Part shown: one piece after another, positions 1-64,000 of the stretch
Numbering within the stretch: the stretch's first letter is position 1
Layout of the letters: each line of letters begins with the position of its first letter
DNA from: Gammaproteobacteria bacterium
GTDB taxonomy: Bacteria > Pseudomonadota > Gammaproteobacteria > Burkholderiales > Gallionellaceae
Length of the DNA stretch: 64,000 bases
Assembly: GCA_018813765.1 (NCBI GenBank)
Contig: JAHJBC010000001.1
Span: forward strand, 62,001 to 126,000
Reading direction: 5' to 3'
Program-made: the position numbers and the translations under genes
Notes under the pieces: generated by a model
The model's database searches: none
What the model was told of the DNA's origin: nothing
Seen by the model: only the letters and a program-made list of their open reading frames with translations

Positions 1-1057
1 ACGGCAGGGTCAGTCCCTTGGTCGGCAGCACGCCCATGTTCACGCCGATGTTGATCATCGCCTGCACGCCCAGCCACACCGCGATGCCCTGTGCCACCAG
101 CGCAGCAAACAAGCTCTCGGACATCGCCGCCTGGCGGCCGATGGCGAAGGCGCGCACGATGAGCCAGCCGAACAGCAGGATGACCGCACTCACGCCGAAC
201 AGGCCGAGCTCTTCCGCGATCACTGCGAGCAGGAAGTCGGTGTGCGCTTCCGGCAGATAGAACAGTTTTTCCACGCTGCCACCGAGGCCGACGCCCAGCC
301 ACTCGCCGCGACCGAAAGCAATCAGTGCGTGGCTCAACTGGTAGCCTTTGCCGAAAGGATCGGCCCAGGGATCGAGGAAGCCCAGCACGCGCTGGGTGCG
401 GTACTCGGACGAGAAGATCATGACCACGAACAGCAACGGCAGACCGACCGTGAGCGCCCCGAATATCTTCAGATTGAATCCGCCCAGCCACAGGATGCCC
501 ATCGCGATGGTGCAGATGACCACCAGCGCGCCGAAATCCGGTTCCATCAGCAGCAGTACGCCGACGAACCCCATCACGCCGAACATCGGCAGAAAGGGTT
601 TGAGCAAATGGTCCTTCACCGCGCCCTTGCGCACCGCATAGTCGGCCGCGTACAACACCGCGAACAGCTTCATCAGTTCTGAGGGTTGCAGGTTGAACAC
701 GAGGAACGAGATCCAGCGTCGGCTGCCGTTCACCGCACGCCCGATGCCGGGGATCAGCACCAGCACCAGCAGCACCACGCCGATCAGGAACAGCCAGGGC
801 GCGTACTCCTGCCACTTCCGGGTCGGTATCTGGAAGACGATCACCCCGGCCACGATGCCGACCGTGATGAAGAGCGCATGGCGCATCAGGTACCAGGTCG
901 CCTGGTGTCCGGTGTATTTGCCTGCTTCGGCTGTGGCGATGGAGGACGAATAAACCATCACCAGACCGATGGCGAGCAGTGCCGTGACGATCCATGCCAG
1001 CACGTTGTCATATTCGGCCACGACGCGGCGCGGCGCATTCAATGTCGCGCTGAGCAT
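1..1057 (-). CDS. ftsW: FtsW, lipid II polymerase of the divisome (3' part outside the window)
   Basis: SEDS-family multi-pass membrane glycosyltransferase that polymerises lipid II at the septum with FtsI. The first 352 codons are visible; the gene runs off the left edge. The protein starts [11 protein letters not shown], then has repeated hydrophobic segments and typical SEDS blocks: NGSRRWI and QPSELMK in the middle, and AEELGLFG with [10 protein letters not shown] near the edge. The ATG at 1057 is preceded by GGAGG, and the gene overlaps the end of murD by 19 bases, as in a tightly packed dcw operon. Product identity is secure from motifs and gene order. Confidence 0.95.
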
Positions 1058-2430
1058 GTCGCCTCCTTCTCTTTCACCGCCGCGATGAACACTTCCGCCC
1101 GATGCAGATAGTTCCGGTACATGTCGAAACTCGCGCAGGCTGGCGACATCAGCACCGCATCGCCGGGCTCGGCGCTTGCGAAGCAGATACTGACGGCCTC
1201 CGCCATGTCACTCGCGTGCAACACCGGTCTGCCGCAACCGGCGATCGCCTGCTCGATCAGTGGCGCATCGCGACCGATCAGCACCACGGCACGCGCATGC
1301 TGTGCCACCGCTTCTTTCAGCGGCGAAAAATCCTGCCCCTTGCCGTCGCCGCCCAGAATGACCACCGACTGACGGCCCAGCCCGCTCAATGCGGCGCAGG
1401 TCGCGCCCACGTTGGTACCCTTGGAATCGTCGTACCAGATGACGCCTTCGAACTCCGCTACCTTCTCCACCCGGTGCGGCAGCCCCTTGAACTCGCGCAA
1501 CGCTTTCGTCAGCGGCGCCAGCGGGATGCCCAAGGCACGACACAACGCCAGCGCCGCCAGCGCGTTCGCCACGTTGTGCAATCCGCTTACCTGCAGCTCG
1601 TCAGTTCTCATCGCGCGCTGGGAACCCTGCACCAGCCATGTCTCACCACCCTCGCGCTCAACCCCCCAGTCCAGTGCCAACGGCGGCGGATTCAGACCGA
1701 AACTCACCACACTGCGCTCCTTGAGTGCCATCTGCATGCTTTCGGCGTCGTCGCGATTGAGCACCTGGGTACAACCGGAACCATCGCAGCGGAAGATGCG
1801 CGCCTTGGCTGCGATATAGGCCGCCATGTCCTCGTAGCGGTCGAGGTGGTCTTCGCTGATATTGAGTACGGTCGCCACGTCGGCGCTCAGGCTGTGCGTC
1901 GTCTCCAGTTGAAAGCTGGACAGCTCCAGCACCCACACCTGCGGCTGCCTGCCCTTGCGCTGCACCAGCACGTCCAGCACCGCAGGCGAAATATTGCCGG
2001 CCACCTCGGTATCCAGTCCGGCCGCCCGGCACATGGCACCGACCATGCTGGTGACGGTGGTCTTGCCGTTCGCGCCCGTTATCGCGATGACCTTGGGCCG
2101 ATCCTGCTGCGGCAACGCCTGCGCGAACAGCTCGATATCGCCCGCCACCGGGATGCGCTGCGACAGGGCTTTCTGCACCAACGGCTCCGCCATCGGCACA
2201 CCTGGGCTGATGGCAAGCAGTTCGATCCCGTCCAGCAGCTCGCTGCGGAACACGCCGCAGCGGATGTCGGCTTTGGGCATCTCCTGCTGCAGCAACGCCA
2301 GATTGGGCGGCGCATCGCGGCTGTCGGCGAGGCGCAGCTTCGCACCCTGCTGCTTCAGATATCGCGCAAGCGACAGCCCGGTCTCACCGAGACCGAGCAC
2401 CAGCACTGATTTGTCGCGCAGATCGTTCAT
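1039..2430 (-). CDS. murD: MurD, UDP-N-acetylmuramoylalanine--D-glutamate ligase
   Basis: Cytoplasmic ATP-dependent ligase that adds D-glutamate to UDP-MurNAc-L-Ala. 463 residues, normal for the family. An N-terminal Rossmann-like segment ([10 protein letters not shown], residues 11-20) binds the UDP substrate, the Mur-ligase ATP loop GANGKT lies at about 119-124, and the C-terminal domain carries DDSKGTN and the GGDGKGQDF block. It sits between mraY and ftsW; the spacer to mraY (about 110 bases) is the longest one inside this operon and holds a GTAGCTTGTAGC-type repeat. Confidence 0.97.
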
Positions 2431-2440
2431 ATTCCTCTTT

Positions 2441-2534
2441 AGCCTGTAGCTTGTGGCTGGTAGCTGGTAGCTTTAACCGGCGCGCGCAAAGCGCGCACTA
2501 TTTAGCTACAAGCTACGGGCTACAAGCTACCCGC
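2441..2534. repeat. AGCTACAAGCTAC-type repeat with inverted arms between mraY and murD
   Basis: The murD-mraY spacer is filled by short iterations of GTAGCTTGTGGC / GTAGCTGGTAGC on the left and AGCTACAAGCTACGGGC on the right, so the two sides can pair. In the middle is a smaller GC palindrome (GCGCGCAAAGCGCGC). It does not encode anything obvious. It may be a dispersed intergenic repeat, or may form a stem in the operon mRNA. Confidence 0.6.
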
Positions 2535-2541
2535 TTCTCTA

Positions 2542-3645
2542 TTACCTCAACTTCAACGTTGCCAATCCAATAAGCACCAGCAGCATGGTGATGATCCAGA
2601 ATCTCACCACCACTTGCGTTTCCTTCCAGCCCTTCTGCTCGAAGTGATGGTGCAGCGGCGCCATCAGCAGGATGCGTTGCCCGGTGCCGTAGCGGCGCTT
2701 GGTGTACTTGAACCAGGACACCTGCAGCATCACCGACACCGCCTCCACCACGAACACGCCGCCCATGATGAACAGCACCAGTTCCTGGCGGATGATGACC
2801 GCCACGGCGCCGAGCGCTGCGCCGAGCGCCAATGCGCCGACGTCGCCCATGAACACCTCCGCCGGATAGGCGTTGAACCAGAGGAAAGCGAGTCCGGCCC
2901 CGGAGATCGCGGCGCAAAACACCGCCAGCTCGCCCGCTCCGGGAATGGATGGCTCGCCCAGGTATTTGGAGAATTCGGCGTGGCCCGCTACATAGGCGAA
3001 GATCGCCAGCGCGGCCGCCACCATCACCGTCGGCATGATGGCGAGACCGTCGAGGCCGTCGGTCAAATTCACCGCATTGCTGCTGCCGACGATCACCAGA
3101 TACACCAGCACGACGAAGCCGATGCCGCCCAGCGGGAGCACTAGGTGCTTGAAGAAGGGCACGATGAGTTCGGTTTGCTGCGGCAACGTCGCGTGCTGCA
3201 CCAGGTAGATGCCGACCGCCAGTGCGATGAGCGACTGCCAGAACATCTTGGCGCGCGCGGACAAGCCATCGGGGTTGCGATGCACCACCTTGCGGTAATC
3301 GTCCACCCAGCCGATGGCGCCGACGCCCAGCGTGGTGAACAGCACCACCCAGATATAGGGATTGCGCAGATCACCCCACAGCAGCGTGGTGATGGCGACC
3401 GACATCAGGATCAGGGCGCCGCCCATGGTCGGCGTGCCTGCTTTCACCAGATGGGTCTGCGGGCCATCGCTGCGCACCGACTGGCCGATCTTCATCGCCG
3501 TCAGTTTGCGTATCATCCACGGCCCCAGCATGAATGAGATGATCAGCGCGGTCATCGCCGACATCACTGCGCGCAGCGTGATGTAGTTGAACACACTGAA
3601 TGTGCGAACGTCCTGCGCCAGCCATTGGCTCAATGCGAGCAGCAT
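2542..3645 (-). CDS. mraY: MraY, phospho-N-acetylmuramoyl-pentapeptide transferase
   Basis: Integral membrane enzyme that makes lipid I from UDP-MurNAc-pentapeptide and undecaprenyl phosphate. I choose the start at 3645 ([11 protein letters not shown], 367 residues) because AAGGAGG lies just upstream and this is the usual MraY N-terminus; the frame stays open a further 8 codons. Family motifs visible are [10 protein letters not shown], the [11 protein letters not shown] block and the HHHFEQKGW loop, which contain the Mg2+ and substrate residues, within about ten hydrophobic segments. It overlaps the end of murF by 16 bases. Confidence 0.96.
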
Positions 3646-5024
3646 GCTTCCTCCTTTTGCAGCGCGCAAAATTGCACGACCCGTTCCATCTTCATGAATC
3701 GTGAGCCTTTGACCAGCACCGTGGTTTGCGCATCCATCTCTTTATCCAGTTCCGCTTCCAGTTCCTCGATGTGCTCGAAGTGCCGCGCATCCGCGCCGAA
3801 CTCCCGCACCGCGCCCGCGCTCAGCGTTCCCAGCGCGTACATTTTCTCTATCCCCAGCTCGCGCGCCGTGATGCCGATCTCGCGATGAAACTGCGCCGCT
3901 TCATCGCCCAGCTCACCCATGTCGCCGAGCACAAAGATGCGTCTGCCCCGCGCCTGAGCCAGCACTTCCAGCGCCGCGCGCATCGATGCCGGATTGGCGT
4001 TGTAAGTGTCGTCGATCAGCGTCGCACCGTGCAGGGCCTGCTTGCGCTGCAATCGCCCAGCCACACCGCCGAAGCCTTCCAGCCCTTTCACGATGGTCGT
4101 CAGCGGGATTTGCAATGCCAGCGCAGCCGTTGCTGCCGCCAGTGCATTGCGCGCGTTGTGCTCGCCCGGCACCTGCAGCACGACGCGTAACTCGCCTGCG
4201 GGCGTGTTTGCGCGCAAAGCGCCGCCATACCCCTGCGCCTTCCATGTCCCACGCACTTCTGCCGCATGCTCCAGTGCAAAGTCAAGAATGCGATGCTTGC
4301 CTGCCAGCGTGCGCCACAGCCCCGCGTGCGCATCGTCACCATTGATCACCGCCGTGCCGCCGCTCTTCAGCCCGGCGAATATCTCGCCTTTGGCACGCGC
4401 CACACCTTCCACCGAACCCAGACCCTGCAAATGCGCGCCGGTCGCGTTGTTGACCAGCGCCACATCTGGCTGCGCGATATTCGTGAGGTAATCGATCTCG
4501 CCGGGATGGTTCATGCCCATCTCGATCACGGCATAGCGGTGCGCCGCGTTCATGCGCAGCAGCGTGAGCGGCATGCCGATGTCGTTGTTGAAATTGCCTC
4601 GGGTAGCCAGCACGCTTTCTTCGCTGCCGGTCGCGGCGCGCAGGATCGCGGCCAGCATCTCTTTCACCGTGGTCTTGCCGTTGCTGCCGGTGATGGCGAC
4701 CAGCGGGATGTCGAACTGTGCGCGCCAGTGCGCGGCGAGCCGACCCAGCGCGTAGCGGGTATCTTCGACGATCAGGACTGAGTGCTGAGTGCTGAGTGCT
4801 GAGGGGTTAGCCGCATGACTGGCTGCGTTGACCATCACGGCCGCAGCGCCTGCCTTCAGCGCATCCGCTGCGTAGTTGTAGCCGTCGAAGTTCTCGCCCT
4901 TGAGCGCGATGAACAGGTCGCCTTTCGAAATGGAGCGCGTGTCGGTCGAGACCGCATTGAAGTGCACATCCGCGCCCTCCATGCGGCCATGCAATACCGG
5001 CGCGATTTGCGAGAGCATCATCAT
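3630..5024 (-). CDS. murF: MurF, UDP-MurNAc-tripeptide--D-Ala-D-Ala ligase
   Basis: Cytoplasmic ligase that adds D-Ala-D-Ala to complete the pentapeptide precursor. Shows the Mur-ligase ATP loop TGSNGKTT, the DDTYNANP block and the [15 protein letters not shown] segment of the C-terminal domain, which are typical of MurF. The frame is open from 5051, but an ATG at 5024 makes an ATGA overlap with the murE stop and matches the usual N-terminus ([11 protein letters not shown]), giving about 464 residues. Confidence 0.96.
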
Positions 5025-6547
5025 GATGGCCAGCGCTCCCCCGGTGTCCACATACTCAGCGCGCGATGTGCGATCTCGGAATCGGAAAAGGGATGGCGCA
5101 CGCCCGCGATCTCCTGATAATCCTCGTGCCCCTTGCCCGCGATCAGCACGGTGTCGTTCGTGCGCGCCTTGTCGATGGCATGTGCGATGGCCTTGGCCCT
5201 GTCCTCGATGATCTGGAACTCGTTCTGCATGCCCATGACGACGGCGTCGATGATGGCGCTCGGCGCTTCGCTGCGCGGATTGTCGCTGGTGACGATGCGC
5301 ACGTCGGCGAACCGTGCTGCGACCGTCCCCATCATCGGGCGCTTGCCGCGGTCGCGGTCGCCGCCGCAGCCGAACACGCAGATGACCCTGCCGCCGGACG
5401 GTTCGGTCACCTCGCGCAAGGTGAGCAGGACTTTCTCCAGTGCATCCGGCGTGTGCGCGTAATCCACCACTACGGTCGGCGTATCCTTGCCGCCCAGCGT
5501 CTGCATGCGCCCCGGCACGGCTTTCTGGGCGCCAAGTTCGCGCGCCGCATCCTCCAGGTCGATGCCGCTGACCAGCAGCACCGCCAGTGCGCCGAGCAGA
5601 TTGGATGCATTGAATTTTCCGAGCAGTCTGCTTTGCAGCGATTCGGCACCCCAGCTTGTATGCAGTCGCAGCGTCATTCCCTGTGCATCCATTTGCGTCA
5701 GGTCGCCATGCACCATGCGGATACCCAGCCGCTCTGCAAGCGCCAGCGATTCAGCGTTCAGCCCGTAGCCGATCACTTCGGGAATCGAATCCTGCAGTTG
5801 CTCGGCCAGTTCCGCGCCGAAGGCATCGTCGAGGTTGAGCACAGCATGTTTGAGGTTCGCCCAGTCGAACAGACGGCGTTTGACCGCCGCATAGCTCTGC
5901 ATGTCGCCGTGATAATCGAGATGGTCGCGCGTCAGGTTGGTGAGCAGGGCAACGTCATAGTGCATGCCGCTGACGCGCCCCTGCGTCAGCGCATGCGAGG
6001 AGACCTCCATCACCGCAGTTTGCGCTTCCTCGCGCACATACTGTGCCAGCAGTCCGTGCAGCAACAGTGCATCCGGGGTGGTGTTTTGCGTCGCCCGCAA
6101 TGCGCCGGGATAGCCGTTGCCCAGCGTGCCGATCACTGCACTCTTGCGTCCCAGCGCACCAAATGCCCTTGCCAGCCAGTGACTGATCGAAGTCTTGCCG
6201 TTGGTACCGGTCACGCCGACCATCCAGAGCTTTTGCGATGGCTGTCCGTAGACATGATCCGCGATCTCGCCCGCCTGCTGGCGCAGGTCGCGCACCCCCA
6301 GATTGGGCACCTTCCATTCGCTGTCCCACTTGAAATCCTGCGCTTCCCAGATGACTGCGTTGGCGCCGGCTTCGATGGCTTGCGCGATAAAACGGCGGCC
6401 GTCGGCCTGCTCCCCCGGATAGGCGACGAAGGTATCGCCGCTTTGCACCATGCGGCTGTCTGAAACAAGTCGCGTAATGTTCACGCCCAGCGCATCGAGT
6501 TCGCTCATGCGAGCGCCTGTTCTATGCAAGACCGAGGGACAGTTCAT
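5021..6547 (-). CDS. murE: MurE, UDP-MurNAc-tripeptide synthetase (meso-diaminopimelate type)
   Basis: Adds the third residue of the stem peptide. 508 residues. The ATP loop TGTNGKTS is at about 113-120 and the nucleotide segment GCGGDRDRGKRP follows later. The motif SDNPRSE contains DNPR, which in this family marks meso-diaminopimelate rather than lysine specificity. The ATG at 6547 forms an ATGA overlap with the ftsI stop, and GGAGG stands just before it. Part of the dcw operon. Confidence 0.97.
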   Translation of the reverse strand: MNCPSVLHRTGARMSELDALGVNITRLVSDSRMVQSGDTFVAYPGEQADGRRFIAQAIEAGANAVIWEAQDFKWDSEWKVPNLGVRDLRQQAGEIADHVYGQPSQKLWMVGVTGTNGKTSISHWLARAFGALGRKSAVIGTLGNGYPGALRATQNTTPDALLLHGLLAQYVREEAQTAVMEVSSHALTQGRVSGMHYDVALLTNLTRDHLDYHGDMQSYAAVKRRLFDWANLKHAVLNLDDAFGAELAEQLQDSIPEVIGYGLNAESLALAERLGIRMVHGDLTQMDAQGMTLRLHTSWGAESLQSRLLGKFNASNLLGALAVLLVSGIDLEDAARELGAQKAVPGRMQTLGGKDTPTVVVDYAHTPDALEKVLLTLREVTEPSGGRVICVFGCGGDRDRGKRPMMGTVAARFADVRIVTSDNPRSEAPSAIIDAVVMGMQNEFQIIEDRAKAIAHAIDKARTNDTVLIAGKGHEDYQEIAGVRHPFSDSEIAHRALSMWTPGERWPS

Positions 6548-8271
6548 ACTTCCTCCCTGACGATCTCGTCCGGCGCCTGCATCACGTTGTCCAGCGGCGC
6601 ATCGTAGGGCACGTTGAGCAGCTGCAACGCGGAACCCATCACGTTGCCGAACGTGGGGGCGGCAACCTGGCCGCCGTAATACAGGGTACCGCCCGGTTCA
6701 TCGATCATCACCGCCACGATCAGTTGCGGGTCGGATGCAGGCGCCATGCCGATGAAGGATGAAACGTAGCGGTCGACATATTTCCCGTTCTCGAGCTTGT
6801 GCGCTGTCCCGGTCTTGCCCGCCACACGGTAGCCGGTGATCTGCGCCAGCGGGGCGGTACCTCCCGGCCTCACCACCATCTCCAGCATGTCGCGAACTTT
6901 GCGCGCGGTATCTTCCGAGTAGACCCTGACTCCGCTTGCGGGTGTCTGCTGCTTGAGCAGGGTCACCGGCATCAGCTCGCCATCGTTGGCGAAAACGGTA
7001 TAGGCGCGCGCCAGTTGCAGCAGGTTGACCGATATGCCATTGCCGTAAGACATGGTCGCCTGTTCGATGGGACGCCATTTCCTGTAGTCGCGCAGCTTGC
7101 CCGCCGCCTCGCCGGGGAATTCGCATCCGGTCTGGGAACCGAATCCGTTGTCACTCAGACTGCGCCAGAACACTTCGGGCGACATCCCGAGCGCGATCTT
7201 GGCAGTACCGACGTTGCTGGACTTCTGGATCACCTGCGCCACGGTAAGCGCGCGTTCGGGATGGGTATCGTGAATCTTGCGTCCATTCAGCATGAGCACG
7301 CCGCCGGAGGTATCGATGACCGTTCCCGGCCTGACCTTCCCGGTCTCCAGCGCTGCCGCCACCGTGAAGGGTTTCATGGTTGAACCCGGCTCGAACAGGT
7401 CGGTGACCGTACGATTGCGTATCAGCGCTGTGGATGGCTTTTCGCGGTTGTTCGGGTTGAATGAAGGCCAGTTCGCCAGCGCCAGCACTTCGCCGGTTTT
7501 GGCATCCAGTACGACGATGGAGCCGGCCTTGGCCCGATTGTTTTCCACCGCCTGCTTGATCTCGCGGAACGCCACGGACTGGATCCTGCTGTCTATACTC
7601 AGCGCGATGTCGCTGCCCGCCTTGGGGGCGCGCAGACTGGCAACATCCTCGACGATGAATCCGCGCCTGTCCTTGATGACCTGCTGGCTGCCCGACTTGC
7701 CGCCGAGCAGGTTCTGCATGGACAACTCGATGCCCTCCTGTCCATTGTCATCCAGGTCGGTGAAACCGATGAGATGCGAAGTGACCTCCCCGCCCGGATA
7801 GTAGCGGCGATACTCGCGCTGCAGCGAGATGCCGGGTATGCCGAGACTGATCGCTTTTCCCGCCTGCTCCGGCGGCAGTTGCCTCTTGATGTAGACGAAT
7901 TCCCTTGGGGCATTCAGACGGCTCTTCACTTCTTCCGGACTCAGACCCACGATCTTCGCCAACCGGATGATCTGCGGCGTGGATGCTTTCACGTCCTGCG
8001 GACTGGCCCATACCGACTCCACCGGCGTACTCACTGCCAGCGGCTCGCCGTGGCGATCAGTGATCATGCCGCGATGCGCATGAAGCTCGACGACACGGCC
8101 ATAACGCGCATCGCCCTTTTGCTGCAGAAAATCGTCATGGAAGCCTTGCAGATAGATCGCTCGCACCAGCAGCGTGGCCAACCCAGCCAGCAGCAGCACA
8201 AACAGCAGGCGCGAGCGCCAGGCCGGCAGGGCGATCTGCCCGGTGGTCTGGATTGCACTGGCGTAATTCAT
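6544..8271 (-). CDS. ftsI: FtsI / PBP3, septal peptidoglycan transpeptidase
   Basis: Class B penicillin-binding protein that cross-links septal peptidoglycan. From the ATG at 8271 it has 575 residues: a short cytoplasmic tail, one membrane helix (about 20-39), a PBP dimerisation domain, and the transpeptidase domain with STMK (catalytic Ser297), SSN (351-353) and KTGT (486-489). The frame stays open to 8511, but that extension is antisense-like filler over ftsL; the start at 8271 makes an ATGA overlap with the ftsL stop. No PASTA domain is present, as expected for FtsI. Confidence 0.97.
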   Translation of the reverse strand: MNYASAIQTTGQIALPAWRSRLLFVLLLAGLATLLVRAIYLQGFHDDFLQQKGDARYGRVVELHAHRGMITDRHGEPLAVSTPVESVWASPQDVKASTPQIIRLAKIVGLSPEEVKSRLNAPREFVYIKRQLPPEQAGKAISLGIPGISLQREYRRYYPGGEVTSHLIGFTDLDDNGQEGIELSMQNLLGGKSGSQQVIKDRRGFIVEDVASLRAPKAGSDIALSIDSRIQSVAFREIKQAVENNRAKAGSIVVLDAKTGEVLALANWPSFNPNNREKPSTALIRNRTVTDLFEPGSTMKPFTVAAALETGKVRPGTVIDTSGGVLMLNGRKIHDTHPERALTVAQVIQKSSNVGTAKIALGMSPEVFWRSLSDNGFGSQTGCEFPGEAAGKLRDYRKWRPIEQATMSYGNGISVNLLQLARAYTVFANDGELMPVTLLKQQTPASGVRVYSEDTARKVRDMLEMVVRPGGTAPLAQITGYRVAGKTGTAHKLENGKYVDRYVSSFIGMAPASDPQLIVAVMIDEPGGTLYYGGQVAAPTFGNVMGSALQLLNVPYDAPLDNVMQAPDEIVREEV

Positions 8272-8555
8272 GGCTGGGTCACCGTTCCCGCACCCATGCG
8301 GATGTAACGAACCTGCCCCTGCCTCGGCATAAGCATCTGCAATTGGCTGCCGGCCAGTTTTTCCACGCGTGACGGCAAGGCCAGCATGCCCTGCTCCAAT
8401 TGCAACTGCCCCCACTCCACATCCATTCGCTGCGCCCTGTCTTTTTCCTGCTGCAATTCCACAAACAACTTGCGTGCCTTGTGTTGGGAGGTGACTACCC
8501 CCAACGCGCAAGCGATGACTATGATGAGTAACAGGACATTGAGCCTAACCACCAC
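8268..8555 (-). CDS. ftsL: FtsL, cell division protein
   Basis: Small bitopic divisome protein (95 residues) that works with FtsB and FtsQ. One N-terminal membrane helix (about residues 4-22) is followed by a heptad-like, Gln/Glu/Leu-rich periplasmic coiled coil (KLFVELQQEKDRAQ). Sequence conservation in this family is weak, so identity rests on the topology and on the position between rsmH and ftsI, which is the FtsL slot in dcw clusters. Confidence 0.92.
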   Translation of the reverse strand: MVVRLNVLLLIIVIACALGVVTSQHKARKLFVELQQEKDRAQRMDVEWGQLQLEQGMLALPSRVEKLAGSQLQMLMPRQGQVRYIRMGAGTVTQP

Positions 8556-8626
8556 AAGCCCTCAACCGTGCGTGTGTTGTTGGGGCTTCAGCCCCGTACA
8601 ACCACGGCCTACCCCCTGCGGGTCGA

Positions 8627-8650
8627 ACCCTCTCCCAGAGGGAGAGGGGC
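8627..8650. repeat. CCCTCTCC / GGAGAGGG palindrome between rsmH and ftsL
   Basis: A perfect short inverted repeat (CCCTCTCCCAGAGGGAGAGGG-like) in the 123-base rsmH-ftsL spacer. It resembles one hairpin of the larger repeats near parE/parC, so it may be a solitary REP-like unit. It could also act as an RNA stem within the operon; no T run follows on the minus strand. Confidence 0.55.
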
Positions 8651-8678
8651 CAAACGAATCGCTGCGCGAGGATATTCA

Positions 8679-9605
8679 CTATATGCGCTCCGCTACTCGC
8701 AACACCGCGCTGCGCGCGCGCGGGTTCGCCGAGATCTCTTCATCCGACGCATAGACCGGTTTGCCGACCAGGCGCACCTTGCCCTGCGGCACGTCGGCGG
8801 CGCGGATCGGCACTCCCTTGGGCAACTTGTCGCCCTGTGCCATGTCACGCATGAAGCGTTTCACCATGCGGTCTTCCAGCGAATGAAAACTGATCACTGC
8901 CATGCGTCCGCCCGGCCTCAGGTGATCCACGCACTGCGGCAGCACGCTCTCGAGTTCTTCGAGCTCGCGGTTGATATGAATCCGTATAGCTTGAAAGGTA
9001 CGCGTAGCCGGATTTTTGCCGGGTTCGCGCGTATGTACACACTTCGCGACGATGTCGCTGAGCTGCTTCGTGGTGAGGATCGCGTGTTCCTGGCGCGTAG
9101 CAACAATCGCCCTTGCAATCTGCCTAGCAAACCGTTCTTCGCCGTAATCAATTATCACCTCCGTCAGTTCGCCCTCGTCCGCCGTCGCCAGCCACTCCGC
9201 CGCCGTCCGCCCCCTGCTGGTATCCATGCGCATGTCCAGCGGCGCGTCGAACCGGAAACTGAAACCGCGTTGCTCGTCGTCCAGTTGCGGCGACGACACC
9301 CCCAGGTCCAGCAACACACCATCCACTCTTTCTACACCCAGCTCTTGCAACACTTCGCCCAGTTGCGCGAAACCGCGATGCACCATCCGGAACCGCGCAT
9401 CGACTATCGTCTTGCCTGCCGCGATCGCCGCCGGATCCTTGTCCAGCGCGATCAAGCCGCCGCGCTCGCCCAGCTTTCGCAGGATCAGGCGGCTGTGCCC
9501 GCCGCGCCCGAACGTGCCATCTACATAGATGCCATCCGGCTTGATCTCCAGCGCCTCGACTGCTTCGTTCAACAGGACGGTCGCGTGAACCAGTCCTTCG
9601 CTCAC
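8679..9605 (-). CDS. rsmH: RsmH (MraW), 16S rRNA (cytosine-1402-N4)-methyltransferase
   Basis: SAM-dependent methyltransferase that modifies C1402 of 16S rRNA. 308 residues, typical length. The N-terminus [13 protein letters not shown], the SAM-binding [11 protein letters not shown] block, [10 protein letters not shown] and the C-terminal [15 protein letters not shown] motif are all family signatures. It overlaps mraZ by four bases and is followed by a spacer with a palindrome before ftsL. Confidence 0.97.
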
Positions 9606-10048
9606 AGCGTGAAACCTTCAAGTTCCGGTGGAAGGTTGTCCGCAGTGAAACCCGCCATCTTCTCGTTCTGCGCCTGCCAGCGCGCCTCATCCCACAACTC
9701 GAACTTGTTGCCCTGCCCCACCAGCATCACGCGCTTGTCCAGCACGGCGAAACTGCGCAGCGTGGGCGATACCAGCACGCGACCGGCAGCATCCATCACC
9801 GTATCTTCTGCATGACCGACCAGGAAACGTTGTAGTGCGCGAATGCGCGGATCGAAGGCGGAAAGCTTCATCAGTTTTTCGCGTATGGGTTGCCACTCGG
9901 GTTGCGGGTAGACCAGCAGACAACCGTCGGCATCGGCAGTCAGCACTAGCTGACCCGCGCAATGCGCAAGCAGCATGTCGCGATACCGCGCCGGTATCGC
10001 GAGCCTGCCCTTGCTATCCAGATTGAGTTGCGTCGCTCCCTGAAACAT
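9602..10048 (-). CDS. mraZ: MraZ, transcriptional regulator of the dcw cluster
   Basis: DNA-binding protein with two AbrB-like SpoVT/MraZ repeats that controls its own operon. The start at 10048 ([14 protein letters not shown], 148 residues) is the usual N-terminus; the open frame upstream runs through the operator and is not coding. Both repeats contain the conserved core: [14 protein letters not shown] (about 10-23) and [11 protein letters not shown] (around residues 80-90). It is the first gene of the cluster and lies directly behind its own operator boxes. Confidence 0.96.
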
Positions 10049-10055
10049 CCCGACC

Positions 10056-10080
10056 CCCACCTTTACCCACTTTTTACCAC
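10056..10080 (-). promoter_or_regulatory. MraZ operator: three boxes at 10-bp spacing
   Basis: On the minus strand the leader of mraZ reads GTGGT-N5-GTGGG-N5-GTGGG, three boxes each 10 bases apart and ending 7 bases before the ATG. Tandem TGGGN-type boxes with 5-nt spacers are the known MraZ binding site, so this is very likely the autoregulatory operator of the dcw operon. Confidence 0.85.
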
Positions 10081-10088
10081 CTACATGC

Positions 10089-10117
10089 ACTATATTGAAA
10101 AAGCATGGGGTGGTCAA
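10089..10117 (-). promoter_or_regulatory. Sigma-70 type promoter of the dcw operon
   Basis: Minus-strand TTGACC (10112-10117), 17-base spacer, TATAGT (10089-10094). Spacing is ideal and the -10 lies just upstream of the MraZ boxes, so bound MraZ would cover the start of transcription. Confidence 0.8.
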
Positions 10118-10214
10118 GCAAGAAAAACGGATTTCTCTTTACGGGACAAGGGCTTAGAGCACGAAGTTGATGTAAATCAAATGTGCTTAAAAAGCAATGA
10201 ATTGGAAAGGTAAG

Positions 10215-10382
10215 CTAAAGTTGTTTGTGATGGATACGTACGTATTCGCGTAGATAGAGCCCAACTATATGTGCGAAGCGACGTGATTCCTTATCCAGCA
10301 TATCAGCATCTCCGGCATGAATAAGCGCATACCAGACTTGCTCAGACGAATGATCCCGATACCAGATATCCCCACGCAACAC
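10215..10382 (-). CDS. Possible small or remnant ORF (55 codons)
   Basis: From a GTG at 10382 the minus strand reads a protein-like sequence with residues such as RGDIWYRDHSSEQVWYALIH, then EYVRIHHKQL before a TAG. Composition looks like real protein (acidic, aromatic, no GC-rich filler) but the frame is closed upstream by a TGA and there is no convincing ribosome site. It may be the 3' remnant of a lost gene. Function unknown. Confidence 0.3.
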   Translation of the reverse strand: MLRGDIWYRDHSSEQVWYALIHAGDADMLDKESRRFAHIVGLYLREYVRIHHKQL

Positions 10383-10431
10383 AGCGCAATTACAATCACC
10401 ATATCGTCATGATTGGTAATGATTTTTGCCG

Positions 10432-10447
10432 TTGTACTTCAGTACAA
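10432..10447. promoter_or_regulatory. Palindrome TTGTACT-TC-AGTACAA, possible operator
   Basis: A perfect 7+7 inverted repeat with a 2-base centre, about 105 bases upstream of the PEP-CTERM gene. The symmetry and size fit a dimeric regulator site, but no regulator is linked to it here, so this is only a candidate. Confidence 0.35.
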
Positions 10448-10552
10448 TTTCACGCCTCTGCGAGAGTCCATATCATCGCACCTACTAGATGTCCGCGTTG
10501 CGAATGACAAAACAGACCTGCCATAAAACAGGATCAATATTTCGTAGGGAGT

Positions 10553-11203
10553 ATGAAAATGAATAAACAAAAAAAGCAAAGCATCCTGGCTCGGATGATG
10601 GGCGTTGCATTATCCATGTGGCTCGGCCTGGCTGGCGGGACAGCGAATGCTACAGCGTATGATTTCGGCAATTTACTGTCAGGCAACGGCCCGACTACCG
10701 CTTCGTTTGCAAATCTGTCCGTCACGGACACAGGGGGTGGCGTTTGGGATTTCCTGCTGACGATCAACAACAGCCTCTTCAGCAGTTTCGGAGATCAAGC
10801 CTTTATTGGTAGCCTGCAGTTTGATTTCAACCCCGATCCTGGTGCAACCACTTCAACATTCCTGGATAGCAATGTTGGTGGGGTTTCGTCCGTTTCTGGC
10901 ACCAGCGGGGATCACACGGGCGGCGTTATCGCTTTTGACTTCGGAACAAATTTTGGCCAGGGAGCAAGAAACCGTCTTTCTCAGAACGACTACGTTCACT
11001 GGAGCGTATCTGGCCTGAACGCCTTCAGCTCGCTGGATAATATGTATATCCATGTGCAAGGTATCGGCGCAAACGGTAACGATTCTGCGAAGTACACCCC
11101 GCTCTCTCCAGTCCCGGAACCCCAGACCTATGCAATGTTGTTGGTGGGTCTTGGTCTGCTGGGCTTATCCACTCGTCGCAAAAAGAACGATAGCGCATTC
11201 TGA
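10553..11203 (+). CDS. PEP-CTERM sorting domain protein
   Basis: Exported protein of 216 residues. The N-terminus is basic then hydrophobic (signal peptide to about residue 33, ANA-like cut). The body is rich in Gly, Ser, Thr, Asn and Asp with beta-type patterns. The C-terminus is a textbook PEP-CTERM signal: VPEP at 187-190, a 15-residue hydrophobic stretch and a terminal Arg/Lys cluster (TRRKK). Such proteins are processed by exosortase (XrtA) and go to the cell surface or extracellular matrix. No exosortase gene is in this window. ATGs at 10553 and 10559 are both possible starts behind AGGGA. A strong terminator follows. Confidence 0.9.
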   Translation: MKMNKQKKQSILARMMGVALSMWLGLAGGTANATAYDFGNLLSGNGPTTASFANLSVTDTGGGVWDFLLTINNSLFSSFGDQAFIGSLQFDFNPDPGATTSTFLDSNVGGVSSVSGTSGDHTGGVIAFDFGTNFGQGARNRLSQNDYVHWSVSGLNAFSSLDNMYIHVQGIGANGNDSAKYTPLSPVPEPQTYAMLLVGLGLLGLSTRRKKNDSAF

Positions 11204-11218
11204 TTTTTCCGCATCTCC

Positions 11219-11250
11219 AAAGCCCCGCCTTTCGGCGGGGCTTCTTTTTT
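11219..11250 (+). terminator. Rho-independent terminator after the PEP-CTERM gene
   Basis: AAGCCCCGCC-TTTC-GGCGGGGCTT hairpin followed by TTTTTT, 15 bases after the stop codon. Confidence 0.9.
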
Positions 11251-11284
11251 GCGCTTCGCAAATCGTCTGCACTGGAATTGAATT

Positions 11285-11640
11285 AGGTGAAGCCAGCCGG
11301 TAAGCCGGGTTCTGTCGTGGACAGTCATTCCTCTAGGCGTTTCGTTACCTGACGCTCAAGCAACCTACCCGCTGGCGACGCGAGCAACGTCATAGCCAGC
11401 CTATTTGGTCTTGCTCCGGATGGGGTTTACCCTGCCACTGATGTTGCCACCAGCGCGGTGAGCTCTTACCTCGCCATTTCAACCTTACCTGTACTGCTTG
11501 CGCAGCCATCGGCGGTGTATTTTCTGTGGCACTTTCCATCGCCTCACGGCGTCCGGTCGTTAACCGGCATCCCGCTCTGTGGAGCCCGGACTTTCCTCTG
11601 CACAGCAAAAGTGTGCAGCGACTGTCTAGCCAGCTTCGGA
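11285..11640 (-). ncRNA. rnpB: RNase P RNA (class A)
   Basis: Catalytic RNA of ribonuclease P, which matures tRNA 5' ends. On the minus strand the molecule begins GAAGCTGGCTAGACAGTCGC, continues with GAGGAAAGTCCGGGCTCC (the universally conserved 5' core), has GGTAAGGTTGAAA and AGAGCTCACCGC in the middle, and ends with the conserved GACAGAACCCGGCTTACCGG and a GGCTTCACC tail. Order and length (about 355 nt) fit bacterial type A. Ends are accurate to a few bases. Confidence 0.96.
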
Positions 11641-11725
11641 AGGGAGTTTAGCATGCGCGGGACGCTAAAGCCGGTCGTGAATAGTGCCGTCATCCACGCG
11701 CGCAGGCGGGAATGACGGGTGGGTT

Positions 11726-11947
11726 TTACTTGGCCTTGTCCTGCAACGCCTGCCCGGCCTTCTCCAGCGCCCTGCCGCTCTCTTCCACCGTCTCGCTGCC
11801 CAGACGCTTGGCCTTGTCGATCAGTGTATCTTTGGAAAAAGGATTGGAGAGCAGCGGTTTTTCACGGCCTATGTTCACGCCGAGCGCCATGCCGACGAGG
11901 ATGCCGATCACCAGCCCGACCAAGATAGCCTTGAGTTGTTTTATCAT
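11726..11947 (-). CDS. Small membrane-anchored protein of unknown function
   Basis: 73 residues. An N-terminal membrane helix (about 7-25) rich in Gly in a zipper-like spacing (VGLVIGILVGMALGVNIG) is followed by a charged amphipathic tail rich in Lys, Glu and Ala (DKAKRLGSETVEESGRALEK). An AGGAGAAAATC ribosome site precedes the ATG. Not recognised as a named family. It could be a small inner-membrane stress or structural protein. Confidence 0.65.
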   Translation of the reverse strand: MIKQLKAILVGLVIGILVGMALGVNIGREKPLLSNPFSKDTLIDKAKRLGSETVEESGRALEKAGQALQDKAK

Positions 11948-11996
11948 GATTTTCTCCTGTTAGATGCTGCCAGTAGTAGCGAATACGGATTCTGCC

Positions 11997-13475
11997 TCAT
12001 CCCTCGATCACTTGCATGCTGACGCCGAGGCTCTTCCATTGTTTCATTTCCTCAAGCAAGGCGGTTTCGGTGAGCGGGTTCTGCGCCAGCCATCCCGGAG
12101 CGACCACGATGTGAAATGTCGAATCGCTGTACAGGGCCTGCATATCCGGCAACGCGACATCGCCCCTGCTGCGATAAAACAGTGCGGCCAGTCGCAGCGC
12201 CATGACCTGGGCCATTTGCTCCGGCGTAGTCAGCAGACTACGCAGCTTTTCCATCCCGCCGCGATGCGCCAATGCCAGCAGACTGAGCATGCCCTGTTCC
12301 TTCTTCGAGAACCCCGGCATGTCGGCATTGGCGAGGATGTAGGAGGTATGCTTGTGATAGCCGTTGTGCGCCACGCTGATGCCGATCTCGTGCAGGCTGG
12401 CTGCCCAACCCAGCAATTGCAACTCGTCTTCGCCCATCCGGGCCGCCAGCAATTGCCTTGCAAGCAAGTCTGCCAGTTGCGCGACACGCTCTGCCTGCCG
12501 CATATCGATATGGTAACGACGCATGAATTGCTGCACGGTGACTTCGCGCATATCGTGGTTGTGGGCTCGGCCAAGCAGGTCATACAGCACGCCTTCTCGC
12601 AAAGCACCCAGCGCGGGCTGCATGGTATCGATACCCAGTTCGCAGAAAACTGCGTACATGATGGCGAAACCGCCGGACAGCACCGCAGAGCGGTCCGGCT
12701 TCAAGCCGGGCAGGTCGATTCTCGCCATGTCGCCCACCTTGAGCAATTGTGCACGCAACTGTTCCAGCCCTTCACGCGTGATGCCGCCATCGCTGTAGCC
12801 GTTCTGTTCGAGGATATCGCACAGCACCCGCGCAGTGCCGGATGAGCCGAGTGCAACATCCCAGTGCCCGGCGGAGAATTCCGACGCGATGGCCTGCACT
12901 TCATTGCGCGCGGCAAGCTCGGCCTGCTTGAGGTTGGATTTGTTGATCTTGCCGTCGGGGAAATAGCGCACGCTGTAGCTGACGCACCCCATGTACAGAC
13001 TTTCCAGCCTGTGTGGATGCAGGCCATGGCCAATGATGAACTCGGTGGACCCGCCACCGATGTCCATCACCATCCGCTTACCATCCGACTGCGGCAGACC
13101 CTGCGCCACCCCCAGATAGATAAGGCGCGCTTCTTCGCGCCCGGCGATGACCTCGATGGGAAAACCGAGCGCTGCCTCGGCCTCCTGCAGGAATTGCGGC
13201 GCGTTCTTGGCAATGCGCAAGGCGTTGGTGCCGACCGCCCGTACTGCTCCGCGCGGAATTTCGCGCAAGCGCTCGCCGAATCGCTGCAGACAGGCAAGCG
13301 CGCGCTGCTGCGCTGCCTTGTCGAGTCGTTTCTCTTCGGTCAAGCCGGCGGCAAGTCGCACCGGTTCGCGCAGCCCATCCAGCATGTAGAGCTGGTCGTC
13401 CACCACACGGGCAATCTGCAGGCGAAAGCTGTTCGAGCCCAGATCGACTGCAGCAAGGAGGGGTTGGTGTTGCAC
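11997..13475 (-). CDS. ppx: Exopolyphosphatase, Ppx/GppA family
   Basis: Releases phosphate from the ends of inorganic polyphosphate (some relatives act on pppGpp). 492 residues, normal for the two-domain Ppx with a C-terminal HD-like part. Actin-fold phosphate loops are visible: DLGSNSFRLQIA near the N-terminus, VGTNALRIAKN, and VMDIGGGSTEFIIG. The C-terminal half shows HEIGISVAHNGYHKHTSYIL, as in HD-type Ppx. The start is a GTG at 13475; no later start keeps the DLGSNS motif. phoU lies 18 bases upstream in the same direction, so phosphate and polyphosphate control are coupled. Confidence 0.95.
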   Translation of the reverse strand: MQHQPLLAAVDLGSNSFRLQIARVVDDQLYMLDGLREPVRLAAGLTEEKRLDKAAQQRALACLQRFGERLREIPRGAVRAVGTNALRIAKNAPQFLQEAEAALGFPIEVIAGREEARLIYLGVAQGLPQSDGKRMVMDIGGGSTEFIIGHGLHPHRLESLYMGCVSYSVRYFPDGKINKSNLKQAELAARNEVQAIASEFSAGHWDVALGSSGTARVLCDILEQNGYSDGGITREGLEQLRAQLLKVGDMARIDLPGLKPDRSAVLSGGFAIMYAVFCELGIDTMQPALGALREGVLYDLLGRAHNHDMREVTVQQFMRRYHIDMRQAERVAQLADLLARQLLAARMGEDELQLLGWAASLHEIGISVAHNGYHKHTSYILANADMPGFSKKEQGMLSLLALAHRGGMEKLRSLLTTPEQMAQVMALRLAALFYRSRGDVALPDMQALYSDSTFHIVVAPGWLAQNPLTETALLEEMKQWKSLGVSMQVIEG

Positions 13476-13493
13476 GGAAGTGAATCCGGCGGA

Positions 13494-14201
13494 CTACTGC
13501 TGTACTTCGCGCTCGATCTCTTCCACGGAGACGTGGCGTACATCGCGGCCCTTGACCATGTACACGACATATTCGGACATGTTCTTGGCGTGGTCGCCGA
13601 TACGCTCGATGGCCTTGGCCACGAACAGGATCTCCAGCGAGGTGGAGATGGTGCGCGGGTCTTCCATCATGAAGGTGATGAGGTAGCGCATGATGGAACG
13701 GAAGTCTTCGTCCACCTGCTCGTCCTGCCGCACGACCTGCGCGGCAGTGGAGAGATCGAGGCGGGCGAAGGCATCCAGCGACTTGCGCAACATGTCGAGC
13801 GCGATATCCGAGGCGTGCCTGATCTCGTGATAGCGCGGCAAATGCAGGCGCTCCTTTTGCGAAAGTAGTTTGGCCATGCGCGCGATCTTTTCCGCCTCGT
13901 CGCCGATACGCTCCAGGTCGGTGATGGTCTTGATGACAGTCATCACCATACGCAGATCGCCCGCCGCCGGCTGGCGACGCACGAGGATGTGGTTGCAGCT
14001 CTCGTCGATGTCCACTTCCATGGCATTGACACGATGATCATCTTCGATGACCCGGTTCATCAGGGCCACATCGCCCGACACCAACGATTCGATGGCCAGG
14101 CGAATCTGGCTCTCCACCAGCCCGCCCATCTGCAACACGCGGGCGCGCACCGCCTCGAGTTCGGCATCGAATTGTTTGGAGGTATGTTCACTGTTGGCCA
14201 T
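13494..14201 (-). CDS. phoU: PhoU, phosphate signalling regulator
   Basis: Cytoplasmic regulator that connects the Pst phosphate transporter with PhoR. 235 residues in two three-helix PhoU repeats, each with the metal-binding E/DxxxD type signature: VIEDDHRVNAMEVDIDE in the first half and VVRQDEQVDEDFRSIMRYL in the second. GERIGDEAEKIA / IERIGDHAKNMSE repeats are also seen. Next to ppx, with no pst genes in view. Confidence 0.96.
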   Translation of the reverse strand: MANSEHTSKQFDAELEAVRARVLQMGGLVESQIRLAIESLVSGDVALMNRVIEDDHRVNAMEVDIDESCNHILVRRQPAAGDLRMVMTVIKTITDLERIGDEAEKIARMAKLLSQKERLHLPRYHEIRHASDIALDMLRKSLDAFARLDLSTAAQVVRQDEQVDEDFRSIMRYLITFMMEDPRTISTSLEILFVAKAIERIGDHAKNMSEYVVYMVKGRDVRHVSVEEIEREVQQ

Positions 14202-14272
14202 GGTCTTTCCTTGATCGATTGTTGCAAATGATGAATGCTACCGGTCTGCTGTTAAGCTTTTGTTACCCCGCA

Positions 14273-14938
14273 TCAAGCGGTCATCGTCTTCACGCCGTCC
14301 GGCGTACCCAGCAGCAGCACATCGGCCGCACGGCGTGCGAACAGACCATTGGTCACCACACCGGCCAATTGGTTCAATGTCGTTTCCAGTTCCACCGGAT
14401 TCATGATCTGCAGATTGTGCACATCGAGGATGACGTTGCCGTTATCCGTGGTGAAACCTTCGCGCAACTTCGGCTGCCCGCCCAGCTTGACCAACTCGCG
14501 CGCGATGTAGCTGCGCGCCATCGGAATCACCTCGACCGGCAACGGGAACTTGCCCAGCACATCCACCAGCTTGCTGGAATCACACACACAGATGAATTTC
14601 TTGCTGGCCGCCGCCACGATCTTTTCGCGCGTCAGCGCGCCGCCGCCGCCCTTGACCATGTGCATATGTCTGGTGATCTCGTCCGCGCCATCCACATACA
14701 CCGGCAGGTCGCCTGCATCGTTCAACGACAGGACTTCAATACCGTGCCCCTGCAGGCGTTTGGCAGAGGCCTCGGAACTGGCGACCGCACCCCGGATCCT
14801 CCCCTTGATCTTCGCCAGCTCGTCGATGAAGAAATTGGCCGTGGAACCCGTGCCAACCCCCACGATGCAATCGTTCGGTACATAAGCAATCGCCGCCTGG
14901 GCGACCGCGCGTTTCAGATCGTCTTGTGTCAATGCCAT
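14273..14938 (-). CDS. rpiA: RpiA, ribose-5-phosphate isomerase A
   Basis: Interconverts ribose 5-phosphate and ribulose 5-phosphate (pentose phosphate and Calvin pathways). 221 residues from the ATG at 14938; an in-frame TTG two codons earlier is less likely. Motifs: [32 protein letters not shown] and the PVEVIP segment, all conserved in RpiA. Confidence 0.96.
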
Positions 14939-15076
14939 CTTCAATTCCAGTCAATTAACAGTATTATTGTTTTACACGGGGATTATTGCAGGAAATGGCC
15001 AATTTAGAAACCTTCAACCTTAATTCCATCTAACTCTTTTCAAACGGGCGGTTTGCCTTTAGGATGCGCCTGCCGT

Positions 15077-15152
15077 GGGGGTGTAGCTCAGTTGGGAGAG
15101 CGTCTGGTTCGCAATCAGAAGGTCGTCAGTTCGATCCTGATCACCTCCACCA
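15077..15152 (+). tRNA. tRNA-Ala (anticodon CGC)
   Basis: A complete 76-nt cloverleaf: acceptor GGGGGTG / CACCTCC, D arm TAGCTCAGTTGGGAGAGC, anticodon stem TCTGG/TCAGA around loop TTCGCAA (anticodon CGC, reads GCG), T arm with TTCGATC, and an encoded CCA. The third acceptor pair is G-T (G3:U70 in RNA), the main alanine identity element, which confirms the assignment. It ends 15 bases before the convergent xerD stop. Confidence 0.95.
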
Positions 15153-15166
15153 CTCCAAAACCTTCT

Positions 15167-16063
15167 TTATCCGCGCGGATGGTGCGTGGCATGCAACTGC
15201 TTCAGCCGCTCCCGCGCCACATGCGTATAAATCTGCGTCGTCGAGATATCCGAATGCCCCAGCAGCATCTGCACCACGCGCAAGTCGGCGCCGTGGTTGA
15301 GCAGGTGCGTGGCAAAGGCGTGGCGCAGGGTATGCGGCGACAGCGGTTTGTGCAGGCCGCCGTGTTTCGCGTGCTTCTTGATCAGATACCAGAACATCTG
15401 CCGTGTCATCGCTTCGCCGCGCTGGGTGACAAACAGGGCGTCGGTCAGTTTACCCTGAAGCAAGGCCGGACGGGCTTCGGCGAGATACCTCCTGACCCAG
15501 TCCAGCGCCTCCTCGCCCAACGGCACCAGACGCTCCTTGCTGCCTTTGCCCATCACGCGCGTCACGCCCATGTCCAGGCTGACCTGCGCCACGCTGAGAT
15601 TGACCAGTTCGGACACGCGCAAGCCGCTCGCATACAGCACTTCCAGCATGGTGCGGTCGCGCATGCCTAGCGGGGTATCGACATCCGGCGCATTCAGCAG
15701 CAGCTCGACATCTTCTTCGGTGAGGCTCTTGGGCAGGCTGCGCGGCAGTTTGGGGGTGGCGATTTGCAGGGTCGGGTCGACTGCAACTTTGTTCTGCCGC
15801 AGCAGGTAGCGATACAGACGCTTGAGGCTGGAGATGGCGCGCGAGGTGGAGGTGGCCTTGGCTTTCTCGCCGCTTACCAGATGCGCCAGAAAGCCCTGTA
15901 TATCTGCATGAGTGGCGGCCTTCAAACCGCATCCACGCTGCTTTTGCAGCCATTCGCTGAATTTATTCAGGTCGCGGCGGTAGCTTTCCAAGGTATTGCG
16001 CGAAAGGCCGTCTTCCAACCAGAGGGCGTCGCTGAATTCGTCGAGCAGGTCAGCGTCGCTCAT
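15167..16063 (-). CDS. xerD: XerD, site-specific tyrosine recombinase
   Basis: Resolves chromosome dimers at dif together with XerC and FtsK. 298 residues, standard XerD size. All catalytic residues of tyrosine recombinases are present: Arg149 (SGLRVSEL), Lys173 (GKGSKE), His244 and Arg247 (HTLRH), His270 (LLGHSDI) and Tyr279 (IYTHV). The N-terminal SAM-like domain is complete. Overlaps the upstream ogt gene by 14 bases. XerC is the main alternative, but the FLAHLVSG and KSLTEEDVE regions favour XerD. Confidence 0.92.
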   Translation of the reverse strand: MSDADLLDEFSDALWLEDGLSRNTLESYRRDLNKFSEWLQKQRGCGLKAATHADIQGFLAHLVSGEKAKATSTSRAISSLKRLYRYLLRQNKVAVDPTLQIATPKLPRSLPKSLTEEDVELLLNAPDVDTPLGMRDRTMLEVLYASGLRVSELVNLSVAQVSLDMGVTRVMGKGSKERLVPLGEEALDWVRRYLAEARPALLQGKLTDALFVTQRGEAMTRQMFWYLIKKHAKHGGLHKPLSPHTLRHAFATHLLNHGADLRVVQMLLGHSDISTTQIYTHVARERLKQLHATHHPRG

Positions 16064-16511
16064 GGTCCAGCAGCCAGCGCTTGATATCGAGCGACTCGCC
16101 TTCGGCGTTTTTTATGAATCCGCCCAATCCCGTTTTGCCCACCACACGGTGGCAAGGAATAACGACGGGAATCGGATTGCTGCCGCAGGCCTGCCCCACC
16201 GCCTGCGCGCTGGAGCCGATCTTTTTCGCGAGTTCGCCATAGCTCAGCGTCTGCCCGCAGGGAATGTCCAACATCGCCTGCCATACGTTGCACTGGTGGT
16301 GCGTACCCCCGAGTTCGAAGGGCAGGTCGATCTCGTGCCTGGCATCGGCCAGGTAGGCCTGCAATTCCGCGCAGATCGTTTTCGCCATTTCACTCTGCGG
16401 CGGCTGCGTTTTTGTTCTGCCCGGCAGGAATTCAATACCCAGCAGATCCGTGTCTGAGCAGCGGATGCCGAGTTTGCCGAATGGCGCAGAGAGAATTGCC
16501 TGATAGTCCAT
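16050..16511 (-). CDS. ogt: Methylated-DNA--protein-cysteine methyltransferase
   Basis: Suicide enzyme that removes O6-alkyl groups from guanine. 153 residues. The acceptor motif PCHRVV is at 119-124 (Cys120 is the acceptor); the helix-turn-helix segment SYGELAKKIGSSAQAVG and the Asn hinge (SNPIP) precede it. It has the ribonuclease-like N-terminal domain in short form. It shares four-base-scale overlap with xerD, so the two are co-transcribed; the link is probably only positional. Confidence 0.93.
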   Translation of the reverse strand: MDYQAILSAPFGKLGIRCSDTDLLGIEFLPGRTKTQPPQSEMAKTICAELQAYLADARHEIDLPFELGGTHHQCNVWQAMLDIPCGQTLSYGELAKKIGSSAQAVGQACGSNPIPVVIPCHRVVGKTGLGGFIKNAEGESLDIKRWLLDHERR

Positions 16512-16528
16512 GGACGCATGATAGCTGA

Positions 16529-16561
16529 AATAAAAAACGGGAGCCGAAGCCCCCGTTTTTT
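16529..16561 (-). terminator. Terminator of the rpsP-rimM-trmD-rplS operon
   Basis: AAAAACGGG-AGCCGAAGC-CCCGTTTTT hairpin with a T tract on both strands, 23 bases after the rplS stop and just upstream of ogt. Confidence 0.85.
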
Positions 16562-16583
16562 GTACTGCCTGAAAAACTGCTGC

Positions 16584-16952
16584 TTACGCTTCTTTGCGCG
16601 CAGCCAGCTTCTCCTTGATACGTGCCGACTTGCCGGAACGGTCGCGCAGGTAGTAGAGCTTGGCGCGGCGAACGTCGCCCTTGCGCTTCACTTCGATGCT
16701 GGCGATGCTCGGGGAGTAGGTCTGGAAGGTACGTTCCACGCCTTCGCCGGCGGAGACCTTGCGCACGATGAAGCTGGAGTTCAGCCCCTTGTTGCGCTTG
16801 GCGATCACCACGCCTTCAAATGCCTGAGTACGTTTCTTTTCGCCTTCGACCACGTTCACGCCGACGATCACGGTGTCGCCGGGTGCGAAATTGGGGATGG
16901 TCTTGTTCAGACGCGCGATTTCTTCTTTTTCAAGAATGCCGATCAGATTCAT
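16584..16952 (-). CDS. rplS: Ribosomal protein L19
   Basis: 50S subunit protein at the subunit interface. 122 residues with the conserved [28 protein letters not shown] and the C-terminal [20 protein letters not shown]. Last gene of the classic rpsP-rimM-trmD-rplS operon; four-base overlap with trmD. Confidence 0.98.
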
Positions 16953-17725
16953 TTTGTTTCCTTTTCTTGTGCGGAGGCTTGTTCCTGCTGGTACTCTGCC
17001 AGTAGCCGAGCTTCCTGTTTAGTCAACTGGCGCGATGCCAGCAAATCCGGGCGACGTTCCGCAGTCCTGCCTAATGCCTGCTTCAATCGCCACTTCTCTA
17101 TCTCGGCGTGGTGCCCGGACATCAATACTTCCGGAACCACCTCGCCGTTATAAACCTCTGGGCGCGTGTAGTGGGGGCAATCCAGCAGTCCCTGTACGAA
17201 GGAATCCTGCTGCGCCGATGCGTCGTCGCCCAATACGCCGGGGATCTGCCGCACCACGCTGTCCATCACCACCATCGCTGCCAACTCGCCACCGGACAAT
17301 ACATAGTCACCGATGGAAAGCTCTTCATCCACTTGCTGTCGCAACAGGCGCTCATCCACGCCTTCGTACCGACTCGCCAGCAATATCAATCCTTCGTCCC
17401 GCGCCAGCAGTTCCATCACCACTTCGTGGGTGAGCTGCCTGCCTTGCGGCGAGAGGTGGATCACACAACTCTTTTTTGCTCCGCTTGCGGCCTGCGCTGC
17501 TTTCGCTGCGCTGATCGCTTTTTCCAGCGGTTCTCCCAACATCACCATCCCGGGTCCGCCGCCGTAGGGTCGGTCGTCGATGGTGCGGTAGTTGTCGGTC
17601 GTAAAATCACGCGGATTCCACGTCTGCAACTCAAACTTGCCCTGCTCTGCCGCCCGTCGCGTCACACCGTATTTGGTGATCGCTTCGAACATTTCGGGGA
17701 ACAGCGTTACGACGTCGAACCTCAT
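16949..17725 (-). CDS. trmD: TrmD, tRNA (guanine-37-N1)-methyltransferase
   Basis: SPOUT-class methyltransferase that makes m1G37 in tRNA, which prevents frameshifting. 258 residues from the ATG at 17725, which forms an ATGA overlap with rimM. The knot region is clear: [30 protein letters not shown] and [18 protein letters not shown] lies in the first half and the C-terminal YTRPEVYNG block follows. Confidence 0.97.
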
Positions 17726-18222
17726 TTGAGGTAGTCCGCCTGCCAATCCACCCGGATCACCTTGTCTTTCAGGCTCACCTGCTGGATCACGCTGGCAATG
17801 AACGGGATCAGCTTCTCACCGCTTTCGCCTTTGACCACCAGCACGTCGTTGGCGCCGGTCTCCAGCAAGGAATCCACCGTGCCGAACACCTCACCTTGCA
17901 AATTCTCGACCGACAGTCCGATCAGGTCAGACCAGTAATATTCGCCTTCTTCCTGCTGCGGCAATTCCGCGCGAGGAACGGCGATCAACTGACCTTTGTA
18001 ACTCTCTGCCGCCGTGCGGTCTACGATACCCTGCAGCTTGGCGATGACTACCTTGCCGCCATGCACGTTCGCTTCCAGCACTTCCAGCGGACGCCAGGCT
18101 TGTTCGTTGCCCACATACCAGGTGTCGTAATCGAGCAGACTGTCCAGATATTCGGTGAAGGTCTGCACCTTTACCCAACCGAGGATGCCCTGTGCCGCCA
18201 CGATCTTCCCCATGACGACCAT
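17722..18222 (-). CDS. rimM: RimM, 16S rRNA processing protein
   Basis: Ribosome maturation factor that binds S19 and helps form the 30S head. I place the start at the ATG at 18222 ([15 protein letters not shown], 166 residues), behind TGAGG; an upstream GTG at 18255 overlaps rpsP but the extension has no RimM similarity. A PRC-barrel C-terminal half ([28 protein letters not shown]) follows the N-terminal beta-barrel. Confidence 0.95.
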
Positions 18223-18235
18223 GGGGCTTGCCTCA

Positions 18236-18490
18236 TCAGGCCTTGACTGCTGCACCGGCTTTTTTGACCAAGCGGCCTACGGTCTCGCTCAGCTGCGCGC
18301 CGCGCTCTTGCCAATGTGTCACGCGATCCAGCTGGATGCGCAAACCTTCGGTGCCTTCTTTTGCCAGCGGATCGTAAAAGCCGACGCGCTCAATGAAACG
18401 ACCGTCACGACGGTTGCGGGAATCCGCGACCACCACGTTGTAGAACGGGCGATTCTTCGCGCCGCCACGAGAAAGACGAATGACTACCAT
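18236..18490 (-). CDS. rpsP: Ribosomal protein S16
   Basis: 30S subunit assembly protein, 84 residues. Begins [17 protein letters not shown], followed by [19 protein letters not shown], both characteristic. First gene of the rpsP-rimM-trmD-rplS operon. Confidence 0.98.
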
Positions 18491-18538
18491 AATGATTACC
18501 CAATAGATTAAATTTCGGCCAATGCCAAAAGGGCGCGA

Positions 18539-18568
18539 ATTCTACGATACCTTGCCGACCTCTGGCAA
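18539..18568 (-). promoter_or_regulatory. Possible promoter of the rpsP operon
   Basis: Minus-strand TTGCCA (18563-18568), 18-base spacer, TAGAAT (18539-18544), about 50 bases before rpsP. The -35 is part of a CCTTGCC...GGCAAGG inverted repeat. Plausible by position and match, not proven. Confidence 0.45.
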
Positions 18569-18598
18569 GGACTGTTTTGACAGGGAAACCGAAGGGAA

Positions 18599-19411
18599 TC
18601 AGCGCTGCAGGACGACTTCCAGCACGAATCTTGAGCCTAAATAGGCCAATATGAGGAAACCGAATCCGCTGAGCGTCCAGCGTACCGCCGTGTGGCCGCG
18701 CCAGCCGTAGGCATGGTGCCCCCACAGCAGCGTTGCAAACACCACCCAGGAAGCGATCCCGAACAGGGTCATATGGGTGAAACGCAAGGGATGGCCGAAT
18801 ATCTTGTCGGAGAACAGCATGCCCGAGGCCACGGTGATGGTCAGCAGCACGAATCCCACACCCACAACGCGGAAGAGCAGGGTCTCCATGGTCAGCAAAG
18901 GCGGCAGGTTCTGCAGCACCTTGGGCAATTTTGCATGGTGCAGGCGCTTTTCCACCAGCGCCATCAGTCCGGCATGCAATGCCGCGATGGTGAACAGGCT
19001 GTAGGCCAGCATGGCGCCCAGCACATGGGTGTCGAACAGGCCGGACGGCGGCTGGGAAAGGATATGGGCATCGGGGAAGATCGCCGGCAGCGCCGTGCTG
19101 ATCGCGGCCAGCGGCAATACCAGCGTCTGCAAACTCGACAGCGGATAAAAAAAGCGTGCCGACCAGTACACCAGCACGGTCAGCCACAGGATCAGCGACA
19201 AGGCGTAGACCAAGCCAAGGTTCAGCGCGCCCCATATAAATAGTGTGTCGTACAGCAGCCAGCCGTGCAGTACCAGCGGCAGGATGACCGCGAAACCCAG
19301 CGCACCGCGATTCTGCTGCTCGGCATCGCCCGCCGCTTGCGCGCGCCAGAACAAAATAGCCAGAACGGCATAAAGGACAAACGTGAGCAGATGCAGGGCC
19401 TGGTTCGACAT
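18599..19411 (-). CDS. CcsA/YpjD-type integral membrane protein (cytochrome c assembly family)
   Basis: 270 residues with about eight hydrophobic segments and the conserved His residues of the CcsA/CcmC superfamily (VLHGWLLYD, THVLGAMLAYS, FTHMTLFGI, WGHHAYGWRGHTAVRW). Relatives known as YpjD/CorE-like lie next to ffh in many proteobacteria, as here, and are annotated as cytochrome c biogenesis or inner-membrane transport proteins; the true role of this subgroup is unsettled. The two His in the later helices suggest heme contact (inference). Divergent from ffh. Confidence 0.85.
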   Translation of the reverse strand: MSNQALHLLTFVLYAVLAILFWRAQAAGDAEQQNRGALGFAVILPLVLHGWLLYDTLFIWGALNLGLVYALSLILWLTVLVYWSARFFYPLSSLQTLVLPLAAISTALPAIFPDAHILSQPPSGLFDTHVLGAMLAYSLFTIAALHAGLMALVEKRLHHAKLPKVLQNLPPLLTMETLLFRVVGVGFVLLTITVASGMLFSDKIFGHPLRFTHMTLFGIASWVVFATLLWGHHAYGWRGHTAVRWTLSGFGFLILAYLGSRFVLEVVLQR

Positions 19412-19487
19412 GGGGAGTGCAGATGTTTTAGACTGTGCGGATTCTACAGGAAGCGCCGCAAGATTTCTGCCTGCGATAAGTCGGGCA

Positions 19488-19557
19488 TGGGAGCTCCGAC
19501 GTCCCGTCGGCAGTCTTTGACAAACAACATTGCCGACGAGGACGTCGGCGCTCCCAG
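19488..19557. repeat. Palindromic repeat GGGAGC-CCGACGTC...GACGTCGG-GCTCCC, copy 1
   Basis: Two near-complementary arms: left (about 19488-19512) GGGAGCTCCGACGTCCCG then TCGGCA, right (about 19531-19557) TGCCGACGAGGACGTCGG then CGCTCCCA, around an 18-base centre. A second copy with the same arm sequences lies at 42651-42714. This is a dispersed REP-like or miniature mobile element. Confidence 0.85.
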
Positions 19558-19583
19558 AAAATTAAATACTAGGAAATGAGACC

Positions 19584-20936
19584 ATGTTAGACAACCTCAC
19601 ACAACGCTTCTCGGGCATCGTCAAAAACCTGCGCGGTCAGGCACGACTAACCGAGAGCAACATCCAGGACGCGCTACGCGAAGTGCGCCTCGCCCTGCTG
19701 GAAGCCGACGTTGCGCTTCCGGTAGTCAAGGAATTCATCGCAAAGGTAAAAGAAGCCGCGCTGGGACAGGAAGTCATCGGCAACCTGCAACCGGGCCAGG
19801 CGCTGATAGGCGTGGTGAACCGCGAACTGACCAAGCTGATGGGCGAGCACAACGATGCGCTCAACCTCGCCGCCGTCCCGCCCGCCGTGATCCTGATGGC
19901 CGGCCTGCAGGGCGCGGGTAAAACCACCAGCAGCGGCAAGCTGGCCAAATTGCTGCGCGATCAGAACAAGAAAAAAGTATTGCTGGTCAGTTGCGATGTG
20001 TACCGCCCCGCCGCGATCGAGCAATTGCGCACGCTGGCACAACAACTCGACACCGATTTCTTCCCGTCCGACATCAGCCAGAAGCCGCAGGACATCGCCC
20101 TCGCCGCGCTCGACTGGGCGAAGAAACACCACCACGACGTGCTGATCGTCGACACCGCCGGTCGCCTTGCGGTGGACGAAGCGATGATGGCGGAGATCAA
20201 GGACCTGCATGCCACACTGAAGCCCATCGAGACGCTGTTTGTGGTCGACGCGATGACCGGCCAGGACGCGGTCAACACCGCCAAGGCCTTCGGCGACGCG
20301 CTGCCCCTCACCGGCGTGATCCTCACCAAGCTGGACGGCGATGCGCGCGGCGGCGCGGCCCTGTCTGTGCGACAGATCACCGGCAAGCCGATCAAGTTCG
20401 TCGGCGTCAGCGAAAAAGCGAACGGCCTCGAAGCTTTCCACCCGGAGCGCATGGCACAGCGCATCCTCGGCATGGGCGACGTGCTGTCGCTGCTCGAAGA
20501 AGCGCAGCGCAACGTTGACATGGGCGAAGCGGAAAAGCTGGCAAAGAAGATGCAGACCGGCAAGGGCTTCGACCTCAACGACTTCAAGATGCAGATCGTG
20601 CAGATGAGGAAGATGGGCGGCGTCTCGGCGCTGATGGACAAACTGCCCGCCCAGCTTTCCAAGGCGGCCGCCGGCGCCAAGGTCGACGAGCGTCAGATCA
20701 ACCGCACCGAAGGCATCATCAATTCGATGACACCCTGGGAGCGCAGTCACCCCGAGCTCATCAAAGCCTCGCGCAAACGCCGCATCGCGTCGGGCGCGGG
20801 CGTGCAGGTGATGCACGTCAACCAGTTGCTCAACCAGTTCGAACAATCGCAGAAGATGATGAAGATGATCAGCGGCAAGGGCGGCATGGCGAAGATGATC
20901 AAGGGAATGGCCGGAAAATTCCCCGGCATGCGGTAA
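19584..20936 (+). CDS. ffh: Ffh, signal recognition particle protein (SRP54)
   Basis: GTPase that binds 4.5S RNA and signal sequences and docks with FtsY. 450 residues: N domain, G domain with GLQGAGKTTSSGKLAK (P loop), DTAGRLAVDEAM and TKLDGDARGGAALS, and a Met-rich M domain (QKMMKMISGKGGMAKMIKGM) with the RNA-binding SRKRRIASGAGV segment. Ends in a Met/Gly/Lys-rich tail typical of bacterial Ffh. Confidence 0.98.
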   Translation: MLDNLTQRFSGIVKNLRGQARLTESNIQDALREVRLALLEADVALPVVKEFIAKVKEAALGQEVIGNLQPGQALIGVVNRELTKLMGEHNDALNLAAVPPAVILMAGLQGAGKTTSSGKLAKLLRDQNKKKVLLVSCDVYRPAAIEQLRTLAQQLDTDFFPSDISQKPQDIALAALDWAKKHHHDVLIVDTAGRLAVDEAMMAEIKDLHATLKPIETLFVVDAMTGQDAVNTAKAFGDALPLTGVILTKLDGDARGGAALSVRQITGKPIKFVGVSEKANGLEAFHPERMAQRILGMGDVLSLLEEAQRNVDMGEAEKLAKKMQTGKGFDLNDFKMQIVQMRKMGGVSALMDKLPAQLSKAAAGAKVDERQINRTEGIINSMTPWERSHPELIKASRKRRIASGAGVQVMHVNQLLNQFEQSQKMMKMISGKGGMAKMIKGMAGKFPGMR

Positions 20937-20946
20937 TCGATAACGC

Positions 20947-21651
20947 ATGACCCTCAAAGCCATCATCTTCGACGTCGACGGCACCCTCGCGGATACCGAG
21001 GATGCGCACCGCATCGCCTTCAACAAAGCTTTTGCCGATAACGGCCTGCCCTGGAACTGGGACGTGGCGCTGTACGACAAATTGCTCAAGGTGACGGGCG
21101 GCAAGGAGCGCATCAAGTATTACGTCGACGATTTTCTGCAGGATTTCAGCAAATCCGCCGATTACGAAGGCTTCGTGAAGAACCTGCATGTGCAAAAGAC
21201 CGCGCATTACACTGCCGCGCTCCGCGATGGGCACATCCCGTTGCGCCCCGGCATCAAACGACTCATCACCGATGCACACAATGCCGGACTCAAACTCGCC
21301 ATCGCCACCACCACTTCGCCGGAGAACGTTGCCGCTTTGCTCGAGGTCGGCCTGGGCAAGGACTGGAACATGTACTTTGACGCCATCGGTTGCGGCGACA
21401 TCGTGCCCGCCAAGAAACCCGCGCCGGACATCTATAACTGGGTCTTGAACGAACTCAAGCTTGCACCGCAGGACTGTATCGCGCTGGAGGATTCCAGCAA
21501 CGGACTGCACTCCTCGCTCGCGGCGGGCATCAGGACTTACATCACCACCAATCCGTATACCTGCAAGCAGGACTTCGCCGGTGCGACGGCCGTGTTCGAC
21601 GATCTGGGTGACCTGCCCGGTTTCTACAAGCTGATCGGGCTGCACGCTTAA
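20947..21651 (+). CDS. cbbY: HAD-superfamily phosphatase, CbbY type
   Basis: 234 residues. HAD motif I FDVDGTLADTE (nucleophile Asp9, Asp11), the cap segment with WNWDVALYDKLLKVTGGKERI, motif II around ATTTSPEN, Lys in PAKKPAPDIY and motif IV-like ALEDSSNGLHSSLAAG. The WD...Y..LL..TGGKERI stretch is characteristic of CbbY, which removes xylulose 1,5-bisphosphate, an inhibitor of RuBisCO. No cbb genes lie in this window, so the metabolic link is inference. Starts 10 bases after ffh. Confidence 0.8.
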   Translation: MTLKAIIFDVDGTLADTEDAHRIAFNKAFADNGLPWNWDVALYDKLLKVTGGKERIKYYVDDFLQDFSKSADYEGFVKNLHVQKTAHYTAALRDGHIPLRPGIKRLITDAHNAGLKLAIATTTSPENVAALLEVGLGKDWNMYFDAIGCGDIVPAKKPAPDIYNWVLNELKLAPQDCIALEDSSNGLHSSLAAGIRTYITTNPYTCKQDFAGATAVFDDLGDLPGFYKLIGLHA

Positions 21652-21707
21652 GCAACAAGCCCGGTTTCCTGCTAATCTTGCAGACATCCAATCGTCCGCA
21701 AAACATC

Positions 21708-23222
21708 ATGCATAGCTACTTGAAACGTATCCTCACCGCCCGCGTCTATGACGTGGCGGTCGAAACCCCGCTGGAACTCGCGCCCGACCTGTCGGCGCGC
21801 ATCGGCAACAGCATCCTGTTCAAACGCGAGGACATGCAGCCGGTGTTCTCGTTCAAGCTGCGCGGCGCCTACAACAAGATGGCGCAACTCACCCCGGAAC
21901 AACTCAAACGCGGCGTGATCGCCGCCTCGGCGGGCAACCATGCGCAAGGTGTGGCCCTCAGCGCGCACCGTCTCGGTTGCAAGGCCATCATCGTGATGCC
22001 GACCACCACGCCGCAGGTCAAGATCGAGGCAGTGAAGCATTTCGGCCAGCGTGCGGTCGAGATCGTGCTGCACGGCGACAGCTACAGCGATGCCTGCACC
22101 CGCGCTTACGAACTGGAGAAAGAAAAGAATCTCACTTTCGTCCATCCCTTCGACGATCCCGATGTGATCGCCGGCCAAGGCACCATCGCCATGGAAGTGC
22201 TGCGCCAGCACCAAGCCCCCATCCACGCCATCTTCTGCGCCATCGGCGGCGGCGGACTGATCGCGGGCGTGGCGGCTTACGTCAAGCAGGTGCGGCCCGA
22301 CATCAGGGTCATCGGCGTGCAGACCACCGACTCGGACGCGATGGCGCGTTCGCTCAAGGCGAAGAAGCGCATCACGCTCAACGACGTCGGCCTGTTCTCG
22401 GACGGCACGGCGGTCAAGGTGGCCGGCGAGGAGACCTTCCGCCTGTGCAAACAATATGTCGATGAAGTGGTGCTGGTCGATACCGACGAGGTGTGCGCCG
22501 CGATCAAGGACGTGTTCCAGGACACGCGCTCCATCCTCGAACCGGCGGGCGCGCTCGCCGTCGCGGGCGCCAAGGTTTATGCCAAACGCGAGCAACTCAA
22601 AGGCGAGACGCTGGTCACCGTATGCAGCGGCGCGAACATGAACTTCGACCGCCTGCGCTTTGTCGCCGAGCGTTCGGAGATCGGCGAGAAGCGCGAAACC
22701 CTGCTTGCCGTCACCATCCCGGAAACGCCGGGCAGCTTCCGCAAGTTCTGCTCGCTGCTGGGCAAACGCAACATCACCGAATTCAACTACCGCTACGCCG
22801 ACCCGACGGCGGCGCAGGTGTTCGTCGGCATCCAGGTCAAGGACCAGTCGGAGGCGACCGACCTCATCGACAAGCTGCAGCGCGGCAAACTGCCGACGCT
22901 GGACCTGTCCGACAACGAGATGGCCAAGCTGCACCTGCGCCACCTGGTCGGCGGACATGCCGCCGCCGAGAACGAAATCCTGTTCCGTTTCGAATTCCCG
23001 GAACGCCCCGGTGCGCTGATGAACTTCCTCAACAGCATGGACCACAGCTGGAACATCTCGCTGTTCCACTACCGCAACCACGGCGCCGACTACGGCCGCG
23101 TGCTGGTCGGCATGCAGGTGCCGAAGAGCGACAAAAAGGCGCTCAAGACCTTCCTCGACACGCTGGGCTACCGCTACTGGGACGAGAGCGACAATCCGGC
23201 CTACCGCCTGTTCCTGGGGTAG
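21708..23222 (+). CDS. ilvA: Threonine ammonia-lyase, biosynthetic
   Basis: PLP enzyme that deaminates threonine to 2-oxobutanoate, the first step toward isoleucine. 504 residues from the ATG at 21708 (an in-frame TTG 30 bases earlier is less likely). PLP lysine is Lys50 in FSFKLRGAYNK; the glycine loop GGGGLIAG binds PLP phosphate. The C-terminal third has two ACT-like regulatory domains (TIPETPGSFRKFC and FEFPERPGALMNF), so feedback control by isoleucine is expected. Confidence 0.97.
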   Translation: MHSYLKRILTARVYDVAVETPLELAPDLSARIGNSILFKREDMQPVFSFKLRGAYNKMAQLTPEQLKRGVIAASAGNHAQGVALSAHRLGCKAIIVMPTTTPQVKIEAVKHFGQRAVEIVLHGDSYSDACTRAYELEKEKNLTFVHPFDDPDVIAGQGTIAMEVLRQHQAPIHAIFCAIGGGGLIAGVAAYVKQVRPDIRVIGVQTTDSDAMARSLKAKKRITLNDVGLFSDGTAVKVAGEETFRLCKQYVDEVVLVDTDEVCAAIKDVFQDTRSILEPAGALAVAGAKVYAKREQLKGETLVTVCSGANMNFDRLRFVAERSEIGEKRETLLAVTIPETPGSFRKFCSLLGKRNITEFNYRYADPTAAQVFVGIQVKDQSEATDLIDKLQRGKLPTLDLSDNEMAKLHLRHLVGGHAAAENEILFRFEFPERPGALMNFLNSMDHSWNISLFHYRNHGADYGRVLVGMQVPKSDKKALKTFLDTLGYRYWDESDNPAYRLFLG

Positions 23223-23265
23223 GCCGCCAGTAACGGACAATCCCCGCCGTTCCGGAGAAAACAGC

Positions 23266-23853
23266 ATGACTGCTCAGGAACAGAAACAGACCATCAGACA
23301 AGAGGTTCTGGCCCGAAGGGACGAGCTCTCCGCCACTCTTCGCGCCGCACACAGCGGCGCCATCTCCGCCCGCCTGACCGGCATGCCCGAATACCGGCGC
23401 TCGCAAGTCGTGCTGGGCTACATGAACTTCGGCCACGAGTTCGCCAGCGAACTGTGGGTAAGGCAGGTATTGGCCGATGGCAAGAAGCTGATATTGCCCA
23501 GAGCGAACCCGCTCACAAAACTCCTTGATCTGTATGAAGTAAAGGATTGCGAATCCCAATTGGCAGCGGGATCGTGGGGTATACGCGAGCCAATAGTTGA
23601 ACTTTGTACTAGGGTATTATCCCCGAATGCGATAGAATTCATCCTGCTCCCCGGCGTCGCTTTTACCCGCGAGGGTGCACGTCTGGGATACGGCGGCGGC
23701 TATTACGACAAGCTGCTGGCGGGCATCCCGCACCGGCCGGTATTGGTCGCCGCAGCATTCACATTACAAGTCGTGCAGCAACTTCCGCAGGAGGCCACCG
23801 ACCAAAAGGTTGAATGGCTGGTGACGGAAAAGGAAACGATACGCTGCACCTGA
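23266..23853 (+). CDS. fau: 5-formyltetrahydrofolate cyclo-ligase
   Basis: Converts 5-formyl-THF to 5,10-methenyl-THF with ATP. 195 residues; LLPGVAFTREGARLGYGGGYYDKLL is the family signature, and the N-terminal KQTIRQEVLARRDEL helix fits. GGAG precedes the ATG. I looked for a 6S RNA in front, as in many proteobacteria, but the spacer after ilvA is only 43 bases. Confidence 0.94.
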   Translation: MTAQEQKQTIRQEVLARRDELSATLRAAHSGAISARLTGMPEYRRSQVVLGYMNFGHEFASELWVRQVLADGKKLILPRANPLTKLLDLYEVKDCESQLAAGSWGIREPIVELCTRVLSPNAIEFILLPGVAFTREGARLGYGGGYYDKLLAGIPHRPVLVAAAFTLQVVQQLPQEATDQKVEWLVTEKETIRCT

Positions 23854-23866
23854 TGGAGAGAACGCA

Positions 23867-26521
23867 ATGGCAACACAGCAACCACCAGAACAAGATCGCG
23901 ATCCCCTGGAGACTCAGGAATGGCTGGAATCGCTCCAGTCCGTCCTTGAAAAGGAGGGTGCCAAGCGCGCCCACTTCCTGATCGACCAGTTGATCCACCA
24001 GACGCGCCTGGCCGGCGACGACGTGCCGATCAGCGCCACCACACCCTACATCAACACCATCCCGCCGGAGAAGGAAGAACGCTCCGCCGGGAATTTCGAA
24101 CTGGAGCACCGCATCCGCGCGCTCATGCGCTGGAACGCGATGGCCATCGTGATGCGCGCCAACAAGGAATCGTCCGAACTGGGCGGCCACATCGCCAGCT
24201 TCGCTTCGGCGGCGACCCTGTACGACGTTGCATTCAACCACTTCTTCCGCGGCAAGACCGAGGAGCACGGCGGCGACCTGGTGTATTTCCAGGGCCACTC
24301 CTCGCCCGGCATCTATGCGCGCGCCTTTCTCGAAGGCCGCCTGAGCGAAGCGCAACTCGACAAGTTCCGCCAGGAAGTGGACGGCGACGGACTGCCGTCC
24401 TATCCGCACCCGTGGCTGATGCCTGACTTCTGGCAGTTCCCCACCGTGTCGATGGGTCTGGGCCCCTTGATGGCCATCTACCAGGCGCGTTTCATGCGCT
24501 ATCTGCACCACCGCGAACTCGCGCAGACCGAAGGCCGCAAGGTATGGGCCTTCCTCGGCGACGGCGAGACCGACGAGCCGGAATCGCTGGGCGCGATCTC
24601 CATGGCCGGGCGCGAGCGGCTCGACAACCTGATCTTCGTGATCAACTGCAACCTGCAACGTCTCGACGGCCCGGTGCGCGGCAACGGCAAGATCATCCAG
24701 GAACTGGAGGGCGTATTCCGCGGTGCAGGCTGGAACGTGATCAAGGTGGTGTGGGGCCGACGCTGGGATCGCCTGTTCGCCAAGGACAAAAGCGGCCTGC
24801 TGCTCAAGCGCATGGAAGAAGTGGTGGACGGCGACTATCAGAACTACAAGGCCAAGGACGGCGCCTATGTGCGCCAGCATTTCTTCGGCAAGTATCCCGA
24901 ACTGCTGGAACTGGTCGCCGACATGTCGGACGATGAAATCTGGCATTTGAACCGCGGCGGCCACGATCCCTACAAGATGTTCGCGGCCTATGCGGCGGCG
25001 CACAGGCACAAGGGGCAACCGACCGTGATCCTGGCCAAGACGGTGAAGGGTTATGGCATGGGCGCCTCGGGTGAGGCGCAGAATCCGACCCACCAGCAGA
25101 AGAAGATGGGCGAAGAGGCGCTGCGCAAGTTCCGCGACCGCTTCAACATCCCGGTCGCCGACGAAGATCTGCCCAAGCTGCCCTATGTGCGTCCCGCCGA
25201 GGACAGCCAGGAGATGAAATACCTGCGCGAACGCGCCGCGACCATGGGCACACTGCCGGCACGCGATCCCCTCGCGCTGTGCCTGCAGGTACCCGAGCTG
25301 TCCGCGTTCGATGCCCTGCTGAAGTCGAGCGAAGACCGCGAGTTCTCCACCACCATGGCCTTCGTGCGCCTGCTGGGGATACTGGTCAAGGACAAGAACA
25401 TCGGCAAACAGATCGTGCCCATCGTGCCGGACGAATCGCGCACCTTCGGCATGGAGGGCATGTTCCGCCAGCTCGGCATCTTCTCGCAGGTGGGCCAGTT
25501 GTACACGCCGGAGGACGCCGAACAGCTCATGTTCTACAAGGAATCGGTGGCCGGGCAGATATTGCAGGAAGGCATCAACGAAGCGGGCGGCATGGCCGAC
25601 TGGATCGCCGCTGCGACCTCCTACGCCAACCACGGCGTGGCGATGGTGCCGTTCTACGTCTATTACTCGATGTTCGGCTTCCAGCGCATCGGCGACCTGG
25701 CTTATGCGGCGGGCGACATGCGCGCGCGCGGCTTCCTCGTCGGCGGCACGGCCGGACGCACCACGCTCAACGGCGAAGGCCTGCAGCATCAGGACGGCCA
25801 CAGCCATCTGCAGGCGGCGATGATCCCGAACTGCGTGTCCTACGACCCCGCCTTCGCCTATGAACTGGCGGTGATCGTGCAGGACGGCATGCGCCGCATG
25901 TACAAGGAACAGGAAGACGTGTTCTATTACCTCACGGTGATGAACGAGAACTACACACACCCCGCCATGCCGGAGGGTGCCGCAGAAGGCATCGTCAAGG
26001 GCATGTACAAGTTCAGTACTCAGAACAAACCGGCGGTGCAATTGCTCGGCAGCGGCGCCATCCTGCGCGAAGTGATCGCCGCGGCGGAATTGCTGCAGAA
26101 GGATTTCGGCGTGGCTGCCGATGTGTGGAGCGTGACCAGCTTCAACGAACTGCGCCGCGACGGCCAGGACTGCGAGCGCTGGAACACGCTGCATCCGGAA
26201 GCCAAGCCGCGCGTGAGCTACGTCGAGCAATGTCTGGATGAAAAGATCCCGGTGGTCGCCGCGACCGATTACCTCCGCGCCTATGCCGACCAGATCCGCC
26301 CCTTCGTGAAGGCGCGCTACAAGACATTGGGCACGGACGGCTTCGGCCGCTCCGACTATCGCCGCAAGCTGCGCCATTTCTTCGAGGTGGATCGCTACTT
26401 CGTCGCCGTCACGGCATTGAAGGCGCTGGCCGACGCTGGCGCCATCCCGGCGAACATCGTCAGCAAGGCGATCAAGCTGTACAAGATCAACCCGGATAAA
26501 CCGAATCCCACCACGGTGTGA
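23867..26521 (+). CDS. aceE: AceE, pyruvate dehydrogenase E1 component (homodimeric)
   Basis: Thiamine-diphosphate enzyme that decarboxylates pyruvate and passes the acetyl group to the lipoyl domain of E2. 884 residues, same size as other homodimeric E1 proteins. ThDP motif: [15 protein letters not shown] ... [11 protein letters not shown]. The second domain has the [19 protein letters not shown] region. First gene of aceE-aceF; no lpd (E3) follows. Confidence 0.98.
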
Positions 26522-26535
26522 GCCAGGAGAACGAC

Positions 26536-27813
26536 GTGGCCGAAATCAAGAATATATCAGTGCCGGACATCGGCAATTTCAAGGACGTGAGCATCATCGA
26601 AGTGGCGGTGAAGGCGGGTGACCGTGTGTCCGCCGAGCAGACGCTGGTCTCGCTGGAAACCGACAAGGCGACCGTGGATGTGCCCGCACCGTTTGACGGC
26701 GTGGTCAAGGAAGTGAAGGTCAAGGTCGGCGACAAGGTGTCGGAAGGCAACCTGATCGTGACATTGGAAGCGAGCGGCGAAGCTGCGGCGGCAGCACCTG
26801 CCGCTGCACCGGCGCAAGTCGCGACACCTGTTGCACCCGCTCCTGCGGCTCGGCCTGCGCCTGTCGCGGCACCGGTAGCTGCCGCCCCGGCCGCGCCCGT
26901 TTCTTCCGGCGCAAGCGCGCACGCCAGCCCCTCCATCCGCCGCTTCGCGCGCGAGCTGGGCGTGAACCTGGCGCAGGTCGGCGGCAGCGGCGAGAAGGGC
27001 CGCGTCACCAAGGACGACGTGCAGAATTTCGTCAAGCAAGCGCTGGCCGGTGGCACAACCGCAGGCGGCGGCATGCCCGGCCTGCTGCCCTGGCCGGATG
27101 TGGATTTCGCCAAATTCGGCGCAGTGGAAAGCAAGCCGCTATCGCGCATCAAGAAGATCTCCGGTGCCAACCTGCACCGCAACTGGGTGATGATCCCGCA
27201 TGTGACGCAGTTCGAGGAAGCCGACATCAGCGAGATGGAAGCCTTCCGCAAGGAGCTCGGCGCCGAGTACGCGAAAGAGGGCATCAAGATCACCCCGCTG
27301 GCCTTTATGCTCAAGGCCTGTGCCATCACGCTCAAGCACTTCCCCGACTTCAATGCCTCGCTGGATGCCGGCGGCGAGAACCTGATCCTGAAGAAATACA
27401 TCCACATCGGCGTGGCCGTGGATACGCCGGAAGGCCTGATGGTGCCGGTGATCCGCGACGTGGACCAGAAAGGCATCGTGCAGTTGGCAAAGGAACTGGG
27501 CGAGATCAGTGCCCGCGCGCGCGAGAAAAAGGTCACCGCCGCCGAGATGCAGGGCGGCTGCTTCACCATCTCCAGCCTGGGCGGTATCGGCGGCACGGCT
27601 TTCACGCCCATCATCAACGCGCCGGAAGTGGCCATCCTCGGCGTGTCGCGCGCCAGCATGAAACCGGTGTGGAAGGACGGCGAGTTCGTGCCGCGCCTGA
27701 TGCTGCCGCTGTCGCTGACCTACGATCACCGCGTCATCGACGGCGCAATGGGCGCGCGCTTCACCACCTATCTCGCGCATGTGCTGGCCGACATGCGACG
27801 GCTGGCACTGTGA
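26536..27813 (+). CDS. aceF: AceF, dihydrolipoamide acetyltransferase (E2 of PDH)
   Basis: Core of the pyruvate dehydrogenase complex. I prefer the GTG at 26536 ([12 protein letters not shown], 425 residues) behind AGGAG; a GTG at 26518 overlaps the aceE stop. One lipoyl domain (lipoyl Lys44 in [11 protein letters not shown]), an Ala/Pro linker (about 85-135), the E1/E3-binding domain ([14 protein letters not shown] ... [11 protein letters not shown]), then the catalytic domain with DHRVIDGA. Many relatives have two or three lipoyl domains; this one has a single one. Confidence 0.95.
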
Positions 27814-27940
27814 TTTAACAAGCCACATCAGCCCCGGATGGATACGGATAACCCCTGCCGGACCCGCCCTTATCGGCGGCCACGGGAAATATCGGGTAAA
27901 CTTGCCCCTGTTCCTATCCGTGTTCCATCTGTGTTCATCC

Positions 27941-28633
27941 GTGGCTGACAGTTCTTCTTCCCAAAATCCGGGCATCACCCCCATCGGCATCCTCGGGGGC
28001 ACTTTCGACCCCATCCACCATGGACACCTGCGCATCGCACAGGAAGCGCTGGAGCAGTGCAAGCTTGCGCAGGTGCGCTTCGTTCCCTCCGGCACGCCGC
28101 CGCATCGCCCGTCGCCCAAGGCGGACGCCAAGCTGCGCTGGGAGATGGTGCGACTGGCGCTGAACGGCAGCCCCGACTTTCTCGTCGACGTGCGCGAGGT
28201 GTTCCGCACCGATCCCTGCTACACCGTCGATACCCTCACCGCGCTGCGCGCCGAACTGGGCGCGCAACAGCCGATCTGTCTCATCCTCGGCGGCGACGCC
28301 TTCCTGCAACTGCACACTTGGCACGAATGGAAGCGGCTGTTCGGGCTGGCGCATATCGTGGTGCTGCAGCGCGCGGGCGGCCCGCCGCTGGGCAATGCCA
28401 TGAACAATGCCGATGCCGCATTGCAGGCCGAATACCGGCAACGCCTCGCGCCCGGCGCGGGCGTGCTGCAAGAATCCCCGGCTGGCGCGATCTTCGTCGC
28501 CGACATGCCTGCGCTGGAGATATCCTCCACCGACATTCGCCGCCGTTGCGCGGAAGGAAGAAGCATCCGTTACCTGGTACCGGAAGTCGTCGCCAATTAC
28601 ATCAATACCAACTCACTTTACCAAACATGCTGA
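27941..28633 (+). CDS. nadD: NadD, nicotinate-mononucleotide adenylyltransferase
   Basis: Makes deamido-NAD from nicotinate mononucleotide. Motifs GGTFDPIHHGHLR (nucleotidyltransferase HxGH) and ISSTDIRRR are clear. The start is uncertain: the frame is open from 27779, but the first part is non-coding spacer with a repetitive TCCGTGTTC-CATCTGTGTTC pattern. I choose the GTG at 27941 (about 230 residues); a start closer to GITPIGILGGTF is also possible. It overlaps rsfS by seven bases. Confidence 0.9.
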   Translation: MADSSSSQNPGITPIGILGGTFDPIHHGHLRIAQEALEQCKLAQVRFVPSGTPPHRPSPKADAKLRWEMVRLALNGSPDFLVDVREVFRTDPCYTVDTLTALRAELGAQQPICLILGGDAFLQLHTWHEWKRLFGLAHIVVLQRAGGPPLGNAMNNADAALQAEYRQRLAPGAGVLQESPAGAIFVADMPALEISSTDIRRRCAEGRSIRYLVPEVVANYINTNSLYQTC

Positions 28634-28983
28634 CAGTAGAAGAAAAGACCCAAGCCGTCGTCGCCGCCCTTGAAGACATCAAGGCGCTGGACATCGAGAT
28701 CATCAACACCAGCAAGCTCAGCCCGCTGTTCGAACGCATGGTGGTCGCCAGCGCACAATCCACCCGCCAGACCAAGGCGCTGGCAAGCAGCGTGGTGGTG
28801 AAACTCAAGGAGCTGGGTGAAACGGTGTATGGCACCGAAGGCGAGGACGGCGGCGAGTGGGTGCTGGTCGACCTGGGCGACGTGATCGTGCACATCATGC
28901 AGCCAGCCGTAAGAGCCTATTACAACCTCGAAGAACTCTGGGGCGTCCAACCCAAGCTGCGCGCCTCCAAATCGGCAAAATGA
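28627..28983 (+). CDS. rsfS: RsfS, ribosomal silencing factor
   Basis: Binds L14 of the 50S subunit and blocks subunit joining in starvation. 118 residues, with [26 protein letters not shown] and [15 protein letters not shown], the hallmark of the Iojap/RsfS family. Overlaps nadD (7 bases) and rlmH (4 bases), the standard nadD-rsfS-rlmH arrangement. The reading frame continues upstream as filler; the ATG at 28627 is the natural start. Confidence 0.96.
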
Positions 28984-29450
28984 AGTTGCTGATCCTGGCG
29001 GTGGGCAACAGGATGCCATCGTGGATCACCGAGGGTTTCAACGAGTACGCCAAGCGCATGCCGCGCGAAGCGAAGATAGAACTGGTCGAGATCAAGCCCG
29101 AGGCGCGCAACAGCGGCAAGACCGCCGCCCAGATCATGGAAGCCGAAGCGCAACGCATCAAGGCCGCCCTGCCCCCCTCCGCCCTGTGTATCGCGCTCGA
29201 CGAGCGCGGCGCCACACCGACGACCAAACAACTCGCCCAGCAGATGCAGGACTGGATGCAGCAGGGCCGCGATGTCGCCTTCGTCGTCGGCGGCGCCGAC
29301 GGCTTGCACCCATCGGTCAAGCAGCAGGCGCAACAACTGCTGGCGCTGTCCGCTTTCACCCTGCCGCACGGCATGGTGCGCGTGTTGCTGGCGGAACAGC
29401 TGTACCGCGCGCACAGCCTGATGCACAATCATCCCTATCACAGGGAATGA
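28980..29450 (+). CDS. rlmH: RlmH, 23S rRNA (pseudouridine-1915-N3)-methyltransferase
   Basis: SPOUT methyltransferase acting on helix 69 of assembled ribosomes. 156 residues. [14 protein letters not shown] at the N-terminus, [13 protein letters not shown] in the SAM knot, and the C-terminal [20 protein letters not shown] are all diagnostic. ATGA overlap with rsfS. Confidence 0.97.
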
Positions 29451-29453
29451 ACC

Positions 29454-30074
29454 ATGAGCATCAAACGTCCACGCATCTATCTCGTCTCGCAAAGTCCGCG
29501 CCGCCGCGAGCTCCTCAAACAGATCGGCATCAACTACGAAGTCCTGTTGCTGCGCAACGATCCTCGGCGCCGGGTCTTTGTGGATGAGACGCCGCTCGCG
29601 GGGGAAGACCCGACCGCGTATGTGAAACGCGTATGCCGCGACAAGGCACTGGCCGGCTGGGAGACGCTGGGCTTGCGCAACCTGCCGCAATTCCCGGTGC
29701 TGGCAGCGGATACCACGGTGACCATAGCGGGCCGCATCATCGGCAAGCCGGACAACAACGAACATGCCGCCGACATCCTGCGCATGCTCTCCGGTAGCAG
29801 CCACCAGGTGCTCACCGCCGTGGCGATGGCCTTCGGCGAGCGCATGGAGATGCGCCTGTCCACGACCACCATCGCTTTCGACAAACTCAGCGAGGACCGC
29901 ATCCGTCATTACCTGCTCACCAACGAGGCGCACGACAAGGCCGGTGCCTACGGCATCCAGGGCCACGCCGGCGCATTCGTGAAGCATATCGACGGCAGCT
30001 ACACCGGCGTGATGGGACTGCCGCTGTACGAAACGGTAGAATTGCTGAAACTATTCGGATATCCCGCACCATGA
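29454..30074 (+). CDS. Maf/YhdE-family nucleoside triphosphate pyrophosphatase
   Basis: House-cleaning enzyme that hydrolyses non-canonical or excess dTTP/UTP-type nucleotides. 206 residues. The family start LVSQSPRRRELLKQIG, the catalytic AADTTVT segment, GKPDNNEHAADILRMLSG and the AGAYGIQGHAGAFV motif are all visible. Four-base overlap with rng, the usual maf-rng pair. Confidence 0.93.
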   Translation: MSIKRPRIYLVSQSPRRRELLKQIGINYEVLLLRNDPRRRVFVDETPLAGEDPTAYVKRVCRDKALAGWETLGLRNLPQFPVLAADTTVTIAGRIIGKPDNNEHAADILRMLSGSSHQVLTAVAMAFGERMEMRLSTTTIAFDKLSEDRIRHYLLTNEAHDKAGAYGIQGHAGAFVKHIDGSYTGVMGLPLYETVELLKLFGYPAP

Positions 30075-31516
30075 CAGAAGAGATCTTGATCAACGTCACG
30101 CCGCAGGAAACGCGCGTCGCGGCGATGCAACAGGGCGCCGTACAGGAGCTGCACATCGAACGCGGCAGCCAGCGCGGACTGGTGAGCAACGTCTATATCG
30201 GCAAGGTGAAGCGCGTGCTGCCCGGCATGCAATCGGCTTTCATCGACATCGGCCTCGAACGTTCCGCCTTCCTGCATGTCGCCGACATCTGGGAGAACAG
30301 CAGCGATGCCAAACCGATCGAGAAGGTGCTGTTCGAGGGACAGAGCCTGCTGGTGCAGGTGATCAAGGACCCCATCGGCACCAAGGGCGCGCGCCTTTCC
30401 ACGCAACTGAGCTTCGCCGGCAGGCTGCTGGTCTATCTGCCGCAGGAATCGCACATCGGCGTGTCGCAGCGCATCGAGAACGAGGCGGAGCGCGAATCAC
30501 TGCGCGGCAAACTGCAGCAAGTGCTGCCCGAGGGCCACAAGGGCGGCTACATCATCCGTACGCAGGCGGAATCGGCATCCGACGGCGAACTGCGCGCCGA
30601 CGTCGCCTACCTCGACAAACTGTGGAACAACCTGCAGCAGCAATCGCAGAAGACGGCCGCGCCGGCAGTGCTGTACAAGGAACTGGACATCGCCCTGCGC
30701 GTGCTGCGCGATTGCGTGAACGAGGGCACCTCGCGCATCCTCGTCGACTCGCGCGAGACGCATGAACGCCTGCTGGCGTTCGCCAACGACTATATCGCCG
30801 ACGCCGTGCCCAAACTGGAACGCTATGCCGGCACACGACCGCTGTTCGACCTGTACGGCGTGGAGGAGGAGATCGAGCGGGCCCTGTCGCGTCGCGTCGA
30901 CCTGAAGTCCGGCGGCTACCTCATCATCGATCAGACCGAGGCGCTCACCACCATCGACGTCAACACCGGCGGCTTCGTCGGCGGGCGCAATTTCGACGAC
31001 ACCATCTTCAAGACCAACCTGGAGGCGGCGCAAGTCATCGCGCGCCAGCTGCGCCTGCGCAACCTGGGCGGCATCATCATCTGCGACTTCATCGACATGG
31101 ACAGCGCCGAGCACCGCGACGCGGTGCTGGAAGAATTCAAGAAGATGCTGGAGAACGACCGCACCCGCATCAGCGTGAACGGCTTCTCCGCGCTGGGACT
31201 GGTGGAGATGACGCGCAAGCGCACGCGCGAGAGCCTGGCGCATGTGCTGTGCGAGCCCTGCCCGACCTGCCAGGGACGCGGCGAGGTGAAGACTGCACAG
31301 ACCGTGTGTTACCAGATCCTGCGCGAGATCGTGCGCGAGGCGCGCCAGTTCAACGCGCGCGAATACCGCATCCTTGCCTCGCAGCAGGTGATCGACCTGT
31401 TCCTCGACGAGGAGTCGCAGAGCCTGGCCCAGCTTTCCGATTTCATCGGCAAGCCGGTCTCGCTGCAGGTCGAGACGCTGTACAGCCAGGAACAGTACGA
31501 CATCATCCTGATGTAG
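30071..31516 (+). CDS. rng: Ribonuclease G
   Basis: Endoribonuclease of the RNase E/G family that trims 16S rRNA 5' ends and some mRNAs. 481 residues, matching RNase G and lacking the long RNase E scaffold. An S1 domain is at the N-terminus (GLVSNVYIGKVKRVLPGMQSA), the DNase-like catalytic part shows TIDVNTGGFVG and DFIDMD, and the Zn-link cysteines are in CEPCPTCQG. Confidence 0.96.
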   Translation: MTEEILINVTPQETRVAAMQQGAVQELHIERGSQRGLVSNVYIGKVKRVLPGMQSAFIDIGLERSAFLHVADIWENSSDAKPIEKVLFEGQSLLVQVIKDPIGTKGARLSTQLSFAGRLLVYLPQESHIGVSQRIENEAERESLRGKLQQVLPEGHKGGYIIRTQAESASDGELRADVAYLDKLWNNLQQQSQKTAAPAVLYKELDIALRVLRDCVNEGTSRILVDSRETHERLLAFANDYIADAVPKLERYAGTRPLFDLYGVEEEIERALSRRVDLKSGGYLIIDQTEALTTIDVNTGGFVGGRNFDDTIFKTNLEAAQVIARQLRLRNLGGIIICDFIDMDSAEHRDAVLEEFKKMLENDRTRISVNGFSALGLVEMTRKRTRESLAHVLCEPCPTCQGRGEVKTAQTVCYQILREIVREARQFNAREYRILASQQVIDLFLDEESQSLAQLSDFIGKPVSLQVETLYSQEQYDIILM

Positions 31517-31560
31517 CCTGTCGCCATCCCCGTCTGAGAATCACGTCAGACCCACAAAAG

Positions 31561-31587
31561 AAAAAGGCCGGTTGAACCGGCCTTTTT
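31561..31587. terminator. Bidirectional terminator between rng and hupB
   Basis: AAAAAGGCCGGTT-GAACCGGCCTTTTT: a perfect 12-bp class stem with A and T tails, so it works for both convergent genes. Confidence 0.92.
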
Positions 31588-31606
31588 CCATTTGGTACGG
31601 CTTGGA

Positions 31607-31891
31607 TTACTTCTTGGCGCCGTTGACTGCTGCCTTCAGAGTTGCACCAGCCTTGAATGCGGGCTGCTTGGAAGCCTTGATCTTGATGGTTGCGCCGGTC
31701 GCGGGGTTGCGGCCGTTGCGGGCTGCGCGCTTGCGCACTTCGAACGTACCGAAGCCTACCAGTGCGACATTGTCGCCCTTCTTCAGCGCTGCGGTGACGA
31801 TCTCGATGATTGCAGCGATATTACGGTCGGCATCAGCCTTGCTGCCACCGGTCTTGGTTGCCAATGCGTCGATCAGTTCTTTGCGGTTCAT
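31607..31891 (-). CDS. hupB: HU-type nucleoid protein
   Basis: Histone-like DNA-bending protein of 94 residues. NRKELIDALATKTGGSKADAD at the start, VGFGTFEVRKRAARNGRNPATGA (the DNA arm with the Pro that intercalates) and the KPAFKAGATLK type end are typical of HU. Not IHF, judging by the arm sequence. Confidence 0.96.
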   Translation of the reverse strand: MNRKELIDALATKTGGSKADADRNIAAIIEIVTAALKKGDNVALVGFGTFEVRKRAARNGRNPATGATIKIKASKQPAFKAGATLKAAVNGAKK

Positions 31892-32055
31892 TCTTAGTCG
31901 CTCCCTTGGTTGAGGTTGAAGTACGTGGTTGAAGTACCGGAGCGGATTGTTGTAGATATTTTGCCGTATGGCAAGGGGGTTCGTAGCAATTTATCACTCC
32001 TCATTGCCCTTGCCTGCCGAAAGTGCTACCCGCTCCCCTGCCGGATGTCCGGCCC

Positions 32056-32343
32056 TCAGAGGCCCGCCAGAGTGTCCGGATCGACCTTGCTGCCGCTGAC
32101 CGCCACCACCTTGTGGCGCGACTGGCCGCCCTGTCTGAGCTCGACCTGGCGCAGCGGAACGGCGAAAGTCTCGGCGATGAACCTGAGCAGCGCCTCGTTG
32201 GCGCGGCCTTCGATGGGCGGGGCGGCGAGACGGATCTTCAGCGCTTCGCCGTGCAGCCCGGCCACATCGGTGCGCTTGGCGCCGGGCTGGACATGCAGGG
32301 TCAGGGTAAGGACGTCGCCGCTGCGGCGGTACCACTCGCTCAC
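32056..32343 (-). CDS. YggU / DUF167 family protein
   Basis: 95-residue conserved protein of unknown biochemical role. VQPGAKRTDVAGLHG, LAAPPIEGRANEALLRFIAE and GQSRHKVVAV are the family signature. The start is a GTG at 32343 that overlaps the yggT stop (GTGA). The order yggS-proC-yggT-yggU is a standard cluster in proteobacteria. Confidence 0.9.
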   Translation of the reverse strand: MSEWYRRSGDVLTLTLHVQPGAKRTDVAGLHGEALKIRLAAPPIEGRANEALLRFIAETFAVPLRQVELRQGGQSRHKVVAVSGSKVDPDTLAGL

Positions 32344-32906
32344 AGCAAACCCGTTACGGCCTGTTCCAGACCGCCGATCGGCACGATGAGGATGAGTTGG
32401 CAGATGATGAACAGGATCAGCACCGAGAGGTCGACGTTGCCCACCGGCGGAATGCGGCGGCGCAAAGGTTGCAGGAAGGGGGCGTTCACCGCATACAGCA
32501 TGGGGGCAAGCGGCGTGCGCGGATTGACCCAGGACAGGATGGCCTCGACGAGCAGCGTGGCGACGAGCAGGTAGATGCTGAGCTTGAGCAGTTTGACCGC
32601 CGTCCATGCCAGCAGACCCAACAGCGGGAAACTGTCAAAGGCATAACCTTGCAACCACAGTGCCAGCGCCAGATAGACAAACTCGAATGCAAAAGCCAGA
32701 AACAGAGTGGCGCTGTCCAGCCCCCGCACGGAGGGGATATATCGCCGCGCGCGCAGCACGATGAAATCGGTGATCGCCATGACGAATTCGCCGATGGGGT
32801 TGCGCATTGGCGCCTGCAGCCATACCGCATGAAAGCGAAACAGCAGCACGGCAGCAAAGGGCTGCAGCAGCGCGTCGTTCAGGAACGAGAGGCCCTCTCC
32901 CAGCAT
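32340..32906 (-). CDS. YggT-family integral membrane protein
   Basis: 188 residues with two YggT repeats; each has a hydrophobic helix followed by a short NP-containing motif. The second shows SWVNPRTPLAPMLYAVNAPFLQPLRRRIPP, the family hallmark; the first is diverged (FLNDALLQPF). Role unknown; other members affect osmotic stress, ion uptake or division-site positioning. Directly abuts proC. Confidence 0.92.
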   Translation of the reverse strand: MLGEGLSFLNDALLQPFAAVLLFRFHAVWLQAPMRNPIGEFVMAITDFIVLRARRYIPSVRGLDSATLFLAFAFEFVYLALALWLQGYAFDSFPLLGLLAWTAVKLLKLSIYLLVATLLVEAILSWVNPRTPLAPMLYAVNAPFLQPLRRRIPPVGNVDLSVLILFIICQLILIVPIGGLEQAVTGLL

Positions 32907-33715
32907 TTATGCGTCCTTTCCCAGCTCGTCGCCCATCTCCTTCGAGCGTTTTGCCGCGGCGTAGATGGCATCGACGATGTCCTGCTTCACCCGGTTCGCA
33001 TCCATGCTGAGCAGTGCGCGTTCGGTGGTGCCGTTCTTCGAGGTCACGCGCGCGCGCAAGGTGGCAGCGTCCTCGTCGCTGTTCTGGGCCAGCTTGGTGG
33101 CGCCGAGAAAGGTATCCAGCACCATCTGCCGCGCCTGAGCCTCGTCCACCCCCAGTTCGTAGGCGGCCTGCTGCATGGCTTCGATGAAATAGAACACATA
33201 GGCCGGGCCGCTGCCGGAAATCGCGGTCACCGCATCCAGCTGTTCCTCGTCGTCCAGCCAGAAGGTGCTGCCCACCGCCGACATGATGGCCTCGGCGTGG
33301 TGGCACTGCTCGGGACGGACCACCGGTGTGGCATATAGCGCGGTGACACCGCTGCGGATCAGCGCCGGCGTGTTGGGCATGCAGCGCACGATGTTCTGCG
33401 AGCCGACCCAGCGCGCGATGTCCTGCGTGCGTATGCCCGCCGCGATCGAGATGACGAGTTTGCCTTTCAGAATAGGCGCCAGTTGCAGCGCGGCTTCCTG
33501 CAGGCTCTGCGGCTTGACCGCGAGGATGACCGTTTCGCAATGTTCCACGGCCGGCCCCATTTCGGTGGTCGCGCGCAGAGCGAACTCGTTGTGCAACGCA
33601 ACGCATTTCTCCTTGTCCACTTCCACGACATGCATCCTGGAAGGGGAATAACCGCGCTTGACCAAGCCCCCGATCAGGGCCTTCGCCATGTTGCCGCCGC
33701 CGATGAAAGTGATCT

Positions 33716-33719
<4 letters not shown>
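32907..33719 (-). CDS. proC: ProC, pyrroline-5-carboxylate reductase
   Basis: Last step of proline synthesis. 270 residues. Dinucleotide loop [15 protein letters not shown] at the N-terminus; the [15 protein letters not shown] and [14 protein letters not shown] segments are the C-terminal signature. ATGA overlap with yggS and direct contact with yggT. Confidence 0.97.
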
Positions 33720-34414
<695 letters not shown>

Positions 34415-34469
34415 AATCGCCCGGCAGTCGCCTTTCAATGCTGGTTTCAAAAAAGCCCGGGGATTATAT

Positions 34470-35513
34470 ATGGATATCACTGAACTGCTCGCCTTCGGCG
34501 TGAAGAACAAAGCCTCGGACTTGCACCTGTCCGCCGGACTGCCGCCCATGATCCGCGTGCACGGCGACATGCGCCGCATCAACCTGCCCGCGATGGAGCA
34601 CAAGGAAGTCCACGCCATGGTGTACGACATCATGAACGACGGGCAGCGCAAACATTACGAAGAGAACAAGGAAGTCGACTTCTCGTTCGAAGTGCCCAAT
34701 CTGGCGCGTTTCCGCGTCAATGCCTTCATCCAGAACCGTGGCGCGGGCGCCGTCATGCGTACCATTCCTTCCAAGATCCTGACGCTGGAAGAACTCAAGT
34801 GCCCGCCCATCTTCAAGGACATCTCCGAATTCCCGCGCGGCATGGTGCTGGTGACCGGCCCGACCGGCTCCGGTAAATCGACCACGCTGGCGGCGATGGT
34901 GAACCATATCAACGAGAACGAAATGGGCCACATCCTGACCGTGGAAGACCCGATCGAGTTCGTGCATGAATCCAAGAAATCGCTGGTCAACCAGCGCGAG
35001 GTCGGCCCGCACACGCTGTCGTTCAACAACGCGCTGCGTTCCGCCCTGCGCGAAGACCCGGATGTGATCCTGGTCGGTGAAATGCGCGACCTGGAGACCA
35101 TTCGCCTGGCGATGACCGCGGCCGAGACCGGCCACCTGGTGTTCGGCACGCTGCACACCAGTTCCGCGGCCAAGACCATCGACCGTATCATCGACGTGTT
35201 CCCCGCCGACGAGAAAGAAATGGTGCGCGCGATGCTGTCCGAATCGCTGCGTGCGGTGATCTCGCAGACCCTGCTCAAGACCAAGGACGGCGCCGGCCGC
35301 GTCGCGGCGCACGAAATCATGCTTTGCACCCCCGCCATCCGCAACCTGATCCGCGAGGCCAAGGTGCCGCAAATGTATTCCGCCATCCAGACCGGCGGCA
35401 ACATCGGCATGCAGACACTGGACCAGTGTCTGCAGGACTTGGTCAAGCGCAACCTTGTCGCCTCGTCGGAAGCCCGCCAAAAAGCGGCGAACAAGGAACT
35501 GTTCCCCGCCTAA
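34470..35513 (+). CDS. pilT: PilT, type IV pilus retraction ATPase
   Basis: Hexameric ATPase that pulls in type IV pili for twitching and DNA uptake. 347 residues from the ATG at 34470. Walker A GPTGSGKSTT, Walker B ILVGEMRDLET, the His box GHLVFGTLHTSSA and the AIRNLIRE motif, which is essential for retraction in PilT, are all present. Next to pilU, yggS and proC, a common arrangement. Confidence 0.97.
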   Translation: MDITELLAFGVKNKASDLHLSAGLPPMIRVHGDMRRINLPAMEHKEVHAMVYDIMNDGQRKHYEENKEVDFSFEVPNLARFRVNAFIQNRGAGAVMRTIPSKILTLEELKCPPIFKDISEFPRGMVLVTGPTGSGKSTTLAAMVNHINENEMGHILTVEDPIEFVHESKKSLVNQREVGPHTLSFNNALRSALREDPDVILVGEMRDLETIRLAMTAAETGHLVFGTLHTSSAAKTIDRIIDVFPADEKEMVRAMLSESLRAVISQTLLKTKDGAGRVAAHEIMLCTPAIRNLIREAKVPQMYSAIQTGGNIGMQTLDQCLQDLVKRNLVASSEARQKAANKELFPA

Positions 35514-35537
35514 ACACAGCAATATCAGGAGTCAATC

Positions 35538-36674
35538 ATGGAACGCGATCAGGCCACAGAACTAGTCCACAACCTGCTGCGCGGGATGATCTCGCAGAAG
35601 GCTTCCGACCTATTCGTCACCGCCGGCTTCCCGCCCGCGTTCAAGATCGACGGCAAGATGACGCCGGTCTCCAACCAGGCGCTGACCTCACAGCACACGC
35701 AGGAACTGGCGCGCAGCATCATGAACGACCGCCAGGCGGCCGAGTTCGAATCCACGCACGAGTGCAACTTCGCCATCAGCCCTTCCGGCATCGGCCGTTT
35801 CCGCGTCAATGTGTTCCTGCAGCAGCAGCGCGTCGGCATGGTGCTGCGCACCATCACCACCAAGATCCCGACCTTCGAGGAACTGCGCCTGCCGCAGGTG
35901 CTGAAGGACGTGACGCTGACCAAGCGCGGCCTGGTGATCCTGGTCGGCGGCACCGGTTCCGGCAAATCGTCCACACTTGCCGCGATGATCGGCTACCGCA
36001 ACCACAACAGCTACGGCCACATCATCACCATCGAGGACCCGGTCGAGTACGTGCACGACCACGTCAAATGCATCATCACCCACCGCGAAGTGGGCGTGGA
36101 CACCAACGACTGGCATAGCGCGTTGAAGAATACCCTGCGCCAAGCGCCCGACGTGATCCTGATCGGCGAGATCCGCGATCGCGAGACCATGGAATACGCC
36201 GTGGCCTTCGCCGAGACCGGCCACCTGTGCATGGCGACTCTGCACGCCAACAGCGCCAACCAGGCGCTCGACCGCATCATCAACTTCTTCCCGGAAGAAC
36301 GCCGCGAACAACTGCTGATGGACCTTTCGCTCAACATCAAGGCACTCGTCTCGCAGCGCCTGATCCCCAAGCGCGACGGCAAAGGCCGCGCCGCCGCGTT
36401 CGAGATCCTGCTCAATTCGCCGCTGATCTCCGACCTCATCTTCAAGGGCCAGGTGCACGAGATCAAGGAAGTCATGTCCAAATCGCGCGAGATCGGCATG
36501 CAGACCTTCGACCAGGCGCTGTTCGACCTGCACGAATCCGGCGACATCAGTTACGAGGAATCGCTCAAGAACGCCGACTCGGTCAACGACCTGCGCCTCA
36601 AGATCAAACTGCAGGGACAGGCCACCAAGGACCGCGATGTGATGAGCGGCCTGGACAACCTGAAGATGACCTGA
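35538..36674 (+). CDS. pilU: PilU, type IV pilus retraction ATPase (PilT paralogue)
   Basis: 378 residues. Walker A GGTGSGKSST, Walker B ILIGEIRDRET, and the His box GHLCMATLHANSA are intact. In place of AIRNLIRE it has SPLISDLIFKG and a longer C-terminal tail (GDISYEESLKNADSVND), typical of PilU, which works only with PilT. CAGGAG ribosome site upstream. Confidence 0.96.
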   Translation: MERDQATELVHNLLRGMISQKASDLFVTAGFPPAFKIDGKMTPVSNQALTSQHTQELARSIMNDRQAAEFESTHECNFAISPSGIGRFRVNVFLQQQRVGMVLRTITTKIPTFEELRLPQVLKDVTLTKRGLVILVGGTGSGKSSTLAAMIGYRNHNSYGHIITIEDPVEYVHDHVKCIITHREVGVDTNDWHSALKNTLRQAPDVILIGEIRDRETMEYAVAFAETGHLCMATLHANSANQALDRIINFFPEERREQLLMDLSLNIKALVSQRLIPKRDGKGRAAAFEILLNSPLISDLIFKGQVHEIKEVMSKSREIGMQTFDQALFDLHESGDISYEESLKNADSVNDLRLKIKLQGQATKDRDVMSGLDNLKMT

Positions 36675-36684
36675 AGAGATCGCG

Positions 36685-37164
36685 ATGAGCATCCAGTCCA
36701 CTTTCCGCGTGCACCTTGCCGCCCCGCTCGGACTGATCGACACCCCTTTCATCGTCACCACCGCCTATGCCTCGGCCGCAGGCATGCTCCGTTCGGAGTG
36801 GTTTCTGGTCGTGCCCGACGGCAAGGGGTTGCTGCTCTCGCAGCGCAACAGCCTCGACCTCAGTGCATTCCCCGAAAGCCGCGAAAGGATTGACGCGGAG
36901 CTGTTGCTGAACGAGGCACTCGATCAGGCCACGCTACGCCTGCGCCGTTACATACGGGAAAAGAACGATGTCTCCGCACTGTTGCTGCTGGCCAGGCAGA
37001 CTGAAGTGAAGCCCGCCGACCACAACCATTTCGTCAAACTCTGGTTGCGCGGCGCCTGTTGCGGCTGCCTCAGCGAGATCCGCGCCAAGAGCGGATGCAC
37101 CGCGCTGACCGACACGCTGGAATGGGTGCACGGCCTGCCGATGCTCTCGTCCGGCGAACTGTAA
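36685..37164 (+). CDS. Conserved-looking protein of unknown function behind pilTU
   Basis: 159 residues, no signal peptide or membrane helix. Predicted mixed alpha/beta: the N-terminal part has FIVTTAYASAAGMLRSEWFLVVPDGKGLLLS, the middle a charged helix (AELLLNEALDQATLRLRRYIREK) and the C-terminal part contains a CCGC motif and two further Cys (RGACCGCLSE, SGCTAL). I do not recognise the family. It starts 10 bases after the pilU stop behind GAAGAG, so it is probably in the pilTU operon. Confidence 0.7.
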   Translation: MSIQSTFRVHLAAPLGLIDTPFIVTTAYASAAGMLRSEWFLVVPDGKGLLLSQRNSLDLSAFPESRERIDAELLLNEALDQATLRLRRYIREKNDVSALLLLARQTEVKPADHNHFVKLWLRGACCGCLSEIRAKSGCTALTDTLEWVHGLPMLSSGEL

Positions 37165-37182
37165 TACACCCACCTCCCCGTA

Positions 37183-37791
37183 TCACCGATACAGCGCCGG
37201 AAAATCCCTGCGCAACCGGTCCAGCTTGGGCATGTCGTGGATCACGATGTAAGGCTGGTAAGGATGCAAAGCCAGATAATTCTGGTGATAGTCCTCCGCC
37301 GGATAGAACTGCACCAGCGGCACCACCTGCGTCACGATGGGCGAGGAATAGGTGCGCGCTGCAGTGAGTTCGCGGATGTATTCCCCCGCCGCTTTCTGTT
37401 GCGCGGCATCGACATGGAAGATCGCCGAGCGGTATTGCGTGCCCCTATCCGGCCCCTGACGGTTGAGCTGGGTCGGGTCGTGCGCCACGCTGAAGAACAC
37501 CTGCAGCAACTGGCGATAAGACACCTTGGCCGGATCGAAGCGCACGCGCACCGCCTCGGCATGGCCGCTCCTGCCCGTGCTCACCGCTTCGTAGTTCGCG
37601 TCCGCCGCACTGCCGCCCGCATAACCTGACTCCACGTTGGTCACGCCCTTGATGTGTTTGTACACCGCGTCCACGCCCCAGAAACAGCCGCCCGCAAACA
37701 CCGCAGTCTGCTCGGCCGCCTGCACGTTGGCAATCGCGCCCACGCCGAACGCGAGTAACGCACTGCTGAAGAATCGTTTGAAGGTACGCAT
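37183..37791 (-). CDS. msrA: MsrA, peptide methionine-S-sulfoxide reductase, exported
   Basis: Reduces S-methionine sulfoxide in proteins. 202 residues starting at 37791. A Sec signal peptide ([17 protein letters not shown], cut near residue 25) precedes the catalytic GGCFWG motif (Cys36), which is unusual because many MsrA proteins are cytoplasmic. The family blocks [25 protein letters not shown] and PAEDYHQNY follow. Located after dipZ (18 bases), which can feed electrons to periplasmic enzymes. The long upstream open frame over dipZ is not coding. Confidence 0.94.
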
Positions 37792-37808
37792 GATGTCTCT
37801 CCTTGTGC

Positions 37809-39494
37809 TTAACCGAAGGTGAAGGCGAACGCCTCCGCCCCGCCATCCGGAAACTCGATGCGGAAGGTCCGCTCTTTTATCGCACCGTTTTGCCGGATGA
37901 GTTGATACAGGCGCTGCTCGCGGATCACGCCGCTGCCCGCCACGTCGATATCGACGCCGTGATGCGCGCCGGGCGCGGCGCCGTCCAATGTGACCTTGAA
38001 GCGTAGCGGTTTGTTGCTGCCAAGCACCAGATGCAGGTCGCGTCCGAAGAAGCGGAAGGCGATCGCCCCGCTGCCGCGCTGTAGCGCGGCGGATTCCGGA
38101 CCGATCAACCAGTTCCCGCCCAATGCCCATTGATCGGCTTGCAACACGCGCGGTATCGAATAGTTGCCGGATGCATCGAGACGGACCTCTTCCGGCGAAA
38201 CAAAATTCTCCATGCGCGCATAGCCGAGATAGGTCTCGGGCGAACGTTCCGTCCCTGCGGCCGCTGCCATCGCGCCGGTTGCCTCCACCTGCACCGGCGC
38301 ATCGTCCAGTGCCAGGTCGCTGCGCGCCTCCATCAGCAGCGTCTGGATCATCTGCTCGGTCTCGACATAGGCGCCCTCGCCGAAATGGCGGTGGCGGATG
38401 CGTCCCTGCGCGTCGAGCAGATAGTGCGCGGGCCAATACTGGTTCTTGTAGGCGTTCCAGATCGCGTAGTCGTTATCGACCGCCACCGGATACTTCACGC
38501 CCAGTTCGCGCACCGCGCGTTCGACGTTCTTGATGTCCTTCTCGAAGGCGAACTCCGGCGCATGTACGCCGAGGATGACCAAGCCCTGCGCGCGATATTT
38601 TTCATCCCACGCTTTCAGGTAGGGCAGGGTGCGCAAGCAGTTGATGCAGGAATAGGTCCAGAAATCCACCAGCACCACCTTGCCGCGCAAGGACCCATCG
38701 CTTAACGGCGGCGTGTTGATCCAGTGCGTCGCGCCATTAAGCGGCGGCGCCATGACCGCTTCGCCTGCCTGCGGCGCAGGCGGCGCCAAGCTCTCGATCA
38801 GCCGCTGCTCGGTTGACGTGGTGTTGGCCGAGGTGAATTGCGCGAGGAAGCGCGTGTCCCAGCCCAGTGCGATGACCACGACGCCCGCCACCACCGCGAT
38901 ACCCAGCACGCGCCGTATCCATTCCTCGACGCCGAAATTGCGCTTCAGCCACGCGATCACGCGCCCGCCGGCCAGCAACGCCAGCGCCAGCGAAGAGGCG
39001 GCACCGGCCGCGAACGCCAACAGCAGCGATGCGCTGTACAGATTCGCGCCCTGCAAGGCCGCACCGGCCAGCACCAAGCCAAGTATCGGCCCGGCGCACG
39101 GCGCCCACAGGAAGCCGAGAGCCACGCCCAGCAGCAAGCCGCCCTTCACGCTGCCCTGCGCGTCGGCACGCTGCTGCAGATGTCCGCCGAACGAAACGAA
39201 CGGCCGCATCATGCGTTCCGACCAGGACGGGAAGATCAGTGCCAATCCCAACAACAGCAACAGCAGCATCGCCGCGTAGCGCCCGTACTGGTTCACCTCG
39301 ACCAGCCAGGCGCCGCCCACGGCAGCAAGGCTGGCCAGCACGGTGAAGGTCACCGCCATGCCAAACAGGATGGGCAGGCCGGCGCGGCGGAACGGCTGCT
39401 CTGAACGCGCGAACACGAAGGGCAGCACCGGCAGTACGCAGGGGCTGAGGATGGTGAGTGCGCCGCCGAGGTAAGCGAGCAGGAAGATCAGCAT
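37809..39494 (-). CDS. dipZ: DipZ-type thiol:disulfide transporter with periplasmic thioredoxin domain
   Basis: 561 residues in three parts. A CcdA/DsbD-like membrane domain (about 1-215, six helices) has the two electron-relay cysteines, Cys19 in LSPCVLPVLP and Cys133 in LWAPCAGPILG. A periplasmic thioredoxin-like domain (about 250-400) has the active-site Cys283-Ile-Asn-Cys286. The last 150 residues form a beta-rich DipZ C-terminal domain, carbohydrate-binding-like. It moves reducing power from the cytoplasm to the periplasm; flanked by exported MsrA and MsrB, whose reduction it most likely supports (inference). Confidence 0.9.
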   Translation of the reverse strand: MLIFLLAYLGGALTILSPCVLPVLPFVFARSEQPFRRAGLPILFGMAVTFTVLASLAAVGGAWLVEVNQYGRYAAMLLLLLLGLALIFPSWSERMMRPFVSFGGHLQQRADAQGSVKGGLLLGVALGFLWAPCAGPILGLVLAGAALQGANLYSASLLLAFAAGAASSLALALLAGGRVIAWLKRNFGVEEWIRRVLGIAVVAGVVVIALGWDTRFLAQFTSANTTSTEQRLIESLAPPAPQAGEAVMAPPLNGATHWINTPPLSDGSLRGKVVLVDFWTYSCINCLRTLPYLKAWDEKYRAQGLVILGVHAPEFAFEKDIKNVERAVRELGVKYPVAVDNDYAIWNAYKNQYWPAHYLLDAQGRIRHRHFGEGAYVETEQMIQTLLMEARSDLALDDAPVQVEATGAMAAAAGTERSPETYLGYARMENFVSPEEVRLDASGNYSIPRVLQADQWALGGNWLIGPESAALQRGSGAIAFRFFGRDLHLVLGSNKPLRFKVTLDGAAPGAHHGVDIDVAGSGVIREQRLYQLIRQNGAIKERTFRIEFPDGGAEAFAFTFG

Positions 39495-39535
39495 GGTTTG
39501 TTGTTCCTTGTAATCAGGGTAATTCCAAAACCTTG

Positions 39536-39628
39536 TTGTCCACGAAATTCACGAAAAGCACGAAAGGTTCGAATCACTCACATTCTGCAAATGGGTTTGT
39601 TCGTGGGTTTCGTGTTTTTCGTGGACAA
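39536..39628. repeat. Inverted repeat with TTCGTG / CACGAA units between msrB and dipZ
   Basis: Left arm TTGTCCACGAAATTCACGAA-AAGCACGAAA and right arm TTTCGTG-TTTTTCGTGGACAA face each other across about 35 bases. Similar TTCGTGxTTTTCGTGGACAA motifs are widespread intergenic repeats in bacterial genomes. It could form a stem within the msrB-dipZ mRNA. Confidence 0.7.
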
Positions 39629-39642
39629 ATTTCTTTCCTGGA

Positions 39643-40182
39643 CTATTTGGATTTCGGCACGAAGCGCAGCGCCACCGTGTTCATGCAATAACGCAGGCCG
39701 GTCGGCTTCGGACCGTCGTTGAACACATGGCCGAGATGCGCGTCGCACAGCGTGCAGCGTACTTCGGTGCGCACCATGCCGAACAGGCGGTCTTCGTGTT
39801 CGCGCACGTTCTCCGCCGCGATGGGTTGCCAGAAGCTGGGCCAGCCGGTGCCGGAATCGTATTTGGTCGCGGCATCGAACAGCGCGTTGTCGCAGCACAC
39901 GCAACGGTACAGCCCCGGCTCGTGCCGGTCGTGTCCCGGCTGCGAGAACGCGCGCTCGGTGCCCTGCTCGCGCGTCACGTGGTAGGCGAGCGGCGACAGG
40001 CGCTTTTTCCACTCGGCATCCTTGTACACCTTGGCCAGCGTGGCGCGCCCCAGCGGTTTGCCGTCGTCGGAGAACTGTATGATGGTCACCATGCCGCCGC
40101 CCGGTGCCGTCGCGGCGAACGAGCGTGTGGCATAGACCATGCCGATGCCGGAAAGCAGTGATAGAAATTGTCTGCGTTGCAT
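39643..40182 (-). CDS. msrB: MsrB, peptide methionine-R-sulfoxide reductase, Tat/Sec exported
   Basis: Reduces R-methionine sulfoxide. 179 residues from 40182 (GGAGG ribosome site). N-terminal twin-arginine signal ([10 protein letters not shown] ... SFAA) sends it out of the cytoplasm. Structural Zn cysteines 94/97 (CVCC) and 143/146 (CTLC), and catalytic Cys166 in [15 protein letters not shown] is the family hallmark. Preceded by a GTAACC-N16-CGAA promoter. Confidence 0.95.
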
Positions 40183-40244
40183 GATGTCGCCTCCTGAATA
40201 TAAGGTTGAACCTGTTACGTCAGATTCACCCTCCTGCACTTTGG

Positions 40245-40270
40245 TTCGTACCCGATCGAAAAATGGTTAC
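40245..40270 (-). promoter_or_regulatory. ECF-type promoter GTAACC-N16-CGAA in front of msrB
   Basis: Minus-strand GTAACC (40265-40270), exactly 16 bases, CGAA (40245-40248), about 65-85 bases before the msrB ATG. Identical pattern and spacing as the one at 41425-41450. This is the type of promoter known for NrsF-controlled ECF sigma factors, e.g. SigF of Caulobacter. Confidence 0.75.
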
Positions 40271-40276
40271 TTCACC

Positions 40277-40990
40277 CTACCCGGCAAAGGGCGGCACACG
40301 CCCGACCAGCGCTTCGGCCAGCAGCAGTTCCTCGTCCGTATGGTTGGGCCTGGCCATGCGCGGTACATCATGGACGCATTGCCCCGGCTGACCCTCGCGG
40401 TAGATATGCAGCGGCCTGTCGTGATGCGCCGAATGTACGCTCAGTTTGCTCGTGCTGTCGCCATTGGCCTCGACATCCACATCGCCGTAGCAGGTGCAGA
40501 AGTAGGTCTTGTCCGGCCCGGCCTCGAGGTACACCCCGGTGCCGCGGATGCCGATGGTCGCGGTCGGCGTCTCGATGCGCATGCCCTTGTTGCGCGACAC
40601 CGACAGCAGCTTGCCCGCGAACAAGCTTAAACCGCCGATCAGCAGGGAGGTGAAGTCGTTTTCATCCTTCGGACGTATCTTCAGATGGCTGCCGCCTCGC
40701 AGCAACATCGCATGGTCGCCGACCACGAACACAAGCTCGCTGTTCTTGCCGGTCTTGACCGTATCGTTGGGACCGATGCGCGTGTTCTCATCCACCCGTT
40801 TGCCGTTCACCCACGCCTTGCCCCTCACCCGATACACCGATCGGGATGCGGGCAATCTCGGCGGCGGTGAAAAAATGGCGGCGACCGCCTTCGCCGCGGG
40901 CAGCATCGCCGTCAACACGCCTGCCGCCAAGCCCTGCAACAATCGCCTGCGCTGATGACCCGCCGCTTCAAGATTCTGGCACTGTTCCAT
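40277..40990 (-). CDS. FecR-domain exported protein
   Basis: 237 residues. A twin-arginine-like signal (HQRRRLLQGLAAG ... VAA, to about residue 37) is followed by a FecR domain: VRGKAWVNGKRVDENTRIGPNDTVKTG, SELVFVVGDHAMLLRGGSHLKI, then TATIGIRGTGVYLE. There is a CTC pair in FCTCYGD. It lacks the cytoplasmic anti-sigma part of true FecR, so it is more likely a periplasmic structural or sensing protein. Its 3' end holds the msrB promoter. Confidence 0.85.
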   Translation of the reverse strand: MEQCQNLEAAGHQRRRLLQGLAAGVLTAMLPAAKAVAAIFSPPPRLPASRSVYRVRGKAWVNGKRVDENTRIGPNDTVKTGKNSELVFVVGDHAMLLRGGSHLKIRPKDENDFTSLLIGGLSLFAGKLLSVSRNKGMRIETPTATIGIRGTGVYLEAGPDKTYFCTCYGDVDVEANGDSTSKLSVHSAHHDRPLHIYREGQPGQCVHDVPRMARPNHTDEELLLAEALVGRVPPFAG

Positions 40991-41065
40991 CTGTCCTCTC
41001 CCTTGTTATCGTCTGCTGTGCAACGGCAGATGCCTCGACCGTTGGAGACACCCGCCTTCGTGCTG

Positions 41066-41338
41066 TCACATGCCTTTGTCCTTGTTCATCGTGCCATCCT
41101 TCATCACGTCGTCCTTCTTCATCTCTTCCAGCTGTTTTGACTTCTTGCTCGTGATTTTCTTCTTGTCCATCTTGTCCTTGCTCATGGCATCCTTCTCCAT
41201 GGTGTCCTTGGTCATTGCATCCTTGGACATCATGTCCTTGCCCATGGCATCCTTGCTCATCACATGGTGGTCTGCCGCCGCAGTTTGGGCAAAAGCGGTC
41301 AGGCACAACGCCAGCAACAGTGTGGTCAGTTTGTTCAT
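41066..41338 (-). CDS. Pentapeptide MXKDX repeat protein, exported, Met-rich
   Basis: 90 residues from the ATG at 41338 (AAGGAGA upstream). Cleaved Sec signal (about 1-22, AAA cut), then about eight pentapeptides of the form M-x-K-D-x (VMSKD, AMGKD, MMSKD, AMTKD, TMEKD, AMSKD), then a Lys-rich part and a second group of MKKD/MKDG/MNKD units. More than a dozen exposed Met occur in the mature chain of some 68 residues. The family (MXKDX repeat proteins) has no known function; a Met sink for oxidants fits the neighbours (inference). Confidence 0.88.
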   Translation of the reverse strand: MNKLTTLLLALCLTAFAQTAAADHHVMSKDAMGKDMMSKDAMTKDTMEKDAMSKDKMDKKKITSKKSKQLEEMKKDDVMKDGTMNKDKGM

Positions 41339-41424
41339 TTGAATCTCCTTGAATGATTGATGGTATCGTCGCGGAGGTGAGGATGCTGTGGCAACAGCCA
41401 TCTCAAACCGTCTGCGACACTATG

Positions 41425-41450
41425 TTCGGAGCACGCCGGAAAAAGGTTAC
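41425..41450 (-). promoter_or_regulatory. ECF-type promoter GTAACC-N16-CGAA in front of the MXKDX gene
   Basis: Minus-strand GTAACC (41445-41450), exactly 16 bases, CGAA (41425-41428), in the 124-base divergent spacer between the MXKDX gene and the sigma-factor gene. Leader length to the ATG about 80 bases. Confidence 0.78.
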
Positions 41451-41462
41451 ACAGGCATTCAT

Positions 41463-42005
41463 ATGACAAACCGGGACGACAATCTGGAAGACCTCATGCG
41501 CCAGTCCCTGGCCGGGGACCAGCGCGCCTACGCCGAACTGTTGCGCGCGACCGCGCGCCTGCTCAAGCCCTTCCTGTCCAATCGCCTGCGCCAATCCGGC
41601 GAGGTGGACGACCTGCTGCAGGAGATATTGCTCTCCATCCACAAGGCCCGCCACACCTACGACGGCCAGCGCCCCTACAAACCCTGGGCCTACGCCATCG
41701 CCAAGTTCCGCCTGCTCGACCATCTGCGCGCGCACTACGCGGATCGCCTGCGCGACGCCGAGGACTACGACGAACTGGAAGAGATATTGCCCGATGATGT
41801 AACCGAAACCGGGATGAGCTACGAATCAATAAGCGCGGAGGTAGAGAAACTGCCAGAGAAGCAGGCAACCATCCTGCGCCTAATGCACCATGACGGCTAC
41901 ACCGCCAGGGAGGTCGCGGCGAAAATGGGCATGAACGAATCGGCGGTGAAAGTAGCAGCGCATCGCGCCTACAAGATCTTGCGAGAAAGGCTGGAGCGAC
42001 AATGA
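41463..42005 (+). CDS. ECF-type RNA polymerase sigma factor
   Basis: 180 residues from the ATG at 41463. Region 2 shows ARLLKPFLSNRLR ... EVDDLLQEILLSIHKARHTYD ... PWAYAIAKFRLLDHLR; region 4 is LPEKQATILRLMHHDGYTAREVAAKMGMNESAVKVAAHRAYK with a clear helix-turn-helix. The next gene, overlapping by four bases, is an NrsF-type anti-sigma factor, so it is of the SigF/EcfF type that responds to oxidants or metals. The likely targets are the two GTAACC-N16-CGAA promoters nearby. Confidence 0.93.
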   Translation: MTNRDDNLEDLMRQSLAGDQRAYAELLRATARLLKPFLSNRLRQSGEVDDLLQEILLSIHKARHTYDGQRPYKPWAYAIAKFRLLDHLRAHYADRLRDAEDYDELEEILPDDVTETGMSYESISAEVEKLPEKQATILRLMHHDGYTAREVAAKMGMNESAVKVAAHRAYKILRERLERQ

Positions 42006-42637
42006 ACGACATCGAACAACTGATAGCGGGCCTGAGCAAGGACGTGCAGCCGGTGAAACCCGCGCTGCACCCGTACAAGCTGAGCCTGCAATGGATAGGC
42101 GCCGCCGCGCTCTACCTGCTCGTCACACTCGCGCTCACCGGCCTGCGCCCGGACTGGCACGAGAGTTTCGTCGAACCGTGGTTCGTCGCCGAGATCGCCA
42201 CCCTGTTCGCGCTGTTCATCGTCACCGCACTCAGCACTGCCCTGCTCGCCTTCCCCGACCTGCACCAGAAACGCCTGCTCGCTTACGCGCCGCTGGTACC
42301 CGCCGTCCTGTTCGTGGCCGTGATCCTGTCGGCCGCGCTTGCCGACACCCCGCCCGCGCCCCTACCAGAACACAGCATCGAATGCACCTGCAGCATCCTG
42401 CTGACCATGCTGCTGCCCGCGCTGTGGACGTTCTATTCGCTGCGCAGATACGCCAGCACCCACTATCGCCTCGCCGGCAGCATCGCACTGCTCTCCGCGT
42501 TCAGCGTTGGCGCCTTGTGGTTACGCTTGCACGAAGTCAACGACTCCATCGCGCATGTGGTTGAGTGGCATTACCTGCCGATGCTCGGAGTGGGATTGCT
42601 GGGGTTGTGGCTGGGGAATCGATTGCTGAAGTGGTAG
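42002..42637 (+). CDS. NrsF-type (DUF1109) membrane anti-sigma factor
   Basis: 211 residues, about six membrane helices. The cytoplasmic N-terminal segment (MNDIEQLIAGLSKDVQPVKP) is the usual sigma-binding start. Only two Cys are present, Cys128 and Cys130 in IECTCSILL, placed where the family has conserved cysteines used for sensing. ATGA-type overlap with the sigma gene. Expected to hold the sigma factor inactive until its cysteines react (established for relatives, inferred here). Confidence 0.88.
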   Translation: MNDIEQLIAGLSKDVQPVKPALHPYKLSLQWIGAAALYLLVTLALTGLRPDWHESFVEPWFVAEIATLFALFIVTALSTALLAFPDLHQKRLLAYAPLVPAVLFVAVILSAALADTPPAPLPEHSIECTCSILLTMLLPALWTFYSLRRYASTHYRLAGSIALLSAFSVGALWLRLHEVNDSIAHVVEWHYLPMLGVGLLGLWLGNRLLKW

Positions 42638-42650
42638 AACGAGAATTGTC

Positions 42651-42714
42651 CTGGGAACGCCGACGTCTCGTCGGCATCTATCATCAAGTGCCGACGAGAC
42701 GTCGGCGCTCCCAT
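42651..42714. repeat. Palindromic repeat, copy 2
   Basis: CTGGGAACGCCGACGTCTCG-TCGGCA (42651-42676) and TGCCGACGAGACGTCGGCGCTCCCA (42689-42713) around a 12-base loop. Same arms as the element at 19488-19557, here better preserved. It stands between two genes that converge (nrsF-type gene and acylphosphatase gene), and may also serve as their terminator. Confidence 0.85.
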
Positions 42715-42716
42715 AC

Positions 42717-43004
42717 TTATCTGATCTCGAAACCGCTGTAATTGCCGGTTCCGGGCGTGACATCCACCCGCTCCACGCTCGCCATCGCAGGCCCGCGTTG
42801 CGCCCAGCGCACGATAGCATCCACCGCGCCCGCATCGCCCTGCACCATCGCTTCCACCGTGCGGTCGGGCCGGTTGCGCACCCAGCCCGCGACACCGAGC
42901 AGCTCCGCTTCTTCCAGCATGGACTGGCGATAGAACACGCCCTGCACGTGGCCGTAAATAACGAGGTGCAGTGCCTTCTTTGCGGATGATATGGGATCGT
43001 TCAT
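42717..43004 (-). CDS. acyP: Acylphosphatase
   Basis: Hydrolyses acyl phosphates. 95 residues with the phosphate loop YGHVQGVFYR (catalytic Arg) and GVAGWVRNRPD (catalytic Asn), then the usual GPAMASVERVDV end. No operon partner seen. Confidence 0.95.
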   Translation of the reverse strand: MNDPISSAKKALHLVIYGHVQGVFYRQSMLEEAELLGVAGWVRNRPDRTVEAMVQGDAGAVDAIVRWAQRGPAMASVERVDVTPGTGNYSGFEIR

Positions 43005-43185
43005 ATAGCCTCTTCTGTAACCGTTGCCTCAATGCTAACAGCCGCAAAATAGAATACAACCATTGCGAGTGATGCCGATCGCTCGACGCCGCAGCGGAAC
43101 GTACGCGACATGTCCCTGTCTCACCTAGTACGGGCCGAGCCGTTTTGGTCGGCGACCGTCTTGATTAAATCAACAGGAGGCCATC

Positions 43186-43398
43186 ATGAAACTGAATGTC
43201 GGCGGGTATGACCGGATCGGTCGCTACGTGCTTGGCGTCGTGTTGCTGCTGGTAGGGATGGCAGCGCCGCTCAGTGCAATGTGGCAAACAGTCGTGTTTG
43301 TTGTTGCGGCCATCGCACTGCTGACGGCAGCCGTGCAGTACTGCCCGGTCAATCATCTGTTCGGTATCAATACCTGCAAGCTCGAAGAGAAAAAGTAG
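43186..43398 (+). CDS. DUF2892 small inner-membrane protein
   Basis: 70 residues. MKLNVGGYDRIGRYVLGVVLL opens the family, two membrane helices follow, and the tail has CPVNHLFGINTCK, the conserved Cys-containing end of YgaP-like DUF2892 proteins. GGAGG ribosome site upstream. No rhodanese domain here. Confidence 0.9.
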   Translation: MKLNVGGYDRIGRYVLGVVLLLVGMAAPLSAMWQTVVFVVAAIALLTAAVQYCPVNHLFGINTCKLEEKK

Positions 43399-43422
43399 CG
43401 CATTGAGCGCGCAGGTTTGAGT

Positions 43423-43465
43423 CAGGCGGGGGTATCGCTGTGCCGGATACCCCCGCCTGTTTGTC
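43423..43465 (+). terminator. Terminator after the DUF2892 gene
   Basis: CAGGCGGGGGTATC hairpin with GATACCCCCGCCTG and a short TTTG tail, 25 bases after the stop. Very stable 14-bp stem. Confidence 0.8.
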
Positions 43466-43575
43466 TGCACCACTCTTCCGAAATCGCCGAATCATCAATT
43501 ATCTTGACGAAGACGATACCGCTGGATAGGGTGGCGCGGTACGCAATCCCTTCGACCCTAATCCGGAAGCGAGCC

Positions 43576-45036
43576 ATGTTCATCATCCCCGTTGGCGACA
43601 GAGTAAATTGGAAACGGCCCCCGGTCGTGACGCTGTTACTTATCCTTGTGAACTGTTTCGTTTTCTTCTTTTTCCAGGGCAGCGACGAGAAGAACGACGA
43701 GATCGCGATGCAGTATTATTTTTCGTCCGATCTGCCGCACTGGGAGCTGACTCGCTACTCCGAGTACCTCGGCAACAGCGGCGACACGGACGAGTCGCGC
43801 CAATTCAACGGCATGCTGGCCAAAAAGAACCGGCTTGCCTTGCCGCTCATGGAACGCGACGTCGAGTTCATGCGCGAGCTGCAGGCCGGGAATATCATTA
43901 CCGAACAAGAGAGCGTGTATTCGAGCTGGAAGCTGCAACGCAGCGAGTACGAATCCAGACGCTCGTTCACCGACCGCCATGTATACCAGGTGGATGAACG
44001 CGACATGCTCAAGGCCTTCGTCTCTGCGTTCATGCACGGCAGCTTCGACCACTTGTTCGGCAATATGCTGGTCCTGTTCCTGGTTGGCTTCATGGTCGAA
44101 TCGGCGATCGGCAAATCGCTGTACGCCCTCGCCTATCTGGTCACCATCTATACCTCGATCCTCGTGTACAGCCTGACTGCCCCCGGCAGCAGTTGTCTCG
44201 GCGCTTCCGGCGCCATTGCCGGCGTGATGGGGCTGTACACGGTCATCTTCGGTTTCAGGAAGATCGACTTCTTCTATTCCCTCGGCTTCTATTTCGACTA
44301 TGTCAAAGCGCCGACCATCGCATTGCTGCCGCTCTGGATGGGAAACGAGCTGTATCAATACTTCGCCAACGATGGTGCGCGCATCGCCTATATGGCGCAC
44401 TTCGGCGGTTTGCTGGGCGGAGCGGCGATGGGCGTGCTGTATCGCATGCTGCGACCGGCCGTGATCGAAAGTCACCACCAGGAAGCAGAAATCAGGGAGA
44501 TGGACAAAACCGCTTTCCAGCGCGGCATGGATTATCTGGGCGAGATGGAATTCAAACGGGCGCTGGATATCTTCAAGCAGTTGCAGGCGCATCATCCCCA
44601 CGATGCCAACCTGACGCGCCTCGTTTTTCGCGCGGCGAAAGCCGAGCCCGCCAGCGAAGATTTTCATGCCGCCGCGCTGAAGCTGCTGGCAGCGCGCGAA
44701 ATGGATGCCACCACTTCGACCCAGACGCACACCATCTTTCAGGAATACCTCAACACTGCCAAGCCATCGCCGCGGCTGGCGCCGGACCTGATCGCAAAAC
44801 TGGCCAAGCGTTTCGCCGGCAGCGGCTATTGCGACGACGCGGAGAAACTTTCCGGCCTGCTGCAACGTGTAGCGCCGCAACATATCGAACTGCCCGGCGT
44901 GCTGCTGGCGCTGGCCCGCGGACATTATCGCGAGCAGCGCAAGGAGCAATTCGAAGCGACCCTGCACTCATTGATCAGCAAATATCCGCAGTCGCTCGAA
45001 GCGGAAGCCGCGGAGGGGATGTTGCGGGTGGGCTAG
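43576..45036 (+). CDS. Rhomboid-family intramembrane serine protease with C-terminal repeat domain
   Basis: 486 residues from the ATG at 43576 behind GGAAG; the longer open frame starts inside the terminator and is rejected. First helix at about 15-33, then a 110-residue periplasmic loop. The rhomboid core follows: HGSFDHLFGN (154-163), catalytic Ser211 in GASG and His275 in AYMAHFGG. Residues about 300-486 form a soluble TPR-like helical part. The stop overlaps that of the next, convergent gene by four bases. Substrate unknown. Confidence 0.92.
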   Translation: MFIIPVGDRVNWKRPPVVTLLLILVNCFVFFFFQGSDEKNDEIAMQYYFSSDLPHWELTRYSEYLGNSGDTDESRQFNGMLAKKNRLALPLMERDVEFMRELQAGNIITEQESVYSSWKLQRSEYESRRSFTDRHVYQVDERDMLKAFVSAFMHGSFDHLFGNMLVLFLVGFMVESAIGKSLYALAYLVTIYTSILVYSLTAPGSSCLGASGAIAGVMGLYTVIFGFRKIDFFYSLGFYFDYVKAPTIALLPLWMGNELYQYFANDGARIAYMAHFGGLLGGAAMGVLYRMLRPAVIESHHQEAEIREMDKTAFQRGMDYLGEMEFKRALDIFKQLQAHHPHDANLTRLVFRAAKAEPASEDFHAAALKLLAAREMDATTSTQTHTIFQEYLNTAKPSPRLAPDLIAKLAKRFAGSGYCDDAEKLSGLLQRVAPQHIELPGVLLALARGHYREQRKEQFEATLHSLISKYPQSLEAEAAEGMLRVG

Positions 45037-46337
45037 ACGATGGCGGCAGCCTTGCTCAGCGCATCCCGATACTGGCTTGCCTCCTTGACCAGGGCATGAT
45101 CGGGGAACTTGGCCAGCAGCGCTTCCAGAATCATCATTGCCTCCTTGTCCATCCGGTAGTGCTCGCTGAGTATCTGTGCCGAGAGCAGATACACCGGCGG
45201 GATATGCGGATGCTCCGGATAGCGCCGGTCGAAGCGGCGCATCAGATTCAGCGCAAGCTCAGAACGCCGGTTCATGCGCGCGGCCAGCGCGAGGTCGTGC
45301 ACCTGATAGGAATCCTGCAATTGGAACTCCGGGTCTACCTTCAGGCATTGTTCGCTCAGATCCAGCGCCTGGAACAGGCGCTTCTCGTTCACCAGCTTGA
45401 CGATGAATTCGCGCGCATGCTCCAGCGCCTCCGTTTTCCTGCCCGCCGCCACCAGCAGCTTCTGGTAGCGCTCGTGCAGTTCGTTGTTCTCCCAGCGCGT
45501 GCGCAACTCTTTGCGCAACAGTTCGATCGCTTCATCCTGCTGGCCGTTCGCGATCAGCGAACCCAGTTTGGACAGCACCGGATCGCTGCCCTTGCCTGAA
45601 GAAAGTTTGGCTTCGGCCTCCTCGAATCCGACCGCCGCAGTGACCCCCAGCTCCTCGTGATACTGATACACCGCGTATCCCATCATGTGATAGATGATGA
45701 GCACGAAGTAGAACTCGACGAAGAACAGCACCGGGATCGCCAGCCAGGAATCCATGTGCTGGTACAGGAAAGCCTGCAGCCACTGGCTGCTGCTGAGCAG
45801 GCTGAACAGAAAAGCGCACAAGGCCAGATAGGGCGAACCGATGGTTCTGATGTAATACAACACCTGCGCCGGATTGAGCGCCTGCAACAGGCTGCGATTT
45901 ACGGCGATGATCATGATCCCGGCGGGAATCAGGATGTTCATGAAGATCGAGCCCACCCAGTAGCCCGTCCTTCCCAACAAATACGTCAGCAGGCCGGTCA
46001 GCAATCCCAGGATCAAGAACAGGCCGTACTGGCGCATGACTTGGGCAGCATCCCCCACTTCCTTGTCCTGCACCCCGTTCGGCTCATCGAAGCGTCCCGT
46101 GGCCGTACGCTCCATCACCACAAAGGCGTACTTGAGAAACACGATCCACAGGATTGCATACAGCAACACACCGAAAAGGGGCCCGAGGAGCATCGCAAAA
46201 CCGCCGATCATGGAATACCCGATGATGCGCAGCATCGAGCCCATCTGCATCGGGTAGACGAAGAAGCTGGGCAATCTGCGCCAGAACGGCGTGAAGGACG
46301 TGGTTGATTCTGCTGAGAAACGGTCCTGGTTTGCCAT
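45033..46337 (-). CDS. Membrane protein with C-terminal TPR-like repeats, unknown function
   Basis: 434 residues. About six hydrophobic helices in the first 240 residues (for example GGFAMLLGPLFGVLLYAILW and LFLILGLLTGLLTYLLG), resembling DUF4013-type membrane proteins, then about 190 residues of helical TPR-like repeats (ANGQQDEAIELLRKEL, AAGRKTEALEHAREF, FQALDLSEQCLKVDPEF). It converges on the rhomboid gene, which also ends in a repeat domain; a functional link between the two is possible. Role unknown. Confidence 0.8.
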   Translation of the reverse strand: MANQDRFSAESTTSFTPFWRRLPSFFVYPMQMGSMLRIIGYSMIGGFAMLLGPLFGVLLYAILWIVFLKYAFVVMERTATGRFDEPNGVQDKEVGDAAQVMRQYGLFLILGLLTGLLTYLLGRTGYWVGSIFMNILIPAGIMIIAVNRSLLQALNPAQVLYYIRTIGSPYLALCAFLFSLLSSSQWLQAFLYQHMDSWLAIPVLFFVEFYFVLIIYHMMGYAVYQYHEELGVTAAVGFEEAEAKLSSGKGSDPVLSKLGSLIANGQQDEAIELLRKELRTRWENNELHERYQKLLVAAGRKTEALEHAREFIVKLVNEKRLFQALDLSEQCLKVDPEFQLQDSYQVHDLALAARMNRRSELALNLMRRFDRRYPEHPHIPPVYLLSAQILSEHYRMDKEAMMILEALLAKFPDHALVKEASQYRDALSKAAAIV

Positions 46338-46629
46338 GAATACAAATCCCCTGTCTTGAGTAATGAGAAGATGCTAACAGAATTATTTTTCCGAGCTTCG
46401 CACTCATGTATCTAGACCGTTTGGCATATTGTGTTCTGTCACTTTTTGAAGTAACCAGATCATCCGCTGCATCTGCACTTGCCGATTCAAGGTTACACAC
46501 TGCATTGGCGCGAGTGCCCAATATTCCGTCGACCAAAGACATGAATCGTCCCTCCGCGCCCGCGTCAGGTAAAATCGCCCGCATCCATGCAGCATAATCA
46601 CCAGCAACACATCAACAACTCATTGAATA

Positions 46630-48588
46630 ATGGCCACTTATAACGAAGCAAGTTTCAAGGTACTACGCGGTCTGGAGCCGGTGCGCCAGCGCCCCGGCAT
46701 GTATACCAACCTGGAATCGCCCAACCACATCATCGCCGAGGTGGTGGATAACGCCTGCGACGAGGCGCTCGCGGGCCATGCAAAAAACATCCTGGTCACC
46801 GCGCACGAGGACGGTTCGGTGTCGGTGCTCGACGACGGCCGCGGCATCCCGGTCGGCATACATAAAGAAGAAGGTCGCTCGGTGGTCGAGGTCGCGTTCA
46901 CCGTGCTGCACTCGGGCGGCAAGTTCGACAAGGAAAAAGGCGGCGCCTACCAGTTTGCGGGCGGCCTGCACGGCGTGGGCGTGGCGGTGACCAATGCGCT
47001 GTCGAAGAAAGTCGAGATCACCGTGTTCCGCGATGGCGGCCAGCATGAGCTGCGCTTCATCGACGGCGTTGCCGAGAAACCGCTGAAGAAAACTGCGAGT
47101 TGCCCGAAGAACCAGACCGGCACCGCCGTGCGCGCCTGGCCCAACCCCAAGTATTTCGACGCACCGAACGTCAACCTCGCACAGCTCGAACTTTCCCTGC
47201 GCTCCAAGGCGGTGCTGCTGCCCGGCGTCACCATCACCCTGCACCTGGAAAAGAGCGGCGAGACCAAATCGTGGACCTACCCCGACGGCTTGCGCGGCTA
47301 CCTGGCCGAATCGCTGTCCGAATTCGAACTCGCCACGCCCATCCTGTTGCAGGAAAAATTCGCGCGCAAGGACGACAACAGCGGCTTTGCCGAAGGCGAA
47401 GGCGCCACCTGGGCGCTCACCTGGAGCGCCGAAGGCAACGTGGTGCGCGAATCGTATGTGAACCTCATCCCCACACCCTCAGGCGGCACGCACGAAGCGG
47501 GCCTGCGCGACGGCGTATTCAATTCCGTCAAATCGTTTGCCGAATTGCACGGCCTGACACCGAAAGGCGTGAAGCTGGTGCCCGAGGACGTGTTCTCGCG
47601 CGCCAGCTTCGTGCTCTCCGCCAAGGTGCTCGACCCGCAGTTCCAGGGCCAGACCAAGGAAAAACTGGTGTCGCGCGAAGCGCTGCGCCTGGTCTCTTCC
47701 ATGATCAAGGACCCGCTCGACCTGTGGCTGAACGAACACATCGACGCAGCCAAAAAGATCGTCGAGCTCGCCATCCAGCAAGCGCAGGCGCGTCTGCGCT
47801 CGGCACAAAAAGTGGAGAAGAAAAAAGGGTCCAGCGTCGCCGTGCTGCCGGGCAAGCTCACCGATTGCAGCTCCAGCGATGCCAGCCGCACCGAACTGTT
47901 CCTGGTCGAGGGCGATTCCGCCGGCGGCTCCGCCAAGCAGGGCCGCGACAAGGAATTCCAGGCCGTGCTGCCGCTGCGCGGCAAAGTGCTGAACACTTTC
48001 GAAGTGGAGAAGGATCGCCTGTTCGCCAACAACGAGATCCACGACATCGCCGTCGCGATTGGTGTCGATCCGCATGCGCCGGGCGACACTGTCGACCTCT
48101 CCGGCCTGCGCTACAACGCCATCCTGATCATGGCCGATGCGGACGTGGACGGATCGCACATCTCCACGCTGCTGCTGACCTTGTTCTACCGCCATTTCTA
48201 CAAGCTGGTGGAAGCCGGCAAGATATACATCGCGCAACCGCCGCTGTTCCGCATCGACGTGCCCGGTCTTGGCAAGAAGCAGGCGAGCAAGATCTACGCG
48301 CTGAACGAAGGCGAACTGAACAGCACGCTGGACAGACTGCGCAAGGAAAAATATCGCGAAGGCAGCTGGAACATCTCGCGCTTTAAAGGCTTGGGCGAGA
48401 TGAGCCCCGAGCAATTGTGGGATACGACGCTGAATCCGGATACGCGGCGTGCGCTGTGCGTGAAGGCGGATTTGAAATCGTTCAAGGCGACGATGGGGAT
48501 ATTCAATATGCTGATGGGCAAGCAGGAAGCTTCTACTCGTCGGGCGTGGCTGGAGTATCACGGGAATGAGGTTGAGGCGGATATTTAA
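46630..48588 (+). CDS. parE: ParE, topoisomerase IV subunit B
   Basis: ATPase subunit that decatenates daughter chromosomes. 652 residues, the size of ParE rather than GyrB. GHKL motifs VDNACDEALAG and DDGRGIPVGIHKEEGR, GGLHGVGVAVTNALS, and the TOPRIM VEGDSAGGSAKQGRD plus DADVDGSHI. parC follows after an inserted 0.7-kb segment with repeats and a DUF559 gene. Confidence 0.97.
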   Translation: MATYNEASFKVLRGLEPVRQRPGMYTNLESPNHIIAEVVDNACDEALAGHAKNILVTAHEDGSVSVLDDGRGIPVGIHKEEGRSVVEVAFTVLHSGGKFDKEKGGAYQFAGGLHGVGVAVTNALSKKVEITVFRDGGQHELRFIDGVAEKPLKKTASCPKNQTGTAVRAWPNPKYFDAPNVNLAQLELSLRSKAVLLPGVTITLHLEKSGETKSWTYPDGLRGYLAESLSEFELATPILLQEKFARKDDNSGFAEGEGATWALTWSAEGNVVRESYVNLIPTPSGGTHEAGLRDGVFNSVKSFAELHGLTPKGVKLVPEDVFSRASFVLSAKVLDPQFQGQTKEKLVSREALRLVSSMIKDPLDLWLNEHIDAAKKIVELAIQQAQARLRSAQKVEKKKGSSVAVLPGKLTDCSSSDASRTELFLVEGDSAGGSAKQGRDKEFQAVLPLRGKVLNTFEVEKDRLFANNEIHDIAVAIGVDPHAPGDTVDLSGLRYNAILIMADADVDGSHISTLLLTLFYRHFYKLVEAGKIYIAQPPLFRIDVPGLGKKQASKIYALNEGELNSTLDRLRKEKYREGSWNISRFKGLGEMSPEQLWDTTLNPDTRRALCVKADLKSFKATMGIFNMLMGKQEASTRRAWLEYHGNEVEADI

Positions 48589-48596
48589 GAAGCAAC

Positions 48597-48718
48597 CCCA
48601 TCCCCTCCCCCTTTAAGGGGGAGGGTTAGGGTGGGGGTAGAAACCATGAGCGGTGCTGCTCACAGATTCACCCCCTTCCCAGCCTTCCCCCTGTGAGGGG
48701 GAAGGAGTATGTGCGGAG
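48597..48718. repeat. Two-hairpin (REPIN-like) repeat, left copy
   Basis: First hairpin CCCTCCCCCTTTAAGGGGGAGGG followed by TTAGGGTGGGGGT; after about 30 bases, ACCCCCTTCCCAGCC and a second hairpin CCTTCCCCCTGTGAGGGGGAAGG. The second half is the inverse of the first, so the whole element is a palindrome of two hairpins. The second copy at 49130-49243 has the same parts in the same order. Confidence 0.85.
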
Positions 48719-48728
48719 GGTTATACCG

Positions 48729-49124
48729 ATGCCGGACAGGAGAAGGATTCCTCCGATAACAACTGCAAGAGCTCGGCGGCTGCGCAGCGACATGACCGAT
48801 GTTGAGCAGAGGCTTTGGAGAGCGATGCGGGGAAAACAACTTGAAGGCTGCCGCTTCCGGCGCCAGCATGCGATAGGCGCTTATATTGCGGACTTTGCAT
48901 GTGTGGAAAGAATGCTGGTGATTGAGCTGGATGGCGGACAGCACCAGGACCAGAAAACTTATGATGACACCAGAAGCAGGTATTTGAACCAGCAGGGCTG
49001 GCAAGTGGTGCGCTTCTGGAACAATGAGGTGCTGGAGAATCTGGACGGAGTGCTTGAAGTGATAGTGGAGAAATTGAAGAGCGCTGCCCCACCCCTTCCT
49101 CCGCCTGCGGGAGAAAGAATATAA
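48729..49124 (+). CDS. DUF559 (Vsr-like PD-(D/E)xK) endonuclease-domain protein
   Basis: 131 residues from the ATG at 48729, behind GGAGGG; a GTG at 48693 would start inside the repeat. It begins with a basic tail (ARARRLRSDMTDVEQRLW), then the nuclease fold: FRRQHAIGAYIADFACVERMLVIELDGGQH, with Asp in ADF, Glu and Asp in IELDGGQH, and VVRFWNNEVLENLDGVLEVI, all conserved in DUF559. The last residues (PPLPPPAGERI) are Pro-rich and read into repeat sequence. It is flanked by two copies of a two-hairpin repeat and separates parE from parC, so it looks like an inserted cassette. Confidence 0.9.
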   Translation: MPDRRRIPPITTARARRLRSDMTDVEQRLWRAMRGKQLEGCRFRRQHAIGAYIADFACVERMLVIELDGGQHQDQKTYDDTRSRYLNQQGWQVVRFWNNEVLENLDGVLEVIVEKLKSAAPPLPPPAGERI

Positions 49125-49129
49125 CAGAA

Positions 49130-49243
49130 CACATTCCCTCCCCATGCAGGGGGAGGGCTAGGGTGGGGGTAGAAACTTGGAGCGGCAGATAGCTCGAAAT
49201 TCACCCCCATCCCAACCTTCCCCCTGTGAGGGGGAAGGAGTTG
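49130..49243. repeat. Two-hairpin (REPIN-like) repeat, right copy
   Basis: CCCTCCCCATGCAGGGGGAGGG + CTAGGGTGGGGGTAGAAAC, about 28 bases, CACCCCCATCCCAACC + TTCCCCCTGTGAGGGGGAAGG. Matches the left copy (48597-48718) closely, with most changes in the loop centres. parC starts 40 bases later. Confidence 0.85.
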
Positions 49244-49283
49244 AAGACAGTGAAGTGAACATTAATTAGCGCACCAACAACGA

Positions 49284-51644
49284 ATGACCATGAACGAAAA
49301 CGACCCACAAGACACCCCAGAACTCGAAGCCCCCGCCCCAACCAGCGGAGGCAAGCGCGAATTCGCCCCCCTCTCCCCGCTTCCCGACAGCGACGAAGTC
49401 CTCATCGCCGATTATGCCGAGCGCGCCTATCTCGAATACGCGGTCTCCGTGGTCAAGGGCCGCGCCCTCCCCGAAGTCTGCGACGGCCAGAAACCCGTGC
49501 AGCGCCGCATCCTGTTCTCCATGCTGCGCATGGGCCTCACGCATGGCAACAAGCATGTGAAATCGGCGCGCGTGGTGGGCGATGTGCTGGGTAAGTATCA
49601 CCCGCATGGCGACTCTTCCGCGTATGAAGCGATGGTACGGTTGGCGCAGGATTTTGCGATGCGCTATCCGCTGGTGGATGGCCAGGGCAACTTTGGTTCG
49701 CGCGATGGCGACAATGCGGCGGCGATGCGTTACACCGAGGCGCGGCTCACGCCCATCGCCGACCTGCTGCTGTCCGAGCTGGACAAGGGCACGGTGGATT
49801 TCATCCCCAACTATGACGGTGCATTCCAGGAACCGGCGATGCTGCCCGCGCGCCTGCCGATGGTGTTGCTCAACGGCGCATCCGGCATTGCGGTGGGCAT
49901 GGCGACCGAGATCCCTTCGCACAATCTGAAGGAAGTCGCCAAGGCCGCCGTCATGCTGGCGAAGAACCCCAACCTCAAGGACGACAAGCTGCTGTCTTAC
50001 ATCAGCGGGCCGGACTTCCCCGGCGGCGGGCAGATCATCTCCTCCGCGGCCGACATCCGCGATGCCTACACCAGCGGGCGTGGCTCGCTGAAGATGCGCG
50101 CGCGCTGGAGCATCGAACAACTGGCGCGCGGCCAGTGGCAGGTGGTGGTAAGCGAATTCCCGCACGGCGTTTCGGCGCAGAAGGTGCTGGAAGAGATCGA
50201 CGAGCTGACCAACCCCAAGGTCAAGGCCAACAAGAAATCGCTCACGCCGGAGCAGACGCAGAACAAGCAGCTCATCCTCTCGGTGCTGGATGCGGTGGCC
50301 GACGAATCGGACAAGTCGCAAAAGATCCGCTTGGTGTTCCAGCCCAAGACCTCGAAGCTGAACCCGGACGACATGATGGCGGTGCTGCTCACCCACACCA
50401 GCCTGCAGAACTCGGTGTCGGTCAACCTCACCATGATCGGCCTCGACGGCCGCCCGCAGCAGAAGTCGCTGGCGCAGGTGCTGCGCGAGTGGGTGGAATT
50501 CCGCCTGCGCACTGTCACGCGCCGCTGCGATTTCCGCCTCGGCCAGGTCAACGACCGCCTGCACATCCTCGACGGCCGCATGGTGGTGTACCTGAACGTG
50601 GACGCGGTGATCAAGCTCATCCGCAATTCGGACAACCCGAAGGAAGACCTGATGAAGAAATTCGACCTGAGCGAACGCCAGGCCGAAGACATCCTCGAGA
50701 TCCGCCTGCGCCAGTTGGCGCGGCTGGAAGGCATCAAGATCGAGAAAGAGATCAAGGAACTGAAGTCCGAAGCCAAGGAGCTGAAGCGCGTGCTCGGCAG
50801 CGAAGACGCGCTGCGCGAACTGGTGGTGAGCGAGATCGAAGCCGATGCCAAGACCTACGGCGACGAGCGCCGCACGCTGATCGAAGAAGCGCAGGTGACC
50901 AAAGTGACCGCGCAAGTGAGCGACGAACCCGTGACCGTGTTCATCTCGCAACGCTTCTGGGTACGCACGCGCCAGGGCCACGGCATCGACGCGACCAGCA
51001 TCGCCTTCAAGGACGGCGACAGCATCGCCGCCACCTACGAGGTGCGCACCACCGACAACGTCATCGTCATCTGCAGCAACGGCCGCGTGTGCAGCATCCC
51101 CGTCTCGTCGCTGCCCACCGGCCGCGGCGACGGCGCCCCGCTCGCCACCTTCATCGAGATCGCACCCGGCGCCAAGATCGTGCAGGCCTTCTGCGGCAAA
51201 ACCGAGACGCCCGTGCTCATCTCCACCAGCGCGGGCTACGGCTTCCCCTGCTTCATCGGCGACATGGTCGGCCGCACCAAGGCGGGCAAACAGTTCATCA
51301 GCGTGAAGGAAGACACCATCCTGCCGCCGGTCATCGTAACGCCGACGCAGAATTCACTGGTCGCCGTGGTGAGCAAGCAGAACCGGCTGCTGGTGTTCAT
51401 GCTCTCAGAACTGAAACTGCTGCAAGGCGGCGGCAAGGGCATGATGCTGATTGACCTGAAGGAAGGCGATGAGCTGACGGCTTGCACGGTGGTGAATCAA
51501 CCGGCGGTGACGTTGTGCGGGACGGCGGGCAGCAAGGTGCAGCAGTTGAAGATTGGTGGGAAGGAATTGCAGACTTACTTCGGGGCTAGGGCTAGGGCTG
51601 GGAAGGTGGTTGAGACTAGGTTGAAGGGGTTGAGGTTTGAGTAG
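49284..51644 (+). CDS. parC: ParC, topoisomerase IV subunit A
   Basis: DNA-cutting subunit of topoisomerase IV. 786 residues (a second ATG two codons later is possible). [51 protein letters not shown], catalytic Tyr in [10 protein letters not shown], and a C-terminal beta-pinwheel region. The quinolone-resistance region reads GDSSAYEA (Ser-Ser, Glu present), i.e. no obvious resistance change. Confidence 0.97.
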
Positions 51645-51711
51645 TCAGAGCAACTCGACTCCAATACATTTCGTATGTGTCGCATTCAAACTGAACTGAA
51701 CTGGACAGAAC

Positions 51712-52863
51712 ATGAGATTGCCATCAGCAAGAGTCGGGGAGCGAGTTAGAGTAAACGACAAGCTAATCCCATTTAGCTTCTGGCCAACAAGACTTGGGCC
51801 ACGCGGGAATGCTAGCCTGCAGACGCTGTTATTCTCGCTTGATCCGTGGGCCCTCATCGACCTATCAATCAAAAACGACTGTCCCACAGCCGGCAAAGCT
51901 GAAGCCCTTGCCTGTTTGAAACAAGCAAGAGACTTTTATGAGAGCGCAACAGAGGCCGGAAAAGTCTCCGCGAAGCCGCTAAGTCTTTACTACTGCCTGA
52001 TGAATCTCGTAAAGGCCTTTTGTTTAACTAGAGGCACTCAGACAACATTCGACAAAGCCCAACATGGCCTAGGTGAAACTCTTAGGGCTCCAGGAAATAA
52101 GGAGTTGACCGATGCTTACTTACAAGCATTCCCAAGTCCAAATCGGAATAACCAGCTACAAAATTTCTCGGAGTTTATGTTTGCCCTAACAGGGCATCAG
52201 CTTCCGGCAGCTCAGAATTTCGACATCCCAGTTTTGTTACCTCAAATTCTACCTGGGCACCGCCTTTGGTCGTTTGCGGCCAATAAAAAAGAACGATTTG
52301 TTGCTGTGCATGATGTTCGTGCGATGCTTAACAAAACAAGCCGAAGGATATGGCTCAACGTATATTTTGTAGCCGACGACTTGTCACGTATCGGCGCAAC
52401 TCACAACGACTTCCTAACCGAGTCCAGCCTGAGCCCCTCTTTTGCTCAAGTTGCATGCAATGAAAAAGATAGCGAGGGCAGAGCTCTGCTATGCTTTGAG
52501 CAAATCACCCCGCTCGTAAGCTCAACATCAAAATACGCAAATTCGCTTCAACAGTTATTTGGCAACCTGAAACCAAAATTGTGGACCACAGTATCGTCAA
52601 TATCGCCATACCGCCGCTATTATGTTTACTTGCGGCCGGCAACAGAATCAATCCAAGTAATGCATCAACTTCTTTCTATCTATGCGATTTCATATTACCT
52701 TGGTTCAATTACTCGATATCGACCGCACCATTTCCCTTCCATCACTGATAGTAACTATGGCCCCAGAATCCAAGATTTTATAACTGGTCAGCCCCTACAA
52801 TTTTTGTATTTAATCGCCTCAGAATTTTCTCGTCGAGATATTGCAAGACCATCAATCATATAA
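51712..52863 (+). CDS. YaaC-like protein
   Basis: 383 residues, soluble. DPWALIDLSI, then a helix KQARDFYESATEAGKVSAKPLSLYYCLMNLVKAFCL, then HGLGETLR: this KP-L-YY-xxNL-KA pattern and HGL are the signature of YaaC-like proteins (PF14175 type), which have no known function. The C-terminal half has RYYVYLRPATESIQVMHQLLSIYAISYYLGSITRYRP. Base composition is AT-richer than the core (27 of 60 GC in a hand-counted sample against 36 of 60 in aceE), so probably acquired. A Ser/Thr kinase gene follows 122 bases downstream. Confidence 0.75.
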   Translation: MRLPSARVGERVRVNDKLIPFSFWPTRLGPRGNASLQTLLFSLDPWALIDLSIKNDCPTAGKAEALACLKQARDFYESATEAGKVSAKPLSLYYCLMNLVKAFCLTRGTQTTFDKAQHGLGETLRAPGNKELTDAYLQAFPSPNRNNQLQNFSEFMFALTGHQLPAAQNFDIPVLLPQILPGHRLWSFAANKKERFVAVHDVRAMLNKTSRRIWLNVYFVADDLSRIGATHNDFLTESSLSPSFAQVACNEKDSEGRALLCFEQITPLVSSTSKYANSLQQLFGNLKPKLWTTVSSISPYRRYYVYLRPATESIQVMHQLLSIYAISYYLGSITRYRPHHFPSITDSNYGPRIQDFITGQPLQFLYLIASEFSRRDIARPSII

Positions 52864-52985
52864 TCCACGCGTGCACGCTAGCGTCTTGTAGTCAAAGGGG
52901 ACAGCATCGCAGTACTTTTTGGCATTCAGACAATTCGAGGCTGCCCCCCTTTAATCGCACTATCAATCGTCCTTTTCGAAAGAGT

Positions 52986-54227
52986 ATGGCTAAAAAATTC
53001 CCGACATTCGAAACTCCGTTTGAAACCTATATACCTACGACAATTCTCGGTGAAGGCGGCGCTGGTCGCGTCTACGAGGTCACAAACAGTTTGGGGGAGT
53101 CTCTTGCCATTAAGTGCCTTTCACCTGCGCGTATTACGACAGAGCGCTTAAAGCGATTTAGAAACGAGATAGGATTTTGCCAGCGCCAAAACCATGCGAA
53201 TATTGTTCGCGTTGTAGATACCGGCGCGATAATTCTTGAGGGCACTAAATGTCCATTCTATGTGATGAAACGTCACACAGGCACATTACGAACACACATG
53301 ACGGGGCTCAAGCCAGAAGGCGTAATGCCGGCGTTTTCGCAAATACTCGACGGGGTAGAAGCCGCACATTTATCCAATGTGTGGCACAGAGATTTGAAAC
53401 CAGAAAACATTTTGTGGAATGAGAGAGACAAAGTATTGATTGTCGCCGACTTTGGAATTGCGCATTTTGAAGAAGAGGAAATATTTACTGCAATTGAAAC
53501 AAAAGCTGCCACTCGTATGGCAAATTTTCAATACTCAGCGCCAGAACAACGCGTCCGCGGCTCGAAAGTAGACCATCGTGCAGATATCTTTTCACTTGGC
53601 CTGATTCTCAATGAAATGTTTACAGGCGAAATCGCCCAAGGCGCTGGCTATAAGCGGATTAGTGAAGTGGCAACAGCACACGGCTACCTTGATGATATTG
53701 TGGAGTCAATGATTCAGCAGAATCCCAATAATCGGCCAAGTTCAATTGCTGAGATCAAAAAAGAGCTGATTGGCCGAAAGAATTCCTTCATTGCACTGCA
53801 GCAATACGATGCAACCAGAAAGCAAGTTGTAAGCTCATCTGCCCTCCCGGAATTTGAGGCACTTTCCTTTATTGGTGTCGACTATGCCAAAGGAGTCTTG
53901 TCACTTAAATTGAACAAAAACGTCCCTCCTGGTTGGACACAAGAGTTTCAACAACCGCGAGGTGGCCATTCGGGGATTCTGGGGTACGGGCCGGAAGCAT
54001 TCCAAATTATTGGAGACACAGTTACGGTCAGCGCACGTGAGGATGAAAAATTTATTCAAGATCTTGTGAATAACGCGAAGCAATATCTTAATGCTGCAAA
54101 CCGGGGATATCTTGAACAACTTCGTGACCAAGCTGTGCGCAACGAGCGCGCGCAACGATTAGCATTGGAAAAGGCAATTGCGGAAGCGGAGTTGAGGAAA
54201 AATATTCTGTTAAACGTTAAGCTATAG
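52986..54227 (+). CDS. Hanks-type Ser/Thr protein kinase
   Basis: 413 residues. Complete and apparently active kinase domain (about 16-270): Gly loop GEGGAGRVYE (22-31), Lys43 in AIK, HRDLKPEN with Asp136, DFG at 155-157, YSAPEQR (activation segment end) and DIFSLGLILNEMFTG. No membrane helix, so cytoplasmic. After it comes a small C-terminal domain (about 285-370, SFIGVDYAKGVLSLKLNKNVPPGW) and a terminal coiled coil (NERAQRLALEKAIAEAELRK). AT-rich like the preceding YaaC-like gene. Could act in phage defence or signalling (inference). Confidence 0.9.
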   Translation: MAKKFPTFETPFETYIPTTILGEGGAGRVYEVTNSLGESLAIKCLSPARITTERLKRFRNEIGFCQRQNHANIVRVVDTGAIILEGTKCPFYVMKRHTGTLRTHMTGLKPEGVMPAFSQILDGVEAAHLSNVWHRDLKPENILWNERDKVLIVADFGIAHFEEEEIFTAIETKAATRMANFQYSAPEQRVRGSKVDHRADIFSLGLILNEMFTGEIAQGAGYKRISEVATAHGYLDDIVESMIQQNPNNRPSSIAEIKKELIGRKNSFIALQQYDATRKQVVSSSALPEFEALSFIGVDYAKGVLSLKLNKNVPPGWTQEFQQPRGGHSGILGYGPEAFQIIGDTVTVSAREDEKFIQDLVNNAKQYLNAANRGYLEQLRDQAVRNERAQRLALEKAIAEAELRKNILLNVKL

Positions 54228-54251
54228 AGCGAAGCCGAATTAAACAGCCAA

Positions 54252-54269
54252 GTTTGTGCTGGCACAAAC
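54252..54269. repeat. Perfect hairpin GTTTGTGC-TG-GCACAAAC
   Basis: An 8-bp perfect stem with a 2-base loop, 24 bases after the kinase stop and just before the main terminator; may be an extra 3' end structure. Confidence 0.6.
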
Positions 54270-54294
54270 CCCTTTGATTTGCTTGATCGGAAAT

Positions 54295-54317
54295 AAAGCG
54301 CCTGCGGGCGCTTTTTT
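54295..54317. terminator. Bidirectional terminator between kinase and RNase H genes
   Basis: AAAGCGCC-TGC-GGGCGCTTTTTT. The T run serves the kinase gene; TTTATTT on the other strand serves the convergent RNase H gene, whose stop codon lies at its edge. Confidence 0.85.
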
Positions 54318-54760
54318 CATTTTCGTTTGCGGGGTTTTGCGGGAGTTCGCGTAGGCAGCCCAAGGGCGCTGCGGGAAAGAGAGTCTGCCTCTGTATTGCG
54401 GTTCTGCGGAATCCAGCGTAACTCGAATTGGTCAAAACACTTTATCTGCGCGCGGATTTCGGCGAATAAGGGGGCGAAGCGGGCAGCTTCGGTGCTACTG
54501 GCATTTTGCGCGAGGCGTACGACGACGTCGCTATCGCAGTGAATGAGCAAGGCGCTGGCTTGCAGTGTGCGTGCGAGTTGCAGGGTGGCCAGCAGGGCGC
54601 GGGCTTCGGCTTCGTTGTTGCAGCCGCTGTGCGGGCTGCGTTGCGAGAGTTCGTGGCGGCTACCATCCGGTTGCAGCAGGAGGGCTCCGAGGCCGATATG
54701 GCCGGGGTTAGGGCGGGCGCAGCCATCGCACCAAGCTTGCCAGAGATGCTTTTCGTTCAT
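54317..54760 (-). CDS. rnhA: Ribonuclease HI family protein
   Basis: 147 residues. RNase H fold with WCDGCARPNPGHIGLGALLL (first catalytic Asp), NNEAEARALLATLQLA (Glu), IHCDSDVVVRLA (Asp) and RWIPQNRNTEADSLSRSAL (last Asp). It differs from canonical E. coli RnhA (no basic protrusion) and resembles short 'reverse-transcriptase-like' RNases H. Ends in a Lys/Arg/Pro tail. It may be a second RNase H of the cell. Confidence 0.85.
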   Translation of the reverse strand: MNEKHLWQAWCDGCARPNPGHIGLGALLLQPDGSRHELSQRSPHSGCNNEAEARALLATLQLARTLQASALLIHCDSDVVVRLAQNASSTEAARFAPLFAEIRAQIKCFDQFELRWIPQNRNTEADSLSRSALGLPTRTPAKPRKRK

Positions 54761-55155
54761 GCCGACATGGTAGCGAGCAAGGCGGGGTTTGTGCTGATTT
54801 CTGCTGATAAAAAGGACTCAATGGAGCTAGGCTCGAATTGATTTTGCACGAGCCCCCATCTGCCCTATCCTTGCACCCACTCTCTGACCGCCTTCGCCTC
54901 CGCCACGCTCAGCCCCAACGATTCCAGAAATTCCCTGTGCGCTTCGAACACAGCATGCCAGCGCTTCATATCTTCTTCCAAGAATCCGGAGCTTGAGGGT
55001 GTCAGTTATAGACAGATCAAGCACAAGCCAAAGACGCTGCCCCGTTGAACTGTTTCTGTTCTTCTTGAGCGCGATAAATGTTGGTACTATCTCCGCCACT
55101 TTGAATATATGAAATCGATGGCGCGGGTGCTATTGGTGAACTTGAGGGGTGATGC
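54761..55155. other. Spacer between RNase H and dsbA genes
   Basis: About 395 bases. The only protein-like stretch is a short minus-strand frame at 54865-54969. The region around 55010-55100 is AT-rich and probably holds the dsbA promoter. A 90-codon minus-strand frame over it (54827-55099) has no protein-like character. Confidence 0.5.
54865..54969 (-). pseudogene. Short remnant ORF (34 codons)
   Basis: Minus-strand frame from ATG 54969: MKRWHAVFEAHREFLESLGL ... ending in EAKAVREWVQG, stop TAG. The residues look like a real helical protein end, and the frame remains protein-like for about 11 more codons upstream before a TAA. Likely the 3' end of a lost gene. Family not recognised. Confidence 0.35.
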
Positions 55156-55989
55156 ATGAAAAACACGATTGCGAATCTGATCGCGGTGCTGGCTTTGCTT
55201 TTCAGCCATATGGTGGTCGCAGCGGTTGAGCCGGGAAGCGATTACAAGCTGGTGGAACCAGCGCATCCAGCCGACGGCAGTCAGATCGAAGTGGTGGATT
55301 TCTTTTCCTACGCGTGCTCGCATTGCTTCCACTTGCATCAAAGCATGGCCCAGTGGTCGTCCGCCGTTCCCGGCGATGTCAGACTGACTCACCTGCCGGT
55401 CATCTTCAACAGCTCATGGGAATCGATGGCGCGCATGTATCACACGCTGCAATCGCTCGGCCAGGCGGATGCGCTGCATGACGAGATCTACAAAGAAGTG
55501 CATGTTCGCCACCTCGATCTGGCCAACCAGCTTTCCACCAAGCCCTCGCGGCTGGATTTCATGCAGCTGCTCGGCGTGGATCCAGACAAATTCACAGCGA
55601 CATACGACTCGCCCGATATCGAGCGCAAGCTGGCAGAAGCCCGCAAGCTGCAAGACCACTACCAGCTTCGCGGCACGCCCACGCTGGTTGTGGATGGCAA
55701 GTACATGATCACGGGACTGACCCCGGATCGAACCGTGCAGGTCTTGCAGGAGGTGATCGAACTGGCGCGCAAGAGCAGAGCCGTAGCGATGCCCAAAGCA
55801 GCAGTGCTCGCCGCTGCCCCGGTTGTTGCGCCCCCCGCAGCCGAGCCGCAACCGAGCCCAAGACTTCCTGCGCCACGCAAACAGACCAAACAACCCAAGG
55901 TCAAACAATCCCGCGCGATGGATCTCGACCTGAGACACTGCCTGGAACTGGAAAGCAACGCTGCCATTGCCAAGTGCGCGGGTGAATGA
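55156..55989 (+). CDS. dsbA: DsbA-type thiol:disulfide oxidoreductase with C-terminal extension
   Basis: Periplasmic protein that introduces disulfides. 277 residues: signal peptide to about 23, thioredoxin fold with active site Cys54-Ser-His-Cys57 and the cis-Pro loop RGTPTLVVDG. After the usual end (about 205) comes an Ala/Pro/Lys linker and a tail with two more Cys (DLRHCLEL ... AIAKCAGE), about 70 residues that standard DsbA lacks. The tail resembles short Cys-pair ends on other betaproteobacterial secreted proteins; its role is unknown. Confidence 0.9.
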   Translation: MKNTIANLIAVLALLFSHMVVAAVEPGSDYKLVEPAHPADGSQIEVVDFFSYACSHCFHLHQSMAQWSSAVPGDVRLTHLPVIFNSSWESMARMYHTLQSLGQADALHDEIYKEVHVRHLDLANQLSTKPSRLDFMQLLGVDPDKFTATYDSPDIERKLAEARKLQDHYQLRGTPTLVVDGKYMITGLTPDRTVQVLQEVIELARKSRAVAMPKAAVLAAAPVVAPPAAEPQPSPRLPAPRKQTKQPKVKQSRAMDLDLRHCLELESNAAIAKCAGE

Positions 55990-56074
55990 TGGTCGGCCAA
56001 TCGCGGAATGATGAATCCGGCCTCATCGTTCCGCGCCGGATCGACGCGACACAACAAGCCGGATTGCGCCGCGC

Positions 56075-56503
56075 TCATTCTTCAGCCTGATTGGCTCCGC
56101 AGCACTTCTTGAATTTTCTTCCGCTACCGCAGATGCAGGGCGCATTGCGGCTTATCTTCTGGTTTTCGTTCGCTGCAGTTTTGCCGTTGGCGTTGTCTGC
56201 GATACGGCGTTGCGGCGCCCAGAACTTGTAGATCCAGCCGATGCTTTGCGGGATCTGTTTTGAAAGTTCTTCGCGCTGGGCTGGTGTTATTACCAGCTCT
56301 TCTTCTGCCTCGGTGATCTCTGGCGCGCCCAGCAGGTAGATCGGGCGCACGATCTCTGCGCCGTGCTTTGATTCGAATAAGGACTTCCAGTGGTCACGCT
56401 GCATGTCGATGCCAGTCATGAAGCCGTGCGCCCACATCTCACCGTCCATGTATTCGCGTTCGTCAGCCGAAGGGGTCGGGTTCGGAATGTTTTCAGAAAC
56501 CAA
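56075..56503 (-). pseudogene. YecA / UPF0149-like protein with SEC-C motif, 5'-truncated
   Basis: The visible 142 codons cover the second half of a UPF0149 protein (WAHGFMTGIDMQRDHW ...) and a complete SEC-C zinc motif at the end (NAPCICGSGRKFKKCCG). Full proteins have about 80-100 more residues at the N-terminus. Here the coding part is preceded by, and fused in frame to, a repeat copy (56471-56520) that encodes LTDLVSENIPNPTP. The only start is a TTG inside that repeat. It is therefore probably a truncated gene rather than a normal one, though expression cannot be excluded. Confidence 0.6.
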
Positions 56504-56520
56504 ATCTGTCAGCTTTCTTT
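56471..56520 (-). repeat. LTDLV-type dispersed repeat, copy A
   Basis: Minus strand AGCTGACAGATTTGGTTTCTGAAAAC... to CCGACCCC. Related copies at 57875-57920, 60465-60512 and 60649-60700. Consensus on the minus strand: CTGACGGATTTAGTTGCTGA then GAATATTCCGAACCCGACCC. Confidence 0.8.
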
Positions 56521-56575
56521 CATGCCCCCGTCCCGCATTTGCTAGAATCCCCGCATCAATTCCGTGTGGAGCGAC

Positions 56576-56785
56576 ATGATGAACATCGCAAATATGACTC
56601 GCACTGAGAAGCTCAGCATGATGGAAGCTTTGTGGGACGACCTGTCGCGCGACCCGGCAGGAATTGCGTCACCGGAATGGCACGAGCAGGCACTGAATGA
56701 AGCCGAGCGTGCAGTCGCCGATAATCAGGCTGGCTTTGTTTCCTGGGACGCCGCCAAGAAGACCCTGCGCAACAATAACTCATGA
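56576..56785 (+). CDS. Antitoxin-like addiction module protein
   Basis: 69 residues. MTRTEKLSMMEALWDDLSRDP ... SPEWHEQALNEAERAVADNQAGFVSWDAAKKTLRNN is the typical small 'addiction module component' (TIGR02574-type) protein: E-K-L-xx-M-E-x-L-W start and W-x-x-A-K end. It overlaps the toxin frame that follows by four bases. ATGs at 56576 and 56579 are both possible starts. Its toxin is broken (next entry). Confidence 0.85.
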   Translation: MMNIANMTRTEKLSMMEALWDDLSRDPAGIASPEWHEQALNEAERAVADNQAGFVSWDAAKKTLRNNNS

Positions 56786-57075
56786 AGATCGAAATTCTGA
56801 GTATCGCGATGAGCGATATTCAGTTCGGCCAGCGCTTCTACTAGCAGCAACAGGAAGGTCTGGGTGTTTACTTCCTCGATTCGCTGTTCTCCGACATCGA
56901 TGCACTGTTGCTTTACGCGGGCATCCATCAGCAGTTCTTCGGTTACTACCGTGCGCTCTCGAAGCGTTTCCCTTACGCGATCTACTACCGCGTGAATGGC
57001 CATACCATTCAGGTGTGGCGCGTGTTGAACTGTCGCCAGAAACCTTCGCGCATCGTGAAGGCGCTCAAGCCCTGA
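56782..57075 (+). pseudogene. RelE/ParE-type toxin, broken by an amber codon
   Basis: 98 codons from ATG 56782 to TGA 57075. All but codon 21 read as an ordinary RelE/ParE toxin: GQRFY, then a TAG at 56842-56844, then QQQEGLGVYFLDSLFSDIDAL, HQQFFGYYRALSKRFPYAIYY and VWRVLNCRQKPSRI. The position of the TAG is where relatives have an acidic residue, so a single G-to-T change (GAG to TAG) explains it. No other damage is seen, so the loss is recent. Confidence 0.9.
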
Positions 57076-57110
57076 CCGAACAATCGGTGACAGACACGGT
57101 TTCCAAAGAA

Positions 57111-57413
57111 CTACGCCACGTGCGCCTTCTCAGCATGCAATTTGATCCCCAACGCAGTCATGACCTTGAGTATGGTGGCGAAGCTCGGATTGCCTTCGCC
57201 GGATAGCGCCTTGTAGAGGCTTTCGCGCCCCAGCCCGGTTTCGTTGGCGAGTTGTGTCATTCCTTTGGCGCGGGCGATGTTGCCGAGGGCTTTGGCGATG
57301 AAGGGTGCATCGTCGCCTGCTTCTTCCAGGCAGGCTTCCAGATACTGCACCATGTCTTCATCTGTCTTGAGATGTTCGGCGCTATCCCATTTTTTCAGTT
57401 TGATCTTTGCCAT
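57111..57413 (-). CDS. Putative addiction-module antidote protein (HigA-like, XRE type)
   Basis: 100 residues. WDSAEHLKTDEDMVQYLEACLEEAG at the start and helix-turn-helix IARAKGMTQLANETGLGRESLYKALSGEGNPSFATILKVMTALG are typical of HI1420-type antidotes. GGAGG ribosome site overlaps the end of the upstream toxin frame. Its toxin (57423-57721) is frameshifted, while this gene is intact. A second in-frame copy of its last 28 codons lies at 60553-60640. Confidence 0.9.
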   Translation of the reverse strand: MAKIKLKKWDSAEHLKTDEDMVQYLEACLEEAGDDAPFIAKALGNIARAKGMTQLANETGLGRESLYKALSGEGNPSFATILKVMTALGIKLHAEKAHVA

Positions 57414-57422
57414 TTCAGCCTC

Positions 57423-57721
57423 CTATATCTGCCGCGCGATATCGAGCGCGGTCTTGATGTCTTTTTGTTGTGTGGATTTGTCGCCGCCAGCAAGCAGGAT
57501 AATGATCTCCATACCGCGCTGAACGAAATACACCCGGTATCCCGGCCCGTAATGGATGCGCATTTCTGAAACGCTGAAACGCCTTCGCCAACGGGCGCGC
57601 AATCGCCAAAGTTGCCGTCTTCGGCACGGTCGATGCGCACCTGAACACGCCGCATCGCCTGCCGGTCTTTCAGTCCGGCGAACCACGCATCAAACACTTC
57701 CGTTGTTTGAATCGTATTCAT
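57423..57721 (-). pseudogene. HI1419-type (Gp49-like) toxin, frameshifted by an 8-bp duplication
   Basis: The frame starts [20 protein letters not shown] and continues to PVGEGVS; then the frame shifts and the rest is found in another frame ([18 protein letters not shown], then [23 protein letters not shown]). At the junction TGAAACGC stands twice in a row on the plus strand (57567-57574 and 57575-57582). Removing one copy restores a 96-residue toxin. The antidote gene follows at 57413. Confidence 0.93.
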
Positions 57722-57782
57722 GCTGACGAGTGTATTCTTTGGGATACGCTGCGTCAATCTTTAGTTAAGGAACACCGCATAG

Positions 57783-57852
57783 GTCGTCACACCGGCGAAG
57801 GCCGGTGTCCAGTTGATTGAAACACTGGATTCCGGCCTGCGCCGGAATGACG
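57783..57852. repeat. CCGGCGAAGGCCGG ... CCGGCCTGCGCCGG inverted repeat
   Basis: GTCACACCGGCGAAGGCCGGTGTCCAG, a short centre, then CACTGGATTCCGGCCTGCGCCGGAATGAC. Each half is also a hairpin. This is a very common intergenic repeat type in proteobacteria; a shorter half-copy (ATCCACGCGCGCAGGCGGGAATGAC) lies near 11690-11715. Confidence 0.85.
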
Positions 57853-57874
57853 AATCAGGATTAATCAGGATTCA

Positions 57875-57920
57875 AAGGGGCCCGGAATATTCTCAGCAAC
57901 TAAATCCGTCAGCCTTTTTT
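57875..57920 (-). repeat. LTDLV-type dispersed repeat, copy B
   Basis: Minus strand CTGACGGATTTAGTTGCTGAGAATATTCCGGGCCCC, next to a 40-base fragment that matches the 3' end of the toxin gene at 60698. Confidence 0.8.
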
Positions 57921-57964
57921 GAAGTCCCGCATATCCAGCCTCCTGCTGACTGCGCACGGCAACA
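57921..57964 (-). pseudogene. 3' fragment of a RelE/ParE toxin gene
   Basis: Encodes RSQQEAGYAG in frame on the minus strand, the same C-terminal residues as the intact toxin at 60698-60994. The stop codon of the toxin is lost, so the frame runs on into the repeat. Confidence 0.7.
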
Positions 57965-58132
57965 AGTCGATGGAAGTCGATGGGGTCAGACTCCATTGAT
58001 CCAATGGCCACCCGTTCGCTCAGCAATTTACCCCTTGAAGCGAAATAACTACTAACCCTGTTCTGCCATTATTACTTGCTAAAAGCGAATGGCAGATTTA
58101 GATTGTGGCCATCATTTCAGTTAGAGGCAGCA

Positions 58133-59308
58133 GTGGCAGGGGCATCGACAATTCAATCCGCGACAGATGATGATCAATCCGATGTCGATGCGCTATGTGT
58201 GCGAACGCTGTTTGAACGACTACGTCCTGCGGCCGCTATGGCTCCGTTGGGGACGATATTTCTGGGCTGGTATGAAAAGAACTCCGTGGGCCTGTCTCTG
58301 CTTGTCGGGTGGGTGGTTCTCAATACGCTGTCTCAAGCTGTTACGTTCTGGATTTCGACGCGCTTGCTGCGCCATCCGCCGCCAAAAGAGAGGTTGGGCT
58401 ATTGGCACAACTGGCAGACTTTCTGGAGTGGTTTGGAAGGAATGTGCTGGGGTTCGGCCGCAATCTTCTTTCACGCTTCCGGTAGCGCTGGTTTGTTAAA
58501 CGATGCTGTGGTGATGACGGTAATCATCATCATGGTTTGCCTCAGCGTCTTCCCTTTTGCCCCTTCGTTCAAAACTTTTGTTAGCTTCATTTCCGGCGCG
58601 TTATTGATTCCGGTCGTTCACTATTTCTGGTCGGACGATATACAAAATGCCCCGTATGTCATCGGCATTCTCACGCTGCTGTTGGCCTTATTGAAATTTG
58701 GACAGGTTGCCCACCTGGAATTTGTCGAAGGTGCGCGTCGGCTGGTGTTGATTCAGCGGATCTCGAAGCAGTTGGAGCAACGCAACCTGCAACTTGATGA
58801 GCTGAATCGGCAAGTCACTGCCATTGCGATACGCGATCAATTGACCGGGCTTTATAACCGCCACTTCATCGTCGATGAACTGGAGCGACAGTTCGGAACA
58901 TACATACGATACGGCAATGCGTGCAGCATCATTCTGGCCGACATCGATCATTTCAAGCAGGTCAATGACCGTTACGGGCATTCTGTGGGTGATGAAGTTC
59001 TTGCCGCATTCAGTCGGTTGATGGAAAGCACGGTGCGACAAGGCGACATTGTCGGGCGTTACGGCGGCGAGGAGTTCCTGCTGGTCTTGCCGATGACCGA
59101 TCTGGCTGCGGCGCAGCAACTTGCCCAGCGCATTCTCATCAGGTTGAATGCTGAGCCGCTGATCGAACAGCCTGTGATGCTTGCCGTCACCGCATCGTTC
59201 GGCGTTGCGCAGATCAAGAGCGGCGAGTCTATCGACGATTGGATTCTTCGGGCTGACCAGGCGCTGTACTCTGCCAAAGCGCACGGGCGCAATTGTGTGA
59301 TGGGGTGA
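58133..59308 (+). CDS. Diguanylate cyclase (GGDEF) with N-terminal membrane domain
   Basis: Makes c-di-GMP from two GTP. The start is uncertain: an open frame begins with TTG 58076, but a GTG at 58133 has AGAGG upstream (391 residues). About six membrane helices (to about 210), then a linker helix and the GGDEF domain: RDQLTGLYNRHFIVDEL, IILADIDHFKQVNDRYGHSVGDEVLAAF and active site GGEEF in GRYGGEEFLLVLP. The I-site (RxxD five residues before) appears absent (RQGDIVGRYGGEEF has R-Q-G-D, which could serve as RxxD). No EAL domain. Confidence 0.9.
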   Translation: MAGASTIQSATDDDQSDVDALCVRTLFERLRPAAAMAPLGTIFLGWYEKNSVGLSLLVGWVVLNTLSQAVTFWISTRLLRHPPPKERLGYWHNWQTFWSGLEGMCWGSAAIFFHASGSAGLLNDAVVMTVIIIMVCLSVFPFAPSFKTFVSFISGALLIPVVHYFWSDDIQNAPYVIGILTLLLALLKFGQVAHLEFVEGARRLVLIQRISKQLEQRNLQLDELNRQVTAIAIRDQLTGLYNRHFIVDELERQFGTYIRYGNACSIILADIDHFKQVNDRYGHSVGDEVLAAFSRLMESTVRQGDIVGRYGGEEFLLVLPMTDLAAAQQLAQRILIRLNAEPLIEQPVMLAVTASFGVAQIKSGESIDDWILRADQALYSAKAHGRNCVMG

Positions 59309-59414
59309 TCGTCGTGAGTTAGACGGATCAACATCGAAACATCCCCTGCGACCAAATTGCATGGTCTTTACCTAGTCCGTCCCACCATTGATGCGGGAAG
59401 TGTCCGGCAAATTC

Positions 59415-59705
59415 CTAGGCCTCTTCATAAGACAGCAAGACCATTTCAGCCGCTTGTTGACGAAGCGGGATGAGCGCTTGATAGGCCGACGACGAAAACC
59501 AGCCGTTCACCGCCGCGACGCTGGGGAAACGGATGACGACGATATCGCTGTGAGCGTTCTCACCGGCCAGGGTGGCGACCTGCTTACCCCGGAAGACCAG
59601 TTCGGCGCCCCACGGTGCTAAGGTTTCCGGCACCTTGCTGCGGTACTCGGCCCACTTTTCCGGATGCTTTACGGTGATGTGGCCGACAACATAGGCGCAA
59701 CTCAT
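59415..59705 (-). CDS. DUF1330 family protein
   Basis: 96 residues, dimeric ferredoxin-like (NIPSNAP/DUF1330) fold: YVVGHITVKHPEKWAEYRSKVPETLAPWGAELVFRGKQV ... IVVIRFPSVAAVNGWFSSSAYQALIPLRQ. Common small cytoplasmic protein without known role. Confidence 0.92.
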   Translation of the reverse strand: MSCAYVVGHITVKHPEKWAEYRSKVPETLAPWGAELVFRGKQVATLAGENAHSDIVVIRFPSVAAVNGWFSSSAYQALIPLRQQAAEMVLLSYEEA

Positions 59706-59760
59706 TTTCGTGGGTTCCTGAACGGTCGAAGGTCAAAGAGGAGCAAAGGGGGCGGTTTTG

Positions 59761-60090
59761 TTATGCCCAAGCCCGCGTAAATAATTCATCCATGGCAGCA
59801 GTGATACGGTCGCCTTCTTGTTCAAGTGTGGCGATCTTTTCGCCTAGTTGGTCCGTGGCGACGGAGACAATCTCCAGCGGATGCAGCACCACTTCGATTC
59901 CTTCGACGGTGAAAGCAGGATTCAATGGCGCCCCTGCAAGTGATGCCGCGCTGTCGAGATGGCTGTGGCGCACCAAGGGTATGACGACCCGGCGGCGGTA
60001 GCTATCAAACAGGGATGATTGGACGATGACGACGTAGGGAATGGCTTCCCTTTGTTTTCCGGTATTCCGGTGAACGTCGAATTGCGCCAT
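59761..60090 (-). CDS. CcdB-family toxin
   Basis: 109 residues. QFDVHRNTGKQREAIPYVVIVQSSLFDSYRRRVVIPLV is the CcdB start, LNPAFTVEGIEVVLHPLEIVSVATDQLG the middle, and the C-terminal helix ends DELFTRAWA. In E. coli CcdB the last residues W-G-I poison gyrase; here a Trp is two residues from the end, followed by Ala. The gene directly follows (TAATG overlap) a DUF2281 antitoxin-like gene rather than a CcdA gene. Confidence 0.88.
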   Translation of the reverse strand: MAQFDVHRNTGKQREAIPYVVIVQSSLFDSYRRRVVIPLVRHSHLDSAASLAGAPLNPAFTVEGIEVVLHPLEIVSVATDQLGEKIATLEQEGDRITAAMDELFTRAWA

Positions 60091-60293
60091 TACAGCGTGG
60101 AGTGTTGGTCGGCGAACGAGCCGAAGCGCTCGTTGAAAGAGTTCCAGGTTTTTGCGGCGACTTCTGCGCGCTTGAGTGGTTTATCTGCCGCTACGCCGCA
60201 ACGCTCGGAGAGGAAATCGACGAATTCGAAAACCTCTGCCTGCTTCTCGCGCGGCAGCGCTTCCAGCTTGCTGATCAGTTCGACGTATCCCAT
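60090..60293 (-). CDS. DUF2281 family protein, likely antitoxin
   Basis: 67 residues. MGYVELISKLEALPREKQAEVFEFVDFLSER is the DUF2281 signature, a family often seen as antitoxins of VapB type. Its stop overlaps the start of the CcdB-type toxin (TAATG), so the two form one unit. It has no CcdA-like ribbon-helix-helix at its N-terminus. Confidence 0.85.
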   Translation of the reverse strand: MGYVELISKLEALPREKQAEVFEFVDFLSERCGVAADKPLKRAEVAAKTWNSFNERFGSFADQHSTL

Positions 60294-60372
60294 CACACAC
60301 CCCGCTTGAATTGAATGTTGTGCAAAGTATAACCCGATGAGATTGGGTAAACCATCACCCTACCCGCACGCT

Positions 60373-60446
60373 CCCATCACCCGAACTCGGCAAGCTAGTC
60401 CCCACCCCGACTAATGTAGTGCTGCTTGGTCTTTCCGATCAGCAGA
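60373..60446 (-). pseudogene. 3' fragment of the lipoprotein gene
   Basis: Matches 61352-61427 at all but about 8 positions, in frame, encoding LIGKTKQHYISRGGD then stop, compared with LIGKTRQHYISRGGD in the full gene. It includes about 20 bases after the stop. Confidence 0.88.
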
Positions 60447-60464
60447 CGAGTTAAAAGGAGTTAA

Positions 60465-60512
60465 AAGGGTCGGGTTCGGATTGTTTGTAGCAACCAAAAC
60501 TGTCAGGTTTTC
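60465..60512 (-). repeat. LTDLV-type dispersed repeat, copy C (diverged)
   Basis: Minus strand CTGACAGTTTTGGTTGCTAC... AATCCGAACCCGACCC. Less similar than copies A, B and D. Confidence 0.65.
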
Positions 60513-60552
60513 AGAACCAGCAAATGAAATTGGCGAGAGCTGGATCGCTATG

Positions 60553-60640
60553 CTACGTGCGCCTTCTCGGCATGCAATTTGATCCCCAACACAGTCATGA
60601 CTTTAAGGATGGTTGCAAAGCTCGGATTGCCTTCACCGCG
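60553..60640 (-). pseudogene. 3' fragment of the HigA-like antidote gene
   Basis: In-frame on the minus strand: GEGNPSFATILKVMTVLG, then IKLHAEKAHVA and stop, the same as the end of the gene at 57111-57413 with one residue changed. The 5' two thirds of the gene are missing. Confidence 0.9.
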
Positions 60641-60648
60641 TGAACTCT

Positions 60649-60700
60649 AAGGGGTCGGGTTCGGAATATTCTCAGCAACTAAATCCGTCAGTCTTTTTTA
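60649..60700 (-). repeat. LTDLV-type dispersed repeat, copy D
   Basis: Directly downstream of the toxin gene at 60698. Minus strand AAAGACTGACGGATTTAGTTG then CTGAGAATATTCCGAACCCGACCCCTTAG. Nearly identical to copy B over 40 bases. Confidence 0.85.
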
Positions 60701-60994
60701 TTGCCCCGCATAGCCAGCCTCTTGCTGGCTGCGTTCGGCAAGGATGAAGACGGTATCGACTTCGACGACGTAGCGATACAAAGCCACATAGCCGTGCGAG
60801 CGATGCCCGATCACCAGTTCTCTTTTGTCGTTATTTGCAGGGCGACCGATCATGGGGTTGTACTCCAGCACGTTGAACGCTTCGATGATCTCACGAATGC
60901 GCAATGCCGGATTCTCGACCTGGTATTGGGCAAGGTGATCGAGAATGCGATCAAAATCACCCCCCACTTCCGGCGCCAGTTCGATGCGCGACAT
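60698..60994 (-). CDS. RelE/ParE-family toxin
   Basis: 98 residues. IELAPEVGGDFDRILDHLAQYQVENPALRI, FNVLEYNPMIGRPANNDKRELVIGHRSHGYVALYRYV and VFILAERSQQEAGYAG fit the ParE/RelE fold (plasmid stabilisation type). The intact gene follows its antitoxin by two bases. Confidence 0.88.
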   Translation of the reverse strand: MSRIELAPEVGGDFDRILDHLAQYQVENPALRIREIIEAFNVLEYNPMIGRPANNDKRELVIGHRSHGYVALYRYVVEVDTVFILAERSQQEAGYAGQ

Positions 60995-60996
60995 TT

Positions 60997-61281
60997 TCAG
61001 CGCGCCAGTTTGCGGGCAACCGGGCGTTTTACTTCTTTACCGGCAAGACGCTCTTCCAGATAGCCACGCATTTCCTGCCAGGGAATCGTCTTTCCGGTGG
61101 CAACGATACGGGCATAACGATCTTCGGCTTCTGCATCAAAAGCGGCGCGCTTATCTACCTGCTCGGCCTTTTCTGCAATGGCTTCAAGAATGAAGCCGTG
61201 AGTGGTTGTGCCGGCACGTTTCGCGGCCGCTGCGACGCGGGCTTTCAGGTTCTCCGGCAAACGTATGGTGGTTGTGGACAT
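60997..61281 (-). CDS. Ribbon-helix-helix antitoxin (CopG type)
   Basis: 94 residues from the ATG at 61281 behind GGAGG. STTTIRLPENLKARVAAAAKRAGTTTHGFILEAIAEKAEQ is a clear ribbon-helix-helix; the rest (ARIVATGKTIPWQEMRGYLEERLAG) would bind the toxin. Toxin gene follows by two bases. Confidence 0.9.
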   Translation of the reverse strand: MSTTTIRLPENLKARVAAAAKRAGTTTHGFILEAIAEKAEQVDKRAAFDAEAEDRYARIVATGKTIPWQEMRGYLEERLAGKEVKRPVARKLAR

Positions 61282-61374
61282 GGCGCGCCTCCAGGAATTC
61301 ACAGACGCGCTTACTGTAGCACAATGGTGCTACGTCCAACAAATGTCGAATGCCCATCACCCGAACTCAGCAAG

Positions 61375-62601
61375 CTAGTCCCCGCCCCGGCTGATGTAGT
61401 GCTGCCTGGTCTTTCCGATCAGCAGACCGCCATCCGTTCCGATATGCGTTTGCGCGCCTTCGCCGCTGCCGAACAGCAGGCCGACCACATTGGCATCGCG
61501 CACTTCGCCGATGTGAGAGAACAGCAGTTCCACACGGTGGTCTATGTAGTGCTGGTAGGTATTGTTCTGGTAGGAATTGCCCAGTGGCAGTTGCCAGAGG
61601 AAGAAGGGTTTGCCCACAGTCGTGGAGACATCCTTGGTCCACTGCAAGAAGGTGGTCATCTTGGCGACATCCCAGTCATGCCCTGACTGCCCTTGCACCA
61701 GTCGATACCAATCGGCGTCGCGGTCGCTGGGATCGGTGACCAGAAAGTCGCCTTGATCTGCGCTCAGGGCGAGCATGAAGCTGGCCCATGACGCGGCATC
61801 ACCCGCGCTGGCATGGGTCCAGGGTGAGACGTGCAGGCCCACGGTGGCGTTGGGCGCATAGACGCGCACCATGTGGATCATGCATTTGGCAAAGCCGGCG
61901 GCATCGTCGGCGTAGCCCGTGCCACAGTCGGACGGGTTGCTCGCCGTCACTTTGGCGGGAATGGCGCTGGGCAGGCCCGTGGTGGTTGCGGCTCTGGCTT
62001 TGAGGTAGCCGAACAGGTCGGGCTCGATGTGCAACATGGCTTGTTGGGTGCCGATCTTCTGCAACAGGAAACGCCAGTCGTTGAAGTAGGTGGTTAAAAA
62101 TACCTGGTCGTTCAGCGCAGCCGTTTCTCCTGTAACAGATGTCCCTTCAGCCAGCCCGGAAGCGGGCAACACCATGTAGTAAGTGAAATAGGGAATCTGC
62201 GGGCGGGACGCGGAGTTCAAGGTGCGAGCCTTGGCTGTGTCGATAAAGCGCTTCGCGAACAAGCCACGCTCCGCGACGTCCTCCTGCCAGGCAATCCAGC
62301 CCGAGCACGACGTGTTGGCCACCGTGCCGGCGATGCATCCGGCGTGGTCATAGCTGCTGAAGCTGGCTGAATTGAAATATTGGTACTGCATGTCGAAAGG
62401 TGCATCGTCGCCAGCACTGCCGCCGCCGGAGAATCCCACCATTACTTTGGTATGGCCCATGAAAGGCGCACTCAATGTTGAGTTGGCAGGGGTCGTGCTC
62501 ACACTGAGATCCATGACTGGATTGTTACTTACCGGCGAACCAACGTTCCCTCCCCCGCAAGCAGACAAGACCAACCCCAACAGCCAAAACCAAACGCGCA
62601 T
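61375..62601 (-). CDS. Lipoprotein of unknown function, possible (beta/alpha)8 enzyme
   Basis: 408 residues. Signal peptide with lipobox LVLSACGGG (Cys15). The mature part has the look of a TIM-barrel glycosidase: VMVGFSGG, YFTYYMVLPASG, AMLHIEPDLFGYLKA (an acidic pair at a strand end), NATVGLHVSPWTHA, FFLWQLPLGN and EVRDANVVGLLFGSG. I do not recognise a named family; cell-surface polysaccharide work is a guess. A TTGAAATATTGG-type spacer upstream. A 3' copy of the gene lies at 60373. Confidence 0.7.
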   Translation of the reverse strand: MRVWFWLLGLVLSACGGGNVGSPVSNNPVMDLSVSTTPANSTLSAPFMGHTKVMVGFSGGGSAGDDAPFDMQYQYFNSASFSSYDHAGCIAGTVANTSCSGWIAWQEDVAERGLFAKRFIDTAKARTLNSASRPQIPYFTYYMVLPASGLAEGTSVTGETAALNDQVFLTTYFNDWRFLLQKIGTQQAMLHIEPDLFGYLKARAATTTGLPSAIPAKVTASNPSDCGTGYADDAAGFAKCMIHMVRVYAPNATVGLHVSPWTHASAGDAASWASFMLALSADQGDFLVTDPSDRDADWYRLVQGQSGHDWDVAKMTTFLQWTKDVSTTVGKPFFLWQLPLGNSYQNNTYQHYIDHRVELLFSHIGEVRDANVVGLLFGSGEGAQTHIGTDGGLLIGKTRQHYISRGGD

Positions 62602-63191
62602 ACACTTACCCGAGCAAAATAATCAACCGGCCGACGTCGGCTGGTGCACGAAGGATAATCGAAAATTACTGGAGGAAATTTCTTTGTTTGAAGAAATTAC
62701 TTGCAGGGGCCATGGAAAATCAGGGGCACAACTTTTCTCGACCGCGTACTAGCCCACCGCCCGTGCGCACTCCCTGATCGCCTTCATCTCGAAACCCCAG
62801 AAAACCTCAGTAACGCAGTCGATTTCTTTTCAGCCACGCCTTCATTCCAATCAGTTCGACTCCCAACGACGTGGGGTGCAGCCCAATGTATTGGTACGAA
62901 ATATCACACAGGTTCGAATCGAATTTGCCTGGGGACATTTGTGCGGCGTCTGAGTTCAATTTGCATATCACAGTGCCTGAAGTTGCCCATATTTACTGGC
63001 CTGCCGGGTAATTGGCTAGTGCCAAACTGTAGTTGGTCTAAGCAAGGTTCTATACCTTTTGGCATATGGTCTAGTTGTATCTTTGCTGCTAGATTGCGAG
63101 CATGGTTCAAGGGGCGATAATTGTGTTGCGGCAACTTTCCCGCTACCTTGTATGTCAATGCATAGTGTCTACCAGCCAATAAGGAGAACTC
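62602..63191. other. 590-base spacer between lipoprotein and response regulator genes
   Basis: AT-richer than the core. A short minus-strand frame (62807-62938) looks protein-like; the rest has no gene I can support. The response-regulator promoter must be at the right end, before AAGGAG. Confidence 0.5.
62807..62938 (-). pseudogene. Short protein-like frame (43 codons), possible remnant
   Basis: ATG 62938 reads MSPGKFDSNLCDISYQYIGL, then a stretch ending in ELIGMKAWLKRNRLRY and stop. It has a protein-like composition; family unknown and no good ribosome site. Could be a small gene or the end of a lost one. Confidence 0.3.
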
Positions 63192-63743
63192 GTGGGAATA
63201 TTCGATCAAATCAGCGCACTATTAAGACAGGAACCGGAGCAGCTTTCTGATTTGCCTCGTTCCATCGCACGAGAGCGCCGTGGCAAGGAGCGGGTCAATG
63301 CGCGGGAGGGAACGCGGGTACTCATCATCGACGATTCGAAAACTGTCGTCATGGCAATCAAGAAATATTTGCGCTCGGTCGGCTACGAAACTGTTGAGGC
63401 GTTCGATGCCGAAACCGGCCTGAGCATGATCCACGAACATTCTCCGGACCTTATCTTTCTTGACATCATGCTGCCCGGCATGAATGGGTTTGCCGCGCTC
63501 CGCACCATCAGGCGCGATCCGCAGGCCCGCCATATTCCGGTCATCATGATGAGCGGAAACGAGCAGGCGGTGGAGCAGTTTTACGGTTTGCGAATCGGCG
63601 CCGACGACTTCATGAAAAAGCCTTTTTCGCGCGAAGAGTTGTTCTTCCGGATTGAACGTCTGCTCGATAATGAATTGGTTCCGCGCCGCGTTGAATTTGT
63701 TCCAGACACTGTCCCGGAAAGCTCAGTAGCATCCCCTGCCTGA
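63192..63743 (+). CDS. PilG-like response regulator
   Basis: 183 residues from GTG 63192 behind AAGGAG. A 40-residue N-terminal leader, then a receiver domain (about 41-160): acidic pair Asp47-Asp48, phosphorylation site Asp91 in LIFLDIMLPGMNG, Thr/Ser in MMSGNE and Lys in FMKKPFS. No output domain; the end is Pro/Val rich. Resembles the PilG/PilH chemotaxis-like regulators of twitching motility. No kinase is adjacent. Confidence 0.88.
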   Translation: MGIFDQISALLRQEPEQLSDLPRSIARERRGKERVNAREGTRVLIIDDSKTVVMAIKKYLRSVGYETVEAFDAETGLSMIHEHSPDLIFLDIMLPGMNGFAALRTIRRDPQARHIPVIMMSGNEQAVEQFYGLRIGADDFMKKPFSREELFFRIERLLDNELVPRRVEFVPDTVPESSVASPA

Positions 63744-63907
63744 TTCGAGTCTCCCGCTGGCGTTATCCACCTGCTAGCGGGAATCGATGGGGTCAGTCTT
63801 TAGTCATCCTCCGTCAAGGATTTGCTGTTTGATTTTATCGCCCGCAAACACCCACCCGGCGCAGCTGTGCTAAATTGCGGTATCACTTCAACCGCAATTC
63901 CACGACT

Positions 63908-64000
63908 ATGACCTACGCACGCAATATTGGCCTCAGCGCTTCGGAAGACCGCATTGAAAAACTTATTGCCGAACGCCTCACACCCGGTGCGGACAAGGCG
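63908..64000 (+). CDS. Start of an unidentified gene (runs off the right edge)
   Basis: 31 codons from the ATG at 63908: MTYARNIGLSASEDRIEKLI then AERLTPGADKA. Not enough to name it. Its 165-base leader after the response regulator contains a CCCGCTGGCG...TGCTAGCGGG stem (63749-63782) that may end the upstream transcript. Confidence 0.6.
   Translation, partial: MTYARNIGLSASEDRIEKLIAERLTPGADKA

Follow-up and report, generated by a model that had tools for sequence, protein, structure and literature searches.

A conserved promoter-like element inside sigF points at the anti-sigma gene nrsF in a predicted methionine-repair regulon of the Gallionellaceae

NrsF-type SigF regulons for methionine repair have already been published from Caulobacter, Azospira, Brucella and Bradyrhizobium. 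Caulobacter SigF uses the promoter GTAACC-N16-CGAA and has a promoter upstream of sigF itself; in its anti-sigma factor NrsF, Cys131 and Cys181 are both conserved (PMC3511200). In Bradyrhizobium, EcfF controls three methionine-sulfoxide reductases along with a thioredoxin and a membrane protein with a DsbD core, and C179 of the anti-sigma factor OsrA is required for the peroxide response (PMC3420878). In Brucella, MsrPQ and a divergent MXKDX gene are under BcrS, which uses the promoter known from Caulobacter SigF (PMC8315932). Islands of the Azospira type carry SigF/NrsF with MrpX and YedYZ; some perchlorate islands also encode exported MsrA/MsrB (PMC4623255). A promoter upstream of the sigma gene is common to the ECF16 systems of Caulobacter, Bradyrhizobium (EcfF), Brucella and Sinorhizobium (RpoE7; PMC6180224). 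In Corynebacterium glutamicum, the SigH-dependent promoter PrshA lies inside sigH and transcribes rshA alone; the sigH-rshA pair is transcribed from housekeeping promoters. PrshA was demonstrated by Northern blotting and primer extension (PMC3489674).

Here we analysed a stretch of 64,000 nucleotides, hereafter the window, from a gammaproteobacterium of the Gallionellaceae (assembly GCA_018813765.1, contig JAHJBC010000001.1, positions 62,001 to 126,000). Gene identities were taken from Pfam and NCBIfam profile searches (Table 1). The sigma factor matches Pfam at residues 26-91 and 122-171, i.e. in sigma regions 2 and 4. Its gene overlaps by 4 bases with that of the sole NrsF of the genome. The Pfam matches bear out the NrsF-partnered ECF sigma factor proposed in a first-pass annotation. 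NrsF reached 31.2 bits against the NCBIfam NrsF equivalog, which has a cut-off of 300. Its hydropathy profile had five distinct peaks at the threshold used, six transmembrane segments being a feature of the ECF16/SigF-NrsF group. After a signal-like stretch the MXKDX protein contains 12 Met, 18 Lys and 12 Asp per 68 residues. As an exported MXKDX-repeat protein it shares the feature of the MXKDX/MrpX-BcrX group and is a putative Met-rich sink like MrpX/BcrX, which would scavenge oxidants by reversible methionine oxidation. A FecR-like gene, omitted from the first-pass annotation, sits between the MXKDX gene and msrB. The gap between msrB and dipZ holds a long inverted repeat (-45 kcal/mol, z -5.29), and the earlier suggestion that transcription runs on from msrB into dipZ and msrA lacks support.

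Table 1. Features of the sigF-nrsF locus, in coordinates of the window.
Feature	Position	Strand	Basis
sigF, ECF sigma factor, 180 aa	41463..42005	+	Pfam Sigma70_r2, r4_2, ECF; open frame
nrsF, NrsF-family (DUF1109) membrane anti-sigma factor	42002..42637	+	PF06532, 151 bits
MXKDX Met-rich exported protein, 90 aa	41066..41338	-	TIGR02953, 46.3 bits vs cut-off 41; composition
FecR-like exported protein	40277..40990	-	PF04773, 22.6 bits, just under Pfam cut-off 24
msrB, twin-arginine-like signal (MQRRQFL)	39643..40182	-	PF01641, TIGR00357; signal read from sequence
dipZ, DsbD-type membrane domain and fused thioredoxin-like domains	37809..39494	-	PF13386, PF02683, PF00578, PF17991
msrA, signal-peptide-like start	37183..37791	-	PF01625, TIGR00401
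GTAACC-N16-CGAA, predicted promoter of MXKDX gene, divergent from sigF	41425..41450	-	pattern search; conservation
GTAACC-N16-CGAA, predicted promoter of msrB	40245..40270	-	pattern search; conservation
TGTAACC-N17-CGAAT, promoter-like element within sigF	41798..41826	+	position; DNA-level conservation

The locus has several features of the ECF16/SigF-NrsF group: an ECF sigma factor with regions 2 and 4, an adjoining NrsF gene and TGTAACC-N16-CGAA targets. Two others were not found, a pair of conserved Cys in NrsF and a sigma-type promoter upstream of the sigma gene. Because of these two we do not file it under ECF16/SigF proper; even so, it would work like an NrsF-type switch. MseR of Neisseria meningitidis belongs to a different anti-sigma family from NrsF. 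The meningococcal Sigma E/MseR pair is comparable in that an ECF sigma factor with its anti-sigma factor drives msrA/msrB, yet there positive feedback acts on the whole sigma operon (PMC3240639). With Caulobacter SigF/NrsF the locus shares the NrsF-family anti-sigma factor, GTAACC-N16-CGAA promoters and, in its relatives, DUF2282 and DUF692 targets (PMC3511200). The ECF16-type pairing with a DUF1109 anti-sigma factor, together with methionine-sulfoxide reductases and thioredoxin/DsbD proteins, is as in EcfF/OsrA (PMC3420878). Like Brucella BcrS/AbcS/BcrXQP, it has a divergent MXKDX gene, a TGTAACCTTTTT...CGAA promoter by the sigma gene and methionine-sulfoxide reductases, which in Brucella are MsrPQ instead of MsrA/MsrB/DipZ (PMC8315932). 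A Met-rich peptide and methionine-sulfoxide reductases under SigF/NrsF also characterize the SigF/NrsF-MrpX-YedYZ system of Azospira; in contrast to ours, it belongs to perchlorate reduction islands (PMC4623255).

GTAACC-N16-CGAA occurs exactly twice in the window, both times on the minus strand and precisely where the first-pass annotation had placed it; 0.04 matches were expected, and two or more were seen in 1 of 100 shuffled windows. In the whole genome (3.14 Mb, 13 contigs) five matches were found versus two for a reversed control pattern, and a dispersed set of msr, DUF2282 and MXKDX genes, as had been envisaged, did not emerge. This indicated that the motif alone is near background and that conservation carries the case for a regulon; genome-wide matches were therefore dropped as evidence. 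Outside the window, the matches on contigs C2 and C12 overlap long open reading frames and were read as chance. The match on contig C10 stands before an exported thioredoxin and a CcdA-like protein; it recurred, with one mismatch, in one of the eight other orthologues located (three further ones were not located). The extended pattern TGTAACC-N16-CGAAT was too strict for a regulon search. It matched in 12 of 34 genomes of the genus and nowhere in the genome under study because both window sites end in CGAAC.

For comparison we collected loci around NrsF relatives, which were found in 58 of 158 genomes of the Gallionellaceae (Gallionella, Sideroxydans, Nitrotoga and others). These 58 loci and two stretches of the own genome were supplemented with NrsF loci from class- and phylum-wide searches and with the best 80 of 133 named loci. 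Kinship was judged by pairwise identity of the window sigma factor to the other NrsF-linked sigma factors fetched. They fell into two groups separated by a gap, with at least 54% and at most 39% identity, respectively, and the same two-peaked division emerged from an order-wide search. The clade considered below comprises the sigma factors at least 54% identical to that of the window, 142 sequences, of which 66 were left after thinning to less than 85% nucleotide identity. Most of its members are Gallionellaceae; Sulfuricella, Rhodocyclales and some alphaproteobacterial MAGs also belong to it. The comparison group of 68 more distant NrsF-linked loci was not thinned.

A divergent GTAACC-N16-CGAA within 400 bp upstream of sigF was exact in 33 of the 66 non-redundant loci and present in 54 when one mismatch was allowed; exact divergent matches with any other spacing from 12 to 21 were absent from all 66. 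Of 11 loci examined, eight have the msrB site, with no more than one mismatch and 87-88 bases ahead of the msrB match, and in six of these eight it reads GTAACT; it is missing from L038, L040 and L041. In relatives, the genes behind N16 sites, read by eye with representatives identified by Pfam/NCBIfam, code for MXKDX proteins, MsrB, MsrA, DUF2282 (bufferin-like) and BufB-type proteins, and also for DoxX, DsbD-like, catalase-like and spondin-domain proteins. One Met-rich protein behind such a site (L080) had no family match. Downstream genes were called by a simple longest-ORF rule which left several rows in a wrong frame or without an ORF, so class totals are not given. With sites conserved in relatives, the earlier proposal of SigF-type promoters before the MXKDX gene and msrB and of a sigma-driven repair cluster is sound in kind.

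The sigma gene itself had been reported to lack the motif. This is correct for its upstream region; its coding sequence, however, contains a conserved copy with N17 spacing. TGTAACC-N17-CGAAT is directed at nrsF, whose start codon follows at a distance of 175 bases. The element falls between sigma regions 2 and 4 and is formed by the codons GTA-ACC-GAA (V113 T114 E115) and TAC-GAA (Y120 E121). The element was exact in 59 of the 66 non-redundant sigF genes of the clade. When synonymous codons were shuffled within each gene (1000 trials), on average 3.85 and at most 11 of the 66 were exact. In a set with less than 75% identity, 23 of 27 genes had the exact element, with pairwise protein identities down to 49%. 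Among 106 testable codon columns in the 49 non-redundant genes of the family, only the five of the element reached at least 95% codon identity. In the 66-gene set four of these five led the 99 testable columns, and T114 (ACC in 60 of 64, 93.8%) was narrowly outranked by two Gln columns that are not part of the element (93.9%). Codon 112 encodes nine different amino acids, yet ends in T in 62 of 66 genes (27.0 expected); codon 115 encodes eight, yet ends in A in 62 of 66 (38.7 expected). Genes in which Tyr120 is replaced by Phe use TTC, so that CGAA is preserved. The same codon layout elsewhere in the gene reached at most 25 of 66, versus 57 at the element. On a tree built without the element region its third positions changed 1-4 times, the median of the gene being 18; columns 53, 177 and 134 outside the element change as rarely (3-4 times). 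The two flanking T's fit the consensus of 58 intergenic sites, in which T precedes GTAACC in 95% and follows CGAA in 91%. Bases between the two conserved blocks vary freely. Established here are the motifs, their orientation and spacing, and a conservation of the DNA that exceeds the needs of the protein.

The exact element was missing from seven of the 66 genes, two of which (L261, L262) carry GTAACT; this form was also present in L334. Because GTAACT also stands at most of the conserved msrB promoters (6 of 8), these sigF genes may still be functional at the element. Throughout the genus the extended N17 pattern had 27 sites in 22 of 34 genomes; 19 of these sites show the sequence of the sigF element and 8 are elsewhere; the own genome has one further match, in a coding region. 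Five N17 sites in the collected loci are outside sigF. Two of them precede plausible targets in a normal layout, a DUF692-like gene in L245 (read by eye) and a DUF1223 gene in L261. Because of these two sites, and because EcfF promoters vary by one base (PMC3420878), N17 is a plausible working spacing. Outside the family, 13 clade loci were located: 12 had the exact element, one had it with one mismatch and none had the upstream motif, which was seen in 4 of the 6 distant loci located; 8 of the 30 loci of this set were not located, and it shares genomes with the named loci and is not an independent sample. We also considered that an internal transcript might yield a product with sigma region 4 only; by eye no convincing start site for it was found.

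Where, then, would sigF have its own promoter? Unlike in Caulobacter, GTAACC-N16-CGAA in the direction of sigF, with up to one mismatch and within 400 bp upstream, was present in 0 of the 66 clade loci; for 65 of them the upstream sequence extends over 200 bp or more. This also differs from EcfF, with its promoter upstream of ecfF (PMC3420878), and from bcrS, which is autoregulated from its own upstream motif (PMC8315932). In the 68 distant loci the upstream motif in sigma direction was exact in 14 and present in 31 when one mismatch was allowed, and the intragenic form occurred in 0 of 68. A search for a sigma-70 promoter of sigF between 37000 and 42800 gave no match, with 1.3 expected by chance. 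The simplest reading would be that in this clade sigma activity feeds back on the anti-sigma factor alone.

NrsF had been described as a two-Cys protein. Both C128 and C130 are present in the window, but only C128 is conserved. It corresponds to the first conserved Cys and was kept in 61 of 66 clade members, whereas C130 was a Cys in 6 of 66. At the position of the second, sensing Cys (C181 in Caulobacter, C179 in Bradyrhizobium) we found Glu in 61 of 66 and Cys in 3 of 66, and Cys in 56 of the 68 more distant relatives, the residue in the window protein being E178; these Cys counts are lower bounds as the rule for picking the NrsF ORF took some wrong frames (e.g. L118). With the second Cys replaced by Glu, stress sensing in the clade probably differs from that described for OsrA.

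We propose that a periplasmic methionine-repair set is governed by a SigF-like ECF sigma factor together with NrsF, its anti-sigma factor in the membrane. The target promoters would be of the TGTAACC-N16-CGAAT type, and the set would comprise the MXKDX Met-rich sink, the FecR-like protein, MsrB and perhaps DipZ and MsrA. Stress would free the sigma factor and the repair genes would fire. The freed sigma factor would also use TGTAACC-N17-CGAAT within sigF; NrsF would be refilled without extra sigma factor being made, a built-in brake. That SigF-RNA polymerase starts at the element, that translation of the transcript yields NrsF and that feedback ensues is what we infer from the sequences. Such a repair regulon, in which an intragenic sigF promoter serves nrsF and free sigma factor makes its anti-sigma factor and not itself, is in our judgement probable. 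About as likely as not is a further step, in which the autoregulatory promoter, once ahead of the sigma gene, would have been relocated into the coding sequence, the fixed N17 form would be weaker than the N16 target promoters, so that the brake would follow the repair genes, and the relocation would accompany the loss of the sensing Cys. By analogy, the nearest proven circuit is SigH/RshA of C. glutamicum. As there, a promoter sequence of the cognate sigma type stands in the sigma coding region and is aimed, here by prediction, at the anti-sigma gene; unlike in this Gram-positive organism, other sigma and anti-sigma families and another promoter sequence are involved, and ours is predicted from conservation. 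Among the open-licence papers listed by our literature searches we found no report of a conserved intragenic anti-sigma promoter in NrsF systems, and one direct precedent overall (PMC3489674).

Other explanations must be weighed against an nrsF promoter. The element might bind SigF-RNA polymerase without a productive start, as a decoy or roadblock which titrates sigma factor or tunes elongation into nrsF; N17 would then be a deliberately poor promoter. This would fit the fixed spacing, N17 in 59 of 59 intragenic versus N16 in 33 of 33 divergent sites, and also the T-rich tract that follows GTAACC at intergenic sites and is replaced, mostly by GAA, in the element. However, the element retains both hexamers as well as both flanking T's and is oriented to nrsF, and the N17 sites of L245 and L261 precede their DUF692-like and DUF1223 genes in the normal layout. 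A one-base variation in spacing also occurs among the EcfF promoters of Bradyrhizobium (PMC3420878). We consider a decoy or roadblock rather unlikely. Still less probable is that the codons are fixed for reasons of translation or RNA, e.g. a pause at the domain linker or an RNA element, and resemble a promoter by accident. The location between sigma regions 2 and 4 would suit a linker pause. Yet the bases kept are precisely those of TGTAACC and CGAA, which form the known promoter of the same sigma group, the wobble T of codon 112 persists across nine amino acids, intervening bases are free, and none of the 68 more distant homologues has the element.

Finally, the locus could be an ordinary ECF16/SigF-NrsF regulon in which the intragenic element does not influence the response. 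The genes of the cluster and the N16 promoters do match the published systems (PMC8315932, PMC4623255), and the 4-base overlap of sigF and nrsF already couples both genes. Against this, exact retention of the element in most genes of the set below 75% identity, diverged down to 49%, implies a selected effect, and the sensing Cys is missing. We give this explanation hardly any credence.

The new part, compared with the regulons already described, is a conserved promoter-like element inside sigF that appears to be aimed at nrsF. Intragenic promoters are often written off as noise; this candidate is preserved at synonymous sites throughout a clade. As the cognate sigma factor is encoded adjacently and its consensus is known, silent mutations alone suffice to test the function of the element. 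NrsF proteins of this branch have no counterpart of the oxidant-sensing Cys of OsrA and are therefore likely to sense by a different chemistry. If the proposed circuit is true, the clade swaps feedback on the sigma operon for feedback on the anti-sigma factor alone in its response to oxidants, and one gene would be both the code of an activator and the activator-driven promoter of its inhibitor.

On the minus strand of the sigF-nrsF cluster, two structures may bear on how far transcription extends. In the gap between msrB and dipZ, CACGAAA-type units make up a long inverted repeat with a fold of -45 kcal/mol (z -5.29), matched by 0 of 200 shuffles; this structure could limit read-through, or else could be a dispersed repeat. 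A terminator-like hairpin with a T run lies close to the start of the FecR-like gene and might weaken transcription that begins at the MXKDX promoter. Such hairpins number 10 in the region versus 4.6 expected.

Features in the window, on contig C10 of the same genome (L004) and in relatives (L245, L261)
Feature	Location	Strand	Context
Long inverted repeat, CACGAAA-type units	39500-39645	-	msrB-dipZ gap
Terminator-like hairpin and T run	40878-40897	-	close to FecR-like gene start
N16 motif (GTAACC-N16-CGAA), third genome copy	L004 (contig C10), within 661-1980		gap of divergent gene pair
N17 motif GTAACCTTTTTTTT...CGAA	L245		upstream of DUF692-like gene
N17 motif GTAACCATT...CGAA	L261		18 bases upstream of DUF1223 gene

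The C10 copy of the N16 motif is flanked on one side by a cytochrome-c-like protein with NPCAA repeats and a SoxA/TsdA-type domain, and on the other by an exported thioredoxin gene followed by a CcdA-like protein. Because an ECF-sigma-like frame is located nearby, this promoter may be under another regulator.

N17-spaced motifs occur also outside sigF. The element within sigF (TGTAACC-N17-CGAAT) is degraded in the clade loci L044, L078/L230, L090/L258 and L065/L265, with changes in both halves in L090 and L065. These loci are natural test cases for what has taken its place. In L082 and other relatives, DUF2282 and BufB-type (bufferin) genes are preceded by like N16 sites. Via these sites, methionine repair is tied to metal-chelating peptides in the relatives.
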